Of a stretch of 64,000 nt of DNA, positions 1-64,000 are shown in pieces. The translations under genes were made by a program, and so were the position numbers. This DNA is from Agrobacterium arsenijevicii (lineage in GTDB: Bacteria > Pseudomonadota > Alphaproteobacteria > Rhizobiales > Rhizobiaceae). Below the pieces are notes generated by a model that had not been told where the DNA came from, did not search any database, and was given only the letters and a program-made list of their open reading frames with translations. The DNA lies in NCBI GenBank assembly GCA_000949895.1, contig JWIT01000002.1, forward strand, positions 186,001 through 250,000, written 5' to 3'. Each line of letters starts with the position of its first letter. The first letter of the stretch is position 1.

Positions 1-681
1 CATCCAGTCCTTCAGCGTGTCGGTTCCCCACAGGCTGAAGAAAATCTTCTGGGCGTTCTGCGGGATTTTCGTCGCGTCCGTGACTTCGTGGACGAGCTTG
101 CCATTGACGTAATAACGCAGGCGCTGCGGTTCCCAGACAAAGGCGTAATCGTTGAAGCCGGCATCGGCCCCGCCTGCCACCGGGACCAGCTTCTCATTGC
201 CGCCCTTGGCGGAAACATACTGGTTCAGCTGTACCTGAGCCGTATTCTTGCCGAGAACCTCGAAGTCGATTTCATCATGGGGCTTTTTGTCGGTTGGGCC
301 GATATAGGTGAAGAAAGCGGAATTCAGCCCGGAGCCGGTGGCGGCTTTCAGCCGTGCTTCATAGGTGCCGTAGCGATACCGCCCCTTGGTCTGGATTTCC
401 CCGCAGGCGAAGTTGCGATCGCCAGCCTTGGCTTCTTCAAAGCCGAGCGTCAGCTGGCCGTTTTCCACCGTCGCCAGCTTCTTCGACCAGGTGCAGTTCT
501 GATGCGAACCGTTGTTCCAGCCGTCGGAGACGTACCAGAACGACCTGTCCATCGTATCGAAGTTTTCGATGAAGGATGCACCGTTGCCTTCTTGTGCCTG
601 GCTCGGTGTCGTGAAGGGTGTCGCCAGCAGGGCGGCGGCGAGAAGAATGCGTGTCTGAACGCGGGTGACAAATGTTGTCAT
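1..681 (-). CDS. exoK: ExoK-like endo-1,3-1,4-beta-glycanase (GH16), 3' end cut by window
   Basis: Secreted glycosyl hydrolase that clips nascent succinoglycan into shorter chains. The frame stays open from an ATG at 681 to base 1 (227 codons), so only the C-terminus is missing. Residues 1-29 form a Sec signal peptide (positive start, Leu/Ala core, SQA before the likely cleavage site). The GH16 active site is HDEIDFE at residues 135-141: Glu137 is the expected nucleophile and Glu141 the acid/base. The Shine-Dalgarno AGAGGTGA overlaps the stop of exoH 4 bp upstream, so translation of the two is probably coupled. Family and context agree; substrate preference is inferred from the exo setting. 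Confidence 0.92.
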   Translation of the reverse strand, partial: MTTFVTRVQTRILLAAALLATPFTTPSQAQEGNGASFIENFDTMDRSFWYVSDGWNNGSHQNCTWSKKLATVENGQLTLGFEEAKAGDRNFACGEIQTKGRYRYGTYEARLKAATGSGLNSAFFTYIGPTDKKPHDEIDFEVLGKNTAQVQLNQYVSAKGGNEKLVPVAGGADAGFNDYAFVWEPQRLRYYVNGKLVHEVTDATKIPQNAQKIFFSLWGTDTLKDWM

Positions 682-685
682 TGGT

Positions 686-1834
686 TCACCTCTGTCGTTG
701 CGAATAAAGTGTTTCGGATGTGGGCGGACCGATCATAGAGGCCCGTTTTGCGGCAAAATCGGCCGTCGTCTTGCGTTTGCCGTTTCGGCTTCCGGTGAGT
801 ATGGCGTAGACGGCCGGCAGGTATTTGCGGGTCTGGGCGTTGCTGACCACCAGAATTGCAAAGGCGGAAAGCGTCGCGATAACGTAGAAGGCCGGATAGA
901 AATCGGGTCCGCCCTTGTTCCACACCATCCACATGATGACGAGCAGCGGATAATGGGCGCAGAATATCCAGAAGCTGAGGCTTCCGGTTTCGGAAAGCCG
1001 CTTGCCGAGCCTGCTCCGGATCAAAAGCGCCGAAGATGCCCAGAAACCCAGTGCTCCGAAAACTGCGAGCAAATTGCGCGACATGTTCAGCCAGAAAGTG
1101 AATTCCGGGCCGGTGAAATAGAGGCCTGTCGCCAGCATGGCTGCGGCGACAAAGGTCACAGCCATGATCGGGAAGGCGTAAGGGTCGAGCGCCTTGACGT
1201 TGACGCGGTGCAGGGCAAGCGCAATGCCGAGCGAAAAGCTGAAGAGGATGGATTTTTTCTGGACGATGAAGATCGTCAGATCCGGCAGGGCAGTGATGAA
1301 AAGCAGCAGGGCGAGCGTCGGCAGCGCAAAGCGGCGCATGAGAAAGGCGAGCACCGGCGACAGCAGGATGCAGACGAACAGGTCGCGCAGGAAATAGAGC
1401 GGCACATTCACCGGCAGTTCTTCAAGTGCGGTTCCATGGCTGATGATTTCACGCGCGGTGGCGTTCCAGAGATCCGGGAAATAACCCACACCGACATCGA
1501 ACAGCTGGACCAGCAAAACGACGGCAAACAGCGCACCGTTCCAGATGAAGAAGGGCAAGAGCACTGTCTTCGACTTCGAGCGGATCGTCGCCGAGTAATC
1601 GAATTCGCTCATGCCACGGCGAAACAGCAAATATCCGGAAATGGCGCTGAGACAGGGCACGCCGATGCGAAACAGGGCATCGCCCAGAAAAATGCGCAGC
1701 CAGTCGAAGAAGCCGTAAAGGCCAAGAAATGGGCTGGTTTCGGCATCGTGCGGCACATGGACGAACACGATTCCGGAGATCAGCAATATACGCATCAAAT
1801 TGATACGGGAGGATAGGTTCTGATCGACAGTCAC
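686..1834 (-). CDS. exoH: ExoH succinoglycan succinyltransferase (acyltransferase 3 family)
   Basis: Multi-pass inner-membrane acyltransferase that adds succinyl groups to the succinoglycan octasaccharide. The roughly 382-residue protein is almost entirely hydrophobic helices, about ten, with an early SRINLMRILLISGIVFVH segment that fits the first helix of acyltransferase-3 proteins; the tail after about residue 345 is basic and probably cytoplasmic. I chose the GTG at 1834 because AGGGG lies 8 nt before it. The frame is open to another GTG at 1864, which has no clear ribosome site. It sits between exoT and exoK on the same strand and ends 4 bp before the exoK start. The family is clear; the succinyl specificity rests on synteny with known exo clusters. 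Confidence 0.88.
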   Translation of the reverse strand: MTVDQNLSSRINLMRILLISGIVFVHVPHDAETSPFLGLYGFFDWLRIFLGDALFRIGVPCLSAISGYLLFRRGMSEFDYSATIRSKSKTVLLPFFIWNGALFAVVLLVQLFDVGVGYFPDLWNATAREIISHGTALEELPVNVPLYFLRDLFVCILLSPVLAFLMRRFALPTLALLLFITALPDLTIFIVQKKSILFSFSLGIALALHRVNVKALDPYAFPIMAVTFVAAAMLATGLYFTGPEFTFWLNMSRNLLAVFGALGFWASSALLIRSRLGKRLSETGSLSFWIFCAHYPLLVIMWMVWNKGGPDFYPAFYVIATLSAFAILVVSNAQTRKYLPAVYAILTGSRNGKRKTTADFAAKRASMIGPPTSETLYSQRQR

Positions 1835-2207
1835 ATCAGTCACCCCTAATTGGGCGGCGTCCACCCACGCCGCGTTGCAACCAGAGCGAACTTAAGCCCG
1901 CACTTGTAATTCTGGTTTCGACTTTAGGGTAAAATGTGGCGACGCGGGAAAAACACAAGCTTAGATATTGCGGGTGATTGTCTGGCGTTCCGGTATTCCT
2001 GGTGAGTTTAAAAAATCAACTAACTGAAATTATTTGTATTTTCGTAATTTCCAGTCATCGTTAAAAAACGTCGAAGGGTGCGTTATTATCGTCGGTCGCG
2101 ATATTGCGCCGCAAAAAGAATGGTTTTGCCACTCCGTCACGGCGGACTTATCCGTGACGGGAAGGGCCGGTTAACGGCCGAAATGAGGCGGTTCCGGTCG
2201 TGGGTTG
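1835..2207. other. Intergenic region exoH / exoT
   Basis: A 373-bp AT-richer stretch without a credible gene. It must hold the promoter for exoH-exoK (minus strand). Near the exoT end are two hairpins: CCGTCACGG/CCGTGACGG (2134-2160) and GGCCG/CGGCC (2165-2179). The rest, about 1900-2130, shows short A and T tracts but no repeat or operator I can name. Confidence 0.5.
2134..2160 (-). terminator. Hairpin downstream of exoT
   Basis: A perfect 9-bp inverted repeat (CCGTCACGG, 9-nt loop, CCGTGACGG) lies 48 bp past the exoT stop. In the exoT direction a run of five T follows about 16 nt after the stem rather than directly, so it is not a textbook intrinsic terminator. A second 5-bp hairpin (2165-2179) sits between it and the exoT stop. 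Confidence 0.4.
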
Positions 2208-3686
2208 CTAACCTTGGGTTGTGTTTTCACGCATTCGCCGCGATTTGACCATTCCGAGGATTTTTCGAAGCAGCGCGCGTTCGGTGAGCAGGATCAGCAC
2301 CGCATAGATGACGCCGCCGACCGCGGCGCCGACGAGGACCTGAAGCGTTGCACTGGGGATGCGTTCAGCAAGGATGTGCAGCAGGTAACGCACTGAAACG
2401 GCCATGACCAGTGCCGCTATCATCGGCCTGCTGCTGACATAGAGGCCGCTGAAAAACGGCGTATCGCTGGCCCTGAATACGGCCCAGGAGTATGCGATCA
2501 GCGTCACCGCATTGACGATGCAGAGCCATATCATCGCGTCGATCAGGCTACCGTAAACGGCAGCGGCCCAGACGGCGACCGTCGTGACGATGGCCCGGAT
2601 CGTCGCCGACCAGAACAGCACGCGCCCGTAACCGGCACCCTTGAGATAGGGGATGAAAGTGCTGCATGGCGTGAGAATGGCCTTCGACAGGGCCAGAAGG
2701 CCGAGAACCGGCCAGGCATAGGCCCAGTTCTGTCCGAAGATCACCAGCATGGCCGGCTCGGCCACCGCCCATAGACCGAACATCATCGGCGCAAGCAACA
2801 CCGTCAACACCTGTGTGCTGAACATCAGCGCATCACGCCGGCGTTGCGGATCGTCCATCATGCGGCTGAAGGCGGGAAACAAAACGCCCATGACGGCGGA
2901 CAGCACGACCTGATTGGGAATGCTGGCAAAGCGGTTCGAGGCGGAATAGGCGCCGGCATCGGCAAGGCCGAGATGCCGGGCTATCACCACCATCGGCGAC
3001 TGGAAGGTGACGAAATTGGCGATTTCCGACCCCATCAGGCCGGAGCTGAAGCCGAGAAGCGGCACCAGGCGGCGTGGTTTCATGACGAAGCGCGGGCAAT
3101 AGCGGGAAACGGCGTAAAGCCCGACAAGCCTGATGAGGGCAGCGGCGAAAAGCTGGATGATGAGGGCCCAGACGCCGAAGCCGAAAAGGGCCATAACCAC
3201 GGCAACCACCGCCGCGATGCTTTCGGACGCCATGCTCCACAGCGCGTCCTGGCTGAAGTTCATGCGCCGGGCAAGCAGCGAATAGGCGACATCACCCGCA
3301 AGTTGCAAAGGGATGAGAAAGGCCATGATGCGCAGCAGATAGGCGCTTTCCACCGCACCCAGAAGCCCGCCGAAAAACTCCGCGAAGAAGTAGAGAACGG
3401 CGGCCATGGTGCATGAAATCGCCAGATTTGCCCAGAAAACGGTATGGATCGTATCCATATCCTCTTCTTTTTCGACAATCAGCGCCGAGGTTAGCCCCGC
3501 TCCGGCTATCATGGTGAGGAATTGTACAACCGTTAGTCCTACCGCCACCACGCCGAATTCTTCCGGGGAAAGCAGTCGAGCGAGAATGGGGACGGTGACA
3601 AATTTAAGCCCGAATGTCCCTGTCTTAGACAGAACGCTCCAGCCGACATTCGTGGTGATGGTCTTTACATTTGGAGCTGGGGGCAT
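2208..3686 (-). CDS. exoT: ExoT, Wzx-like polysaccharide export protein
   Basis: Inner-membrane flippase-type transporter proposed to move lipid-linked succinoglycan units across the membrane. The 492-residue product has the polysaccharide_synt fold: an N-terminal KTITTNVGWSVLSKTG segment, then PILARLLSPEEFGVVA, which is the usual signature of Wzx/RfbX proteins, followed by about 12-14 hydrophobic helices. Length matches the roughly 494-residue Sinorhizobium ExoT. It is transcribed away from exoW, so the 119 bp between their starts is a shared divergent promoter region. ExoT is usually linked to low-molecular-weight succinoglycan export; that detail is family knowledge, not visible here. Confidence 0.88.
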   Translation of the reverse strand: MPPAPNVKTITTNVGWSVLSKTGTFGLKFVTVPILARLLSPEEFGVVAVGLTVVQFLTMIAGAGLTSALIVEKEEDMDTIHTVFWANLAISCTMAAVLYFFAEFFGGLLGAVESAYLLRIMAFLIPLQLAGDVAYSLLARRMNFSQDALWSMASESIAAVVAVVMALFGFGVWALIIQLFAAALIRLVGLYAVSRYCPRFVMKPRRLVPLLGFSSGLMGSEIANFVTFQSPMVVIARHLGLADAGAYSASNRFASIPNQVVLSAVMGVLFPAFSRMMDDPQRRRDALMFSTQVLTVLLAPMMFGLWAVAEPAMLVIFGQNWAYAWPVLGLLALSKAILTPCSTFIPYLKGAGYGRVLFWSATIRAIVTTVAVWAAAVYGSLIDAMIWLCIVNAVTLIAYSWAVFRASDTPFFSGLYVSSRPMIAALVMAVSVRYLLHILAERIPSATLQVLVGAAVGGVIYAVLILLTERALLRKILGMVKSRRMRENTTQG

Positions 3687-3805
3687 ACAAGCATCCTGTT
3701 TCTGGAGGCCGGCGGGGAGGAACGCCGGTGGGGAGTTGCCGATACCATCGGGGCCGCTTTTAGGATCGGGCCCGACACTTCTTGATCAACGCAAGGGGCG
3801 AAACA

Positions 3806-4771
3806 ATGGCAAGATTTACTGTCGTAATTCCCTATTATCAAAAGCAGCACGGAATTCTTGGACGTGCGCTCGCATCGGTTTTTGCGCAGACTTACCAGGA
3901 TTTCGATCTTGTTATCGTCGATGACGAATCGCCATATCCGATAGACAATGAGCTTGCAGAACTTTCGCAAGCGCAGAAAGACCGGATTATCGTCATTAAG
4001 CAGGCCAATGGCGGGCCGGGTGGCGCGCGCAATACCGGCCTCGACCATGTTCCGGATGGCACCGATTACGTGGCGTTTCTTGATTCGGACGATATCTGGA
4101 CGCCCGATCATCTCCAGAATGCGACCTTCGCGCTCACGACATTTGGCGGTGAGTGCTACTGGGCATCCATGCAGGCAAGTGACGAATTTTATTACCATTT
4201 CGCCATTTCCGAGCTGGAGAAGAACGAGGGTGCCGCAAGGCTTTCGGAGCGGCCTCTGGTGATCGAGCTGCCGGATCTGGCAAGCGTGATGCTGCGCAAC
4301 TGGAGCTTCCTGCACCTCTCCTGCATGGTGATTGGCCGCCCCCTGTTTGAGAAGATACGCTTCGATCCGGCGCTCCGGTTGGCGGCGGAAGATGTGCTGT
4401 TTTTTTGCGATTCCATCCTCGCATCGAAGCGCACGCTTCTGTGTGACGATGCCGGCGCGATGCGTGGCATGGGCGTCAATATCTTCCACAGCATCGACAA
4501 CACCTCGCCGGAATTCCTGCGCCAGCAGTTCAATACCTGGGTGGCGCTCGATACGCTGGAGGGGCGTTTTTCGCGACGTCCGGACGATGTGGCATCGATC
4601 GCTTCTTATAAAAACACGGCGCGAAAACAGGCGCTGTGGAGCCAGGCGGGCAATCTGAAACGGCGCAAGCTGCCCGAATTCGGACTGCTGCTGAAGTGGG
4701 CGATGCGCGATCCGGCGCTCCTGCGAGCCGCTTTTGAGCTCGGCGCGGGCAAAATAGTGCGGACAAGATGA
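3806..4771 (+). CDS. exoW: ExoW succinoglycan glucosyltransferase (GT2)
   Basis: Family 2 glycosyltransferase that in Sinorhizobium adds the seventh sugar (beta-1,3 glucose) of the succinoglycan side chain on the cytoplasmic face. The 321-residue protein starts MARFTVVIPYYQK, the standard GT2 first strand; DLVIVDDESP carries the nucleotide-binding Asp pair, and ANGGPGGARNTGL with FLDSDDIW gives the metal-binding DxD. Start at 3806 is preceded by AAGGGG at 7 nt; an ATG at 3782 in frame would add eight residues without a ribosome site. It is followed 51 bp later by exoV. Acceptor specificity is by synteny. Confidence 0.9.
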   Translation: MARFTVVIPYYQKQHGILGRALASVFAQTYQDFDLVIVDDESPYPIDNELAELSQAQKDRIIVIKQANGGPGGARNTGLDHVPDGTDYVAFLDSDDIWTPDHLQNATFALTTFGGECYWASMQASDEFYYHFAISELEKNEGAARLSERPLVIELPDLASVMLRNWSFLHLSCMVIGRPLFEKIRFDPALRLAAEDVLFFCDSILASKRTLLCDDAGAMRGMGVNIFHSIDNTSPEFLRQQFNTWVALDTLEGRFSRRPDDVASIASYKNTARKQALWSQAGNLKRRKLPEFGLLLKWAMRDPALLRAAFELGAGKIVRTR

Positions 4772-4822
4772 TCGAATTCTTGCCTGCAAGAATTTATATG
4801 TTTTTCACCCAGGAGTGACCTC

Positions 4823-5776
4823 ATGAAACCTTACCACTGGGAATCGCATCACGGCAATTTCGGCGACGATCTCAATCTGTGGCTGTGGGACTTTCTGCTC
4901 CCCGGGCTGCGGGACGTGCATGATGACGTGATGCTTGTCGGTGTCGGCACGGTTCTCAACGATACCCTGTTGCCCGCAAAGCAGCGCAAGCTGGTGATCG
5001 GCAGCGGTTATGGCTACGGCGCGGTGCCGGACACGAGCACCGGATTTTGGGATATTCGCTGCGTGCGCGGCGAAAAAACCGCAGCCAAGCTCGGGCTTGC
5101 TCCCGAAAAAGGCATTGTCGATCCCGCCGTTATGGTGACCGAGATGCCCGAGTTCAAAGGCTTGCCGAAACTGCACAAGAAAACCTTCGTTCCCCATTGG
5201 GAATCGGCGGAATTCGGCATGTGGGAAACCGTCTGCGAACCGGCGGGGCTGACCTATCTCGACCCGCGCGGCGAGGCAATGTCGGTCATCCGCGCCATCG
5301 CTCAATCGGAATTCATCGTGGCCGAATCCATGCATGGCGCCATCCTTGCCGATGCGTTCCGTGTGCCATGGGTTGCGGTCAGCACGTCGCCGTCGATCAA
5401 CAGTTTCAAGTGGAGCGATTGGGCAGGCTCGGTCGGCGTGGAATATCAGCCGCGTTACGTGCCGGTTTCGACCCGTGCTGAGGCGGCGAAAAAGGGTTCG
5501 CGTTTCTGGGGCATGAACTTCCCGCCGCCGCCGGCCCCCATCGTTGCCGAGACCGGCTCTGTCCCGTCACATGAGGGCGATGTGCTGGTACGGTCGCAGG
5601 AAACGCAATCCCTGTCGCTGCGCAAACTGGCGAAGCAGGTGCTGGCAGCACCTTCGACGCTGGCACTGTGGCAAGCGAGCCGTGCCGAGCCGCGTCTTAG
5701 CCCGGATGGCAGGCTGGAAGAACGCAAGGAACGCTTTTCCGCCGTTCTGGAGACGATCAAGCGGGATTATCTCTAG
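4823..5776 (+). CDS. exoV: ExoV polysaccharide pyruvyl transferase
   Basis: Transfers pyruvate from phosphoenolpyruvate to the terminal glucose of the succinoglycan side chain, the last sugar decoration before export. The 317-residue protein begins with HYWESHHGNFGDDLN, typical of the PS_pyruv_trans family (GNFGDDL), and contains ESMHGAILADAFRVPWV at about residues 169-185, the conserved SxHG motif. AGGAG lies 8 nt before the ATG. It follows exoW closely and is probably co-transcribed. The 3' side carries a RIME-like repeat rather than a terminator. Confidence 0.92.
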   Translation: MKPYHWESHHGNFGDDLNLWLWDFLLPGLRDVHDDVMLVGVGTVLNDTLLPAKQRKLVIGSGYGYGAVPDTSTGFWDIRCVRGEKTAAKLGLAPEKGIVDPAVMVTEMPEFKGLPKLHKKTFVPHWESAEFGMWETVCEPAGLTYLDPRGEAMSVIRAIAQSEFIVAESMHGAILADAFRVPWVAVSTSPSINSFKWSDWAGSVGVEYQPRYVPVSTRAEAAKKGSRFWGMNFPPPPAPIVAETGSVPSHEGDVLVRSQETQSLSLRKLAKQVLAAPSTLALWQASRAEPRLSPDGRLEERKERFSAVLETIKRDYL

Positions 5777-5848
5777 GGGTCAAATGTCGGGTGCGGCAGG
5801 AAATTTTTTGCCGTTCTTGCTTAAAGATAATATCCTCTGACTTCTCTA

Positions 5849-5938
5849 CCGTCATGCTCGGGCCCTGTCCCGAGCATCTGCAACCGACTGATTTAATGCG
5901 ACGTGGTTGGATCCTCGGGACAAGCCCGAGGATGACGG
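5849..5938. repeat. RIME-like palindromic intergenic repeat, copy 1
   Basis: Two facing palindromes: ATGCTCGGG/CCCGAGCAT near 5853-5877 and ATCCTCGGG/CCCGAGGAT near 5910-5933, bounded by CCGTCAT and ATGACGG. This two-palindrome layout of about 90 bp matches the Rhizobium-specific intergenic mosaic elements known in Rhizobiaceae. It lies between the convergent exoV and exoU ends, where its transcripts would fold into strong hairpins. A related copy is at 19682-19757. Confidence 0.75.
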
Positions 5939-5987
5939 CGGAGTGTTGGGCAAGATTGTCTCCCCAAACCCCGCACGCCGTTTTCCC

Positions 5988-6980
5988 TCACGAAACCGGC
6001 GTGCCGTCGAGCAGATAGCGAACGTCCCGCACCGGTTGCGGCGGTTTGCGGAAGCGGGCGGTCTTGTCGGTCCAGATACCGCGTGTGATGGCGGGCAGGG
6101 CAGGCAGACGTGCAAGAGCGTGGGACAGCGCGCCGCCCATGCCTTTCTGCTTTTTCGCATCGAGAAAATGGCGAAGCTCGAACTTGGCGCGGATATGTTT
6201 TTCGTGCTCACGCAGGATCGCCGTCTCGCTGGCGGAAAGTTTGCAGTCGGCGAGAATAGCCTTGTCGGCCTGGTATAAACGGCGGAGATCCTCGGTGCTG
6301 TGGCGGCCGCTCAGCGAGTTGCCACGAACGATCGCCCCGTAACCGCAATGGCGGATGACCTTGTAGCGGGCGCCGGCGGCAAGTGCGCGGGTGTAGAGCT
6401 CGTAGTCTTCGCCTAGACGCAGGCGCTCGTCATAACGCAGCGCGTGTTTGTCCAGAAAGGCGCGGCGGATCACCGGTTTCAGAAAGCCGGTTTCTCCGCG
6501 CTCCACGCCGGGTCGGGAAATATTGCCTTCCACAAATTCCGTCAGCGACAGGAACCGGGCCTGTGGTTCAAAGCGGGCCGGCTGCATGGACGATGCGCCC
6601 GGAACCGATTGCTGGATGAAGGCGATATTGTCGGCGACCAGATCCCAGTCGTCGTCAGCCAACATGGCGGCAAAACGACCCCGGAAAAAGAAATCGTCCG
6701 CATCGAGAATACTGATGAGCGGCGCGGATGAAATCGAGATCGCATGGTTGCGGGCAGCCGAAGGGCCGCGATTGACCTCGAATCGTACGACCCTCAAACG
6801 GCCCGTGCCGTCATCCGCCGCATGCGCCACATCGCTGGTCGCATCGGTGGAGCCATCGTCGATCACCACGACTTCGGCGACCTCCGGTTCCACAAGGGCG
6901 GAGCGGATGGCGATCTCTATTGTCTCAGATGCGTTTTTCGCAGCGATGATGACGCAAATGGGCTGTGAACCGCTCACCAT
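5988..6980 (-). CDS. exoU: ExoU succinoglycan glucosyltransferase (GT2)
   Basis: Family 2 glycosyltransferase expected to add the sixth sugar (beta-1,6 glucose) to lipid-linked succinoglycan. The 330-residue product opens with QPICVIIAAKNASETIEIAI, then VVVIDDGSTDAT (nucleotide-binding Asp residues), NRGPSAARNHAI and ISILDADDFF (metal-binding DxDD), the standard order in GT2 enzymes. The C-terminal third is basic and contains a helix-rich membrane-associating region. AAGGA lies 7 nt before the ATG. It converges on exoV. Length is close to known ExoU proteins; assignment as ExoU rather than another Exo glucosyltransferase relies on gene order. Confidence 0.85.
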   Translation of the reverse strand: MVSGSQPICVIIAAKNASETIEIAIRSALVEPEVAEVVVIDDGSTDATSDVAHAADDGTGRLRVVRFEVNRGPSAARNHAISISSAPLISILDADDFFFRGRFAAMLADDDWDLVADNIAFIQQSVPGASSMQPARFEPQARFLSLTEFVEGNISRPGVERGETGFLKPVIRRAFLDKHALRYDERLRLGEDYELYTRALAAGARYKVIRHCGYGAIVRGNSLSGRHSTEDLRRLYQADKAILADCKLSASETAILREHEKHIRAKFELRHFLDAKKQKGMGGALSHALARLPALPAITRGIWTDKTARFRKPPQPVRDVRYLLDGTPVS

Positions 6981-7089
6981 GTGTTGTCCTTCTGCTTTGA
7001 CGAACCGTCAGGATTTGGCCAGCAGAAAGTGTCAGGGGTGTGGATGCAAGCGATTTTTTGCGACGCAATAAAAGAATATACGCGAAAGG

Positions 7090-7368
7090 TCACATATCGG
7101 TCAGTTTTGCGCCGTGTGGCGGGGCGCTGCTTACCGTGTCCGTCGTCATGGTCTCGGCGCTGAGATCACGGGCAAAGGTTTCGCGCATCCGGCGTTTTTC
7201 CCGGGCAACGAGAACCAGAATTGCAATAAAATAACCGGTTTGCAGGATGACGGCGCAGATAAGGGTCTGGATGAAAGCTGTATAGAACGAGCCGTGAATG
7301 AAATATGTAGCAACCGCAAAAACAAGCAATGCACCGATCATGCTGAAAAAGACACGAGGTGCATACAT
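7090..7368 (-). CDS. exoX: ExoX exopolysaccharide production repressor
   Basis: Small inner-membrane protein that lowers exopolysaccharide output after translation, thought to act against the ExoY priming transferase. The 92-residue form starting MYAPRVFFSMIGALLVF at 7368 resembles ExoX/Psi proteins as I remember them: a short amphipathic start, two closely spaced hydrophobic helices (about residues 8-45) and a basic cytoplasmic tail with EKRRMR. GAGGAG precedes this ATG by 6 nt; the frame extends upstream to 7473 but without a ribosome site or family match. It is upstream of exoU on the same strand, 109 bp apart. No exoY is present in this window. Confidence 0.82.
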   Translation of the reverse strand: MYAPRVFFSMIGALLVFAVATYFIHGSFYTAFIQTLICAVILQTGYFIAILVLVAREKRRMRETFARDLSAETMTTDTVSSAPPHGAKLTDM

Positions 7369-7708
7369 GGTGCTCTCCTCCCGAGAACGACTTCTCCGTT
7401 TTTGGCTGCGCTGCGGCATTCTTTTTTCTTTGCAAGAAATATACGATGAGACCGGTGTTGTTTCAACACACATATACTTCTTCTATCTCCCACGGCATGA
7501 AATTTCGGTAATCTTGATTGGTAAATTCCTTGGTAATCGGCGTTTTGCCCGAATCGGGTTGGTCCGCACCGCGGATTTGGACAGCAGGCGCCGCCTAAAA
7601 ACCCGTCTGTGCAAGGCCTTCCCGGCCTTCTCTCTCGCTTAGCAGACTTCGTTAACCATCCAGCCTTTAAAAAGTCGGTATTGATTCCTCGAAGAGCAAG
7701 GTGCCCGC
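7369..7708. other. Intergenic region exoX / DUF6074-like gene
   Basis: A 340-bp divergent region with no credible gene. It should contain promoters for both flanking genes. GGTAATC occurs twice in direct orientation (7507-7513 and 7532-7538), 25 bp apart, with a related GGTAAAT between them. That could be a regulator site but it is too short to assign. Confidence 0.4.
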
Positions 7709-7975
7709 GTGACGACGAATTCGGAAGTAATCGCCTTTCCGGCAAAGAACCGTATTGCCAATGTAAAGCGGTGCGCAACCATGCTCGACCGGCTGCATGG
7801 TGTGGAGGCGAATGATTTCTGGCGCAGGGAGTGCCGAGAACTGGCCGCCTATCTGACGGGCCTTGGCTATGAGGACGCCGCCATGCGGCGCGAGGTCATG
7901 GAGTTTCAAAACGCAGTGCAGGCTGAATTGTGGACGGGCGATGCTGCGCCTGAGGCGCGCCGCGACAGCCACTGA
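7709..7975 (+). CDS. Small conserved protein, DUF6074-like
   Basis: An 88-residue soluble protein of unknown function with a GTG start; GAGCAAGG lies just upstream. The N-terminal VIAFPAKNRIANVKR followed by FWRRECRELAAYL and a helical Met/Ala-rich segment resembles small Rhizobiaceae proteins classed as DUF6074 (recalled, not searched). No signal peptide, membrane segment or cysteines. It converges on the TPR lipoprotein gene and both end on the same strong terminator. Function unknown. Confidence 0.6.
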   Translation: MTTNSEVIAFPAKNRIANVKRCATMLDRLHGVEANDFWRRECRELAAYLTGLGYEDAAMRREVMEFQNAVQAELWTGDAAPEARRDSH

Positions 7976-8000
7976 GGCATCAGCGTTTCCCATTAAAAAA

Positions 8001-8031
8001 GCCGGCAGGTGTTAAACCTGCCGGCTTTTTT
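8001..8031. terminator. Bidirectional intrinsic terminator
   Basis: GCCGGCAGGT and ACCTGCCGGC (8001-8010 and 8016-8025) form a perfect 10-bp stem with loop GTTAA, preceded by six A and followed by six T. It serves both the small gene ending at 7975 and the TPR gene ending at 8050. Confidence 0.93.
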
Positions 8032-8049
8032 GTTCCGTGCCTGTTTTGA

Positions 8050-8946
8050 TCAGGAAGCGCTGGCGCCGCGCGTGCGGGCAACGCCGTCGAGCGCGGGCTT
8101 GTATTTCGGGTCGAGCCGTGCGGCATGCGAGTAGGACTTGGCAGCCTTGGCCATCTCGCCGCGCCGCTCATAGACCAGCGCCTGGTTGGCCCAGGATTCC
8201 GCCACCTTGTCATCCAGCGAAATGGCGTGGTTGAAATCGGCGAAGGCGTTTTCGTCGTCGTTCAGCGCGACATAGGAAAGACCACGGCCGTTATAGGGTT
8301 CCGGCGAGGTCGAGGACAGCGATATGGCCTTGGAGAAGTCCTCGATGGCCTGGGCGTGCTGGTTGCGCAGCTGGTAGATCAGGCCGCGATTGTGCCATGC
8401 GCGTCCATCGGTGGTTTCGAGTTCGATGGCACGGGAGAAATCGTTGAAAGCTTCGTTTACCCGTCCGGACTGGCGATAAAGATTGCCGCGGCCGATCAGG
8501 GCCACGTCATAGCTCGCATTGATCTGCAAAGCGGCGTTGTAATCCTGCAAGGCCTGCTGCTGCTGGCCGGAGTTGCGATAGACCAGCGCGCGGTTGGCAT
8601 AGGCCTGATAAAAGCGCGGGTTCAGCTGCAGCGCCTTGTTGAAATCTTCGATGGCGCGACGCGAATCACCGGCGCGGCCATAAGCGGAGCCACGGACATT
8701 ATAGCCCTCCGGATCCTGCGGATTGGCGTTGATGACCGAGGTGAGCGAGGCGATGTTTTCCTGCGAGCCCTGGGCACGGTCGATCCGGAAGACGTCGTCA
8801 GTCTGGTTGGATGTCGCGCAGCCGGAAAGACCGGCAAGGACGGTGCAGACGACAAGGGTAACACGGAATCTTTTGTTGTTTTTCAGGGGAACCCGGCGCG
8901 TGGAGGCATCGGAGTTTTTCACAACACAGGCATCAACAGCGGTCAT
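8050..8946 (-). CDS. TPR-repeat lipoprotein (NlpI-like)
   Basis: Probable membrane-anchored scaffold. I start it at the ATG at 8946 (GAGGGA upstream), giving 298 residues; the frame is open to 9060 but the extra residues lack family logic. After a basic N-terminus come a hydrophobic helix and the lipobox LSGC at about residues 39-42, so the mature protein should be lipid-modified. From about residue 55 to the end there are six or seven consecutive 34-residue TPR units (pattern W/Y-N-RG--Y----A--DF--A--L). Such lipoproteins often assist envelope or peptidoglycan machinery; the partner here is unknown. rpsU lies directly upstream on the same strand. Confidence 0.85.
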   Translation of the reverse strand: MTAVDACVVKNSDASTRRVPLKNNKRFRVTLVVCTVLAGLSGCATSNQTDDVFRIDRAQGSQENIASLTSVINANPQDPEGYNVRGSAYGRAGDSRRAIEDFNKALQLNPRFYQAYANRALVYRNSGQQQQALQDYNAALQINASYDVALIGRGNLYRQSGRVNEAFNDFSRAIELETTDGRAWHNRGLIYQLRNQHAQAIEDFSKAISLSSTSPEPYNGRGLSYVALNDDENAFADFNHAISLDDKVAESWANQALVYERRGEMAKAAKSYSHAARLDPKYKPALDGVARTRGASAS

Positions 8947-9081
8947 TCGGAGTGGGTTCCCTCGCAGGCCGGTCTCAAAATCGTTGTCCCACGATCGGTC
9001 TCCGGCCACAAACACAAAGAGCGGCGGCGAATTGATCGCCCCCGCCCAACAAGCATTCAAAAACGTCCAAAAGACGGCCTA

Positions 9082-9309
9082 TTAACGGCTCGCGCGCGGA
9101 GCTGCGATCAGACCTTCGCGCTGTGCACGCTTGCGTGCCAGCTTGCGAACGCGGCGAACAGCTTCAGCCTTTTCGCGGGCGCGCTTCTGGGAAGGCTTTT
9201 CGTAATAATCGCGCATCTTCATTTCACGGAAAATGCCTTCGCGCTGCATCTTTTTCTTCAGAGCGCGAAGCGCCTGATCAACGTTATTGTCGCGGACTAG
9301 TACCTGCAC
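9082..9309 (-). CDS. rpsU: 30S ribosomal protein S21
   Basis: Small-subunit protein that helps initiation on mRNAs. The 75-residue product starts at a GTG ([20 protein letters not shown]) and shows the family core [26 protein letters not shown], then an Arg/Lys-rich alphaproteobacterial tail. It is divergent from soxB over 317 bp. Agrobacterium-type genomes often carry more than one S21; whether this is the only copy cannot be seen here. Confidence 0.95.
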
Positions 9310-9626
9310 GTGAATCCCGTTCCTTTTTTATCTGGTTGTATTGCTGTGAGAATAAAGGCATTCGCACGCAAATAAAATCGTTCGTTCGGCCGTCGAGCCT
9401 AGCGATTGGTGACGTGCAATATCAGATCATTTGCAGCGAGTCCAGACGGTAGCGCATATTCAACAGCCAAAATCCCGCTATCCCGGCATTCTGCCCGTGA
9501 TGTCGAAACAAAAGCATTGCCGCGTCGCAAAATGGATATTGCCTCCGATGCCGATTTGCCATGTGTATAATATGTGCCGGAGCTATGCTTTCGGCTTCTG
9601 GCCGGTTCTTGAGGAGCAGACTGCGA
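9310..9626. other. Intergenic region rpsU / soxB
   Basis: A 317-bp divergent region. It should hold the rpsU promoter and the promoter of the sarcosine oxidase operon. I see no terminator, repeat or recognisable operator; several short frames here are chance openings. Confidence 0.4.
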
Positions 9627-10880
9627 ATGCGCAAATATTCCGTTTTTGCCGTGGCGCGTGAGGCGTTGCGGGGTCATAAAGGGTGGGATGCGCAATGGGC
9701 GTCGCCCGAGCCGCGCAAGGAATATGATGTCATCATCATCGGTGGCGGCGGCCACGGTCTGGGTGCCGCTTATTATCTCGCCAAGGAACACGGCATTACC
9801 AATATAGCGGTGCTGGAAAAGGGCTGGCTCGGCGGCGGCAATACCGGCCGTAACACCACCATTATCCGCTCCAACTATCTCTATGAAGAGAGCATGGATA
9901 TCTATGAGCATTCCCTGAAATTGTGGGAAGGCCTGAGCCAGGATCTCAATTACAACGTCATGTATTCGGCGCGCGGCGTGATGATGCTGTCGCACAATAT
10001 TCACGACCAGCAGTCCTTCAAGCGACATATCAACGCCAACCGTCTCTACGGCATCGATAATGAATGGCTGACGCCGGAGCAGGCCAAGGCCTATTGCCCG
10101 CCGCTCGAAATTTCCGGCAATGCGCGTTATCCGATCAACGGCGCCGCCCTTCAGCGCCGCGGCGGCACGGCGCGCCATGATGCGGTGGCCTGGGGCTATG
10201 CGCGCGCGGCCTCCGATCGCGGCGTCCACATCATCCAGAATTGCGAGGTCACGGCCATCAGGCGCGGACCGGACGGGGCGGTTACGGGTGTCGAAACCAA
10301 TCGTGGTTTCATCGGCGCAAAGAAGATCGGCGTTTCCGCCGCCGGTCACTCCTCCGTTCTGATGAAAATGGCGGATGTGCGTGTGCCCCTGCATTCCAAC
10401 CCGTTGCAGGCGCTGGTGTCGGAACCGCTGAAGCCGATCTTCCCCTGCGTCGTCATGTCCAACACGGTGCATGCCTATATCTCCCAGTCCGACAAGGGCG
10501 AGCTGGTCATCGGCGCAGGTACGGACCAGTATAATTCCTATTCCCAGACCGGCGGCCTGCAGATCATCACCCACACGCTGGATGCGATCTGCGAGCTGTT
10601 CCCGATCTTCCGCCGCGTCAAGATGATGCGGCAATGGGGTGGCATTACCGACAACACACCCGACCGTTCCGCCATTCAGAGCGTGACGCCGGTGCCGAAC
10701 CTCTTTGTCAATTGTGGCTGGGGAACGGGTGGTTTCAAGGCAACGCCGGGTTCGGCAAACCTGTTTGCGCATCTCATCGCGCGCGGCGAACCGCACCGTC
10801 TGGCGGCGGGGCTGACGCTCGACCGTTTCCGCACCGGACGTCTCATCGACGAGGCCGCTGCTGCTGCCGTGGCGCATTGA
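9627..10880 (+). CDS. soxB: Sarcosine oxidase beta subunit
   Basis: Catalytic flavin subunit of heterotetrameric sarcosine oxidase, which oxidises sarcosine to glycine, passes the C1 unit to tetrahydrofolate and makes H2O2. The 417-residue start at 9627 is set by GAGGAG 9 nt upstream and matches the family length. The FAD-binding DVIIIGGGGHGLG lies at residues 34-46; GGNTGRNTTIIRSNY is the DAO-family second motif; His184 in TARHDAVAWG is the likely covalent FMN attachment site (inferred from the family); GWGTGGFKATPGS near the C-terminus closes the FAD site. The next gene starts inside its stop codon (TGATG). Confidence 0.96.
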   Translation: MRKYSVFAVAREALRGHKGWDAQWASPEPRKEYDVIIIGGGGHGLGAAYYLAKEHGITNIAVLEKGWLGGGNTGRNTTIIRSNYLYEESMDIYEHSLKLWEGLSQDLNYNVMYSARGVMMLSHNIHDQQSFKRHINANRLYGIDNEWLTPEQAKAYCPPLEISGNARYPINGAALQRRGGTARHDAVAWGYARAASDRGVHIIQNCEVTAIRRGPDGAVTGVETNRGFIGAKKIGVSAAGHSSVLMKMADVRVPLHSNPLQALVSEPLKPIFPCVVMSNTVHAYISQSDKGELVIGAGTDQYNSYSQTGGLQIITHTLDAICELFPIFRRVKMMRQWGGITDNTPDRSAIQSVTPVPNLFVNCGWGTGGFKATPGSANLFAHLIARGEPHRLAAGLTLDRFRTGRLIDEAAAAAVAH

Positions 10881-11290
10881 TGCTGGCGGCGGTTCTGCTT
10901 TCGGCAAACATGGGTGTTGCGGCGGCGGTCGTGCCGGCGGGTAATCTCATTCCCGAGGTGGGGGATTTTCGCAGCCAGAAAATCCAGAAAATGCAGGGCG
11001 AGCGCGACTGGCCGTTCGTGGCTGAAAAAGGCGTGCTTCTCTGCGCGCCGAGCCTGGCGAAGAAGATGGTCTATTTCGTTGGCGTGAAGGACGATGGCGA
11101 GCACGATTACCCCTTCGCAATCGATACCGACATGATGGCGGTTGCCATCGCGAATATGGGCCGCGCTTCAGCGCTGAAACCATTCGATAATTTCGAGCAA
11201 CTTTTGAAGCGGCTTTCCCCCTTTGTTGCGATGGGAAAGCGGCTGTGTGACCAACCCGCCGGAAGCATTCTTCCGGACAGTTCTCTTTAA
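10880..11290 (+). CDS. Small secreted protein in the sox operon, YebY/DUF2511-like
   Basis: A 136-residue protein translated from an ATG that overlaps the soxB stop by one base, so it is coupled to soxB. Residues 1-16 form a short signal peptide ending in an Ala-rich stretch. The mature part has the spacing of the periplasmic YebY/DUF2511 family: DWPFVAEKGVLLC, then YPFAIDTDMMAVA, then a late GKRLCDQ, with two cysteines that could pair. This resemblance is from memory and is weak. It lies 12 bp before soxD. No role for such a protein in sarcosine oxidation is known to me, and the standard soxBDAG order has nothing here. Confidence 0.72.
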   Translation: MLAAVLLSANMGVAAAVVPAGNLIPEVGDFRSQKIQKMQGERDWPFVAEKGVLLCAPSLAKKMVYFVGVKDDGEHDYPFAIDTDMMAVAIANMGRASALKPFDNFEQLLKRLSPFVAMGKRLCDQPAGSILPDSSL

Positions 11291-11302
11291 GGTGGAGCGA
11301 CG

Positions 11303-11617
11303 ATGCTTCTGATCCATTGCCCTTATTGCCGGGAAGACCGTTCCGAACTCGAATTTCGCTGGGCGGGCGAAGCCCATATCGCCCGGCCGGAAAACATTGC
11401 CGATATTTCGGACGAGGCCTTTGCCGAATATTTCTTCATTCGCGACAATGACAAAGGTCTCGTTTTCGAGCGCTGGCGCCACATTCACGGTTGTGGCCGG
11501 TTCTTCAACGCCGCCCGCGATTCGGTCAGCGACAAATTCCTGATGACCTACAAGGCAGGCGAACCGAAACCGGATGCCGAAGCGGTCCTTTCCGCGCAAA
11601 AGGGAGCTGCGTCATGA
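11303..11617 (+). CDS. soxD: Sarcosine oxidase delta subunit
   Basis: Small zinc-binding subunit of heterotetrameric sarcosine oxidase. The 104-residue protein has Cys6 and Cys9 in HCPYC and a second ligand pair in RHIHGCGRFFN (His60 or His62 with Cys64), the family zinc site. RWAGEAHIARP and KGLVFERWRH are typical conserved blocks. Its stop overlaps the soxA start (ATGA), which fits stoichiometric co-translation. Confidence 0.95.
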   Translation: MLLIHCPYCREDRSELEFRWAGEAHIARPENIADISDEAFAEYFFIRDNDKGLVFERWRHIHGCGRFFNAARDSVSDKFLMTYKAGEPKPDAEAVLSAQKGAAS

Positions 11618-14574
11618 GCGGCGATTATCGTATCAAGGGCGCTGGCCGTCTGACACCCGCCAGAACGGCACGCTTCACCTTCGACGGCAAGATTTATCAG
11701 GCGCTGGAAGGCGACACCGTTGCATCCGCACTGCTGGCAAACGGTGTGCATCTGATCGGCCGTTCGTTCAAATATCACCGGCCGCGCGGTTTTCTCTCCG
11801 CAGGTCCGGAAGAGCCGAATGCACTGATCGACGTGTCGCGCGACAGCCTGCGCAAGCAGCCGAATGTGCGCGCCACGGTGCAGGATGTGTTCGATGGGGC
11901 CATCATCGCCTCGCAGAACCGCTTTCCGTCGTTGTCCTTCGATGTGAGCGCGATCAACGATTTCCTTTCGCCGATGTTTGCGGCGGGTTTCTACTACAAG
12001 ACCTTCATGTGGCCGAAGGCTGCCTGGCATAAAATCTATGAACCGATCATTCGCCGCGCCGCCGGTTTCGGCAAGGCGCCGACCGAGCCGGATGCGGACC
12101 ATTATTCCGGCCGTTATGCCCATTGCGACGTGCTGGTGGCCGGCGGTGGCGTGGCCGGGCTGACAGCGGCGCTCGCCGCTGCAAAAACCGGCGCCAGCGT
12201 CATTCTGGTCGATGAGAATGCCGAAATCGGCGGTGCGCTGCGTTTCGATACCGGTGCGGTCGTCGACGGCGTGCCCGGTTACGACTGGGCGCAGAAGGTT
12301 CTTGCCGAGCTGAAATCCCTGCCCAATGTGCGTGTTTTGACCCGCACGACGGCCTTCGGTTATTACAACCACAATTTCGTGGCGCTGGCCGAGCGCGTAA
12401 CCGATCATCTCGCCACGCCGGCCAAACACCAGCCGCGTGAAAGACTGTGGCAGGTGCGCGCCAGGAAAGTCGTTCTGGCGGCAGGCGCGATCGAGCGTCA
12501 CATGGTCTTTGCGAATAACGACCGCCCCGGCATTATGCTGGCCGCTGCTGCGCGCATCTATCTCAACCATTATGGCGTGGCCGTCGGCAATAATGTCGGT
12601 GTCTACACCGCCCATGATTCTGCCTATGAGACGGCCTTCGATCTGAAAAAGGCGGGCGTGAAGATCGCTGCCATCGTCGATTGCCGCGAGAACCCCGACC
12701 GGCGGTTGCTGGACGAGGCGCGGGCGCTGGGCATCGAGGTGCTGGCAGGCCACAGCGTTTACGACACGTCAGGTCGGCTGCGCGTTTCGTCCATGAGCGT
12801 TGGTCGCAATGGCGGGTCGAACAAGCGCAAGATCGCCATCGACGCGCTCGTCGTTTCGGCGGGCTGGACGCCTTCGGTGCATCTCTTCTCGCAATCGTGC
12901 GGAAAGCTGAAGTTTGATGCGGCAAACCAGCGGTTCCTGCCTGATATCCATGTGCAGAACTGTGTGTCCGTGGGCGCCTGCAACGGCACGGACGATCTCG
13001 CCGCATTGATCGCCGAGGCGGCTGCCGCAGGTGGCGGCGCTGCGGAATTTTCCGGGGAGAATGCGCGGGCCTGGACCGGCGGCATGATCGGCGCTGCGGA
13101 AGGGGCAGGTGAGGGTACCGGCGTCAAGGCCTTCATCGATTTCCAGCACGATGTCTGCGCCAAGGATATTCGCCTTGCCGTGCGCGAGGGCATGCATTCG
13201 GTCGAGCATATCAAGCGCTTCACCACCAATGGCATGGCGTCCGATCAGGGCAAGATGTCCAACATGCATGGACTGGCGATTGCCTCGGAAGCGCTTGGGC
13301 GGGATCTGCCGAAGGTCGGCCTCACCACCTTCCGTCAACCCTATACGCCTGTCACCTTCGGCACGCTCATCAACCATTCGCGCGGCCCGCTGTTCGATCC
13401 GACGCGGAAGACGCCGATGCATGACGAAGAGGCGGCCGCAGGTGCCCTCTTCGAGGATGTGGGCAACTGGAAGCGCGCATGGTTCTTCCCCCGTGGCGGC
13501 GAGGATATGCACGAGGCTCTCAACCGTGAATGCAAGACGGTTCGGACAAGCGTCGGCGTGTTCGATGCCTCCACACTCGGCAAGATCGAGGTCGTTGGCC
13601 CGGATGCGGCGAAGTTCCTGAACCTCATCTACACCAATGCCTGGGATACGCTGAAACCCGGCCGCTGCCGTTATGGCATCATGACCCGCGAAGATGGTTT
13701 CGTTTACGACGACGGCGTTGTCGGGCGTCTTTCCGAAGATCGTTTCCATGTGACGACGACGACGGGCGGCGCGCCACGCGTTCTCCAGCACATGGAAGAT
13801 TACCTCCAGACCGAATTCCCCGAGCTGAATGTCTGGCTGACATCGGCGACCGAACAATGGGCAGTGATTGCGGTGCAGGGACCGAAAGCGCGGGAAGTGA
13901 TCGCGCCTTTCGTCGAAGGCATCGATATTTCGCCCGAAGCCTTCCCACATATGGCCGTGGCCGAAGGCACCTTCTGCGGCGTTCCCACGCGTCTCTTCCG
14001 TGTGTCCTTCACGGGTGAGCTTGGTTTCGAAATCAACGTTCCCGCCGATTACGGCGCTGCCGTCTGGACCGCGATCCGCGAAAGGGCTGAAGCCGTGGGC
14101 GGTTGCCTTTATGGCACCGAAACCATGCATATCCTGCGTGCGGAAAAGGGCTACATCATTGTCGGACAGGATACGGATGGCACGGTGACGCCCGATGATG
14201 CGGGGCTTGCCTGGGCCGTCTCCAAAAAGAAGACGGATTTCGTCGGCATTCGCGGCCTCAAGCGCCCGGATCTGATGCGGTCCGGCCGCAAGCAGCTTGT
14301 GGGTCTGAAGACGAAGGATCGGCTGACTGTTCCGGAAGAGGGTGGCCAGATCGTTGCCGATCCGAACCAGCCGAAACCCATGACCATGCTCGGCCATGTC
14401 ACCTCCGCCTACTGGTCCGAAAATCTCGGCCACTCCATCGCCTTCGCACTGGTGGCGGATGGCAGGGCGCGCATGGGCGAAACGCTCTATATCCCGCTTG
14501 CCGATAAAACAATTGCCGTCGAAGTGACCGACATGGTCTTCCTCGACAAGGAAGGAGCCCGTCTCAATGGCTGA
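11614..14574 (+). CDS. soxA: Sarcosine oxidase alpha subunit
   Basis: Largest subunit (986 residues). An N-terminal ferredoxin-like fold with FTFDGKIYQALEGDTVASALLANG and SFKYHRPRG is followed by an NAD/FAD-binding domain (VLVAGGGVAGLTAALAAA at about residue 171) and, from about residue 590, a GcvT-type aminomethyltransferase domain that binds tetrahydrofolate and captures the C1 group (GELGFEINVPADYG, LRAEKGYIIVGQDTDGT). GGAG lies upstream of the ATG that overlaps the soxD stop. A frame extending upstream to 11491 runs through soxD and is not used. It overlaps soxG by 8 bp. Confidence 0.96.
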   Translation: MSGDYRIKGAGRLTPARTARFTFDGKIYQALEGDTVASALLANGVHLIGRSFKYHRPRGFLSAGPEEPNALIDVSRDSLRKQPNVRATVQDVFDGAIIASQNRFPSLSFDVSAINDFLSPMFAAGFYYKTFMWPKAAWHKIYEPIIRRAAGFGKAPTEPDADHYSGRYAHCDVLVAGGGVAGLTAALAAAKTGASVILVDENAEIGGALRFDTGAVVDGVPGYDWAQKVLAELKSLPNVRVLTRTTAFGYYNHNFVALAERVTDHLATPAKHQPRERLWQVRARKVVLAAGAIERHMVFANNDRPGIMLAAAARIYLNHYGVAVGNNVGVYTAHDSAYETAFDLKKAGVKIAAIVDCRENPDRRLLDEARALGIEVLAGHSVYDTSGRLRVSSMSVGRNGGSNKRKIAIDALVVSAGWTPSVHLFSQSCGKLKFDAANQRFLPDIHVQNCVSVGACNGTDDLAALIAEAAAAGGGAAEFSGENARAWTGGMIGAAEGAGEGTGVKAFIDFQHDVCAKDIRLAVREGMHSVEHIKRFTTNGMASDQGKMSNMHGLAIASEALGRDLPKVGLTTFRQPYTPVTFGTLINHSRGPLFDPTRKTPMHDEEAAAGALFEDVGNWKRAWFFPRGGEDMHEALNRECKTVRTSVGVFDASTLGKIEVVGPDAAKFLNLIYTNAWDTLKPGRCRYGIMTREDGFVYDDGVVGRLSEDRFHVTTTTGGAPRVLQHMEDYLQTEFPELNVWLTSATEQWAVIAVQGPKAREVIAPFVEGIDISPEAFPHMAVAEGTFCGVPTRLFRVSFTGELGFEINVPADYGAAVWTAIRERAEAVGGCLYGTETMHILRAEKGYIIVGQDTDGTVTPDDAGLAWAVSKKKTDFVGIRGLKRPDLMRSGRKQLVGLKTKDRLTVPEEGGQIVADPNQPKPMTMLGHVTSAYWSENLGHSIAFALVADGRARMGETLYIPLADKTIAVEVTDMVFLDKEGARLNG

Positions 14575-15121
14575 CAAGCTTCACGCAAAACGCAAATCCG
14601 TGCTTGAGGATTTCCATGGCGGCTCACCTTTCGTCTCGCTGAAGCCCGCGGCTTCCGCATCGCGACTGTCGCTACGTGCAAGGGAAAGCGCCGTGCCGGC
14701 CCTGTCGGTGGCGCTTGATCTCGCTCTGCCGACGAACCCGAAAAGCTCAGTCACATCGGGTCTGCGTTCCGCTCTCTGGATCGGCCCGGACGAATGGCTG
14801 GTAATCGATCAGGGCGAAAGCGACCTGATGGCGGTGCTCTCCGGCGTCTCCGGTCTGTTCTCGGCAACCGACGTTTCCCACCGCAATACCGCCGTCATCG
14901 TCTCTGGCCCCGGCGCGGAAGCCGTGCTCAATGCCGGTTGCCCGCAGGATCTGTCTCTTGCAAAATTCCCGGTCGGCGCTTGCTCACGCACGGTTTTCGG
15001 CAAGGCGGAAGTGGTGCTGCTGCGCGTGGCTGATGATACGTTCCGGGTGGAGTGCTGGCGCTCCTTCGCCGAATATGTCGGCGGCCTGTTGCGGGAGGCG
15101 GCTGAGGACGTGGCGGTTTAA
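14567..15121 (+). CDS. soxG: Sarcosine oxidase gamma subunit
   Basis: Fourth subunit of the complex, 184 residues, related to the GcvT fold but without its own folate site. Family features include SALWIGPDEWLVID, ATDVSHRNTAVIVSGPGAEAVLNAGCPQDLS and FRVECWRSFAEYVGGLL. It starts 8 bp inside soxA and is the last gene of the soxB-yebY-like-soxD-soxA-soxG operon. A short perfect hairpin (TCTTCTCCCC/GGGGAGAAGA, 15177-15199) lies 56 bp after the stop but has no T tract. Confidence 0.94.
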   Translation: MADKLHAKRKSVLEDFHGGSPFVSLKPAASASRLSLRARESAVPALSVALDLALPTNPKSSVTSGLRSALWIGPDEWLVIDQGESDLMAVLSGVSGLFSATDVSHRNTAVIVSGPGAEAVLNAGCPQDLSLAKFPVGACSRTVFGKAEVVLLRVADDTFRVECWRSFAEYVGGLLREAAEDVAV

Positions 15122-15236
15122 GCCCGGACGGCATTCGGCCGCAGGGCAATTATAGTGCTCGAAGTTGCCGCTTGTTTCTTCTCCCCGCCGGGGAGAAGAC
15201 AGCGAGGCGCGCGCTTCCACTCCATAGCCGGCTACT

Positions 15237-16280
15237 CTATTCCGATCGCCACCCGCGCCATTCGACCCATCGCCCATGGAAATCGGCGCGGCCGATTTCC
15301 TGCTTCTCGCCGGTCGGCCAGATTTGCAGGGTGATCGCGGCGTTACCCGGCGTCGCATCCGCCTCCATCTGCAGGCGGGCAAGCGGGGCATCTGGTGTGG
15401 CGCTGGCTCCAGCCTCGGCAATCAGGGCTTCGCCTGCCTGTTTCAAGGCATCCGGCAGATATTGCCAGGCGATGGAATGGTAGACGACATGGGCAGCGCC
15501 CGGATATTGCGTGGCAAGGCGGCGTTTCAGCCAGTCGATCGCATCGGCCTTTTCGACATGCAAGCCGTTCTCCACCGCAATCTTCAGGGCAGCCGCCGTG
15601 CGTTCCAGCCTGTCGGTCTGATCGGCCCAGACATAGGACATCAGTCGCAACCGGTCTTCGGTCGATGACGGATCGAGCGGATTAAGATCGCAGCCGGCGC
15701 GCTCGATGACCTCAACCCGTGTATCCGGCGGGGTGTTTCCGCGCCACTCCGGCGACATGAATACCTCGGATTGTTCGCCCCATGCGAGATTGCCGAGACG
15801 GTACCGGTAACGGTCAAACTGCAGGTTCAGCCCGGCGCTGGCACCGACCTCGGAAAGAACCAGCGGCTTGCCGGTAAGCTCTGTAATGGAAAGGAAGCCC
15901 GGCAGCAGCACGGCGGAACGACGGACCTCATTTGTCTGTGGCGGCGATTTCAGCCTTTCGAGGATGAAATCCGAATGAAAACGCAAAGCGCTGGCGCAAG
16001 CCTGCCAGAGCGCATCCTCGTTTTCGGGAGCGATATCGACAAGCGGCGCGATCTTGTCCTGAATGACAAGCGCATGCAGGGCACCGGCAAGCCGAAGCGG
16101 CACGGAATCGCCGGAGGGGCCGACATCGCCGGGCCAGGACAAGATCCTCTCGCCGACTTCCGTCTGTCGGTCCAGCCGTGCCGCAACCGCGCGGCAAAGT
16201 CTTGCGGTAAAGGGCGAACCAAGGGCGTCGCAGGCTTTTGCCTGAGCCAGAAACGCATTCCTTACGGCGTCGTCATGCAT
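15237..16280 (-). CDS. DUF2332 family protein
   Basis: A 347-residue cytoplasmic protein of the DUF2332 family, function not established. It contains the blocks I associate with the family: SWPGD, LRLAGALHALV, TNEVRRSAVLLPGFL, VLSEVGASAGLNLQFDRY and VYHSIAWQYLP. The EVGASAGLN segment resembles a nucleotide- or SAM-binding glycine loop, so a methyltransferase-like fold is possible (inference). AAGGAG precedes the ATG by 9 nt. It is convergent with soxG and follows the binding-protein-like gene by about 30 bp on the same strand. Confidence 0.8.
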   Translation of the reverse strand: MHDDAVRNAFLAQAKACDALGSPFTARLCRAVAARLDRQTEVGERILSWPGDVGPSGDSVPLRLAGALHALVIQDKIAPLVDIAPENEDALWQACASALRFHSDFILERLKSPPQTNEVRRSAVLLPGFLSITELTGKPLVLSEVGASAGLNLQFDRYRYRLGNLAWGEQSEVFMSPEWRGNTPPDTRVEVIERAGCDLNPLDPSSTEDRLRLMSYVWADQTDRLERTAAALKIAVENGLHVEKADAIDWLKRRLATQYPGAAHVVYHSIAWQYLPDALKQAGEALIAEAGASATPDAPLARLQMEADATPGNAAITLQIWPTGEKQEIGRADFHGRWVEWRGWRSE

Positions 16281-16309
16281 TGGGCAGTCTCCTTTCGCAC
16301 AATCTGGCG

Positions 16310-17032
16310 TTAACTTGCCCGACCGGCCTCGCCGTTGGCGAGGGCTTGATCATCAAAACCAAAATTTCGCATCAACGCACGATGCTCGTCTGATCCGATA
16401 TAACGAAGCAGCGCCGCATCGACCGCGCTCTGGAGTTCCCGGTCGGATTGGCGGAAAGCAAATGCGCCTGAGGCCGCTGGTCGTTCTGTCGGTGAAACGG
16501 TGACAATTTCCAGATCCAGCTCTGGATTTTGCTGTAGGAAGCCGAGATGGGCCATGGCCACGCTGGCATAGGCGTCGGCGCGGCCGTCCAGGACGGCTTG
16601 AGCGGCTTCGTCGTAGGTCTCGCAGACGAGAATGCGGTTATCGGACACGCCTGCTTCCATAATCATGCGGTGTTGGATCTGATCACGGATCGCGACCAGC
16701 GTACATTCCTGATTTTTCGCTGCCGAGGCGTATCCGTCCAGATTTCCGGGGTTGCCCTTCTTCACGAGGAGGCCGTCGGGCAATGCCCAGATAGGATTGC
16801 TGAACGCAACGATCTTTCTGCGTTCAGCCGTATCGAAGAGGCCCGTGGTCATGTCCCAACGGTTCTCGTTCAGGCCAGGCAATAATTGCGAGAATTCGGC
16901 TTCGATGAATTCAATGTCGTGAATACCGATCATGGCCAGAATGACCCGCGCCAACTCCACATCGCACCCGGTGACATCACCGGTTTCGTTCCTGTAGTTG
17001 AACGGAGGTTCTATCAAATATGCGAATCTCAC
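16310..17032 (-). CDS. Solute-binding (SBP_bac_3)-like protein without signal peptide
   Basis: About 240 residues with the fold of amino-acid ABC transporter binding proteins: FAYLIEPPFNYRNETGDVTGCDVELARVILA at the start, WDMTTGLFDTAERRKIVAFSNPI in the first lobe and RADAYASVAMAH in the second. The protein begins directly at the mature domain and has no signal peptide or lipobox, and the bases upstream give none in any nearby frame. I prefer the GTG at 17032 (GGAG 5 nt upstream); 17038 is an alternative. No permease or ATPase gene is adjacent. It may act in the cytoplasm as a sensor, or be a remnant. Confidence 0.75.
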   Translation of the reverse strand: MRFAYLIEPPFNYRNETGDVTGCDVELARVILAMIGIHDIEFIEAEFSQLLPGLNENRWDMTTGLFDTAERRKIVAFSNPIWALPDGLLVKKGNPGNLDGYASAAKNQECTLVAIRDQIQHRMIMEAGVSDNRILVCETYDEAAQAVLDGRADAYASVAMAHLGFLQQNPELDLEIVTVSPTERPAASGAFAFRQSDRELQSAVDAALLRYIGSDEHRALMRNFGFDDQALANGEAGRAS

Positions 17033-17068
17033 AGTCACTCCGATCTGAAATTGGGATTTACTTCCCCA

Positions 17069-17557
17069 TCACGCGTCTTCCGGCCTGTCCTCGGGGTTGA
17101 ACTGGCTGATGGTGATCCAGCGGGCGGTGAGTGCCGGTTTTTTCTCGTTTTCGATTTCCACTGTCACGTCATAGGTCGTCACCAGCATGGCGGCGCCGCG
17201 AAAACGCGCCTCGGCCAAAGTGAAACGACCACGCACCCGCGCGCCGCTTTTGACCGGTGCGACGAAGCGGACGGCATCAAAGCCGTAATTGATGCCCATG
17301 GTCGTTTCGCGAATGCGGGGCAGGGCATCGTAATTCAGCGCCGAAAGCAGCGAAAGCGTCAGGAACCCATGCGCGATGGTGCCGCCAAAGGGGCTTTCCG
17401 CCTTGGCGCGTTCCGGGTCGGTGTGGATGAACTGATCGTCCAGCGTCGCTTTCGCGAAGGCGTTTATCATTGACTGGTCGACGGTAATCCAGTCGGAAAC
17501 GCCCATTTCCGTGCCGACGAGATTTTTCATCTCTGCCAGCGCTATGTCCTTTGCCAT
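17069..17557 (-). CDS. MaoC/NodN-type enoyl-CoA hydratase family protein
   Basis: Hot-dog-fold hydratase of 162 residues. The motif TLDDQFIHTDPERAKAESPFGGTIAHGFLTLSLL holds the hydratase signature, with the catalytic Asp and His in D-x4-H and the following Ser/Gly; this version (FIH-DPE-A) is typical of NodN-like members. A start at 17557 with AGAGGT upstream gives MAKDIALAEMK; the frame is open to 17611 but the extra part lacks a ribosome site. Substrate unknown: probably an (R)-3-hydroxyacyl-CoA or a related thioester. Confidence 0.88.
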   Translation of the reverse strand: MAKDIALAEMKNLVGTEMGVSDWITVDQSMINAFAKATLDDQFIHTDPERAKAESPFGGTIAHGFLTLSLLSALNYDALPRIRETTMGINYGFDAVRFVAPVKSGARVRGRFTLAEARFRGAAMLVTTYDVTVEIENEKKPALTARWITISQFNPEDRPEDA

Positions 17558-17603
17558 GTTACCTCTTCTCGGTTGCCTTTCGGAACTTATAAAGGTGCCG
17601 GGG

Positions 17604-19565
17604 CTAGCCAATCAACCGCAGATAAAACACCACCGAGCGGGCAGGCAGGAAGGCCGGATTGCCGAAATCCGTACCGATCGCGTGCCAATCGTCGCCCGGC
17701 AGCGTGAAGGGCACAATTTCCCGGCTGCGGTTGATGAGCACGGCAAGCTCTGAGTCGTTTCCGGTCTCGTGGTCCGGGGTTGAAAGAACCATGGCGAAGG
17801 CCGGCATGTCCGGCCTTTCCCATTCCGCGACCGTCATCGGTTTTCCGCCGGGCGCAAGCCATGTCACATCGCCATTGCCGGAGAAAAACTCGGTTTGCGA
17901 AAAGACGCCAAAGCGTTTGCGAAGTGCTGAAAGAAATGCCGTGTGGTCAGTCAGTTCTGGGGAGAGCGACGACCAGTCTACCCACGTTATGTCGTTATCC
18001 TGGCAATAGGCATTGTTGTTGCCATGCTGGCTGCGGCCACCCTCATCACCGGCGGTCAGCATCAATGTGCCGCGGCTGACGAAAAGCGTGGAGAGCAGTG
18101 CTTTCACATCCGCAAGCCGGGCGGCAAGGATGGCCGGGTCGTTGGTCAGACCCTCGTAGCCGTTGTTCCAGGAGTGGTTTTCATTGTGACCATCGCGATT
18201 GTTCTCGCCGTTCTTGTCATTGTGCTTGTGTTCGTGGCTGACCAGATCGAACAGGGTGAAACCGTCATGGGCGGCAAGGAAATTGACGCTACGGCTTTTC
18301 GATCGGCCATGGCGGGAAAAGATCGGCGAAGACCCGGAAAGCGCATTGGCCAGTGCGCCGGTCGTTCCCGCATCGCCGCGCCAGAACCGGCGCATATCGT
18401 CGCGGGCGCGGTCGTTCCATTCCAGAAAGCTCTCGGGGAAATTGCCGAGCTGGTAGCCGCCCGGGCCAATATCCCAGGGTTCGGCGATCAATATGCGGTC
18501 GTAAAGCACGGGGTCGGAATGCATGGCGGCAAGCGTTTCGCTGGCCATATCGAAGCCATTGGCTGTTCTTCCGATTATGGGCGCGAGATCGAAACGGAAG
18601 CCATCTACGCCGGCATTCAAAACGAAATGTCTGAGCGAATCGATGATGAGCTGGCGAATATAGGGGTGGTCGCAGGCAACCGTGTTGCCGGTGCCGGTGT
18701 CGTTGACCAGTATGCCGGGCTTGCCCTGCGGGTGCCGGAAGGCGGTGAGATTGTCCAGCCCGCGCAGCGACAGAATGGAGCCTTCGCAGTCGCTTTCACC
18801 GGTATGGTTGAAGACCAGATCGAGAATGACGCCAATGCCTTCCGCATGCAGCGCCGCAACCGTGTCGCGCAGCTCCCGCACACCGCCGGGGCAAAGACGC
18901 GGATCGAGCGCCATGAAACCGACGGGATTATAGCCCCATGCATTGGAAAGGCCGAGCGGCGGCAAGTGGCGCTCATCGATCCATGCGGTGATCGGCATCA
19001 GTTCCACCGCATCGACGCCGATCTTTTTCAAATGCGCGATAATGGCGGGATGGGCCAGTGCCGCGATGGTGCCTCTTAGCACCTCCGGCACTTCGGGATG
19101 CAATTTGGTGAAGGATTTGACTGAAAGTTCGTAGATAAGACCGCCTTCAGCAAAATGCGGAGGCTGGCGCCTGACGGGTTCGTATTGCGACAGGATGGCC
19201 TTCGGCATGATCGCGCCCGTTTCTTCGCCAAAGGCAAAAAGCGCGGGGTCATGCCGGAACGGCCGGTCTATCTCCGTGGCATAGGGGTCGAGTAGCAATT
19301 TGGAAGGGTCGAACCACAGGCCATGTTCAGGGGCATAAATGCCGTCGGCGCGATAACCATATCGCGTGCCGGCCCCGGCCTCAGTGACCGTCAGCCGGTG
19401 GATGTCATCCTCACCGCGTGTCATCGGCAAACGGGTCGTCTCTTTTTCGCCCGTTGCATCAAAAAGGCAAAGATCGATCCGGGAGGCGTGGCGGGAATAG
19501 ACCGCAAATTCCGTTCCGTTTTCCGTCTGGGTCGCGCCTTTGGGGAAAACGGATGGTTTCTGCAT
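17604..19565 (-). CDS. glgX: Glycogen debranching enzyme
   Basis: GH13_11 isoamylase-type enzyme that cleaves alpha-1,6 branches on limit dextrins left by glycogen phosphorylase. The 653-residue protein has an N-terminal CBM48-like beta domain (about 1-110) and a GH13 barrel with DLVFNHT (region I), GFRFDLA with the catalytic Asp (region II), ILIAEPWD with the acid/base Glu (region III) and NFLAAHDGFT (region IV). The start at 19565 has GGAGA upstream. It is on the same strand as pgm but 213 bp away, with a RIME-like repeat between, so it may be a separate unit. Confidence 0.93.
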   Translation of the reverse strand: MQKPSVFPKGATQTENGTEFAVYSRHASRIDLCLFDATGEKETTRLPMTRGEDDIHRLTVTEAGAGTRYGYRADGIYAPEHGLWFDPSKLLLDPYATEIDRPFRHDPALFAFGEETGAIMPKAILSQYEPVRRQPPHFAEGGLIYELSVKSFTKLHPEVPEVLRGTIAALAHPAIIAHLKKIGVDAVELMPITAWIDERHLPPLGLSNAWGYNPVGFMALDPRLCPGGVRELRDTVAALHAEGIGVILDLVFNHTGESDCEGSILSLRGLDNLTAFRHPQGKPGILVNDTGTGNTVACDHPYIRQLIIDSLRHFVLNAGVDGFRFDLAPIIGRTANGFDMASETLAAMHSDPVLYDRILIAEPWDIGPGGYQLGNFPESFLEWNDRARDDMRRFWRGDAGTTGALANALSGSSPIFSRHGRSKSRSVNFLAAHDGFTLFDLVSHEHKHNDKNGENNRDGHNENHSWNNGYEGLTNDPAILAARLADVKALLSTLFVSRGTLMLTAGDEGGRSQHGNNNAYCQDNDITWVDWSSLSPELTDHTAFLSALRKRFGVFSQTEFFSGNGDVTWLAPGGKPMTVAEWERPDMPAFAMVLSTPDHETGNDSELAVLINRSREIVPFTLPGDDWHAIGTDFGNPAFLPARSVVFYLRLIG

Positions 19566-19681
19566 GGTCTGTCTCTCCGGGGGATGGTTTTTCTCCTCCG
19601 CGAAGGAAGAAGGCGGTCCGCGGGTATCACGAGATGGCCTTGCGGCCACCTCAGAGTTTCAGAGGTGCAAAAACCTCTCTT

Positions 19682-19757
19682 CCGTCATCCTCGGGTTTGA
19701 CCCGAGGATCCACAACCCGCTGCACCATGGATCCTCGGGTCAAGCCCGAGGATGCCG
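19682..19757. repeat. RIME-like palindromic intergenic repeat, copy 2
   Basis: Two facing palindromes, CATCCTCGGG/CCCGAGGATC and GGATCCTCGGG/CCCGAGGATG, separated by about 15 bp, lie between pgm and glgX. The layout and arm sequence match copy 1 at 5849-5938, with a shorter centre. It belongs to the RIME class of Rhizobiaceae intergenic repeats. In transcripts from pgm it would form two strong hairpins. Confidence 0.75.
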
Positions 19758-19778
19758 TTGAGTGTGGCAACCAAACCC

Positions 19779-22854
<3,076 letters not shown>

Positions 22855-22859
22855 GGGCT

Positions 22860-24122
22860 CTACAGGTCCAGCTTGTCGATCATCGATTGGGTGATAAGGC
22901 AAATGCCGTTTTCCGTGCGGCGGAAACGCTTGGCATCCAGTTCAGGGTCTTCTCCTACAATCAGTCCTTCCGGAATGACCACTCCATGGTCGATGACGAC
23001 GTTGCTGAGCTGGGCATGGCGCCCGATCTTCACACTCGGCAGTACTACGGCATTCTCAAGGCGGGAGTATGAATTGGCGCGCACGCCTGTGAACAGAAGG
23101 CTGCGGTTGAGGGCGGCGCCGGAAATGATGCAATCGCCTGAGACGACCGACGACACGGCCGAACCGCGACGGTCCTCATCGTCATGCACGAATTTCGCCG
23201 GCGGGGTGATTTCCGCATAGGTCCAGATCGGCCAGGACTTGTCGTAGATATCGAGGTCCGGCACCACATCCGTCAGGTCGATGTTGGCCTGCCAATAGGC
23301 ATCGATGGTGCCGACATCGCGCCAGTAGGGTTCGTGCTCGAAATCCGAACGCACACAGGAGGAGGCGAAGCGGTGCGCGACGGCTTTGCCGTGCTCGACG
23401 ATATAGGGAATGATGTCCTTGCCGAAGTCGCGGCTGGAGGTCGGGTCGGCGGCATCGCGGCGCAGGGCTTCCATCAGGAACTTCGTGTGGAAGACGTAGA
23501 TACCCATCGAGGCGAGCGCGAAACTCTCGTTACCGGGAATGCCGGGCGGATCGGCCGGCTTTTCGATGAAGTCGATGATCTCGTCTTTTTCGTTCACATG
23601 CATCACGCCGAAGCCGGTCGCTTCCATACGCGGTACTTCAAGGCAGCCGATCGTCACGTCAGCGCCGGAATCGACATGCTGCTGCAGCATGTATTCGTAG
23701 TCCATCTTGTAAATATGGTCGCCGGCCAGAATGACCATATATTCCGGCGCATAGGGCTCGATGATGTCGATGTTCTGGTAAACGGCGTCGGCGGTGCCTT
23801 CGTACCATTGCGTTTCGGAGACGCGCTGCGAGGCCGGCAGGATGTCGAAGCTTTCGTTACGCTCGGGACGGAAAAAGTCCCAGCCGCGTTGCAGGTGGCG
23901 GATGAGGGAGTGCGCCTTGTATTGCGTGGCGACGCCGATGCGGCGGATGCCTGAGTTGAGCGCATTCGAGAGTGCAAAATCGATGATGCGCGCCTTGCCG
24001 CCGAAATAGACGGCGGGTTTTGCCCGGCGGTCTGTCAATTCCTTCAGGCGGCTTCCTCTTCCGCCCGCGAGGACATAGGCCATTGCATCACGCGCCAGGG
24101 GCTGAACTCTTTTTTCCGACAT
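22860..24122 (-). CDS. glgC: Glucose-1-phosphate adenylyltransferase
   Basis: Makes ADP-glucose from ATP and glucose-1-phosphate, the controlled step of bacterial glycogen synthesis. The 420-residue enzyme carries [28 protein letters not shown] (nucleotide loop plus activator-site Lys), [12 protein letters not shown] and [16 protein letters not shown] in the catalytic domain, and a left-handed beta-helix with hexapeptide repeats from about residue 300. GGGAGG lies 7 nt before the ATG. Agrobacterium GlgC is known to be activated by fructose-6-phosphate and pyruvate; effector residues cannot be proven by eye. Confidence 0.97.
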
Positions 24123-24143
24123 GGTGTCCTCCCGTTCTGTCTG

Positions 24144-26351
24144 TCAGTTTTCCGGTTCGAGCATGATCGTTGCCAAGGGCGGCAGGACGAGCATCGCCCC
24201 GATTTCCCCGCCCGCATTGACCGCCTGAACGCGTCCGCCATTTCCCTTGCCGCTGCCGCCGTAGATTTCGGCGTCGGTGTTGAGAATCTCCCGCCACCGC
24301 CCCGCAAGAGGAAGCGGCACATAATAGTTTTCCCGGTAGACCGGGGTCAGATTGCAGATGACCGCCACCGGTTTTTCGCCGGGCGCCGAGCGCAGCCAGG
24401 CGAAGACCGAATTCTCGTGATCGTCGACCACCAGCCATTGGAAGCCTTCGGGTTCACAGTCACGGGCGTGCAGAGCGGCTTTCGAACGGTAGGTGAGGTT
24501 GAGATCGCGCACGAGGCGGCGCATGCCCTCATGCATCGGATATTGGCGAAGGTTCCAGTCGAGCGATCCCTTTTCGCTCCATTCGCTCCACTGGGCGAAC
24601 TCCTGCCCCATGAACAGCAGCTTCTTGCCGGGGTAACCCCACATGAAGCCGTAATAGGATCGGAGATTGGCGAATTTCTGCCAGTCGTCGCCGGACATCT
24701 TGGCGATCAGCGATCCCTTGCCGTGCACCACCTCGTCATGGGAAAGCGGCAGCACGAAATTTTCGGTGAAGGCATAAAGCAGCCCGAAGGTCAGTTCCTG
24801 ATGGTGGAACTTGCGATGCACCGGCTCACGCGAGAAATAGCTCAGCGTGTCGTGCATGAAACCCATGTTCCATTTGAAGCCGAAACCGAGACCGCCCTCA
24901 TGGACGGGCTGCGACACTTTCGGCCAGGAGGTGGATTCTTCCGCGATGGTCATGACGCCCGGATGGGTGCCATAAACGAGCGAATTCATCTTCTGCAGGA
25001 AACGGACGGATTCGAGGTTTTCGCGCCCGCCATATTCGTTGGGGATCCACTCGCCTTCCTTGCGGGAATAATCGAGATAGAGCATCGACGCGACCGCATC
25101 GACGCGCAATCCGTCGAGGTGGAATTTCTCGGCCCAATAAAGCGCGTTATTGACGAGGTAGGACAAGACCTCGATGCGGCCGAAATTGTAGATGGCCGTG
25201 TTCCAGTCAGGATGAAAACCCTGACGCGGATCGGCATGTTCGTAGAGCGCTGTCCCGTCGAACAGGCGCAGGCCGTGCTCGTCGGTCGGAAAATGCGCCG
25301 GAACCCAGTCGAGGATCACGCCGATGCCGACCTTGTGGGCGCCGTTGACGAAACGCGCAAAACCTTCCGGATCGCCGAAACGGGCGGTCGGGGCGTAAAG
25401 GCCGGTCGTCTGGTAACCCCAGGACGGGTCATAGGGATGTTCGGTGATCGGCAGAAACTCGATATGGGTGAAGCCCATATCCGTGCAGTAGGGAATAAGC
25501 TGGGCGGCCAGTTCGTCCCAGCTGAGGAACGTACCGTCCGCGCGGCGTTGCCAGGAGCCGGCGTGAACCTCGTAAATGCTGATTGGCTGGCGGCGCTGGT
25601 CCACCTGCGCCCAATGTTCCCGGTGGGCCTGGTCTTCCCATTTCTGTGCCAGTTCCGGCGCAGTAACGGAGGCATTCTTCGGCCGCAATTCGCCGCGCCT
25701 CGCATAGGGATCGGCCTTCAGCGGTAGAAGCTCGCCATTGGCGCCGAGGATTTCGAACTTATAGGCACAGCCGGTATAGACGTCAGGTGCGAAAATTTCC
25801 CAGATGCCGGTATCCTTGCGGAAGCGCATCACATGCCGGCGGCCGTCCCAATTGTTGAAATCACCGACGACGGAGACGCGCCTGGCATTGGGAGCCCAGA
25901 CGGCGAAGTGGAAACCTTCAACGCCTTCAAGTTTCAGCGGATGAGCGCCCATCTTGTCGAACAGCCGCAGATGCGACCCCTCACGGACGAAATAATCGTC
26001 CATCGGTCCGAGAACCGGACCGAAGCTGTAGGGGTCGGTCACCGCCCATTCGGCATCGTCACGGCATGCCCGGTAACGCACCGGCTGGCGGGAAGTGAGA
26101 TCGACCGGACCTTCGAAAAAGCCCTCAGGATCGAGCTGTTTCAGCTCACCGATGAAATTACCGTCGAGCGTGAGGACGGACACCTCTTCGGCACCGGGGA
26201 TGAAACAGCGCGCGGAAAAACCTCCCGGCGTTTCGTGAACGCCGAGAAGTGCAAAGGGGTTGGAGTGCACACCGCTCTTGATCGCCTCGATTTCAGCCTT
26301 TGTAATCGCGCCAGTCTTTTTCTCTTCGGCCGAATTGAGCGGTTTTTTCAT
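24144..26351 (-). CDS. glgB: 1,4-alpha-glucan branching enzyme
   Basis: GH13_9 enzyme that creates alpha-1,6 branches in glycogen. The 735-residue protein has a long N-terminal region (about 1-110), a CBM48 domain (FAVWAPNARRVSVVGDFNNWDGR at about 150-172) and the catalytic barrel with DWVPAHFP, LDGLRVDAVASMLYLDYSR (catalytic Asp), TIAEESTSWP (catalytic Glu) and LPLSHDEVVHGKGS. Its ATG shares a base with the stop of glgP (TGATG), so the genes are translationally coupled. Confidence 0.97.
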   Translation of the reverse strand: MKKPLNSAEEKKTGAITKAEIEAIKSGVHSNPFALLGVHETPGGFSARCFIPGAEEVSVLTLDGNFIGELKQLDPEGFFEGPVDLTSRQPVRYRACRDDAEWAVTDPYSFGPVLGPMDDYFVREGSHLRLFDKMGAHPLKLEGVEGFHFAVWAPNARRVSVVGDFNNWDGRRHVMRFRKDTGIWEIFAPDVYTGCAYKFEILGANGELLPLKADPYARRGELRPKNASVTAPELAQKWEDQAHREHWAQVDQRRQPISIYEVHAGSWQRRADGTFLSWDELAAQLIPYCTDMGFTHIEFLPITEHPYDPSWGYQTTGLYAPTARFGDPEGFARFVNGAHKVGIGVILDWVPAHFPTDEHGLRLFDGTALYEHADPRQGFHPDWNTAIYNFGRIEVLSYLVNNALYWAEKFHLDGLRVDAVASMLYLDYSRKEGEWIPNEYGGRENLESVRFLQKMNSLVYGTHPGVMTIAEESTSWPKVSQPVHEGGLGFGFKWNMGFMHDTLSYFSREPVHRKFHHQELTFGLLYAFTENFVLPLSHDEVVHGKGSLIAKMSGDDWQKFANLRSYYGFMWGYPGKKLLFMGQEFAQWSEWSEKGSLDWNLRQYPMHEGMRRLVRDLNLTYRSKAALHARDCEPEGFQWLVVDDHENSVFAWLRSAPGEKPVAVICNLTPVYRENYYVPLPLAGRWREILNTDAEIYGGSGKGNGGRVQAVNAGGEIGAMLVLPPLATIMLEPEN

Positions 26352-28813
26352 CAGGCTCTCCAGATGTCGGCGGCATATTGCCGGATCGTCCTGTCGGACG
26401 AGAACCAGCCCATACGCGCCGTGTTACGGACTGTTTTCGCATACCAGCTTTCCGGATCGCTCCAGATCGCATCCACCTTACGCTGTGCATCGGCATAGGC
26501 GTCGAAGTCGGCAGCGACCATGAACCAGTCGCTGTTGTAGATACCGTCGATCAAGCCCGAAAAGCGGGAGCGGTCGTCAGGCGAAAACACGCCGGAGGCG
26601 ATGGATGACAGCGCCTGCGACAATTCCGCGGACTGTTCGATGATCGCCCGGGGATTGTGGCCCTCGGCGCGTGCCTTCGATACCTCTTCCGCCGTCATGC
26701 CGAAGATGACGATATTGTCCTCGCCGACATGTTCGAGCATTTCAACGTTCGCACCATCCAATGTGCCGATGGTGAGCGCGCCGTTCAGCGCGAACTTCAT
26801 GTTGCCTGTGCCCGAGGCTTCCATGCCCGCCGTCGAGATCTGTTCGGAAAGATCGGCGGCCGGGACCATGATTTCCGCAAGCGAGACGTTGTAGTTCGGA
26901 ATGAACACCACTTTCAGAAGCCCGCGCACGGCCGGATCGTTGTTGATGACCCGGGCAATATCGTTGGCAAGCTTTATGATCAGCTTCGCGTTGTGATAAC
27001 TCGGCGCCGCCTTGCCTGCGAAGAACTTAACGCGCGGTACCCATTCCAGTTCCGGGTGAGAACGGATCTGGTCATAAAGCGCCACCGTTTCGATAAGGTT
27101 CAAAAGCTGGCGCTTGTATTCGTGGATGCGCTTGATCTGGATGTCGAACATGGCCGAGGGATCGACGCGGATGCCCATGCGTTGCGCCACCGTGTTGGCG
27201 AGGCGCACCTTGTTCAGACGTTTCACTTCGGCGAATTTCTCGCGGAAACCGGCATCGTCAGCGAAACGGTCGAGCGCGGTGAGCTTTTCCGCATCGTCGA
27301 GGAAATCGTCGCCGATCGCTTCGCGGATCAACCCCGTCAGGCCGGGATTGCACTGCATCAGCCAGCGGCGCGGTGTGATGCCGTTGGTCTTGTTGTTGAT
27401 GCGCTCGGGATAAAGGCTGTGCAGGTCGGCAAAGACCGTTTCTTTCATCAGCTCGGTATGAAGTGCGGACACACCGTTGATGGAATGCGAGCCGATGAAC
27501 GCGAGGTTGCCCATACGCACACGGCGCTCGCCGCCTTCATCGATGAGAGAGATGGAGCGGATTTGCTGATCCGGCATCTTCTTTTCCTTGCGAGCATAAA
27601 CCAGCGTATTGGCGTTGATCGCATAGACGATCTGCATGTGCCTCGGCAAAAGACGCTCGAGCAACGGCACCGGCCAGCTTTCCAGCGCTTCCGGCAGAAG
27701 CGTGTGGTTGGTGTAGGAGAAGGTTCCTTGGGTAATCGTCCAGGCTTCGTCGAATTCAAGGCCGTGGACATCGCAGAGCAGGCGCATCATTTCGCAGATG
27801 GAAATGGCCGGATGCGTATCGTTGAGCTGAATCGAAACCTTGTCGGGCAACGAGGTGAAGTCAGGATATTGCTGCAGGTGGCGGCGCAGAATGTCCTGCA
27901 GCGAGGCGGAGGAGAAGAAGAATTCCTGCCGCAGGCGCAGTTCCTGCCCGGCCGGCGTCGCATCGGCGGGGTAAAGAACGCGCGTCAAGCTTTCGGCCTT
28001 GTTGCTTTCTTTCAGTGCGCCAATGTGGTCGCCGGCATTAAAGGCGGCCAGCAGAATGGGGTCGATAGGCTGCGCCGACCACAGGCGCAACGTGTTGACG
28101 CGGGTACCGCGCCAGCCGACGACCGGCGTGTCGTAAGCCATGGCGATAACGCGTTCGGCTGGTTTCCAGACGAAGCGCTGCGGCTCCTCATATCCGCCGA
28201 TGGTTTCCACCGATCCGCCGAAGCCGATTTCATAGGAGCTTTCGCGGCGTTCGAATTCCCACGGATTGCCGTGCGCCAGCCAGGTTTCCGGCAGTTCCAC
28301 CTGCCATCCGTCCGCCATCTGCTGGCGGAAAAGGCCGTGTACGTAACGGATGCCGTAGCCATAGGCGGGAATGTCGACCGTCGCCATGGATTCCATGAAA
28401 CAGGCGGCGAGACGGCCAAGGCCGCCATTGCCGAGTGCGGCATCCGGCTCCAGCCCGGCAATGACGTCGAGATCGACACCGAGCGAGGAAAGCGCATCCC
28501 TGATTTCCTGCATCAGCCCGATATTGGAGATCGCATCGCGCATGAGGCGGCCGATCAGAAATTCGAGCGACAGATAATAAACGCGCTTTGAATTGTTGGC
28601 ATAGGCCTTGCGGGTGGAGGCCATCCACTTGTCGATGATGCGGTCGCGGACGACGAGAATGGTTGCGGTCAGCCAGTCGTGCGGCTTGGCAACCTTGACG
28701 TCCTTGCCGATACGGTAGGTGAGGCGCTCGATGATTTCCGCCGCCATGATTTCCGGGTTGGAACTGCGCGGGGCGGGGCGGGGAAGATCGGCGGCGTTTA
28801 GATTATTGATCAT
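26351..28813 (-). CDS. glgP: Glycogen phosphorylase
   Basis: GT35 enzyme that releases glucose-1-phosphate from glycogen ends. At 820 residues it has the expected length. GLGNG-type segments appear as DAALGNGGLGRLAACFMESMA near the N-terminus, and the pyridoxal phosphate Lys is in EASGTGNMKFALNGALTIGTLDGANVE near residue 660. It is the first gene of glgP-glgB-glgC-glgA-pgm, the order described for Agrobacterium, so degradation and synthesis are co-expressed. The start at 28813 has only a distant AAGGTG. Confidence 0.97.
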   Translation of the reverse strand: MINNLNAADLPRPAPRSSNPEIMAAEIIERLTYRIGKDVKVAKPHDWLTATILVVRDRIIDKWMASTRKAYANNSKRVYYLSLEFLIGRLMRDAISNIGLMQEIRDALSSLGVDLDVIAGLEPDAALGNGGLGRLAACFMESMATVDIPAYGYGIRYVHGLFRQQMADGWQVELPETWLAHGNPWEFERRESSYEIGFGGSVETIGGYEEPQRFVWKPAERVIAMAYDTPVVGWRGTRVNTLRLWSAQPIDPILLAAFNAGDHIGALKESNKAESLTRVLYPADATPAGQELRLRQEFFFSSASLQDILRRHLQQYPDFTSLPDKVSIQLNDTHPAISICEMMRLLCDVHGLEFDEAWTITQGTFSYTNHTLLPEALESWPVPLLERLLPRHMQIVYAINANTLVYARKEKKMPDQQIRSISLIDEGGERRVRMGNLAFIGSHSINGVSALHTELMKETVFADLHSLYPERINNKTNGITPRRWLMQCNPGLTGLIREAIGDDFLDDAEKLTALDRFADDAGFREKFAEVKRLNKVRLANTVAQRMGIRVDPSAMFDIQIKRIHEYKRQLLNLIETVALYDQIRSHPELEWVPRVKFFAGKAAPSYHNAKLIIKLANDIARVINNDPAVRGLLKVVFIPNYNVSLAEIMVPAADLSEQISTAGMEASGTGNMKFALNGALTIGTLDGANVEMLEHVGEDNIVIFGMTAEEVSKARAEGHNPRAIIEQSAELSQALSSIASGVFSPDDRSRFSGLIDGIYNSDWFMVAADFDAYADAQRKVDAIWSDPESWYAKTVRNTARMGWFSSDRTIRQYAADIWRA

Positions 28814-29253
28814 TGGTCGGTCAGCACCTTGGTGGGAGGAGAGGGTCTGAGAGGTCGATCCGGTTTGCCTTTGCTGATGCCAGTTTATGCATCGATATGG
28901 AGGCGTGGCAACAGCATTTTTTGCGGAAACTTGAATAGCTTAGCGTAATGAAAAATAAGACTTTTTCCTCAGCATCCCTATGGATCGCCGAAGGCATTGC
29001 CGGCCCTGTGTGCGCCGTTCTTGAACGGAGTGGCGTGGTATTTGCGATGCCGGGCATCGTTCATAAAAGGGAGAGGGGCTGCAATATTTCTGAAATGGTT
29101 CACCGGTCCTGAAAACTGTTTCGGTCTATCGGATCACACACTAGCCTTCGCAGCGGAGAGAATTCAATGAAAATAAACGGGGCGGTGCCGCAGCCGCGCC
29201 GGCTTGTGGCGGCGGCGGTGAAAAAACGGCTTCGATCACCTGGAAAATGATGT
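28814..29253. other. Intergenic region upstream of glgP
   Basis: A 440-bp region before the glycogen operon. It must contain the glgP promoter on the minus strand. A 78-codon minus-strand frame (28821-29057) has no ribosome site and an atypical composition, so I do not call it. On the plus strand a 27-codon frame with a good ribosome site is listed separately (29167-29250). No operator or riboswitch is recognisable. Confidence 0.4.
29167..29250 (+). CDS. Candidate small ORF (27 residues), basic peptide
   Basis: An ATG at 29167 is preceded by GGAGAG at 6 nt and opens a 27-residue frame ending at TGA 29248-29250. The peptide is basic, with about nine Lys/Arg residues and a Val-Ala core (RRLVAAAVKKRLR) that could form an amphipathic helix. 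It runs opposite to the downstream amidotransferase gene and stops just before that gene's end. No family is recognised, and a chance frame cannot be excluded. Confidence 0.25.
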   Translation: MKINGAVPQPRRLVAAAVKKRLRSPGK

Positions 29254-30024
29254 TTACCGCGGGAAAAAAGGTTCAGTCATCATCCCGCCGGCACGGATCG
29301 TCACCCGGGTATTGGGCGGAACGGCGCACCAGGGGGTGCAATCGAAGGAGAACGGTTCCGAACTCAGCGCGATGCCCTCTTCAAGCCCGCGCCAATAAAG
29401 CGTCGGCGGTTTGTCGTCGCTTGACCAGCGGAAGGCGTGCAGGCAGTCGCCATCCATCAGCACGGCGCTGAACCGCAAGGCGGAAGAAACGCCCGCTGCG
29501 ATCATTTTTTCCAGGCAGAGGCGTAGTGCTGTGGAAATGGCCCGGACCGGGTCCGCATCAAGGCCGTGGCCGGCGGCGATCAGGAAGATGGCTTCGCTGT
29601 CGCCGGTGCCGCGCCGGGAAGCATAGATATTGTCAGGAATGAGGGAATCGATGTCGCGCCTTATCTGTTCGTAACCGCCGATCTGACCGTTATGCATGAA
29701 CAGATATTGCCCGTGCGCAAAGGGATGGCAGTTTGCGCGGGATACTTCGCCTGATGTGGCGGAGCGGACATGGGCCATGAACATGCCAGAGCGAAGCTGG
29801 TGGCAAAGGGCGGCCAGATTGGCGTCGGACCAGGCGGGTCTGGTATCGCGAAAAACGCCGGGCGTCCCGCGTTCGCCATACCAGCCAAGACCACAACCGT
29901 CGCCATTGACGACGGTTTTGGCTTCCCTTGCGGCCATGGACTGGCTGACCAGCGATGCTTCCGGCTCGATCAGAAGACTGTCGAGCCAGACAGGTTTACC
30001 GGAATAGGCAAAGAGGCGGCACAT
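29254..30024 (-). CDS. Class II glutamine amidotransferase (YafJ/EgtC-like)
   Basis: A 256-residue single-domain Ntn-type amidotransferase. The sequence begins MCRLFAYSG, so Cys2 becomes the N-terminal nucleophile after Met removal. Supporting motifs are NGDGCGLGWYG, MAHVRSATSGEVSRANCHPF and YLFMHNGQIGG, the glutamine-binding set of this family. It contains no synthase domain, so the ammonia acceptor is unknown; relatives include EgtC and YafJ. Its ATG directly follows the racemase stop (TGAATG), indicating a two-gene operon. Confidence 0.9.
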   Translation of the reverse strand: MCRLFAYSGKPVWLDSLLIEPEASLVSQSMAAREAKTVVNGDGCGLGWYGERGTPGVFRDTRPAWSDANLAALCHQLRSGMFMAHVRSATSGEVSRANCHPFAHGQYLFMHNGQIGGYEQIRRDIDSLIPDNIYASRRGTGDSEAIFLIAAGHGLDADPVRAISTALRLCLEKMIAAGVSSALRFSAVLMDGDCLHAFRWSSDDKPPTLYWRGLEEGIALSSEPFSFDCTPWCAVPPNTRVTIRAGGMMTEPFFPR

Positions 30025-30738
30025 TCATGCGGCTCTGCTGAGGGCCTTGTCTCCGAGCGCAAAGCCGACAGCGGCCTTGGCGTGAATGGCGGTCGAATCG
30101 TAACCCGGCAAAGGAAGGGCGTCGGGATCGATCAGCAGGGAAATTTCGGTGCAGCCGAGAATGACGGAATCGACGCCGAGCGCACGGGCTTTTTCGATGA
30201 CCGACAGATAGCGCTCGCGCGAGCACGACTTGATCTCGCCCTGGCACAGCTCTCCGAAGATGATGTCGTGGATGGCGGCCCTGTCATCCGCATCGGGCAC
30301 GACCACGTCGACACCATGGCGGCGCATGCGGTCGGTGTAGAAGCCGTGTTCCATGGTGTAGCGGGTGGCGAGCAGAAGCGGCTTGCGGCGTCCGTCCGCC
30401 TTCAATGCGGCAGCGGTTTCGTCGATGATGTCGATCAGGGCGACGCCCGACATTTTTTCAACGGTTTCCGCGACCAGATGCATGGTGTTGGTGCAGATCA
30501 ACACGCAATCGGCCCCTGCTGTGGCAAGTCGCGCACCGGCAGCACCCAAAAGCGCGCCGGCTTCATCCCAGCGGTCGGCCTTCTGAAGGGCGACGACCTC
30601 GGAGAAATCGAGGGAATGCATGACGATGTCGGCCGAGACCAGCCCGCCGCGGCTGTCGCGCACGGCCTCGTTGATCATGCGGTAATAGGTTGCGGTGGAT
30701 TCCCAGCTCATACCGCCGATCAGACCGATCCGTTTCAT
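30025..30738 (-). CDS. Aspartate/glutamate racemase family protein
   Basis: Cofactor-independent racemase-type enzyme, 237 residues from the ATG at 30738 (AAGGGA 7 nt upstream). MKRIGLIGGMSWESTATYYR is the YgeA-type N-terminus; the two catalytic cysteines are Cys82 in LICTNTMH and Cys196 in ILGCTEI. The frame runs on to 30849 without family support. It is co-transcribed with the amidotransferase and divergent from an Lrp-type regulator that may control it. Substrate (Asp, Glu or another amino acid) is not determined. Confidence 0.88.
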   Translation of the reverse strand: MKRIGLIGGMSWESTATYYRMINEAVRDSRGGLVSADIVMHSLDFSEVVALQKADRWDEAGALLGAAGARLATAGADCVLICTNTMHLVAETVEKMSGVALIDIIDETAAALKADGRRKPLLLATRYTMEHGFYTDRMRRHGVDVVVPDADDRAAIHDIIFGELCQGEIKSCSRERYLSVIEKARALGVDSVILGCTEISLLIDPDALPLPGYDSTAIHAKAAVGFALGDKALSRAA

Positions 30739-30906
30739 AAGAGTTCCCTTTTCAAAATTTGATTGAAAACAAGAATGCCATCGCTGCCATGAAAACGGCG
30801 TGCGTTTTTTGAGCCAATTGAAAGCATCGATGCAAACAGAGCGCGCCATCTATATAAAAAACGCAAGTGTCTTGCGTCATTATCGAGGCAGGTGCATTAT
30901 TAACCA

Positions 30907-31368
30907 ATGATTGATGATCGTGACCGCCGAATCCTTGCGATTCTCCAGGAAAATGCAGAAACGCCGCTCGCCGATATCGCGGATGAGGTGTCGCTGTCGC
31001 TTTCCGCCTGTTCACGCCGCATCACACGGTTGCGTGCGGAAGGATATGTGACAGGCACGATGGCGCTGCTCGATCGGCGGAAAATCAATCTGCCGACCAC
31101 GGTTTTCCTGCTGGTCAGAACCGGCCTGCATGCGGAGGATTGGCTGGACCAGTTCCATGCCGCCGTCAGCACCATACCGGAGATCGTCGAGGTTCACCGG
31201 TTGACCGGGAATTTTGATTATATTCTGAAACTGGTGCTGCCGAATGTCGAATATTACGACACGATCTACAAACAGCTCCTCCGGCGGGTCCAGCTTTACG
31301 ACATGTCCGCTTATATCTCGATGGAAACGGTGAAGCTGTCGTCGTCCCTGCCAACGACGCATATCTGA
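30907..31368 (+). CDS. Lrp/AsnC family transcriptional regulator
   Basis: A 153-residue feast/famine regulator. The N-terminal helix-turn-helix covers [49 protein letters not shown], and the C-terminal RAM/AsnC ligand domain includes [28 protein letters not shown]. The start at 30907 is only loosely preceded by GAGGCAGG. It is divergent from the racemase-amidotransferase pair over 168 bp, the usual arrangement for a local regulator. Ligand unknown, probably an amino acid. Confidence 0.9.
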
Positions 31369-31389
31369 CAGGGGTATCAGGCCGTTTTT

Positions 31390-32373
31390 TCAGCGCGTGG
31401 TTTCGAAACGGAAACCGAAGCGGAAACTCCGGCTCTCACCCGGTTGAAGGGTCAACGCCGCGGCGAGTTCCGGCTGGTTGAAGGCATTGGTCGGCGTCTC
31501 GACGGGTTCGAGAGCGATGGATGTTCGTCTGTCGCGGGCAAGCGTGTCGCCGGTGAAAACATGCATGTGGCCGCGCTCCTGCCACACCGTCAGGCTCGAT
31601 CCATTCTGCCGGTTTTCAAGTCTTGTCTCGTAAAGTCCGGTTGCGGATGCGATGAGATCGGTGAAGCAGACATCGAGCACATGGCCGGCGAGCGGCGCGG
31701 CGGAAAGAAACGCCGCATCGTCGCGTTTGAGAATGCCTGTCTCCCTGTCGGGCAGCGGTATCAAAGCCTCGTCCGTTTCGATTGCCGTTCGCGACGGAAG
31801 CGTCAGATAGAGATCATCGATGGACGAGGTGCCGGGCAGACGGAAATAGGGGTGCCAGCCGGCCGCGAAGGGCAAAGGCCGGTCGTCGCCATTGATGCCG
31901 CGTATGTCGATGGTAACGTCATGGCCGGCAAACCGGTACTCCACCTCGATGGCAAGATGATAGGGATAGCCCTTGAAGTCCGCAGGCGATATCTCGGCGC
32001 GGAAGACGAGGACATGAGCATCATTTTCCTCGAAGGACCGGTCGAGGGCAAAGGGCAGGGCGCGCGCAAATCCGTGGAAGACCAGATCCTCGTGGGCAAG
32101 CACCGGCGCGATACGGTGCATCTCCCCGCCGAAGTGGAATTGGCCCTGCGGGATGCGGTTGGTGAAAGGGGCGAGGATGCCGTTCCTCACGCCGTTCTGC
32201 GACTGCAATTCCGCCGGCGTCAAATATCCGTCGACGAGGTTTTCTTCGTTGCCATCGGCAAGCCGCGGTCGCCAGCTGAGAAGGGTCGCGCCCTCGTAAG
32301 CGATCTCGGCGCTGAAACCGTTTCCAGAAACGGTCACACCGGCAATCCCCGTGCCTGTTGCGGAAGTGGTCAT
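31390..32373 (-). CDS. Aldose 1-epimerase family protein
   Basis: Galactose-mutarotase-like enzyme of 327 residues that interconverts sugar anomers. It shows NGVRNGILAPFTNRIPQGQF with the substrate-binding NR pair, LVFHGFAR, AAGWHPYFRLPG with a catalytic-type His, and ALEPVETPTNAFNQPE with the catalytic Glu. I start it at ATG 32373, where AAGGA lies about 10 nt upstream; an ATG six codons earlier has no ribosome site and the frame extends to 32502. It sits downstream of the gno-reductase pair on the same strand, 174 bp away. Sugar specificity is unknown. Confidence 0.85.
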   Translation of the reverse strand: MTTSATGTGIAGVTVSGNGFSAEIAYEGATLLSWRPRLADGNEENLVDGYLTPAELQSQNGVRNGILAPFTNRIPQGQFHFGGEMHRIAPVLAHEDLVFHGFARALPFALDRSFEENDAHVLVFRAEISPADFKGYPYHLAIEVEYRFAGHDVTIDIRGINGDDRPLPFAAGWHPYFRLPGTSSIDDLYLTLPSRTAIETDEALIPLPDRETGILKRDDAAFLSAAPLAGHVLDVCFTDLIASATGLYETRLENRQNGSSLTVWQERGHMHVFTGDTLARDRRTSIALEPVETPTNAFNQPELAAALTLQPGESRSFRFGFRFETTR

Positions 32374-32547
32374 CGGGAAATTGTCCTTCATGCATGCGTC
32401 TGCGGCCGTCGGGCCGATTGCGCCGCCGATTCGCCTGATCATCTTCGCTGCGGAGACATTACGCAATGGCCATGACGGGCTGCACACATTCGTGACCTTC
32501 ACGTCAGGTCGGCCATTCCGGTGTTATTGCCTTGCCCGTGGCGGAAA

Positions 32548-33450
32548 TCAGTCTGCGAAGGTATGTTTCGCGCCGGTGAAAAATTCCATCAGCGCGGCCT
32601 GATCCTCACCACCCAGCCCCGCCGCCGTCAGCATTCGGTGCACCTCGGCGCAAACCGCCGTCAGCGGCATGGCCGTGTTGGTGCGTCTGGCGAGATCCTG
32701 CGCACCGTTCAGGTCTTTGACCATATTGTCGATACGGCCGGTGCGGCGGTAATCCTTCGCCACGTAACGCGGCATGTATTCCTGAAGGATCGCGCTATCG
32801 GCCCTGCCGCCCTTCAACGCCTGCGGGATTTTGGCGGCATCGACGCCGGCGTCCAGCGCAAGCTGCGTCGCTTCCGCCACGGCAAGGAAGTTCAGCCCGC
32901 AGAGAACCTGATTGATGAGCTTCGTCGTCTGGCCTGCGCCGCTTGGCCCCATATGGGTGTAGTTGCTGGCGACATGCCGCAGCACGCGATGGGCATCAGC
33001 CACATCCGTTTCAGTGCCGCCCGCCATCAGTGTCAGTTGGCCGACAAGCGCCTTGGGCGCGCCGCCGGAAAGCGGGCTGTCCACCCAGCGCAGCCCCTTT
33101 TCAGCAGCATTCGCCGCCAGCTCTTTCGTCGCCTCCGGATCGATGGAGGACATGTCGATGATCAGCGTGCCAGGCCTTGCTCCCGCCGCGACGCCATCCT
33201 TGCCGAAGACGGCCAGCCGGACGATTTTCGGTGAATTGAGGCTGAGGATCACGACATCGGAGACCGAGGCCGCTTCCGCCGCCGTGCCGGCGCTGTGTGC
33301 GCCAAAGCTGGTCAGCGCCGCCACTTTTTCCGCGTCGAGATCGAAAACCGTCAGTTGATTGCCGGTCTCGATCAGCCGCGTGCCGATTGCACCGCCCATG
33401 GCGCCGGCGCCGATAAGGGCGATTTTGTTCTTCTCGGTCATGGTGCTCAC
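32548..33450 (-). CDS. NAD(P)-dependent oxidoreductase, 3-hydroxyisobutyrate dehydrogenase family
   Basis: A 300-residue beta-hydroxyacid dehydrogenase. The Rossmann loop is IALIGAGAMGGAIGTRL; the substrate-binding motif is RWVDSPLSGGAPKAL; the catalytic Lys lies in GAGQTTKLINQVL, and FLAVAEATQLA follows as in the family. GGAGGA stands 4 nt before the GTG start. It is 42 bp downstream of the gno-like gene and probably co-transcribed, so a role in sugar-acid breakdown (for example tartronate semialdehyde reductase) is plausible but not shown. Confidence 0.88.
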   Translation of the reverse strand: MSTMTEKNKIALIGAGAMGGAIGTRLIETGNQLTVFDLDAEKVAALTSFGAHSAGTAAEAASVSDVVILSLNSPKIVRLAVFGKDGVAAGARPGTLIIDMSSIDPEATKELAANAAEKGLRWVDSPLSGGAPKALVGQLTLMAGGTETDVADAHRVLRHVASNYTHMGPSGAGQTTKLINQVLCGLNFLAVAEATQLALDAGVDAAKIPQALKGGRADSAILQEYMPRYVAKDYRRTGRIDNMVKDLNGAQDLARRTNTAMPLTAVCAEVHRMLTAAGLGGEDQAALMEFFTGAKHTFAD

Positions 33451-33492
33451 GGTCTCCTCCCAAAGCGTCGTGGTCTCGTCGATTCAGCTTCT

Positions 33493-34248
33493 TTAAAGCG
33501 AAGCGGTGATGCCGCCGTCGACGTAAAGAATATGCCCGTTCACGAAAGACGAGGCGTCGGACGACAGGAAAATGCAGGCGCCGACAAGTTCTTCGACCTT
33601 GCCCCAGCGACCGGCGGGCGTACGCTTCTCAAGCCATGCCGAAAAGGTCTCGTCAGCGACTAGAGCGGCGTTGAGCGGCGTGTCGAAATAACCCGGCGCA
33701 ATGGCGTTGCACTGCAGGCCGTATTTGGCCCAGTCCGTCGCCATGCCCTTTGTCAGATTGCCGACAGCGCCCTTGGTGGCGGTGTAAGGCGCGATGCCGG
33801 GACGGGCGAGTGCGGTCTGCACGCTGGCGATGTTGATGATCTTGCCGCGTCCACGGGTGATCATGTGGCGCGCGACGGCTTGGCCCGCGTGGAACACCGA
33901 GGCGATGTTGGTCTGCAACAGGCGCTCAAAGGCGTCTGCCGGAAAATCCTCAAGCGGCGTGCGGTGCTGCATGCCGGCATTGTTGACGAGAATATCGATT
34001 GGGCCGACGTCCGCCTCGAAACCGTCGATGGCTTTGCGCACCGCTTCGTGGTCGGTGGCGTCGAAGGCCAGCGTTTTGGCGCCCTTGATACCTGCGGCGG
34101 CGGCTTTCAGCTTCGCTTCGTCGCGACCGTTCAGCACCACTTCGGCTCCGGCCTCCACCAGCCCTTGCGCCAGTGCAAAACCGATGCCCTGTGACGAACC
34201 GGTGATCAGGGCGCGGCGGCCGGTAAGATCGAACAAATTAAGGCCCAC
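33493..34248 (-). CDS. SDR oxidoreductase, gluconate 5-dehydrogenase-like
   Basis: A 251-residue classical short-chain dehydrogenase resembling gluconate 5-dehydrogenase (IdnO/Gno), which interconverts gluconate and 5-ketogluconate. Motifs: TGSSQGIG (residues 16-23), ILVNNAG, NIASVQ with the catalytic Ser, YTATKGAV (Tyr and Lys) and LQCNAIAPGYFDTPL. I use GTG 34248, with GGAGG 5 nt upstream, rather than the ATG at 34308 that lies inside the operator region. It is divergent from idnD across a GntR-type palindrome, matching the idn logic of gluconate/idonate use. Confidence 0.85.
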   Translation of the reverse strand: MGLNLFDLTGRRALITGSSQGIGFALAQGLVEAGAEVVLNGRDEAKLKAAAAGIKGAKTLAFDATDHEAVRKAIDGFEADVGPIDILVNNAGMQHRTPLEDFPADAFERLLQTNIASVFHAGQAVARHMITRGRGKIINIASVQTALARPGIAPYTATKGAVGNLTKGMATDWAKYGLQCNAIAPGYFDTPLNAALVADETFSAWLEKRTPAGRWGKVEELVGACIFLSSDASSFVNGHILYVDGGITASL

Positions 34249-34288
34249 TGTTTCCTCCAGTCTCTCGACATTGCTTTTATGTCGGTTT

Positions 34289-34304
34289 ATGTTATCGATA
34301 ACAT
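34289..34304. promoter_or_regulatory. GntR/IdnR-type palindromic operator
   Basis: ATGTTATCGATAACAT is a perfect 16-bp palindrome and matches the enterobacterial GntR/IdnR (LacI family) consensus ATGTTA-N4-TAACAT. It lies between the divergent gno-like and idnD-like genes, 41 bp from the gno start, where one repressor could control both. The cognate regulator is not in this window. A near copy is at 35605-35620. Confidence 0.75.
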
Positions 34305-34469
34305 TCATCCCTTTCAGTCGTGGATGTCAAGGCTTAAACGCTTGGTTCCGGTACGGATCATGCGTGCGAGGAGGCCGCAAGGCCTGCAAAAAGCGCGGCT
34401 GGCGGCAATGATCGGGATGCGGATTATTTTGTCGCGCCGGACAGGTACGACGTCGAAAGGGAGATATTT

Positions 34470-35501
34470 ATGAGAGCGATTGTCGCCCATGGGGCAAAGG
34501 ATGTGCGCATCGAAGAGCGGCCGGAGGAAGCGCCGGGGGCGGGAGAAGTGCGCCTTCGTCTGGCCCGGGGCGGAATTTGCGGCAGCGATCTTCACTACTA
34601 CAATCATGGCGGTTTCGGCGCGATACGGCTTCGCGAACCGATGGTGCTGGGGCACGAAGTCTCCGCCGTCATCGAGGAACTCGGTGAAGGCGTCGAGGGG
34701 CTGAAGGTCGGTGGTCTCGTGGCGGTTTCGCCGTCCCGCCCGTGCAGGACCTGCCGCTTTTGCCAGGAAGGCCTGCACAACCAGTGCCTCAATATGCGCT
34801 TTTATGGCAGCGCCATGCCATTCCCGCATATTCAGGGCGCTTTCCGGGAGGTTCTCGTGGCGGATGCGCTGCAATGCGTTCCGGCCGATGGCCTGACCGC
34901 TGGCGAGGCGGCCATGGCGGAGCCGCTGGCGGTGACGCTGCATGCCACCCGGCGCGCCGGGGATTTGCTGGGAAAACGCGTTCTCGTTACCGGTTGCGGC
35001 CCGATCGGCATTCTCTCCATTCTTGCCGCACGCCGTGCCGGTGCCGCTGAAATCGTCGCGACCGACCTTTCGGATTTCACGCTCGCCAAAGCGAAAGAAG
35101 CCGGCGCGGATCGCGTCATCAACAGCAAGGATGAACCCGATGCGCTGGCCGCCTATGGGGCGAACAAGGGCACGTTCGACGTTCTCTATGAATGCTCGGG
35201 CGCCGCTGTTGCCCTTGCGGGCGGGATTACGGCGCTGCGTCCGCGAGGCATCATCGTCCAGCTCGGACTTGGCGGCGATATGAGCCTGCCGATGATGGCG
35301 ATCACGGCCAAGGAACTGGATCTGCGCGGCTCTTTCCGGTTCCATGAGGAATTCGCAACCGGCGTTGAATTGATGCGCAAGGGCCTGATCGACGTCAAGC
35401 CGTTCATCACCCAGACGGTCGATCTCGACGACGCCATCTCGGCCTTCGAATTCGCCTCCGACCGCAGCCGCGCCATGAAGGTGCAGATCGCTTTTTCGTA
35501 A
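34470..35501 (+). CDS. idnD: L-idonate 5-dehydrogenase-like zinc alcohol dehydrogenase
   Basis: Medium-chain zinc dehydrogenase of 343 residues expected to oxidise L-idonate to 5-ketogluconate. Catalytic zinc ligands: Cys37 (GGICGSDLHYYNHGG) and His62-Glu63 (GHEVSAV); structural zinc: Cys92, Cys95, Cys98 and Cys106. NAD-binding loop VTGCGPIGILSILAARRAGA. CGSDLHYYNHGGFG is characteristic of IdnD. A distinct terminator follows. Other polyol dehydrogenases share these features, so the substrate is supported mainly by the adjacent gno-like gene and GntR-type operator. Confidence 0.87.
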   Translation: MRAIVAHGAKDVRIEERPEEAPGAGEVRLRLARGGICGSDLHYYNHGGFGAIRLREPMVLGHEVSAVIEELGEGVEGLKVGGLVAVSPSRPCRTCRFCQEGLHNQCLNMRFYGSAMPFPHIQGAFREVLVADALQCVPADGLTAGEAAMAEPLAVTLHATRRAGDLLGKRVLVTGCGPIGILSILAARRAGAAEIVATDLSDFTLAKAKEAGADRVINSKDEPDALAAYGANKGTFDVLYECSGAAVALAGGITALRPRGIIVQLGLGGDMSLPMMAITAKELDLRGSFRFHEEFATGVELMRKGLIDVKPFITQTVDLDDAISAFEFASDRSRAMKVQIAFS

Positions 35502-35535
35502 GCGTTTGTACCACACGCGGGCGTGTCGACGTTTG

Positions 35536-35568
35536 ATCGGCGGCGGATTATTCCGCCGCCGATTTTTT
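35536..35568 (+). terminator. Intrinsic terminator after idnD
   Basis: ATCGGCGGCGGA and TCCGCCGCCGAT form a perfect 12-bp stem (35536-35547, 35552-35563) with loop TTAT, followed directly by a T tract. It lies 35 bp after the idnD stop. Confidence 0.92.
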
Positions 35569-35604
35569 ATGGGCGCGATTTCCGTTCGCAACAACCTGTC
35601 GGCG

Positions 35605-35620
35605 ATGTTATCGATATCAT
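35605..35620. promoter_or_regulatory. Second GntR-type operator-like site
   Basis: ATGTTATCGATATCAT differs at one position from the perfect palindrome at 34289-34304. It lies beyond the idnD terminator and about 190 bp before the GbsR-like gene, where no sugar-acid gene starts. It could allow looping with the first site or be a leftover of a lost gene. Confidence 0.4.
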
Positions 35621-35702
35621 CGTCCGTGTGTTGGGTTGGGCAGGACGCCTCAAGGGCGATGCCCGGATCTTCTGCTGACGTTGTTCCGCCGATTTGCACA
35701 TT

Positions 35703-35716
35703 TTGACGCAGGTCAA
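35703..35716. promoter_or_regulatory. FNR/FnrN-type anaerobox upstream of the cyd operon
   Basis: TTGACGCAGGTCAA is a perfect palindrome around a GCAG centre and fits the alphaproteobacterial Fnr/FixK box (TTGA-C/T-N4-G/A-TCAA). The symmetry extends to 18 bp (35701-35718). It lies 76 bp before the ATG of the GbsR-like gene that is coupled to cydD, a suitable distance for oxygen-dependent activation of the whole cytochrome bd cluster. Confidence 0.75.
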
Positions 35717-35756
35717 AAAGGTGATTTGCCGCCTGCCATTTTTTGCTTTATCGAAA

Positions 35757-35774
35757 TTTCAGAAATTACTGAAA
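35757..35774. promoter_or_regulatory. Inverted repeat before the GbsR-like gene
   Basis: TTTCAG-AAATTA-CTGAAA, a perfect 6-bp inverted repeat with a 6-bp centre, lies 17 bp before the start of the MarR/GbsR-type gene. Position and size fit an autoregulatory operator for a winged-helix dimer. The assignment is inference. Confidence 0.4.
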
Positions 35775-35791
35775 CTACAGAAAGCAAAGAA

Positions 35792-36367
35792 ATGCCGACC
35801 AGTCTTTCTCCACTCGTTCAGTCCTTCGTGCTGCATTTTGGCGAGATGGGTAGCCGCTGGGGCATCAACCGCACGGTCGGCCAAGTCTATGCATTGCTTT
35901 ACATTTCGCCGCAGCCGCTCTGCGCCGACGACATTGTCGAGGCGCTTGGCATCTCCCGTTCCAACGTGTCGATGAGCCTGAAGGAGCTTCAGGCGTGGAA
36001 CCTTGCAATTCTCAAGCATTTTCCCGGTGACCGGCGCGATTTCTTCACGACGCCGGAGGATGTCTGGCAAATTCTTCGCACCCTTGCCGAGGAGCGCAAG
36101 AAACGCGAGATCGATCCGACGCTCAGCGTGCTCCGCGAAATCCTGATGGAGACGCCGGACAACGAAGATGAGCGGCATGCGCAAAAGCGCATCGATGAGA
36201 TGAAGACGCTGATCGAGCAGCTCACCGGCTGGTATGACGACGTGAAGCGGCTGGAGACGGAGCGGCTGGCTTCGTTACTGGCGCTCGGCTCGAAAGTCAC
36301 GAAACTGTTGGAGGCCAAGGACAAGATCGTCTCTCTTGCAAGACCCCGTGGCACAAAGGGCAAGTGA
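35792..36367 (+). CDS. GbsR/MarR-family transcriptional regulator in the cyd operon
   Basis: A 191-residue winged-helix regulator of the GbsR group. QVYALLYISPQPLCADDIVEALGISRSNVSMSLKELQAWNL is the helix-turn-helix (about residues 30-70), followed by a beta-wing with GDRRDFF and a long helical tail (EDERHAQKRIDEMKTLIEQL) that should dimerise. I start at ATG 35792; no strong ribosome site is visible. Its stop overlaps the cydD GTG (GTGA), tying it to the cytochrome bd genes. It has one cysteine, Cys41. Target and signal are unknown; a redox or haem-related cue would fit the context. Confidence 0.85.
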   Translation: MPTSLSPLVQSFVLHFGEMGSRWGINRTVGQVYALLYISPQPLCADDIVEALGISRSNVSMSLKELQAWNLAILKHFPGDRRDFFTTPEDVWQILRTLAEERKKREIDPTLSVLREILMETPDNEDERHAQKRIDEMKTLIEQLTGWYDDVKRLETERLASLLALGSKVTKLLEAKDKIVSLARPRGTKGK

Positions 36368-38181
36368 GGAGATCGGCCTTGGAGATGTTCGCACAAACGC
36401 GACAATCGGCTAGTGGTGACAGCGTTGACTGTCCTGCGCCTGAAACCGTTTCGCCCGATGTGGTGCGGCGGCGCTTCTTCGGTGCTGCTGCCGGGAAATC
36501 CTCTGACGACAAGGGTGCCGGAGCGGTGAAAAAGGCGAAGGCACCGATGGTAGGAAGATCTGTCGCCCTGCTGCATGTGTTGCCGGCTCTGCTCTGGCTG
36601 CCGCAGGCGGGTTTGCTTGCCTTTTCCGTCGGAAAAATTGCCGATGGAGCGCCGATGATGGCGGTTGTGCCGGCGGCTGTTGCGGTTCTCATCCTCGGTT
36701 TCATCAAGGCCTGGCTGGAAAAAATCGCGGCGAGATTGTCGTTTCGTGCCGCGCGCGCCACGCTGTCGCAACGGCGGCTGGAAGCGCTGCAGGCTGTGGC
36801 GAAGGTGTCGCCGCTTGATCTGTCGCGCACGGCATCTGGCGAGGCGGCAGGCGTTATTGCCGAGGCGGCGGAAGCGCTGGTGCCCTACCTCTCCCGTTTT
36901 CAGCCGGCGCGGATGAAAGCCACCGTCGTTCCCCTGGTTTTTGTGCTGGCGATCCTGCCATTTACCTGGGTCGCGGCGCTGGTGCTGTTGCTTTCCATGC
37001 CAACCATCCCACTTTTCATGGCGTTGATCGGCTGGCAGGCAAAGGCGGCTAGTGAAAAGCAGCTTGCCGAGACCGGCAGCATGAATGCTTTCCTGCTAGA
37101 TCGCCTGCGCGGTTTGGAAACGATCCGCGCGCTGGAGGCCGTCGATCTGACCGCAGGACGTCTGCGCACGGACGCGGAAAACCTCAAGAAGCGGACGATG
37201 GCGGTGCTCAGGATCGCCTTTCTTTCCTCGGCGGTGCTGGAGCTTTTCGCAGCGCTCGGCGTTGCCATGACCGCCGTTTACATCGGTTTCCATCTGCTCG
37301 GTTTTCTGGATTTCGGCGCGTGGGGCGAGAAGCTGACGCTTGCCGAGGGACTGTTCATCCTGCTTCTGGCCCCGGCCTTTTTCGAGCCGCTGCGGGAACT
37401 CTCTGCAGTCTGGCACGACCGTGCAGCCGGCGAGGCGGCTCTCGGCGCGCTCGGTACATTGACGGCAGGCGGTACAGCCATCGTGGGCGAGGGTAAGGAT
37501 GTCGTGTCCGCACCATGCCCGCTGCCCGGTCTGGTGGAGCTGGATAATCTTTCCTTCGCCTATCCAAATTCTCCACCTGTGATCCAAAATCTCAACCTTA
37601 CGGTTCAGCCGGGTGAGAAAGTTGCGATTCTTGGGCCTTCCGGTTGTGGCAAATCCACTGTACTCTCCTTGATTGCCGGGTTGGCCAAAGTTGGCGGCGG
37701 CGCAATAAGGATCGGCGGCGTAAAGCTCGATCATGCGACTGCTGATGGACTACGCAAGACAATCGGCTGGGTCAGCCAGAAGCCGTTCTTTTTTGCCGGT
37801 TCGCTGAAGACGAATATTCGCTTTGGTCGTGCCGGGATCAGCGAAGGCATGGTGGAAGAGGCGTTGTGCCATACCGGGCTGGATGGATTATCGCATGCAC
37901 GCCGACACCTGCCGATTGGGGATGGCGGATATGGCATTTCGGGCGGAGAAGCGGTGCGGCTCGCCATTGCGCGCGCTTTCGCCGATCCCGCGACGCAGCT
38001 TGTTCTGGTCGATGAACCGACGGCGCATCTCGACCGGGAAACGGCTGCTCTCGTTACGGAAAACCTGCTGAAACTGGCAAATGGCAGGACATTGATTGTC
38101 GCAACGCATGATCCGGTGCTGGCGGCGCGCATGGACAGGGTCGTGGATATGACGACGATCCATTCAAGAGGGCAGTCATGA
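36364..38181 (+). CDS. cydD: Thiol reductant ABC exporter subunit CydD
   Basis: One half of the CydDC ABC transporter, which is needed for cytochrome bd assembly and for periplasmic redox balance (cysteine/glutathione export or haem-linked). Up to 605 residues: an N-terminal extension of about 60 residues, six membrane helices, then the ATPase with Walker A GPSGCGKST, signature SGGE and Walker B LVLVDEPTAHLD. GTG 36364 overlaps the regulator stop; a TTG at 36379 with GAGGAG 7 nt upstream is a good alternative start. The stop overlaps cydC (ATGA). Confidence 0.93.
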   Translation: MRRSALEMFAQTRQSASGDSVDCPAPETVSPDVVRRRFFGAAAGKSSDDKGAGAVKKAKAPMVGRSVALLHVLPALLWLPQAGLLAFSVGKIADGAPMMAVVPAAVAVLILGFIKAWLEKIAARLSFRAARATLSQRRLEALQAVAKVSPLDLSRTASGEAAGVIAEAAEALVPYLSRFQPARMKATVVPLVFVLAILPFTWVAALVLLLSMPTIPLFMALIGWQAKAASEKQLAETGSMNAFLLDRLRGLETIRALEAVDLTAGRLRTDAENLKKRTMAVLRIAFLSSAVLELFAALGVAMTAVYIGFHLLGFLDFGAWGEKLTLAEGLFILLLAPAFFEPLRELSAVWHDRAAGEAALGALGTLTAGGTAIVGEGKDVVSAPCPLPGLVELDNLSFAYPNSPPVIQNLNLTVQPGEKVAILGPSGCGKSTVLSLIAGLAKVGGGAIRIGGVKLDHATADGLRKTIGWVSQKPFFFAGSLKTNIRFGRAGISEGMVEEALCHTGLDGLSHARRHLPIGDGGYGISGGEAVRLAIARAFADPATQLVLVDEPTAHLDRETAALVTENLLKLANGRTLIVATHDPVLAARMDRVVDMTTIHSRGQS

Positions 38182-39869
38182 TCACACGTCTTGCCATATT
38201 GAAACCTGTCATTGCCCTGTTCTGGACGGCGCGTCGCGGCATTCTGCTTGCCGGTATGGCTCTCGCGGCAACGACGGTGCTGGCGGGGATCGGCCTTCTC
38301 GGCGTTTCCGGCTGGTTCATCACCGCAACGGCGATTGCCGGTCTTGTGCCGGCCACGGCCTATGCATTTGACGTCTTTGCCCCGTCGGCGGCCATCCGCC
38401 TACTGGCGCTGTCGCGCACCGCCGCCCGTTATGGCGAACGCATGACCACCCATGAGGCAACGCTTTCCGTGCTGGCGGCGCTTCGGGAAAAGCTGTTTCG
38501 CGGTTTTGCCGTCCCGCAGGCGGCAAAACATCTGGAGGCAAGACCCGCTCGCCTGCTGAACCGGTTGACCGCGGATATCGATGCGCTGGATTCGCTCTAT
38601 CTTCGTGTGCTGGTTCCCGCCGCTGTCGCGGTCCTTGCCGCCATTGCAACGGGCATCGGGCTTGCTTTCCTCGACCCGCTTGCAGGCGTTCTGGCGGCCC
38701 TCTTCCTAATCTCGGCGGGGCTCGGCATTTCGGTGCGCTCGGCGTTGCGGGCGGAAAAATTTGCGCGCCGCCGGGCAATCGGGCTTGAAGCGCTTCGCGC
38801 CCGTACGGCGGATCTGGTCAACGGACAAGTGGAATTGCTCACCACGGGTCGTCTTTCCGCGCAGGTTGCGGCGGTAAAGGGCGCGGACGACTACCTGCTT
38901 GCCTGTGACGATCGCCTGAACAGCATCGAGACCAATGCCGGTTTTTCCTTTGGGGTTTCGTCAGCTGTTCTTTTGAGCGCCGCCCTTCTGGGCATGGCAT
39001 GGCTTGCGGAAAAGGGTGTGGTGAACGCACCGGCTGCCGCTCTCGGCCTGCTCGTCTGTTTCGCCGCTCTGGAGCCTTTCACGGCGTTGCGCCGGGGTGC
39101 GATGGAACTCGGGCGCACGCTTTTTTCGGCACGGCGTATCGCGCCGCGCCTTTCGGGCGAGGCTGTCTCTCACTGTCCACGCCTGCCCGCCATCGGCATG
39201 GCTGCGGAACTTGAGAATGTGCGTCTGGAGCGGGATGGAAACGACAATCCGGTTCTGACGAATATCAACCTTGCGATTGCCGCCGGCGAAACGGTTGCGA
39301 TCGTCGGGCCGAGCGGTGCGGGCAAGACCAGCCTCATCCAGCTTCTGGCAGGTGAATTGCAGCCAACGGCGGGCCTAGCCAGTGCTTTACCATCCTCCCT
39401 GATGACGCAGCGAAGCCAGCTTTTCCGCGACAGCATTGCCGACAATTTGAGGCTTGCAAAACCCGCGGCGACCGAGAGCGAACTGTGGGATGTTCTGCAG
39501 GCAGCGGGTCTTGGCGAACACGTCAAAACCCTGACGGCAGGTCTGAGCACAAAGCTCGGCGAGGCGGGGCAGGGCCTCTCCGGCGGCCAGTCACGCCGGC
39601 TTGCGCTCGCCCGTTTCCTGCTGCGCGACAAACCGCTCTGGCTTCTCGACGAAGTGACGGAAGGGCTGGACGGAGAGACCGCTCGCGATGTGCTTGGCCG
39701 GCTGTTTGCCAGGGCGGATGGAAAGACTGTCGTGATGATCACCCATAATCGCCGCGAGGCGGAATTTGCCGATCGGATCATCATGCTGAAAGACGGGCGC
39801 CAACTTGATCAATGTCAAAGCGGCACCCCGGAATACGACGTAATGCTGCAAACATTGCGTCCGGACTGA
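38178..39869 (+). CDS. cydC: Thiol reductant ABC exporter subunit CydC
   Basis: Second half of the CydDC transporter, 563 residues. Six membrane helices are followed by the nucleotide-binding domain with Walker A GPSGAGKTS, signature LSGGQSRRLALAR and Walker B LWLLDEVTEGLD. GISGWFI-like LLGVSGWFITATA at the start is typical of CydC. The ATG overlaps the cydD stop, so both halves are made together. cydA follows after 68 bp. Confidence 0.94.
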   Translation: MITRLAILKPVIALFWTARRGILLAGMALAATTVLAGIGLLGVSGWFITATAIAGLVPATAYAFDVFAPSAAIRLLALSRTAARYGERMTTHEATLSVLAALREKLFRGFAVPQAAKHLEARPARLLNRLTADIDALDSLYLRVLVPAAVAVLAAIATGIGLAFLDPLAGVLAALFLISAGLGISVRSALRAEKFARRRAIGLEALRARTADLVNGQVELLTTGRLSAQVAAVKGADDYLLACDDRLNSIETNAGFSFGVSSAVLLSAALLGMAWLAEKGVVNAPAAALGLLVCFAALEPFTALRRGAMELGRTLFSARRIAPRLSGEAVSHCPRLPAIGMAAELENVRLERDGNDNPVLTNINLAIAAGETVAIVGPSGAGKTSLIQLLAGELQPTAGLASALPSSLMTQRSQLFRDSIADNLRLAKPAATESELWDVLQAAGLGEHVKTLTAGLSTKLGEAGQGLSGGQSRRLALARFLLRDKPLWLLDEVTEGLDGETARDVLGRLFARADGKTVVMITHNRREAEFADRIIMLKDGRQLDQCQSGTPEYDVMLQTLRPD

Positions 39870-39937
39870 GTGATTTTTCGGGTCGGCGCCATTTCGTAAC
39901 AGAAAGGCCGGCCTTTCATAAAAGGTGGGGTAAAAAC

Positions 39938-41515
39938 ATGGAACTCGACATCGTGGCGCTATCGCGCCTGCAATTCGCGGTTACCGCTTTATATCACTTT
40001 CTATTCGTTCCCCTGACGATCGGACTGTCGGTGGTGATCGCCATCATGGAAACGGTCTATGTCATGACCGGCCGCGCGATCTGGCGGCAGATGACGAAAT
40101 TCTGGGGCACATTGTTCGGCATCAACTTCGTGCTGGGCGTCTCCACCGGCATCGTCATGGAATTCCAGTTCGGCATGAACTGGAGTTATTACAGCCACTA
40201 TGTCGGCGATATCTTCGGTGCGCCGCTGGCGATCGAAGGAATGATGGCCTTCTTTCTGGAGGCCACCTTTGTCGGTCTGTTCTTTTTCGGCTGGGACAAG
40301 CTGTCGAAACTCGGCCATCTCATAGCAACATGGTGTGTGGCGATCGGCTCTAACTTCTCGGCGCTGTGGATATTGATCGCCAATGGCTGGATGCAGAACC
40401 CGGCGGGATCGGCCTTCAACCCCCAGACCATGCGCATGGAAGTGACTGATTTCTTCGAGGTCCTGTTCAACCCGGTTGCGCAGGCGAAGTTCGTCCACAC
40501 GGTTTCAGCGGGTTACGTGACCGCCTCCATCTTTGTGCTCGGCGTTTCGGCCTGGTATGTCCTCAAGGGACGCCATGTCGATCTTGCCAAGCGGTCGATG
40601 ACGGTTGCAGCCTCCTTCGGTCTGGCGTCTGCGCTGTCCGTCGTCGTGCTTGGCGACGAAAGCGGGTATCTTTCGACCGAACACCAGAAGATGAAGCTCG
40701 CCTCCATTGAGGCCATGTGGGAAACGGAACCTGCGCCGGCACCCTTCACGGCGATAGGTTTCCCCGATCAGGAAGCGCGCGAGACGCATTTTGCCGTGAA
40801 AATCCCGTGGGTGATGGGCCTTATCGGCACCCGCTCGCTCGATACGCAAATCCCCGGCATCAACGATCTGGTGGAGCAGGCAAAGACCCGTATCCGCGAT
40901 GGCATCAAGGCCTATGACGCGCTGATGCAGATACGCGCCAACGGCAAGGGCGCACAACTGCCTGAAGAGGTGAACGGCACCTTTGCCGAACTCGGCCACG
41001 AGCTTGGTTACGCCCTGCTGCTGAAACGTTATGTCGACGATCCGCGCCAGGCGACCGAGGAGCAGATCGCCAAGGCGGCTGCCGATACGATCCCGCATGT
41101 GCCAACGCTGTTCTGGGCGTTCCGCATCATGGTCGGTCTCGGCCTCTTCTTCATCGTGCTGACGGCGACCTTCTTTTATCTCTCGGCGCGTCGCAGGCTG
41201 GATCACTATCCGTTGTTGCTGAAGGTGGCCGTTTTCGCCATTCCGCTGCCGTGGATTGCTGCGGAAATGGGCTGGGTGGTTGCGGAATTCGGCCGCCAGC
41301 CATGGATCATCGAGGGTGTGCTGCCCACGGCCGCCGCCGTCTCCAGCCTCAGCGCCTCGACGGTTCTGATTACGCTTCTCTGCTTCATCGCCATCTACAC
41401 GGTGCTGCTCATCGTCGAAATGGGGCTGATGCTGAAGGCGATCCGCAAGGGGCCTGATCCGGACCAGGAGCCGGAAGCGCCGCTCGTTCCTGAAAAACTC
41501 GTCGCTGCGGAGTAA
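39938..41515 (+). CDS. cydA: Cytochrome bd ubiquinol oxidase subunit I
   Basis: Haem-bearing subunit of the high-affinity quinol oxidase used at low oxygen. The 525-residue start at 39938 has AAGGTGGGG upstream. Haem ligands are visible at positions equivalent to E. coli: His20 in ALYHFLF, His187 in AKFVHTVSAGY, and Glu100 and Glu108 in AIEGMMAFFLEATF (proton path). GRQPW in EFGRQPWII is the family signature. The quinol loop is of the longer kind. It is a multi-pass inner-membrane protein. Confidence 0.97.
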   Translation: MELDIVALSRLQFAVTALYHFLFVPLTIGLSVVIAIMETVYVMTGRAIWRQMTKFWGTLFGINFVLGVSTGIVMEFQFGMNWSYYSHYVGDIFGAPLAIEGMMAFFLEATFVGLFFFGWDKLSKLGHLIATWCVAIGSNFSALWILIANGWMQNPAGSAFNPQTMRMEVTDFFEVLFNPVAQAKFVHTVSAGYVTASIFVLGVSAWYVLKGRHVDLAKRSMTVAASFGLASALSVVVLGDESGYLSTEHQKMKLASIEAMWETEPAPAPFTAIGFPDQEARETHFAVKIPWVMGLIGTRSLDTQIPGINDLVEQAKTRIRDGIKAYDALMQIRANGKGAQLPEEVNGTFAELGHELGYALLLKRYVDDPRQATEEQIAKAAADTIPHVPTLFWAFRIMVGLGLFFIVLTATFFYLSARRRLDHYPLLLKVAVFAIPLPWIAAEMGWVVAEFGRQPWIIEGVLPTAAAVSSLSASTVLITLLCFIAIYTVLLIVEMGLMLKAIRKGPDPDQEPEAPLVPEKLVAAE

Positions 41516-41521
41516 ACGATC

Positions 41522-42679
41522 ATGATATTGCATCAACTCATCGACTACGAAATCCTCCGCGTCATCTGGTGGCTGCTGCTTGGCGTGGTGCTGATCGGTT
41601 TTGCCGTGACCGGCGGTTTTGATCTGGGCACGGGCGCGCTGCTGCCCTTCGTCGCGAAAACCGATCTCGAGCGGCGTGTCGTCATCAATTCCATCGGCCC
41701 GGTCTGGGAAGGCAATCAGGTCTGGCTCATCCTTGGTGGCGGTGCCATCTTCGCCGCGTGGCCGCCGCTCTATGCGGTGTCATTCTCAGGTTTTTATCTG
41801 GCGATGTTCGCTACCCTGTTTGCGCTGATTTTGCGGCCAGTCGGTTTCAAATATCGCTCCAAGCGCGAAAGCACGACATGGCGCAGTGCATGGGACTGGG
41901 CCTTGTTCATTGGCGGCTTCGTTCCTGCGCTGATCTTCGGTGTGGCGATCGGCAATGTGCTGCAGGGCGTGCCCTTCCGGTTTAACGACGACCTCAGGAT
42001 TTTCTACGACGGCACGACGCTGTTCGAGCTTCTGAACCCCTATGGTCTTCTCTGCGGCCTCGTTTCCGTCGCCATGCTGGTGATGCACGGTGCTGCCTGG
42101 CTGGTGCTGAAGACCGAAGGCCCGGTTGCGACCCGCGCCCGCGCTTTCGGCAGCATCGCGGCCCTTGCCACCACCGTTCTCTTTGCGCTTGGCGGCGTGC
42201 TGTTGTGGCTCGGCATCGACGGGTATCGCTTCACCTCGGAGATAGTCACCGATGGTCCGTCCAATCCGTTGTCAAAGACGGTCGAGGTCGCAAGCGGTGC
42301 CTGGTTTTCGAATTATGCCGCCCATCCGTGGATGATGGTGGCGCCGGCGCTCGGTCTTGCCTTCCCGCTCGTCGCCTTCCTGTTGTTCAGGCTCGGCCGA
42401 GAGGTGCTGGCGCTGCTTTCCAGCTCGCTTGCCATTTTCGGCATCATCTCAACGGTCGGGCTGACGATGTTTCCCTTCATCCTGCCGTCTTCGATCGATC
42501 CGAAATCGAGCCTGACGGTATGGGACGCATCATCGAGCCACATGACGCTGTTCATCATGCTGGTCGTCGCCCTCATCTTCATCCCGATCATCGTCGCCTA
42601 CACGTCGTGGGTCTATCATGTGCTGTGGGGCAAGGTGGATGAAAAGGCGATCCGCGACGATAGCGGCCATGCATATTGA
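41522..42679 (+). CDS. cydB: Cytochrome bd ubiquinol oxidase subunit II
   Basis: Membrane partner of CydA, 385 residues with eight or nine helices. The N-terminal region IWWLLLGVVLIGFAVTGGFDLGTGALLPFV and the following GPVWEGNQVWLILGGGAIFAAWPPLYA are the standard CydB signatures; WDASSSHMTL near the C-terminus is also conserved. The gene starts 6 bp after cydA and 27 bp before cydX. Confidence 0.97.
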   Translation: MILHQLIDYEILRVIWWLLLGVVLIGFAVTGGFDLGTGALLPFVAKTDLERRVVINSIGPVWEGNQVWLILGGGAIFAAWPPLYAVSFSGFYLAMFATLFALILRPVGFKYRSKRESTTWRSAWDWALFIGGFVPALIFGVAIGNVLQGVPFRFNDDLRIFYDGTTLFELLNPYGLLCGLVSVAMLVMHGAAWLVLKTEGPVATRARAFGSIAALATTVLFALGGVLLWLGIDGYRFTSEIVTDGPSNPLSKTVEVASGAWFSNYAAHPWMMVAPALGLAFPLVAFLLFRLGREVLALLSSSLAIFGIISTVGLTMFPFILPSSIDPKSSLTVWDASSSHMTLFIMLVVALIFIPIIVAYTSWVYHVLWGKVDEKAIRDDSGHAY

Positions 42680-42706
42680 TATCGAACAAATAGAAGGAGA
42701 TCGAAC

Positions 42707-42829
42707 ATGTGGTATTTTGCCTGGCTGCTCGGCCTGCCTCTCGCCGCCATCTTCGCCGTCATGAACGCCATGTGGTATGAGTTGATGGAAGAAAACGCCA
42801 AAAAGGCCGAGGCAAAGCTGGAGAAATAA
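42707..42829 (+). CDS. cydX: Cytochrome bd small subunit CydX
   Basis: A 40-residue single-helix subunit that stabilises the oxidase haems. It begins MWYFAWLLGLPLAAIFAVMNAMW, the hallmark CydX/YbgT sequence, and ends in a charged Glu/Lys tail. AGAAGGAG lies 6 nt before the ATG. It is the last gene of the cyd operon and is followed by a strong terminator. It is short enough to be missed by length-filtered gene callers. Confidence 0.95.
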   Translation: MWYFAWLLGLPLAAIFAVMNAMWYELMEENAKKAEAKLEK

Positions 42830-42851
42830 TGCTTCGGGGCACGGGGCAAAA

Positions 42852-42886
42852 AGAAAGGCGGCATCCGGTTTGGATGCCGCCTTTCT
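42852..42886. terminator. Bidirectional terminator after cydX
   Basis: AGAAAGGCGGCATCC and its exact complement (42852-42866, 42872-42886) make a 15-bp stem with a 5-nt loop. A-rich and T-containing flanks allow use from cydX and from the convergent gene ending at 42915. Confidence 0.9.
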
Positions 42887-42914
42887 GGTAAACAGCCGTG
42901 CTCATCGCGCGGCT

Positions 42915-43103
42915 TCAGTGGATCGCGATGCCGCGTTTGTCCGCTTCTTCCTTGATGATGTCTTCGACCAGCGCTCTGTTGAGATTTGGATCTCCCAGAA
43001 GATAGTCGTCGGCAATTTCGAAAATCGACTTCGGGTTGTCCGTCCTGTGAAGGGTGTCCAGGTCCCGGCCGATCTGCTCTCTCAAGCTTGAATAGTCGTC
43101 CAT
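42915..43103 (-). CDS. Small hypothetical protein (62 residues)
   Basis: An acidic soluble protein (MDDYSSLREQIGRDLDTL, later SIFEIADDYLLGDPNLNRALVEDIIKEEADKRG) predicted to be helical. Start ATG 43103 has GGGAG about 9 nt upstream. No signal peptide, membrane segment or cysteine. It is 22 bp downstream of the DUF3597 gene on the same strand and probably shares its transcript. Function unknown. Confidence 0.65.
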   Translation of the reverse strand: MDDYSSLREQIGRDLDTLHRTDNPKSIFEIADDYLLGDPNLNRALVEDIIKEEADKRGIAIH

Positions 43104-43125
43104 CGCGGTTCTCCCGGTCACGGGT

Positions 43126-43551
43126 TCAATGCAGAAGGTCGGCCGGAACCTTGCCGCCGTTTTCGGACAGCTTCTTGATGACGGCCTTGTGCAGCCAGAT
43201 GTTCATGGTCGCCGAATCCGAAGTGTCGCCGGTATAACCGAGTTCACCCGCCAGTTCCTTTCGGGCGCTAAGGCTGCTGTCCAGATCGAGCGCCTTCAAA
43301 AGGTCGACGATCGAGCGTTTCCAGTCGAGCTTCTGCCCGTTCTGCTTCACTGCCGCATCCAGAATGGAGGCCACGTCGACGCTGCCAGTGGACGCCGGAG
43401 CGGCGGCTGTCGGGGCGGGCGCCGCAGGCTGAGCCGGTGCGGCCGGGCTTGCGGCGGTTGTCGGTGTTCCGGTTGGGGCTGAAGTCGAAGCCGGTGTTGC
43501 TGCCTCGGCCCTGCCGAAAATCGCACCCTTGATCTTGTCGAAAAAGCTCAT
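43126..43551 (-). CDS. DUF3597 domain protein
   Basis: A 141-residue protein beginning MSFFDKIKGAIFGRAEA, then a Pro/Ala/Thr-rich linker (about 18-57), then the DUF3597 domain (VDVASILDAAVKQNGQKLDWKRSIVDLLKALDLDSSLSARKELAGELGY). Relatives in other bacteria sit next to stress-type membrane proteins, as here. GGGAGG lies before the ATG. It follows the GlsB-like gene by 12 bp. The biochemical role is unknown. Confidence 0.88.
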   Translation of the reverse strand: MSFFDKIKGAIFGRAEAATPASTSAPTGTPTTAASPAAPAQPAAPAPTAAAPASTGSVDVASILDAAVKQNGQKLDWKRSIVDLLKALDLDSSLSARKELAGELGYTGDTSDSATMNIWLHKAVIKKLSENGGKVPADLLH

Positions 43552-43563
43552 TGTGTCCTCCCT

Positions 43564-43815
43564 TTATCGGCGAAATGCCCGCCCGACGGCGATGAGAATG
43601 CATGCGCCAATGAAACCGGCGATGAGATATCCAATCCAGCCTCCGAGCGAGATGCCCACAAGCCCAAGCAGGAAATTGGCGACAATGGCGCCGATGATGC
43701 CGAGGATTATGTTCATGAAAACACCCATGTTGCTTTTCATGAACTGTTCGGCGAGCCAACCGGCCACGCCGCCTATGATGATTGCTGCAATCCAGCCGAT
43801 TTGTGCGTCTTCCAT
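43564..43815 (-). CDS. GlsB/YeaQ/YmgE family membrane protein
   Basis: An 83-residue inner-membrane protein with three hydrophobic helices rich in Gly: GWIAAIIIGGVAGWLAEQFM, NIILGIIGAIVANFLLGLVG and GWIGYLIAGFIGACILIAVGR. This pattern and length are those of the transglycosylase-associated/GlsB family, often induced by envelope or acid stress. It heads a small minus-strand set with the DUF3597 and 62-residue genes. Confidence 0.9.
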   Translation of the reverse strand: MEDAQIGWIAAIIIGGVAGWLAEQFMKSNMGVFMNIILGIIGAIVANFLLGLVGISLGGWIGYLIAGFIGACILIAVGRAFRR

Positions 43816-43952
43816 GACAGGCCTTTCCTTTTTGAGAGAGGTCCGCAGGCATATGGACAGGCTTTTGCGCGCACTGATCCCCCCGCCTCTTTGACCCCAG
43901 GCGACGGATTAACGATTGAGCGAAGGTTTTGTTCCGCCTGTCGACGTTTTCG

Positions 43953-44810
43953 TCAGCTTTGGCTGCGGAAGTCCAATCCGATGTCCAGAACCGGCGCGCT
44001 GTGGGTCAGCCAGCCGACGGAAATGAGATCGATGCCGGTTGCGGCGATGGCGGGCGCCGTTTCCGGATTGATGCGGCCGGAGGCTTCGGTGATAGCGCGT
44101 CCGGCGACGATTTCCACCGCCTCGCGCAGCTGCTCCGGCGTCATATTGTCCAGTAGAACCGCATCGACGCCTTCCTCCATCGCCTCGCGCAATTGCGTGA
44201 GCGTATCGACCTCCACCTCGATCTTGACCAGATGCCCGACACCCGCCTTGGCGCTGCGGATCGCCTCGGCCACGCCGCCGGCGACGGCGATGTGGTTGTC
44301 CTTGATGAGGACGGCATCATAAAGGGCAAAACGGTGGTTCATGCCGCCACCGGCACGCACGGCATATTTTTCCAGCGCCCGGAGGCCGGGCGTCGTCTTG
44401 CGGGTGCAGGCGACCGAGGCTTTGGTGCCGGAAATGGCGGCAGCGATTTTTGCGGTGACCGACGCGATACCCGAGAGATGGCCGAGAAAATTGAGCGCGG
44501 TGCGCTCCGCCGTCAAAAGGCCGCGCGAAGGACCTTCGATCGTTGCGATGACATCGCCGGGAGCCACCATTGCCCCATCCTGCACATGCCGTTTCATCAC
44601 GATAGCCGGGTCCACGAGCTGGAAAGCCAGTTCCGCGGCATCGAGACCGGCGATGACGCCCGGTTCACGCGCCGCCATGACAACGACCGAGCGGTGATCT
44701 GCGGGGATGACGGCGGCGGAGGTTATGTCGCCCGCCAGCCCCAGATCTTCCAGAAGGGCATTGCGAACGAGCGGTTCCACGATGAGGCGTGGCAGTGGGG
44801 AGAGAATCAT
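43953..44810 (-). CDS. nadC: Nicotinate-nucleotide pyrophosphorylase (carboxylating)
   Basis: Quinolinate phosphoribosyltransferase, which converts quinolinate and PRPP to nicotinate mononucleotide. The 285-residue form starts at ATG 44810, one base after the nadB stop; the frame extends upstream into nadB. Motifs: ERTALNFLGHLSGIAS, ACTRKTTPGLRALEKYAV (phosphate-binding Arg/Lys), IKDNHI and IEVEVDTL. Last gene of nadABC. Confidence 0.96.
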   Translation of the reverse strand: MILSPLPRLIVEPLVRNALLEDLGLAGDITSAAVIPADHRSVVVMAAREPGVIAGLDAAELAFQLVDPAIVMKRHVQDGAMVAPGDVIATIEGPSRGLLTAERTALNFLGHLSGIASVTAKIAAAISGTKASVACTRKTTPGLRALEKYAVRAGGGMNHRFALYDAVLIKDNHIAVAGGVAEAIRSAKAGVGHLVKIEVEVDTLTQLREAMEEGVDAVLLDNMTPEQLREAVEIVAGRAITEASGRINPETAPAIAATGIDLISVGWLTHSAPVLDIGLDFRSQS

Positions 44811-44811
44811 G

Positions 44812-46383
44812 TCAGGCGCTCCGCGCGATGCTGGGGGAAGACTGGCTGGAAGAGTTAAATTCATGGGCGATGGCGATGACATCGGAAAGGTTCAGCCTGC
44901 GCCTTGTGGCGATCGCGGCCTTTTCCGGGAAATCGTCGCGGAAATGGCCGCCGCGCGATTCCATGCGCAAGGCCGCGAAGACGGCGATGGCGAGCCCGAC
45001 GATGGCGGGGTCCGATGCCGGACCGTCCTGTTCGGCCAGCGGCAGAAGATCGCGGATCGCCTCGGTCAGTCCCACCTCATGTCTTGCGATGCCGAGATGG
45101 CGGGAGACGATGGGCCGGATGATGGAGAGATCGGCGGCCGGGAGGTCAGGTGTGGCGAATGTCGCGACAGCCATCGCCTGTTTTGCGTTGGGTGTGTGTA
45201 GGTTGGCAATATCTTCCGCCGCACGTATGCCCATGGCAGCCGCTTCCAGCAGGGAGTTGCTGGCGAGCCGGTTGGCACCGTGAAGACCCGTGCAGGCGGT
45301 TTCTCCGGCAACCCACAGGCCCGGCACCGAACTGCGGCCATGTCCGTCCGTGGCGACACCGCCCATGTGGTAGTGCACGGCAGGACGGACGGGAACCAGC
45401 TCGCGGGCGGGGTCTATGCCTGCTTCGCGGCAAAGCAGGTCTATCGACGGGAAACGCGCTGAAAAACCGCTGCCGAGTGCCTGGCGGGCATCGAGAAAGA
45501 CTTTGCCGCCACGCAGGATTTCCCGGTCGATGGCGCGGGCGACAATATCGCGGGAGGCGAGTTCCGCACCCGGAACAGCCGCCATGAACCGTTCGCCGTT
45601 TTCATTGAGAAGAAGCGCGCCTTCTCCCCGCACCGCCTCGCTGACCAGCGCCAAAGGCCGTCGGGGGGAGGAAAGCGCCGTCGGGTGGAACTGGACGAAT
45701 TCCATATCGGTGAGGATGGCGCCAGCGCGTGCGGCGAGCATGATGCCCTGCCCGAAATTGCCGGAGGGATTGGTCGTCGCCTCGTAAAGCCCGCCGAGAC
45801 CGCCAGTGGCAAGAATGACGTTTGTGGCCGGCAGAACAAAGCTGCCCTTTTGCCCGGCGCAGACGAGACCCGTCACGACGCCGTCATCGGTCAGCACCCG
45901 GCGCACTTCCGTGCCTTCGAGAACCGTGACGGACGGCGTGCGTAGCACGGCTGCGGCCAAAGCCTTGACGATGGCCGCACCCGAGCCGTCACCTTCGGCA
46001 TGCAGGATGCGCCGGCGGCTGTGGGCTGCTTCCAGCCCGAAGACGAGCTTGCCTTGCACGTCGCGATCAAAACGCACTCCCGCCCGCTCCAGCGCTTCGA
46101 TGACGGCAGGGGCGGCGGAGACGATGTCTGCGGCCATATCCACGTCACAGAGGCCATCGCCTGCGGCAAGCGTATCGGCAAGATGAAGTGCCGTGCTGTC
46201 GTCAGGCCCGAGGCTCGCCGCAATGCCGCCCTGCGCCCAGGCGCTGGAGGTCTCGCCGCCGAGCGCGCTGCGGGTCAGAAGCAGCACCGGTTGCGGTGCA
46301 AGTGTCAGCGCCGCCATCAGGCCGGCAATGCCGCTGCCGACGATGACCGTTCTGCCCGCATATGACGACGGGGCTTCGCTCAT
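44812..46383 (-). CDS. nadB: L-aspartate oxidase
   Basis: FAD enzyme that oxidises L-aspartate to iminoaspartate, which NadA condenses with dihydroxyacetone phosphate. 523 residues with FAD loop [18 protein letters not shown], the conserved [21 protein letters not shown] and the substrate Arg/His region [25 protein letters not shown]. The ATG overlaps the nadA stop (ATGA), so translation is coupled. The C-terminal helical domain ends next to nadC. Confidence 0.96.
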
Positions 46384-47351
46384 ATCGCCAGCATCCTTTC
46401 CACGGCACGGCGGGCGGCGACCGCAATAGTCGGATCAATCGTCACCTCATGGCGGTTTTCTTCCAATGCCGTGCGGATATTGCCGAGGGTGATACGCTTC
46501 ATGTGCGGGCAGAGATTGCAGGGGCGGATGAACTCGACATCGGGGTGATGCACGGCGACATTGTCGCTCATCGAGCATTCCGTCAGAAGCACCACCCGGG
46601 CAGGCCGCTCGCGGCTGACATAATCCGACATGACGGCGGTGGAGCCGGAGAAGTCCGCGGCCTCGACGACATCGGGCGGACATTCCGGATGCGCCAGCAC
46701 GGTGATGCCGGGATGGCTCTCCCGCAATTCACGGATGTCATCGGCGGTGAACAGCTCGTGCACCTCGCAATGGCCGCGCCATGCGATCAGTTCGACATTG
46801 GTTTCCCGCGCCACGTTCTTTGCCAGATATTCATCCGGCAGCATCAGCACACGCGGCACGCCGAGCGATTCTACCACCTGACGGGCATTGCCTGATGTGC
46901 AGCATATGTCGGAAGCGGCCTTCACCGCCGCCGAGGTGTTCACGTAAGTGACGACCGGAACGCCGGGATAGGCCTTGCGCAGAAGCGCAATGTCTTCGGG
47001 TGTAATGGAATCGGCCAGCGAGCAGCCAGCGGCCATATCCGGAATGAGCACGGTTTTTCCCGGATTGAGCAGCTTTGCCGTCTCGGCCATGAAATGCACA
47101 CCGGCGAGAACGATCACGTCGGCTTCCACTTCCATCGCCTTGCGAGCAAGGGCGAGGCTGTCGCCGACGATATCGGCGACGCCGTGGAAGATTTCCGGCG
47201 TCTGGTAGTTATGGGCGAGGATGACGGCGTTGCGCTTGCGCTTCAGATCGAGGATCGCTTCCACATCGTCCTGAAAGCCCATCCATTCGGCCTTGGGAAT
47301 GACACGACTGACGCGGTCGTAAAGGCTTGCGGCAGAAATCTGTTCGTTCAC
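46380..47351 (-). CDS. nadA: Quinolinate synthase A
   Basis: [4Fe-4S] enzyme making quinolinate from iminoaspartate and dihydroxyacetone phosphate. 323 residues from GTG 47351 (GGGAG 6 nt upstream); the longer frame to 47408 would run through the operators. The three cluster cysteines are in [18 protein letters not shown] and [20 protein letters not shown] and [10 protein letters not shown] are also family motifs. First gene of nadA-nadB-nadC, preceded by two palindromic operators. Confidence 0.96.
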
Positions 47352-47365
47352 GGTACTCTCCCATT

Positions 47366-47384
47366 TATACTCTATTTGAGTATA
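47366..47384. promoter_or_regulatory. NadQ-type operator, site 1 (proximal to nadA)
   Basis: TATACTC-TATTT-GAGTATA is a perfect 19-bp palindrome 15 bp before the nadA start. It lies in the 69-bp gap between the regulator gene and nadA and is the likely target of the Nudix-type repressor encoded next door. Confidence 0.8.
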
Positions 47385-47399
47385 TCTATGGCAAAGAGA

Positions 47400-47418
47400 T
47401 ATTCTCATTGTGAGTATA
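47400..47418. promoter_or_regulatory. NadQ-type operator, site 2
   Basis: TATTCTC-ATTGT-GAGTATA has one arm mismatch relative to site 1. The site centres are 34 bp apart, about three helical turns, so two dimers could bind on the same face. It ends 2 bp before the stop codon of the regulator gene. Confidence 0.75.
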
Positions 47419-47420
47419 TG

Positions 47421-48323
47421 TCAATTGCGGGAGAGCGGCAGTTTGGTTCCTGAGAGGGCGCGTTCGTCGAGAACGGTCTGGCGGAAGCGGAAAAGCTTTG
47501 CCGGGCGGCCGCCGGTTTCGGTTGCCATGTCACCGGTCTCTTCCACCAGTTGCTGCTGTTCGATCAGCCGGCGGAAATTCTGTTTGTGCAGCGTCAGCCC
47601 GGCCAGCGCTTCGATGGCACGCTGCAATTGCAGCAGGGTGAAGGCATCGGCCATCAGTTCGAAAACCACGGGGCGGTATTTGATCTTTGCCCTGAGGCGG
47701 GCAATGCCGGTGGCGAGAATGCGGCGATGATCGGCAAACATGGGTTTGCCGAAATTGATCCGCGGTTCGCCCTGGGCTTCCTCGACCAGCCCCGCCTCAT
47801 ACAGCAATTCGTAGCGCTGCAGGGTCAGTTCCTCGTTCCAGCCGCCGCCATCGAGACCGAAGGTGAAATCGGCCCGTAAATGGCGCTGGCTTTTGCAGGC
47901 GAGATCGGAATCCGCCCATGCGCGCAGATTGTCGATAATGGCATCCAGAACCGCCGGGCGGCCCTGCCGATGATCCTCCCAGGGGAAATATTCGTACCAG
48001 CCGTGCCAGAGAGGACGGCCGCTGCCGGGGGATTCCTGCTCGCGGACCAGCCCGAGATAACCGATCGAAATGGTTCTCCCGCCCGGAATATCATTGTTAC
48101 GGTCGCGGTCGGCGAAGGTGTAAAGCTGTTCGAGATAACCGACGGGGTGATGCGTCTGCTCGTGGATCCACTCCCTCAGACCGCTCTGAAGCGTTCTATG
48201 CCCGAATTCGAACGGCCCCGAAGGAAGGGCTGCTCCCGCCCGAACGGTCATGACCCGCGGCTCGTCCCTGGTGATGGCTGTGACGACGGCGATGAGTTCG
48301 GCATGGGCAAGCCCGATGGTCAC
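47421..48323 (-). CDS. nadQ: NAD biosynthesis regulator, Nudix-HTH type (NadQ/NrtR-like)
   Basis: A 300-residue regulator with an N-terminal Nudix-like fold (TIGLAHAELIAVVTAITRDEPRVMTV, then LREWIHEQTHHPVGYLEQLYTFAD) and a C-terminal winged helix (VVFELMADAFTLLQLQRAIEALAGLTLHKQNFRRLIEQQQLVEETG, GGRPAKLFRFR). This architecture belongs to regulators of NAD synthesis; in Rhizobiales the member beside nadABC is called NadQ. The classic Nudix box is not intact, so it probably senses rather than hydrolyses its ligand. GTG 48323 has GAGGAG 5 nt upstream. Likely represses nadABC through the two palindromes just downstream. Confidence 0.85.
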   Translation of the reverse strand: MTIGLAHAELIAVVTAITRDEPRVMTVRAGAALPSGPFEFGHRTLQSGLREWIHEQTHHPVGYLEQLYTFADRDRNNDIPGGRTISIGYLGLVREQESPGSGRPLWHGWYEYFPWEDHRQGRPAVLDAIIDNLRAWADSDLACKSQRHLRADFTFGLDGGGWNEELTLQRYELLYEAGLVEEAQGEPRINFGKPMFADHRRILATGIARLRAKIKYRPVVFELMADAFTLLQLQRAIEALAGLTLHKQNFRRLIEQQQLVEETGDMATETGGRPAKLFRFRQTVLDERALSGTKLPLSRN

Positions 48324-48535
48324 GGCGGCTCCTCTGGTCGTTGGCTGCAAGATCAACCTTCTTTGGCACAGGAAGGCCGGTTCGCCAACAAGGGGCGGGC
48401 TGGAAAGGGCTGCCGATGATCGCGCGCGCCGGGAAACGGAGCTTTGTCAGACAAAAGGATGAATTCTTGTGGTTAGGCGTCCATCATCCGTTATGTTACA
48501 GAGCCGCCATAAGCATCTCAGACTGTAGAAGGCCG

Positions 48536-48910
48536 ATGTTAGAGGATATATCTCTCGAAGAGACACTTGTGGGTTACTACACCTGGAACATCGGGCAAAA
48601 TCTGGTTTATCTGGATGCCGTGGCCTCCCGCTTGCGTGACGTTTCAACGGAAGAGGCCACCGGCGGCATTCCGGTGGAGAATTTCATCGCGCAGATTGAA
48701 AGCGGTTCCCGGGCGCGTGTGGCCAAGGCGGTTTACAACTCACTGACGAATGGCGCATTCTATGATCAGGAATACCGCATTCAGCTCAAGTCAGGTGGTT
48801 TTCGCTGGTTGCGAACGACGGGCAGAGTGATCCTGGATGGCGACCGACTGCCGATGATGGCGATGGGCACGGTGCGTGACATCACCGCGCGCAAGGTTTT
48901 ATTGATGTAA
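48536..48910 (+). CDS. Stand-alone PAS domain protein
   Basis: A 124-residue protein made of one PAS fold of the PAS_3 type: GYYTWNIGQNLVYLDAVASRL, then VENFIAQIESGSRARVAKAVYNSL, and EYRIQLKSGGFRWLRTTGRVILD with GTVRDITARK at the end. There is no kinase, cyclase or helix-turn-helix domain, so it must signal through a partner if it is functional. The start at 48536 follows GAAGG. It is divergent from nadQ over 212 bp. Confidence 0.78.
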   Translation: MLEDISLEETLVGYYTWNIGQNLVYLDAVASRLRDVSTEEATGGIPVENFIAQIESGSRARVAKAVYNSLTNGAFYDQEYRIQLKSGGFRWLRTTGRVILDGDRLPMMAMGTVRDITARKVLLM

Positions 48911-48983
48911 TTTTTGTTTCACTCGGCCTCTTTTGAAAAACGCCGATCTATTTTTTTATCGATTGCTCTGATGTTGCGGTGAC

Positions 48984-49484
48984 ATGGTTCGGCAGGTTTT
49001 TATTTTGCTGTTTCAGATCGTGCTGGTCGTGGGGCTCGGCATAGCCGGCATCCGCATCGCCTCGCTCGTCAATGGCGAAGCGGCAAGTACGACGGCTGGC
49101 CTTGCCGCAAACACGGAAATGCTGTGGACGACCGCGCCGGTCCGGATCGATCCCCGCCACCAGAATTACGAGCGCATTCCGATCCCACCCGATCCATACC
49201 CCCTGAAAATATATGCGGATCAGCGCCTGCGCATTGTCTCCAACAACCGCTTCACCTTCAAAGGGCAGGAATTCCGCCTCGCCGGCGTGGAGGATATCGA
49301 CCGCAACCGGGTCTGCGCCGGTCCTGACGGCCGCCGTTACGCCTGCGGCCTGAACGCCTTCAAGGCGCTGGAGAACCGCCTGCGCGGCAAATATCTCGAA
49401 TGCAGCGTGCTGGAGGAGGGCGACGCCGCCCGTTCGGTTGAATGCCGGATCAACGGGCAGGATGTGCGGGCGCTATTGCAATAG
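48984..49484 (+). CDS. Membrane-anchored SNase-like protein, probably inactive
   Basis: 166 residues: an N-terminal membrane anchor (VFILLFQIVLVVGLGIAGIRIASLV), a linker, then a domain that follows the staphylococcal-nuclease pattern (FTFKGQEFRLAGVEDIDRNRVC, YACGLNAFKALENRLRGKYLECSVLEE, VECRINGQDVRALL). The acidic and Arg residues that form the catalytic set in thermonucleases are not all in place, and the end is truncated relative to the family. It may be a binding module facing the periplasm. Assignment is from pattern memory only. Confidence 0.65.
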   Translation: MVRQVFILLFQIVLVVGLGIAGIRIASLVNGEAASTTAGLAANTEMLWTTAPVRIDPRHQNYERIPIPPDPYPLKIYADQRLRIVSNNRFTFKGQEFRLAGVEDIDRNRVCAGPDGRRYACGLNAFKALENRLRGKYLECSVLEEGDAARSVECRINGQDVRALLQ

Positions 49485-49558
49485 ACAACGCGATAAGTAG
49501 CCGTTGAGACGGGTGGAAGTGGGCGCTGGGGGATCGGGTATTTCGATTTTAGAAGGTT

Positions 49559-49634
<76 letters not shown>

Positions 49635-49733
49635 ATAAGGGTTCCGGCATTTCGTCCGGTTCCGGGAACCGAAGCGGCTGTTGTTCCGTTCGGTGGCGGC
49701 TTACTACTTCGGCTAAACGAAGAGTGCAAGCAC

Positions 49734-49770
49734 AAAAAACAGCCCGGCTTCATTTTTTTGTCGCCGGGCT
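49734..49770 (-). terminator. Intrinsic terminator of the TIGR02300 gene
   Basis: AGCCCGGC and GCCGGGCT (49741-49748 and 49763-49770) pair around a 14-nt loop; in the minus direction the stem is followed by GTTTTTTG. It starts 16 bp past the stop at 49787. Confidence 0.8.
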
Positions 49771-49786
49771 GGTTTATCCAATAAGA

Positions 49787-50176
49787 TCAAGCTTCTTCGT
49801 CGTCGCCCGATACGCCGATGATGCCGGACATGTCGTCATCGTCGTCGTCTTCGTCAGCTTCGAGGAAGGTGTCGTCATCGTCGCCGATTTCCACGTCTTC
49901 GTCATCGTCGCCCAGGTCGGGGATCTCGTCGCCGCTGTTGTCGCCATCGGCGTCTTCCAGCGATACGAGTTCGACTTCCGTGTTTTCGGCGTCAACTTCT
50001 GCGACTTCTTCTTCTTCAGCCTGCTCGAGCTTTGCCTGAGCCGTGCTTTCCTCGAAGAAGGAGAGCGGCCAGGATTTGCCGCTATAGGGAGAAACGACCG
50101 GGTCGCGGTTCAGGTCGTAGAACTTCTTGCCGGTATCGGGGTCTGTGCGCTTGGTACCAAGGTCCGCTTTTGCCAC
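49787..50176 (-). CDS. TIGR02300 family acidic protein
   Basis: A 129-residue alphaproteobacterial protein. The conserved N-terminal part is LGTKRTDPDTGKKFYDLNRDPVVSPYSGKSWP; from residue 45 onward it is strongly acidic, with long Asp/Glu runs encoded by a GAT/GAC/GAA-rich stretch. As I recall, relatives often have a Cys in TKRxCP; here it is Asp. GTG start with GAGG 8 nt upstream. Divergent from cmk. No known activity. Confidence 0.88.
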   Translation of the reverse strand: MAKADLGTKRTDPDTGKKFYDLNRDPVVSPYSGKSWPLSFFEESTAQAKLEQAEEEEVAEVDAENTEVELVSLEDADGDNSGDEIPDLGDDDEDVEIGDDDDTFLEADEDDDDDDMSGIIGVSGDDEEA

Positions 50177-50401
50177 TGTCTAAGCCTCAAATTGTCGAAT
50201 GAGTTTCGGTGTGTACGCCGTAAAACCGGCATAGACGGTAAAATTTCTAGCCGGTCCCCTTAATCGTTGCGGTCTTTCGTGTCAAAGACAAACTTTGGAG
50301 GCCGCCCTCCCATGATACGACTTGCATGCTAGGTTGCTCATCAAGATTGGAGGCCGTAGCACTCTACTGTATTAATGACGCACGCACAGGCAGAAAGCTT
50401 C

Positions 50402-51034
50402 ATGACCTTTACGATTGCCATAGATGGGCCAGCTGCGGCGGGCAAAGGAACCTTGTCACGCGAGATCGCGGAGACCTATGGTTTCCATCATCTCGATACC
50501 GGGCTGACCTACAGAGCCACAGCCAAAGCCCTTCTTGATGCGGGCCTGCCGCTTGATGACGAGGCTGTCGCTGAAAAGGTGGCGCTGGAACTTGACCTTG
50601 CCGGTCTCGACCGCTCGGTGCTTTCAAGGCACGATATCGGCGAGGCCGCGTCGAGGATAGCGGTGATGACGCCGGTAAGGCGTGCGCTCGTGACGGCGCA
50701 GCAGCGGTTTGCGGTAAAGGAACCGGGCACGGTTCTGGATGGCCGCGACATCGGAACGGTGGTGTGCCCGGATGCGCCGGTGAAACTTTACGTCACCGCT
50801 TCGCCGGATGTGCGGGCGCGACGCCGGTATGCCGAAATCCTCGCCAATGGCGGCGTTGCCGATTACGACGCCATTTTCGCTGAGGTGAAGAAACGCGACG
50901 AGCGCGACATGGGCCGCGCCGACAGCCCGTTGAAACCGGCTGAAGACGCGCACTTGCTAGATACGTCGGAAATGAGTATAGAGGCGGCGTTTCAGGCCGC
51001 GCGGGCGATCATCGACGCCGCTCTGAAGAAATAG
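50402..51034 (+). CDS. cmk: Cytidylate kinase
   Basis: Phosphorylates CMP and dCMP. The 210-residue protein starts [17 protein letters not shown] (P-loop at residues 9-17); [14 protein letters not shown] is the nucleotide-binding region, [15 protein letters not shown] the conserved NMP-binding segment and RRRYAE with [11 protein letters not shown] the lid. I use ATG 50402; an in-frame ATG at 50375 adds nine residues without a ribosome site. rpsA follows, as in many alphaproteobacteria, but aroA, often found just upstream, is missing here. Confidence 0.95.
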
Positions 51035-51040
51035 GTTTTT

Positions 51041-51067
51041 CGCGGAACCGGTTAATTTCGGTCCGCG
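51041..51067 (+). promoter_or_regulatory. Hairpin in the cmk-rpsA gap
   Basis: CGCGGAACCG and CGGTCCGCG pair with one bulged base around an 8-nt AT-rich loop, 7 bp after the cmk stop, followed by TTTAG. It may be a weak terminator for cmk or part of an rpsA leader. The next 139 bp lead to the rpsA ribosome site. Confidence 0.35.
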
Positions 51068-51206
51068 TTTAGTCAGGAATTGCCTGAAGACATGTCCTTG
51101 CGCCGGAAAGCCTTTTGAAAAGGCGGGCATGGGTTCGGGTATCAACAACGCTAGCCCACCGGCGCTTTTGTATTCGCTGTTAAAGCGGATGCAATCAGGA
51201 GATTTC

Positions 51207-52907
51207 ATGTCAGTATCTACACCCACGCGCGAAGATTTCGCAGCGCTTCTCGAAGAATCCTTTGCCTCTAACGATCTTGCCGAAGGCTATGTTGCCAAGG
51301 GTATCGTAACGGCAATCGAGAAGGACGTTGCCATCGTCGACGTTGGCCTCAAGGTTGAAGGCCGCGTACCGTTGAAGGAATTCGGCGCGAAGTCCAAGGA
51401 CGGCACGCTGAAGGTCGGCGACGAAGTCGAAGTTTACGTCGAGCGCATCGAAAACGCTCTCGGCGAAGCCGTTCTGTCGCGCGAGAAGGCTCGCCGCGAA
51501 GAAAGCTGGGTCAAGCTCGAAGCCAAGTTCGAAGCCGGCGAGCGCGTCGAAGGCGTTATCTTCAACCAGGTCAAGGGTGGTTTCACCGTCGATCTGGACG
51601 GCGCTGTTGCCTTCCTTCCGCGTTCGCAGGTCGACATCCGTCCGATCCGCGACGTTACCCCGCTGATGCACAACCCGCAGCCCTTCGAAATCCTCAAGAT
51701 GGACAAGCGTCGCGGCAACATCGTTGTTTCGCGCCGTACGGTTCTCGAAGAGTCCCGCGCCGAGCAGCGTTCTGAAATCGTTCAGAACCTCGAAGAAGGC
51801 CAGGTTGTTGACGGCGTCGTCAAGAACATCACCGATTACGGTGCGTTCGTTGACCTCGGCGGCATCGACGGTCTGCTGCACGTCACCGACATGGCATGGC
51901 GCCGCGTCAACCATCCTTCGGAAATCCTCAACATTGGCCAGCAGGTCAAGGTTCAGATCATCCGCATCAACCAGGAAACCCACCGTATCTCGCTCGGCAT
52001 GAAGCAGCTCGAGTCCGATCCGTGGGATGGCATCTCCGCCAAGTACCCGGTTGGCAAGAAGATCTCCGGTACGGTCACGAACATCACCGACTACGGTGCA
52101 TTCGTTGAGCTGGAGCCGGGCATCGAAGGCCTGATCCACATTTCCGAAATGTCCTGGACCAAGAAGAACGTACATCCCGGCAAGATCCTGTCCACGAGCC
52201 AGGAAGTCGACGTTGTCGTTCTCGAAGTCGATCCGTCCAAGCGCCGTATCTCGCTCGGCCTCAAGCAGACGCTGGAAAACCCGTGGCAGGCATTTGCCTT
52301 CAGCCATCCGGCCGGCACTGAAGTCGAAGGCGAAGTCAAGAACAAGACCGAATTCGGCCTGTTCATTGGCCTCGAAGGCGATGTTGACGGCATGGTTCAC
52401 CTGTCGGATCTCGACTGGAACCGTCCGGGCGAACAGGTCATCGAAGAGTTCAACAAGGGTGACGTGGTCAAGGCCGTCGTTCTCGATGTTGACGTCGAGA
52501 AGGAACGCATCTCGCTCGGCATCAAGCAGCTCGGCAAGGATGCTGTCGGTGAAGCCGCAACGTCCGGCGACCTGCGCAAGAACGCAGTCGTTTCGTGCGA
52601 AGTCATCGCCGTTAACGACGGTGGCGTGGAAGTGAAGCTCGTCAACCACGAGGACATCACCTCCTTCATCCGCCGCAACGACCTGGCACGCGATCGTGAC
52701 GATCAGCGTCCGGAGCGTTTCGCAGTTGGTCAGGTTTTCGACGCCCGCGTCGTCAACTTCTCGAAGAAGGACCGCAAGGTCATGCTTTCGATCAAGGCTC
52801 TGGAAATCGCTGAAGAGAAGGAAGCCGTCGCACAGTTCGGTTCGTCCGACTCGGGCGCTTCGCTCGGCGACATCCTCGGTGCGGCTCTGAAGAACCGCAG
52901 CGAATAA
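51207..52907 (+). CDS. rpsA: 30S ribosomal protein S1
   Basis: Essential mRNA-binding ribosomal protein, 566 residues. Six S1 OB-fold repeats are visible; repeats 3 and 4 share almost identical VxNITDYGAFV segments and repeats 3-5 end in RISLGxKQ-type strands. AGGAG lies 6 nt before the ATG. Codon use is visibly biased to highly expressed gene codons (CTC, GTC, GAA, AAG), unlike the flanking unknown genes. A strong terminator follows. Confidence 0.97.
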   Translation: MSVSTPTREDFAALLEESFASNDLAEGYVAKGIVTAIEKDVAIVDVGLKVEGRVPLKEFGAKSKDGTLKVGDEVEVYVERIENALGEAVLSREKARREESWVKLEAKFEAGERVEGVIFNQVKGGFTVDLDGAVAFLPRSQVDIRPIRDVTPLMHNPQPFEILKMDKRRGNIVVSRRTVLEESRAEQRSEIVQNLEEGQVVDGVVKNITDYGAFVDLGGIDGLLHVTDMAWRRVNHPSEILNIGQQVKVQIIRINQETHRISLGMKQLESDPWDGISAKYPVGKKISGTVTNITDYGAFVELEPGIEGLIHISEMSWTKKNVHPGKILSTSQEVDVVVLEVDPSKRRISLGLKQTLENPWQAFAFSHPAGTEVEGEVKNKTEFGLFIGLEGDVDGMVHLSDLDWNRPGEQVIEEFNKGDVVKAVVLDVDVEKERISLGIKQLGKDAVGEAATSGDLRKNAVVSCEVIAVNDGGVEVKLVNHEDITSFIRRNDLARDRDDQRPERFAVGQVFDARVVNFSKKDRKVMLSIKALEIAEEKEAVAQFGSSDSGASLGDILGAALKNRSE

Positions 52908-52932
52908 TCGCTAACGATCGTTTGAAATGAAG

Positions 52933-52963
52933 AACCCGCCGGAATTTTCCGGCGGGTTTTTTA
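52933..52963 (+). terminator. Intrinsic terminator of rpsA
   Basis: AACCCGCCGGAA and TTCCGGCGGGTT (52933-52944 and 52947-52958) form a GC-rich stem followed by a T tract, 25 bp after the rpsA stop. Confidence 0.93.
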
Positions 52964-53007
52964 TTGGGTGCAGCGTGCGGGTCGTGGGCGAATGAGTAGC
53001 GCGGAAT

Positions 53008-54567
53008 TCAGTGCATGCCGCTCATTTTAAGGTAGTAATTTTCCGCACTGTCGTCGAAAGCCGCTTGCTGCGGACTTTCCTCATCGCCGATCTCGTCATT
53101 GGCGGCCACCCGTTCTTCCACGTCATCCTGACTGCCGGGATTTTCACCCTCCGCCTCGCCGTTTGCCTCCTCCTCGGAGAACGGGCCACGCCCGCGATGT
53201 GGCGTTTCCGATTCGTGTTCCTCTTCCGCCGGGGGATAGGCGACAAGCGGCAGCGGCGTGCCGTCTTTTGCCAGAGCCGCGGCGATCAGCGATTGCGAGG
53301 CCGTTTGTTCCAGCATCGCCATTCTGACTTCCGGGTCGAGGGTCGCGCGCGGGATGGGTTGGGCTTCTGGCCGGTTGGCAATCGTCTCCGTTTCCTCGCC
53401 GGTCGGGCGGGCAATAGGCGTTGCAAGGGCCGTTTTTTCGCCAGGCTGTTCTTCGAGTGGCTGTGGCGCAACGCCCGGTGGCGTTGTGGAAGGCTGCGCA
53501 ACGTTAGCGGCCTCGGCGGGTAGTTTGCCGGCCACGGCGGCAAGCAGCAGGTTCTCCATCGCCTTGACGTCGCCTGCGGACTGGCCGGATGGCGGGTTCA
53601 AGGCCACACGGGCCTCCTTTTGCTCCGGCTTCATGGTTTCCCGCTGCTGGAGGGCAGGGCGCATTTCGCCGTTCTCAGCCCGTGGCGGATTTGCCGTGCG
53701 GGCCTCTGCCGGAGTTTCTTTTGTTGTGCTGCCCGTTTGCGGCTGAGGCGAACGTGCCGTGCTTTCGGTTTTACCTTCCGGTTTTGCCGCATCGTGCGGA
53801 GAATCGGACGTGTCGGCAGGTGGGGCGGGAAGATTGGCCTGTGGGCCTTGCGGCGCTGCCTGCGCCGCCACCACGGCTTTTATCGCGGCGGCGCTCTGGG
53901 CAAGCGGGCCGATGAGCAGAGGCAGGAGCCTGCCGGACGCAGCGGCGTTTGCCGGTTGCGCCGTTGCTGCGGTCGTTGCCGGATTCTGACGGCCCTCCGC
54001 ACTCTGGCTTGGGGCGTTCTGCTGTTTCGGCTGCGGTTGCGACGGCTGCGCGGGTACCGGGTTAGCCGAATTGTTCTGCTGGTAGGAAGACACCACCGCC
54101 TTTGCCGCAAGATCCGTTCCCTTGTAGCGGGAAAGCTCGATCAGCAGCGCCAGACGGGCGGCATCCGGTCCAGTCGGCTGTTTCAGAATTTCGGCGAGCA
54201 TCGAAAGGCTCAATCCCTGCAGGACCTTGGCAACCTGCTGTTCCAGCGCCAGGCGCTGCGGGGCAGGCAGGGCGCGCAACGCATCCGTCAGGCGCACTAC
54301 GTAAGTTTGAATGGCTTCGCCATCGCGCCTTGGCAGGTTCATCAGCTTGCCGAGCGCTTCGGCCAGAACGGCGGTGCTGCGGGAAAGCTGAAACTCGCTG
54401 GTAAGGGAAGCGATCGCCGCCCGGGCAAACAGATTGTTGCCATTGTCGGGACCGGCATTGTTTGTCTGCGGCTGCACGGCCTCTTTCGGCTGCCCGCGCT
54501 GTGTCTGCGGAACCGTGGATCCATAGGCGGCATCGGCTGCCGGAATTTTGGGTACAGGCGGTAACAT
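53008..54567 (-). CDS. Uncharacterised Pro/Gln/Ala-rich protein (gene A of a three-gene set)
   Basis: A 519-residue protein with no recognised domain. Residues 46-140 are helical and ordered (ALGKLMNLPRRDGE, RLTDALRAL at 92-100, ARLALLIELSRYKGTDLAAKAVVSSYQQ); residues 145-390 are a long disordered Pro/Gln/Ala/Thr region; a short helical part (MLEQTASQSLIAAALAKDGTPLPLVAYPPAEEE) precedes an acidic tail ending DDSAENYYLKMSGMH. No signal peptide or membrane helix. GGAG lies 6 nt before the ATG. It is last in a minus-strand set with the genes at 54829 and 55188. Such layout can occur in secreted or scaffold proteins; function unknown. Confidence 0.7.
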   Translation of the reverse strand: MLPPVPKIPAADAAYGSTVPQTQRGQPKEAVQPQTNNAGPDNGNNLFARAAIASLTSEFQLSRSTAVLAEALGKLMNLPRRDGEAIQTYVVRLTDALRALPAPQRLALEQQVAKVLQGLSLSMLAEILKQPTGPDAARLALLIELSRYKGTDLAAKAVVSSYQQNNSANPVPAQPSQPQPKQQNAPSQSAEGRQNPATTAATAQPANAAASGRLLPLLIGPLAQSAAAIKAVVAAQAAPQGPQANLPAPPADTSDSPHDAAKPEGKTESTARSPQPQTGSTTKETPAEARTANPPRAENGEMRPALQQRETMKPEQKEARVALNPPSGQSAGDVKAMENLLLAAVAGKLPAEAANVAQPSTTPPGVAPQPLEEQPGEKTALATPIARPTGEETETIANRPEAQPIPRATLDPEVRMAMLEQTASQSLIAAALAKDGTPLPLVAYPPAEEEHESETPHRGRGPFSEEEANGEAEGENPGSQDDVEERVAANDEIGDEESPQQAAFDDSAENYYLKMSGMH

Positions 54568-54828
54568 GCTGCGCTCCGTTCCTATCGATTACCGCCGCTG
54601 GCTGCGAAAGGGCCAATCCCTGGCTCTCTGATCCGCATTTGGCCGTTATGTTGAAAGATTGCCGCGCCGGTGATGTACAGGTGTCATCTCGCCCGCTCAT
54701 GCGGGAGCGCCGTGTGCGTCGCTGGCAGGAATGCCAGCTTTTCGCGATGCACACAGAATCATCAACCCTAAGTTTGGGCTGTAGATATTAAGAATTCGCT
54801 AACCATAAAAATCGCGTCGACCCGGCGG

Positions 54829-55149
54829 TCAGGGAGAAACGCTGATGAACATGCGATAGAGCCCGTTATCGTCGGAATTGACCGATGAAATGTGGTCCGG
54901 CTCGCTGCCCGCTTCTTCAAAGGCTTCCGGCGGCATGGCGTCGAGCCAGCTTGCCTTGGGAAAACCTCTCTCGGGACGGTTTTCCACGGGGTCAATGAGG
55001 TGGTCGTCGTCGCCTGCCGCAACGAAGGTGGCGTCGTCAGGCACCAGCGGCGGGGCGGCCATGGAGAGCAGCGCTTGCGCCGCATTCGGTTCGGCATCGT
55101 GACCGGCGCTGCCGGATATGCCTGATATATCGGACATGTCTGAACTCAC
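54829..55149 (-). CDS. Uncharacterised acidic protein (gene B of a three-gene set)
   Basis: A 106-residue acidic protein, unordered in its N-terminal half (Ser/Asp-rich). It ends SSVNSDDNGLYRMFISVSP, which shares DDNG-hydrophobic-Tyr at the same distance from the C-terminus as the next gene upstream (ISIDDNGIYALLKKKAA). The start is uncertain: GTG 55149 or ATG 55137, neither with a good ribosome site. It lies 38 bp after gene C and 261 bp before gene A. No family recognised. Confidence 0.6.
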   Translation of the reverse strand: MSSDMSDISGISGSAGHDAEPNAAQALLSMAAPPLVPDDATFVAAGDDDHLIDPVENRPERGFPKASWLDAMPPEAFEEAGSEPDHISSVNSDDNGLYRMFISVSP

Positions 55150-55187
55150 ATCATGTTTCGCTCAAGTGACTATCGGCAGCGGCGAGA

Positions 55188-56420
55188 TCATGCCGCCTTC
55201 TTCTTCAGCAATGCATAAATTCCATTGTCGTCGATCGAGATCGGTAGAATGGTGTCGCGGGTATTATCGACAACCGCCAGCGCATCGAGCAGTTTTTCGG
55301 CGTCGTCTTTCGCATCGGCTTCCGTCGTGGCGGTCGCGTCTGCCTTGACGGGTTCATTGTCGTTTTCAGCCGGGGCTGCTTCGGGTGTCGGCGCTGCCGC
55401 AAGCACGGAGATCAGGGCGATTTCCGATGAAATATCGACCGGACCTTGCCCTTCGGCGCCCTCCGCTTTTTCGTCGGCGGAAGCGTCTATGTGCTCCTTC
55501 ACGACATCCTGAAGTTTTTGCACATCTTCCAGCTTGCCCTGCGCGTCGCGGGTCTGGATATCTTCTTCCCGCTCGGCCGCAACTTCGGCATCGTTGATTT
55601 CGCCGATGCGGTTTTCGCCGCGTTCGGCCTGCAATTCTTCCTTGGTTTTCGGATCGGCAACGTCTTCCAGGCGCTGGAGGACCTTCATCGTTTCCCGTGT
55701 CATGAATTGGGTGCTCTGCGCCTGATCGTTCAGCGCATTCTTCACGGCGCGTGCCGCATCGCCAAATGGGTTGGCGATTGCGGCGATCATCTGCTCTGCG
55801 GAAATGCCAAGTTCCTTGAGGCCCGTCGATTCTTCGAGATCGTCGACGCTTTTGGGCGCGGTGGCGCGCACTGCCATGATCGCTTTCGACATCTGCTCGC
55901 CGAAATCTTCTTCCTTGCCAGTCAGGCCGGCATTTTTGGCAATGCGTGCGGCAAGTGCCGCCATGGGCGCGGTCTTTGTGGTTGCGCCGTCATTCAGGAC
56001 TTCCACGACCTGCGCTTCCGAAACACCAAAGGATTTCAGGGAAATCGTCGTTGCTTTTCCGGCTGAATTGGTTTTTTCAAAACCGCCGGTCAGGGTCAGC
56101 GCATCCTGGAGCCTTTGCGCGAAAGAGAAGCTCGATTCGTCGTGTTCCTGGGTGACACCAAGTGCTGAGGAAAAACGGGAAACAAGCGAGACAAAGGCAT
56201 CGGCGTCCGGCCTCATGGCGCCGAACAGATAGGCGCTTATCTTTTCATTGGCGACGCGATGGCTTTGGTCCGGCTGCGGTTGTGTCTTGACCGCTTCGTC
56301 CTTTTTGGTGCCGTTCGCCTTTTCCTGCTCTTCGCGCTGGCGTTCCTCGATGGTCTCGACCATCGAGCGCATAAGGTCGCTGACTGCAATGCTTGCCGTC
56401 TGCTGCAACGGAGTAATCAT
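55188..56420 (-). CDS. Uncharacterised helical protein (gene C of a three-gene set)
   Basis: 410 residues starting MITPLQQTASIAVSDLMRSMVETIEERQREEQE; a mostly helical body (about 60-250) contains FSSALGV and RLQDALTL (103-110), which resembles the RLTDAL segment of gene A; a charged coiled-coil-like stretch (about 250-320) and an acidic Ala-rich tail end in the DDNGIYALL motif shared with gene B. GGGG lies about 8 nt before ATG 56420; the frame runs to 56591 inside rnd. No signal peptide, membrane helix or known domain. Confidence 0.7.
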   Translation of the reverse strand: MITPLQQTASIAVSDLMRSMVETIEERQREEQEKANGTKKDEAVKTQPQPDQSHRVANEKISAYLFGAMRPDADAFVSLVSRFSSALGVTQEHDESSFSFAQRLQDALTLTGGFEKTNSAGKATTISLKSFGVSEAQVVEVLNDGATTKTAPMAALAARIAKNAGLTGKEEDFGEQMSKAIMAVRATAPKSVDDLEESTGLKELGISAEQMIAAIANPFGDAARAVKNALNDQAQSTQFMTRETMKVLQRLEDVADPKTKEELQAERGENRIGEINDAEVAAEREEDIQTRDAQGKLEDVQKLQDVVKEHIDASADEKAEGAEGQGPVDISSEIALISVLAAAPTPEAAPAENDNEPVKADATATTEADAKDDAEKLLDALAVVDNTRDTILPISIDDNGIYALLKKKAA

Positions 56421-56502
56421 CTGGAACGTCCCCGGCCACCCAAAGTTGCGGCCGAGAATAGGCAGTTTCGGTAAATCAGTTCTTAAACGAAGCGTAAAAC
56501 GC

Positions 56503-57129
56503 TTAGCTGTGGGCGAAGATATCGGTTTCGTCCCAGCCCAGAAGATCGAGCTTGGCACGGGTCGGTAGAAACGCAAAACAGGCATCGGCATGATCGAGAC
56601 GACCGTCCCGCACCAGGCGGTGGGTCAGCTTGTCGCGCAGTGCATGCAAATGCAGCACATCGGAGGCGGCATATTCGAGCTGCGCCGGCGACAATTTTTC
56701 TGCTGCCCAGTCGGAGGATTGCTGCGCCTTGGAGATATCGACCTCAAGCATTTCCTTCAGATTGTCCTTCAGCCCGTGCCGGTCGGTATAGGTGCGGGTA
56801 AGGCGCGAGGCGATCTTGGTGCAGAAAACCGGCGTCGTGGTTACCCCGAAGGTGTGGAACAGAACGGCGATATCGAAGCGGCCATAGTGAAAAATCTTCT
56901 GCCGGGCGGGGTCGGCAAGCATGCGGGTGAGGTTTGGGGCCTCTTTCTGACCGGCAGCGATGCGGATGACGTCCGCCGTGCCGTCGCCTGGAGAAAGCTG
57001 TACGACGCAGAGACGGTCGCGGCGCGGCACCAGCCCCAGCGTTTCCGTATCGATTGCGATGGCGCCAAGGTAGCGTGCGGCATCTTCGGCGGAAATATCG
57101 CCTTCGTGATAACGGATGGTTGCTGCCAT
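56503..57129 (-). CDS. rnd: Ribonuclease D-type 3'-5' exonuclease
   Basis: 208-residue DEDDy exonuclease. IAIDTETLG supplies Asp27 and Glu29, IFHYGRFDIAVL the second Asp, and LEYAASDVLHLHALRD the Tyr and last Asp. The HRDC domains of E. coli RNase D are absent, so this is the short form common in alphaproteobacteria. It acts on tRNA and other RNA 3' ends. Divergent from the deoxyribosyltransferase gene; the three-gene unknown set follows 82 bp downstream. Confidence 0.9.
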   Translation of the reverse strand: MAATIRYHEGDISAEDAARYLGAIAIDTETLGLVPRRDRLCVVQLSPGDGTADVIRIAAGQKEAPNLTRMLADPARQKIFHYGRFDIAVLFHTFGVTTTPVFCTKIASRLTRTYTDRHGLKDNLKEMLEVDISKAQQSSDWAAEKLSPAQLEYAASDVLHLHALRDKLTHRLVRDGRLDHADACFAFLPTRAKLDLLGWDETDIFAHS

Positions 57130-57296
57130 TGTCTTGCTCCGGGAATTTCCAGTTCGTTGCTCCGGCTATAACGGAAAGAGAGATTTGACGATACCGTTTT
57201 ATAGGCCGTTCCAGCGCGCCTTGGCGCTTGCGTTTGCGAAAGTCTCCGGGTTAGTTTCGAGGAAATCCTGTTCCTCCAAATCGTATGAAATTCCCG

Positions 57297-57872
57297 ATGA
57301 CAAAGAAAATCTATCTCGCCGGGCCGGAAGTCTTCCTCCCGAATGCCCGTGAAATGCTCGACCTCAAGGCCGCGCTTGCGCGGGAAGCCGGTTTTACGCC
57401 GCTTTCGCCGGGCGATCTGGAAATTCCGCCGGCGGACACCAAAATCGGCCACGGTTGCAACATCAATGCCGTAGACGAGCAGATGATGCTGGAAGCGGAT
57501 GCGGTCATCGCCAACCTCACGCCGTTTCGCGGCATCGCCGCGGATACGGGAACGAGCTACGAACTGGGATTCATGTGCGCGCTGGGCAAGCCGGTTTTCG
57601 CCTACACCAATGTCGCGGCCAATCACTTCACCCGCATCAAGGCGAGCTACGGCGGCGTTGCCGCCATCGATGAAACAGGCCGGTATCGCGGGCCGGATGG
57701 CCTGTCGATCGAGAATTTCGACATGGTCGACAATCTCATGCTGCATGGCGGGGTTTTGCGGCGCGGTGGCGTCGTCATCGTTGGCAATGCCCCCGAAGAG
57801 GCCCTGTACACCGATCTCGATGCCTACAAGCGCTGTCTGGCGGCGGCCGCTGAAAAATTATTGACATACTGA
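57297..57872 (+). CDS. Nucleoside 2-deoxyribosyltransferase
   Basis: Family enzyme of about 191 residues that swaps or hydrolyses the base of deoxynucleosides. KKIYLAGPEVFLPNA is the standard N-terminus; DEQMMLEADAVIANLTPFRG and ADTGTSYELGFMCALGKPVFAY hold the catalytic Glu (SYELGF) and substrate loop. An in-frame ATG four codons earlier (57285) is an alternative start; neither has a clear ribosome site. It lies 33 bp before sdh. Confidence 0.88.
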   Translation: MTKKIYLAGPEVFLPNAREMLDLKAALAREAGFTPLSPGDLEIPPADTKIGHGCNINAVDEQMMLEADAVIANLTPFRGIAADTGTSYELGFMCALGKPVFAYTNVAANHFTRIKASYGGVAAIDETGRYRGPDGLSIENFDMVDNLMLHGGVLRRGGVVIVGNAPEEALYTDLDAYKRCLAAAAEKLLTY

Positions 57873-57905
57873 TCCTGACAGAACGAATTTAGTGGAGACA
57901 TCATC

Positions 57906-58655
57906 ATGAGCGGTACCATCCTCATCACCGGCGCCACGTCCGGTTTCGGACAGGCCACGGCGCGGCGCTTCATCAAGGAAGGCTGGAAGGTCATCGGCAC
58001 CGGTCGGCGGGCGGAACGGCTGGAGGCGCTGGGCCAGGAACTCGGCTCCGCCTTTCATGGCGTCGCCTTCGACATCACCGACGAGGACGCCACGCAAAAG
58101 GCGCTTACGGCCTTGCCGGAAGGCTTCCGGGACATCGATATTCTCGTCAATAATGCGGGGCTTGCGCTCGGCACCGCACCTGCGCCGCAGGTGCCGCTGA
58201 AAGACTGGCAGATCATGGTGAACACCAATATCACCGGTCTTTTGAACATCACCCACCATCTTTTGCCGACGCTGATCGACCGCAAGGGCATTGTCGTCAA
58301 CCTCTCGTCGGTGGCCGCGCACTGGCCTTATGCGGGCGGCAACGTCTATGCCGGAACGAAAGCCTTCCTGCGGCAATTCTCGCTCGGGCTGCGCTCCGAC
58401 CTGCATGGCAAGGGCGTGCGCGTCACCTCGATCGAACCCGGCATGTGCGAAACGGAATTCACGCTCGTGCGCACCGGTGGCAATCAGGACGCATCGGACA
58501 ATCTCTATAAGGGCGTCAATCCGATCACGGCCGAGGATATCGCCAATACGATCCATTGGGTCGCCTCGCAGCCCAAACACATCAACATCAACAGCCTCGA
58601 ACTCATGCCGGTCAACCAGTCCTTTGCCGGTTTTCAGGTGCATCGGGAAAGCTGA
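57906..58655 (+). CDS. sdh: Serine 3-dehydrogenase (SDR family)
   Basis: NADP-dependent SDR enzyme oxidising the 3-hydroxyl of L-serine and related hydroxy acids (also allo-threonine-type substrates). 249 residues, the same length as the characterised Agrobacterium enzyme, which it closely resembles in my memory (for example GFRDIDILVNNAGLALGTAPAPQ). TGATSGFG at 8-15, NNAG, VNLSSVAA with the Ser and VYAGTKAF with Tyr and Lys form the SDR active site. GGAG lies before the ATG. Confidence 0.92.
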   Translation: MSGTILITGATSGFGQATARRFIKEGWKVIGTGRRAERLEALGQELGSAFHGVAFDITDEDATQKALTALPEGFRDIDILVNNAGLALGTAPAPQVPLKDWQIMVNTNITGLLNITHHLLPTLIDRKGIVVNLSSVAAHWPYAGGNVYAGTKAFLRQFSLGLRSDLHGKGVRVTSIEPGMCETEFTLVRTGGNQDASDNLYKGVNPITAEDIANTIHWVASQPKHININSLELMPVNQSFAGFQVHRES

Positions 58656-59208
58656 TTTCTCAACGTTTTCTGTGGGAGTGCTAAAAAACAAAGCAGGAAT
58701 TTTCGAGCTATGCAAAAATGCAATGCTGCATTGCGAGACTTGCTCTGTTAAAAATCGAAGATACCGCTATATTCAAATCATCGAAGCGACGCACTCCTCC
58801 TCCCAGTGTCGCTCGATGTGGATCGGTGGTACTCCTCCTCCCAATCACCGATCAAGTTTGAAGCCTGCCGCACCTCCTCCCGCGGCAGGCTTTTTCCTTT
58901 TCTGGGCTTTCTTTTTCGGATGTGTTTGGCGGTCGAGTTTCGGCGAGCGTGCCACGCTCGGACGGCATCCCGTTTCTCCCTTGAATTTCCGGGGGGATTT
59001 CATATTTTCCCGTCAAGGCGCTGATTGTTGAAATCGGACACGTATCGATCACGATTTCGTTATGTCTAGATGAATATGCACAGTTTTAGGGCGGTGCGTC
59101 GTGTTGGCCCATTGCTTAGGCCCCAGCCTGTGTTTAAGCATGGGCAAAAGAACGCTTGGGAGTTGCCGACACGCTTGTGTCTGTGCGCCTGAAAGCGGCG
59201 GGGAGAGA
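58656..59208. other. Long intergenic region sdh / M24 peptidase
   Basis: A 553-bp region with no protein gene I can support. Its clear content is the small RNA at about 58779-58896. The stretch 58900-59208 carries a short palindrome (GAGCGTG/CACGCTC near 58951) and the ribosome site of the peptidase gene, otherwise nothing I can name. Confidence 0.5.
58779..58896 (+). ncRNA. Candidate trans-acting small RNA with three anti-Shine-Dalgarno loops (alpha-r14/NfeR1-like)
   Basis: Three hairpins in a row, each showing CCTCCTCCC in its loop. Hairpin 1 (58781-58815) is a bulged stem of TCGA/GCGAC arms; hairpin 2 (58821-58855) pairs GATCGGTGGT with ATCACCGATC; hairpin 3 (58861-58892) pairs AAGCCTGCCGC with GCGGCAGGCTT and runs into T5, an intrinsic terminator. 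A CTATAT -10-like box at 58767-58772 places the 5' end near 58779. The layout matches the alpha-r14 family of Rhizobiales sRNAs (such as NfeR1), which block ribosome sites on mRNAs, usually with Hfq. The exact 5' end is inferred. Confidence 0.82.
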
Positions 59209-60396
59209 ATGGCAGACTTTCAAGAGGCGCTGAAGCGGTTTCAGCCGATCGCGATTTCACCGATCGCTGAAGACGAATTGAGGTTGCGGTTGCGCGGCCT
59301 GCAAGCGCAAATGATCCAGCAAAATATCAAGGCGGTCTGGCTCGATGCATCATCGTCGCTGACCTATTATACCGGCCTGTCGCTTGGCCTTTCAGAGCGC
59401 ATTCATGGCGCGCTGGTGCCGGCCGAGGGTGAACCGGTCTATGTCAGCCCGGCATTTGAGGAACCTAAGCTTCGGACAATGATCCGTATCGAGGGTGACG
59501 TCGCCGTCTGGGAAGAGGATGAAAGTCCCTTCGACCTGATGGCAAAGCGCGTCGAAGCTCTCGGCTGTCCCGGCCATCTTCTCGCCATCGATCCCGCCAC
59601 TCCCTTTGTTTTCGCATCGGCCCTGATGCAGCGTCTGGAAGGCCGCGTGATTTCCGCCCAGCCGATGATCGTCGCCCAGCGGCAGGTCAAATCCGCAGCC
59701 GAGATCGCGATCATCCAGACGGCTATGGATGCGAGCTACGGCGTGCAGAAGGCCGTGTTCGAGGGGCTGCGTCCCGGCATTTCCACCACCGAAGTGGCTG
59801 ATTTCGTTAATGCCGCACATATTGCGCTGGGCTTGAAGCCGCTTTTCGTGGCGGTGCAGTTCGGCGAGGCGACAGCCTATCCGCATGGCGTGCCCTATGC
59901 GCAGACGCTTGATGACGGTGACATGGTTCTGGTCGATCTCGGCGGCATTCTTCACGGCTATCGTTCTGACATCACCCGCACCTATGTGTTCGGCCAGCCG
60001 ACGGAACGGCAGCGTTTTCTATGGAATGCCGAACGTGATGCGCAGGCTGCGGCCTTTGACGCGGCCCGGGTTGGTGCTGCCTGTTCGGATGTGGACAAGG
60101 CCGCGCGCGACAGCCTGAAAGCGGCCGGTTTCGGGCCGGATTATCAGGTTCCGGGCCTGCCGCATCGCACCGGCCACGGCCTTGGGCTGGATATTCACGA
60201 AGAACCCTATATCGTTGCAGGAAATGCCACGGCGCTTGAGCCGGGAATGTGCTTTTCAATAGAGCCGATGTTGTGCGTTTATGGGGAATGCGGCGTTCGC
60301 CTTGAGGATATAGCTTATATGACGGAGGCGGGACCACGCTGGTTCTGCCCGCCGGAAAAGAACCTCGACCGGCTGTTCCAGCCGGTCGCCGGGTAA
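59209..60396 (+). CDS. M24 family metallopeptidase (Xaa-Pro aminopeptidase-like)
   Basis: 395-residue creatinase/aminopeptidase-P-type enzyme. The N-terminal domain (about 1-165) precedes the pita-bread domain, whose five metal ligands can be traced: two Asp in VLVDLGGILHGYRSDITRTY, His in LPHRTGHGLGLDIHEEPY, Glu in FSIEPMLC and Glu in GVRLEDIAYMTE. GGGGAGAG precedes ATG 59209; the frame is open to 59101 without support. It is 119 bp upstream of dppA and may be co-expressed with peptide uptake. It is cytoplasmic by the absence of a signal. Confidence 0.9.
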   Translation: MADFQEALKRFQPIAISPIAEDELRLRLRGLQAQMIQQNIKAVWLDASSSLTYYTGLSLGLSERIHGALVPAEGEPVYVSPAFEEPKLRTMIRIEGDVAVWEEDESPFDLMAKRVEALGCPGHLLAIDPATPFVFASALMQRLEGRVISAQPMIVAQRQVKSAAEIAIIQTAMDASYGVQKAVFEGLRPGISTTEVADFVNAAHIALGLKPLFVAVQFGEATAYPHGVPYAQTLDDGDMVLVDLGGILHGYRSDITRTYVFGQPTERQRFLWNAERDAQAAAFDAARVGAACSDVDKAARDSLKAAGFGPDYQVPGLPHRTGHGLGLDIHEEPYIVAGNATALEPGMCFSIEPMLCVYGECGVRLEDIAYMTEAGPRWFCPPEKNLDRLFQPVAG

Positions 60397-60515
60397 TTGG
60401 TCGGGAGGCACAGGACCGAACGGCGGCACAGTCTCTGTGTCGTCGCTGACCAGGACAGGTAGGCCCCTTGAAAAAGGGCCGCATAAACTCAGAAAAAGAG
60501 GGAAAGGACCACCAG

Positions 60516-62120
60516 ATGAAAACGCTGACCCGCAGTTTGCTTATAGCCTCTGCGCTTGCGATGGCTTCCGCCGTGCCCGCCATGGCGAAGACCTTCGTTT
60601 ATTGCTCCGAAGCATCGCCGGAAGGCTTCGATCCTTCGCCTTACACGGCCGGTGGCACCTTCGATGCCTCTGCGCATCCGGTCTACAACCGTCTGACCGA
60701 GTTCAAGAAGGGCACGACCGAAGTTGAGCCCGGCCTTGCCGAAAAGTGGGAAGTTTCGAGCAATGGCCTCGAATACACGTTCCACCTGCGCAAGGGCGTA
60801 AAGTGGCACTCCAATGAGAAGTTCACGCCGAGCCGCGATTTCAACGCCGATGACGTGATCTTCAGCTACAACCGCCAGGGTGATGCAAAGAACCCGTGGA
60901 ACCAGTATATCGCAGGCATCACCTACGAATATTACAACTCCATGGAAATGCCGTCGCTGATCAAGGAAATCGTCAAGGTTGACGATTACACCGTCAAGTT
61001 CGTGCTGACGCGCCCGGAAGCGCCGTTCCTTGCCAATATCGCGATGCCTTTCGCTTCGATCGTTTCGAAGGAATATGCCGATACGCTTGATAAGGCCGGC
61101 ACCAAGGAAGACTTCAACAACCTGCCGATCGGCACCGGTCCGTTCAAGTTCGTCGCCTATCAGAAGGACGCGGTTATCCGCTACCAGAAGAACGCCGACT
61201 ACTGGGGTGAAGCTCCGAAGATCGACGATCTGATCTTCGCGATCACGCCTGATGCCGCCGTTCGCCTGCAGAAGCTGAAGGCCGGCGAATGCCACCTGAT
61301 GCCTTATCCGGCTCCGGCTGATCTGGCCACCATCCGCGCCGACAAGAACCTCAAGCTCGACGAGCAGCCCGGTCTGAACGTCGCTTATTTCGCCTACAAC
61401 ACGACAGTTGCGCCTTTCGACAAGCCGGAAGTCCGCAAGGCGCTGAACATGGCGATGAACAAGCAGGCGATCATCGACGCCGTCTTCCAGGGTGCCGGCA
61501 CTGTTGCCAAGAACCCGATCCCGCCGACGATGTGGTCCTACAACGACAGCATCAAGGACGATCCTTACGATCCGGACGCTGCCAAGAAGGCTCTCGAAGC
61601 CGCTGGCGTCAAGGATCTAACGATGAAGATCTGGGCGATGCCCGTTCAGCGTCCCTACATGCCGAATGCCCGCCGTACTGCCGAGCTGATCCAGTCGGAT
61701 TTTGCGAAGGTAGGCGTCAAGGCCGAGATCGTCTCCTTCGAATGGGGTGAATACCTCAAGAAGTCGACCGAAGTGAATCGCGACGGTGCCGTCATCCTCG
61801 GCTGGACCGGCGACAACGGTGACCCGGATAACTTCATGGGCGTTCTGCTCTCCTGCGCCGCAACCGGCGAAGGCGGTGCAAACCGTGCTCAGTGGTGCAA
61901 CAAGGAGTTCTCCGAACTGCTTTCCAAGGCGAAGCAGACCACGGACGTCGCTGAGCGCACCAAGCTTTATGAGCAGGCGCAGGTAATCTTCAAGGAACAG
62001 GCTCCGTGGGCGACGCTTGCGCACTCCACGCAGTTCGTTCCGATGTCCGCCAAGGTTTCCGGCTTCACCATGAGCCCGCTCGGCGACTTCACCTTCGAAA
62101 ACGTCGACATCGCGGAATAA
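60516..62120 (+). CDS. dppA: Dipeptide ABC transporter substrate-binding protein
   Basis: Periplasmic SBP_bac_5 protein, 534 residues. Signal peptide MKTLTRSLLIASALAMASAV with cleavage after AMA (residue 24 or so). Mature start KTFVYCSEASPEGFDPSPYTAGGTFDA is typical of DppA; other blocks are AEKWEVSSNGLEYTFHLRKGVKWHSN and WTGDNGDPDNFMGVLLSC. AAGGA lies 8 nt before the ATG. A strong hairpin between dppA and dppB should raise the amount of binding protein relative to the membrane parts. Confidence 0.95.
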   Translation: MKTLTRSLLIASALAMASAVPAMAKTFVYCSEASPEGFDPSPYTAGGTFDASAHPVYNRLTEFKKGTTEVEPGLAEKWEVSSNGLEYTFHLRKGVKWHSNEKFTPSRDFNADDVIFSYNRQGDAKNPWNQYIAGITYEYYNSMEMPSLIKEIVKVDDYTVKFVLTRPEAPFLANIAMPFASIVSKEYADTLDKAGTKEDFNNLPIGTGPFKFVAYQKDAVIRYQKNADYWGEAPKIDDLIFAITPDAAVRLQKLKAGECHLMPYPAPADLATIRADKNLKLDEQPGLNVAYFAYNTTVAPFDKPEVRKALNMAMNKQAIIDAVFQGAGTVAKNPIPPTMWSYNDSIKDDPYDPDAAKKALEAAGVKDLTMKIWAMPVQRPYMPNARRTAELIQSDFAKVGVKAEIVSFEWGEYLKKSTEVNRDGAVILGWTGDNGDPDNFMGVLLSCAATGEGGANRAQWCNKEFSELLSKAKQTTDVAERTKLYEQAQVIFKEQAPWATLAHSTQFVPMSAKVSGFTMSPLGDFTFENVDIAE

Positions 62121-62133
62121 TCCCAAACAACAG

Positions 62134-62170
62134 GACGCGCGGAAGAACTCAGGTCTTCCGCGCGTCTTTT
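62134..62170 (+). terminator. Partial terminator between dppA and dppB
   Basis: GACGCGCGGAAGA and TCTTCCGCGCGTC (62134-62146 and 62154-62166) form a perfect 13-bp stem with a 7-nt loop, followed by TTTT. It lies 13 bp after the dppA stop and 13 bp before the dppB start, so it must allow read-through or protect the dppA 3' end. Confidence 0.8.
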
Positions 62171-62182
62171 CAGGACAAGACC

Positions 62183-63190
62183 ATGATCCGGTTCATTTTC
62201 GGCAAACTTCTCTATCTCGTTCCGACATTTCTCGGGATTACCATCGTCGCTTTCGCCTTCGTGCGCGTCCTGCCCGGTGACCCCGTGCTGTTGATGGCAG
62301 GTGAGCGCGGCATTTCGCCCGAACGGCATGCGCAGCTTGCCGAACAGCTCGGCTTTAGCCAGCCCATCTGGCAGCAATATCTGCATTTTCTCGGACGGCT
62401 GCTTCAAGGCGATCTCGGCAATTCGCTGGTCACCAAGAAACCCGTTCTGACCGAGTTCCTGGCGCTCTTCCCCGCGACAGTCGAGCTTGGCCTCGTCGCC
62501 ATCATCCTCGCGACCCTGATCGGTGTGCCGGTTGGCGTCATCGCCGCCATTCGCCGTGGCTCGTGGTTCGACCAGATCTCCATGACGACAGCGCTTGTCG
62601 GCTTCTCCATGCCGATCTTCTGGTGGGGCCTGCTGCTCATCATCATGTTCTCCGGCATCCTGCAATGGACGCCGGTTTCGGGCCGCATCTCGCTGATGTA
62701 TTTCTTCCCCTCCGTCACCGGTTTCATGCTGATCGACAGCCTGATTTCGGGGCAGAAGGGCGCCTTCGCCTCGGCTTTGTCCCATCTCATCCTGCCATCG
62801 GTGGTGCTTGCCACCATTCCGCTGGCGGTCATTGCGCGCCAGACGCGCTCGGCCATGCTGGAAGTGCTGGGTGAGGATTACGTGCGCACCGCGCGTGCGA
62901 AAGGCATGTCGCCGTCGCGCGTCGTCGGCGTTCACGCATTGCGCAACGCCATGATCCCGGTCATCACCACCATCGGCCTGCAGATCGGCGTGCTGATGGC
63001 GGGTGCAATCCTGACCGAAACAATCTTTTCCTGGCCGGGCATCGGCAAGTGGATGATCGATTCCATCTCGCGCCGTGACTATCCGGTCGTGCAGAGCGGC
63101 CTGCTTCTGATCGCGGGTCTGGTGATGGTCGTCAACCTGCTTGTCGATCTGACCTATGGCCTCATCAATCCAAGGATCCGTCACAAATGA
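62183..63190 (+). CDS. dppB: Dipeptide ABC transporter permease DppB
   Basis: Inner-membrane permease, 335 residues with six helices. MIRFIFGKLLYLVPTFLGITIVAFAFVRVLPGDP is the usual DppB/OppB start and the EAA loop is EDYVRTARAKGMSPSRVVGVHALRNAMIPV, which contacts the ATPase subunits. AGGAC precedes ATG 62183; a longer frame runs back into dppA. Its stop overlaps dppC (ATGA). Confidence 0.95.
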   Translation: MIRFIFGKLLYLVPTFLGITIVAFAFVRVLPGDPVLLMAGERGISPERHAQLAEQLGFSQPIWQQYLHFLGRLLQGDLGNSLVTKKPVLTEFLALFPATVELGLVAIILATLIGVPVGVIAAIRRGSWFDQISMTTALVGFSMPIFWWGLLLIIMFSGILQWTPVSGRISLMYFFPSVTGFMLIDSLISGQKGAFASALSHLILPSVVLATIPLAVIARQTRSAMLEVLGEDYVRTARAKGMSPSRVVGVHALRNAMIPVITTIGLQIGVLMAGAILTETIFSWPGIGKWMIDSISRRDYPVVQSGLLLIAGLVMVVNLLVDLTYGLINPRIRHK

Positions 63191-64000
63191 GCGATGTGAC
63201 CACAATTCCGGGCGTCCGCCTTTCCGACGCCGCCATCCGCCGCCGGATGCTCGCCGATTTCTGGTTCTACTTCCGCCAGAACCGCGGCGCCGTCATCGGC
63301 CTTGCCGTTTTCGTTCTTCTGGTCCTGATCGCGGTTTTTGCAGCCGTGATTGCGCCGCATGACCCGACCCAGCAATATAGAGATGCTTTGCTCGTCCCGC
63401 CGGTCTGGCAGGATGGAGGCCGTGCCGCATTCCTGCTCGGCACCGATGCTGTCGGCCGCGACATGCTGTCCCGACTGATATATGGCGCGCAATATTCGCT
63501 GTTCATCGGCGTCGTCGTCGTTTCTATCGCCCTTGTCGGCGGCATCGTCATCGGTCTCGTCGCCGGCTTCTTCGGCGGCTGGGTGGACACGGTCATCATG
63601 CGCGTGATGGACGTCATCCTGGCATTTCCCTCGCTGCTTCTCGCACTGGTGTTGGTTGCGATCCTGGGTCCTGGATTGACCAATGCCATGATCGCCATCG
63701 CCATCGTCTACCAGCCGCATTTCGCGCGTCTGACACGCGCGGCCGTCATGAGCGAGCTTCGGCGTGAATACGTCACCGCCGCCCGAGTGGCGGGTGCGGG
63801 CAATTTCCGGCTGATGTTCAAGACCATCCTGCCGAACTGCCTTGCACCGCTGATCGTTCAGGCGACGCTTTCCTTCTCGTCCGCCGTTCTCGACGCGGCG
63901 GCTCTCGGCTTCCTCGGCATGGGCGCGCAGCCGCCCGCATCCGAATGGGGCACGATGCTGGCCGAAGCCCGCGAGTTCATCCTGCGCGCCTGGTGGGTTG
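63187..64000 (+). CDS. dppC: Dipeptide ABC transporter permease DppC, 3' end cut by window
   Basis: Second permease, open to the window end (271 codons seen; about 25-30 residues missing by family length). The N-terminal DppC domain (RRMLADFWFYFRQNRGAVIGLAVF) is followed by LLGTDAVGRDMLSRLIYGAQYSL and the EAA loop RREYVTAARVAGAGNFRLMFKTILPNCLAPLIV. Translationally coupled to dppB. The ATPase genes dppD and dppF would be expected next, outside the window. Confidence 0.94.
   Translation, partial: MSDVTTIPGVRLSDAAIRRRMLADFWFYFRQNRGAVIGLAVFVLLVLIAVFAAVIAPHDPTQQYRDALLVPPVWQDGGRAAFLLGTDAVGRDMLSRLIYGAQYSLFIGVVVVSIALVGGIVIGLVAGFFGGWVDTVIMRVMDVILAFPSLLLALVLVAILGPGLTNAMIAIAIVYQPHFARLTRAAVMSELRREYVTAARVAGAGNFRLMFKTILPNCLAPLIVQATLSFSSAVLDAAALGFLGMGAQPPASEWGTMLAEAREFILRAWWV

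Follow-up and report, generated by a model that had tools for sequence, protein, structure and literature searches.

A well-conserved additional copy of the ar14 small RNA family in Agrobacterium arsenijevicii

A real, well-conserved small regulatory RNA gene of the catalogued ar14 family is located at 58780..58897 of the window, i.e. the whole 64,000-nucleotide stretch of Agrobacterium arsenijevicii DNA that was analysed (all window features given here lie on the + strand). The genome holds three ar14 places, denoted A (contig C5, beside csp), B (the RNA in the window) and C (contig C8). Copy B is very probably a trans-acting sRNA of the NfeR1 type, one of three paralogues, with loops that most likely block the Shine-Dalgarno sites of uptake mRNAs. 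Family membership, structure, loop and stem conservation, genus-wide orthology, promoter elements as sequence and the over-representation of a target class were computed; that copy B is expressed, that it represses its targets and which activator drives it are what we infer. It is a known kind of RNA and an ordinary additional copy. An earlier sequence-only reading of this DNA had described it as an unannotated small RNA; as a kind it is not new, the family being in Rfam and two paralogues in C58 having Northern blots.

The assignment to alpha-r14 that this reading proposed was borne out by the covariance-model search, in which Rfam RF02344 (ar14) matched 58776-58897 (+) over its full length (model 1-123) at 118.4 bits, compared with a gathering threshold of 58.8. 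The window contains exactly three copies of the motif CCTCCTCCC, which begin at 58796, 58834 and 58873 and are all on the + strand, against 0.50 expected from shuffled windows, of which 0/100 reached three. Folding of 58767-58896 gave a minimum energy of -55 kcal/mol, whereas shuffled sequences averaged -27.6 (z -8.70; 0/200 shuffles equally low) and placed every copy of the motif, unpaired, in the loop of its own hairpin. As expected of an ar14 RNA, all three hairpins expose CCUCCUCCC unpaired, both in the fold and in the consensus structure. Hairpin 1 (58779..58818, motif at 58796-58804) is delineated by fold, consensus structure, pair counts and motif, and hairpin 2 (58821..58853, motif at 58834-58842) by the consensus structure, with both-sided changes in 6/10 pairs. 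Hairpin 3 (58860..58895, motif at 58873-58881) is supported by the fold, and 11/12 of its pairs are invariant among 37 orthologues; T5 follows at 58891-58895. Hairpin 3 and T5 together look like an intrinsic terminator, at which transcription of copy B would stop. The arms are unlike one another and the loop cores identical in all three hairpins. The architecture described from the letters, with three hairpins of identical loop motif, differing arms and a terminal T5, thus stands in full.

Copy B was found together with the upstream short-chain dehydrogenase gene (57906..58655, Pfam adh_short, outside the RNA) in 37/37 Agrobacterium genomes examined, a set that includes the window's own genome and leaves out the duplicate locus L032. 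In the alignment of these 37 orthologues, 30 of them distinct, all three loop motifs are invariant, and 99.7% of cells are paired under the copy-B structure, compared with 23 to 50% under slid structures. The sequence-only reading had named loss of the loop motif from conserved stems as the outcome that would count against it, and this was not seen in the 37 orthologues. Both-sided changes were observed in 8/33 pairs against a shuffled mean of 4.1 (1/500 as high) and in 47 cells against 14.0 (0/500 as high), figures that the shuffles overstate, as the orthologues are kin and related sequences may beat shuffles without structure. These compensatory changes are located in stems 1 and 2. For further standard pair types, the count of 15 does not exceed that of the shuffles (mean 15.8; 479/500 as high). 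Hairpin 3 is nearly invariant among the 37 orthologues, and stem 3 consequently provides little covariation evidence. At the level of sequence, the alignment shows that the loops and the stem pairing are kept and the stem letters are not; copy B thereby displays the variable stems and ultraconserved loops of ar14, stem 3 being uninformative. The stems would serve as scaffolds whose letters are free to change while pairing holds.

On a wider scale, each of the 37 Agrobacterium genomes contains two to seven ar14 matches at E 0.001, at least one match was found in 146/151 genomes drawn from the family (the window's genome among them), and the model found no match in 14 control genomes. To ar14 as a whole, copy B adds a clean genus-wide orthologue group. 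A record from another family (L110) contains two matches over the cut-off, at 81994-82117 and 82203-82326 (-) with 67.8 and 65.8 bits, both of them without an exact CCTCCTCCC and with shortened loops, e.g. CTCCTCCC and TTCCTCCCC. An unusually long array, with seven CCTCCTCCC in ~430 bases, is found at 2801-3233 (+) of L112, in a genome of the same order but another family. Matches to part of the RNA and promoter of the window are also present in 535 plasmid records, mostly from Rhizobium (325) and Sinorhizobium (150), and additional copies are therefore present on plasmids.

Copy C has four hairpins by count of the CCTCCTCCC motif and has its last hairpin in common with copy B (L003, L105). 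The neighbours of copies A and C are presumably ybaK, a response regulator and ftsZ. The published work consulted comprises PMC10746234, PMC3927594, PMC7143759, PMC7486931, PMC3738593, PMC4201532 and PMC7717549. In genome G006, positions 109823-110032 read exactly as csp and equal the cspA coordinates given for C58 in PMC3738593, which confirms csp as the neighbour of copy A in C58. The ar14 matches of G006 lie at C1:109473-109594 (copy A), C2:1230297-1230418 (copy B) and C2:1831482-1831606 (copy C). Copies A and C of C58 coincide with two Northern-validated transcripts in Table 4 of PMC3738593, namely C1_109477F (118 nt, Northern ~120) and C2_1831446F (162 nt, Northern ~160). Levels of C1_109477F were lower in YEP than in AB or induction medium. 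It was published as an antisense RNA to Atu0105, a gene for which no mRNA was detected (PMC3738593). The coincidence suggests that this transcript (L028, G006 C1:109477-109594) is ar14 copy A, and more likely trans-acting than antisense. By homology with the mapped copy A of C58 (118 nt, first letters ATCGAAGCG), the 5' end of copy B would be near 58780, one base off the 58779 given by the sequence-only reading.

The main text of PMC3738593 lists no transcript tag at the C58 position of copy B, and text searches of an open-licence library brought to light no paper that names copy B. The C58 transcript C2_1305779F was considered and rejected as its counterpart, copy B being located at C2:1230297 in the cspA-matching genome. 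Copy B might be nearly silent, by analogy with S. meliloti, because just one of the six ar14 copies there was reliably detected by Northern blot (PMC7143759). The loops are identical in the three copies, and in C58 validated transcripts are at hand for A and C. Together with the S. meliloti figure, these observations are compatible with a redundant, weakly expressed paralogue, kept mostly by gene conversion or drift while A and C do the work. However, the loops, the compensated stems, the TATAT and the own promoter element of copy B are kept in 37/37 genomes, unlike what decay would leave behind, and we regard redundancy of this kind as unlikely, albeit a possibility to be reckoned with.

The putative promoter of copy B can be described in three parts. 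The -10 box CTATAT is located at 58767..58772, and its TATAT is invariant in the copy-B promoters of the 37 genomes. A candidate LysR-type (LsrB/VtlR-like) activator box at 58710..58737 follows the pattern TGC-N5..8-GCAW-N1,2-CT, present in 37/37 copies B, 37/37 copies A and 26/34 other matches, the latter a mixed set that forms part of the remaining genus matches. The NfeR1 promoter carries an LsrB site (PMC10746234), to which the box was likened, and an LsrB-type box is thus found, as a sequence match, in 37/37 copies B. Transcription would start near 58780 from the CTATAT promoter with the help of this LysR-type box. The VtlR study of C58 found vrsA as the sole additional match to its VtlR consensus; vrsA is no ar14 promoter, and this counts against VtlR control of copy B.

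The third part, at 58679..58695, is a copy-B-specific element of the form TGC-N11-GCA with an A-rich centre, whose function may be NtrC-like. Its looser pattern, TGM-N2-AAAAA, is found upstream of 37/37 copies B, 0/37 copies A and 0/34 others. The strict TGC-N11-GCA, given as the form of the NtrC site, is present in the window and in 21/37 copies B in total, in 3/37 copies A and in 3/34 others, where ~1.2% per promoter is expected by chance and the genomes compared are kin; it is missing from 16/37 copy-B promoters. As a general ar14 feature it was rejected: among the 80 of 117 stretches listed, it was found between -140 and -80 in 10/81 promoter rows, two of the 10 being Agrobacterium copy B. 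The NtrC reading is weakened by the 16/37 promoters without the strict form and by its rarity outside the genus among the stretches listed. It is accordingly doubtful that the nitrogen input which acts on NfeR1 in S. meliloti sits, in Agrobacterium, on paralogue B alone. If it did, a LysR-type activator would be shared by the three RNAs and NtrC would act on B only, contradicting PMC10746234, where it is remarked, without data, that Agrobacterium shows no evident NtrC signature. As the NtrC-like element is lacking from nearly all examined copies A and C, RNAs with identical seeds would be under different signals, and this promoter difference makes the question of why a genome holds several same-seed RNAs directly testable.

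Among the closest described systems is NfeR1 (Smr14C2, SmelC397) of S. meliloti, which belongs to the same Rfam family and, as read in the S. meliloti copy presumed to be NfeR1, has three CCUCCUCCC hairpins and the same CTATAT -10 as copy B. In S. meliloti CP090106.1, two ar14 copies are arranged in tandem, flanked by trigger factor and by DUF1127 genes; another copy is found elsewhere. The DUF1127 family includes the RNA-binding protein CcaF1, and RNAs that titrate proteins likewise tend to carry the same unpaired loop several times over. Copy B could on these grounds be a sponge for an RNA-binding protein or another partner, without pairing to mRNA. This we consider barely credible, since the NfeR1 loops are reported to pair at ntrB and two transporter mRNAs; the three loops reportedly act redundantly, pairing at translation starts and thereby silencing the mRNAs (PMC10746234). 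Pairing of the loops with mRNA remains the preferred mode of action. In the second tandem copy the -10, the LysR-type box and the TGC-N11-GCA are placed as published for NfeR1, and this copy was therefore taken to be NfeR1. Like copy B, this presumed NfeR1 copy has a TGC..GCA LysR-type box ~70 nt upstream and a TGC-N11-GCA further upstream, at 27 nt from the activator box compared with 15 nt in copy B. The neighbourhoods differ, with trigger factor (tig), the tandem ar14 copies, DUF1127 genes and trmFO around NfeR1 and the short-chain dehydrogenase and M24 around copy B. Orthology by neighbourhood was rejected on this difference. In combination, the NfeR1-like elements and the other neighbourhood indicate that copy B probably acts in the manner of NfeR1 but is not its positional orthologue.

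The C58 paralogues are similar in part. C1_109477F (copy A) shares the family, the 118-nt length and the activator box, and its hairpin 1 is nearly that of copy B; it differs in the csp locus, the -10 sequence and the lack of TGM-N2-AAAAA (0/37 copies A). RS0680a of Rhodobacter sphaeroides is, we assume, an RNA of the cuckoo type. Like copy B it exposes an anti-Shine-Dalgarno loop on each hairpin, with two hairpins compared with three (PMC3927594). The four-hairpin form, represented by C2_1831446F (copy C) and by SmelA099 of S. meliloti (PMC3927594), has the loop motifs of copy B, in C2_1831446F also its last hairpin, yet is ~160 nt long and has a different promoter. AbcR1/AbcR2 also combine anti-Shine-Dalgarno motifs with transporter mRNA targets but belong to another family and are Hfq-dependent, unlike NfeR1 (PMC10746234). 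The Hfq pull-down suggested by the sequence-only reading is hence of doubtful value for copy B, NfeR1 being described as Hfq-independent in that source.

In the mechanism we favour, CCUCCUCCC on each of the three loops would pair with GGGAGGA-type Shine-Dalgarno sites and exclude the ribosome. The pattern GGGAGGA-N3..12-ATG occurs 193 times in the genome compared with 23 for the reversed pattern, and many starts could therefore pair with the loops. These seed sites are a seven-base complement to the loops; 99 distinct sites of the 193 were examined, giving 73 frames of at least 100 aa after 26 shorter ones were dropped. For the control site AAAGGARA, 70 of 74 were examined, one was not recovered, 23 shorter frames were dropped and 46 were used. 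Solute-binding proteins follow seed sites in 26/73 cases by Pfam, among the families listed (25 of 57), or in 23/73 by a stricter count, compared with 5/46 for the control, which is a full count (Fisher two-sided, p 0.0027 and 0.014, respectively). The 26 comprise SBP_bac_1 (8), Peripla_BP_4 (6), Peripla_BP_6 (5), DctP (3), SBP_bac_5 (3) and TctC (1), assumed to be disjoint, and the 23 consist of homology clusters recovering 22/25 of them (7, 5, 4, 3 and 3) plus TctC. The clustered proteins have signal-peptide-like starts, as judged by eye. This enrichment fits the predicted NfeR1 regulon, with repression as the presumed effect; a Shine-Dalgarno type that is frequent before transporter genes could, however, have nothing to do with the RNA, and GGGAGGA-type sites may also be used by AbcR1. 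The most likely targets would be mRNAs of periplasmic solute-binding proteins and of other uptake or metabolic genes, a class common to the paralogues and probably in part to AbcR1. The earlier proposal that the loops act on transporter mRNAs thus receives indirect support, from loop conservation and from the solute-binding-protein enrichment.

Among the genes of the window, those predicted to pair best are a 3-hydroxyisobutyrate dehydrogenase-like gene, a nucleotidyl transferase gene, which we take to be glgC, and a DUF3597 gene, the top value being -19.0 kcal/mol; the starts of the window genes were picked by a rough rule and the ranks are correspondingly rough. The M24 peptidase gene downstream (59209..60396, Pfam Peptidase_M24; within 3 kb in 21/37 genomes) pairs at its start with a loop at -14.0 kcal/mol, which, scored apart, would rank fourth. 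The dppA-like solute-binding protein gene (60516..62120, Pfam SBP_bac_5) starts, as the sequence-only reading had noted, 1.6 kb from the RNA and has AAAGGA as its ribosome site. Its predicted pairing, at -10.7 kcal/mol, ties for 13th-15th among 47 window genes, and that of ntrB, silenced by NfeR1 in S. meliloti, is weak and interrupted in the window's genome (-8.5 kcal/mol).

These values bear on whether copy B is a cis regulator of the M24-dpp operon, or an sRNA mainly for the adjoining dpp. The common strand, the distance to dppA and the moderate pairing at the M24 start are in line with this, and DppA protein is repressed in an Hfq-dependent manner, with atu4113 among the known targets (PMC4201532); that DppA or atu4113 of that work is the gene beside copy B is inferred from gene numbering. 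Conversely, in 16/37 genomes the RNA is present with its loops and the dehydrogenase, yet neither M24 nor DppA is matched within 3 kb; a terminator hairpin lies between the RNA and M24, and the dppA pairing is mediocre next to the best one, with starts picked by the rough rule. A dedicated role at M24-dpp is thus very improbable, and the sequence-only suggestion of dpp as a special target was rejected on neighbourhood and pairing rank. The dpp operon is probably a mere neighbour of copy B and is removed as an obvious target.

Elsewhere in the window, Rfam RF02504 (Atu_L1) matches 7239-7412 (+) over its full length at 210.9 bits, and this segment includes CUCUCCUCCC, an anti-Shine-Dalgarno-like motif.
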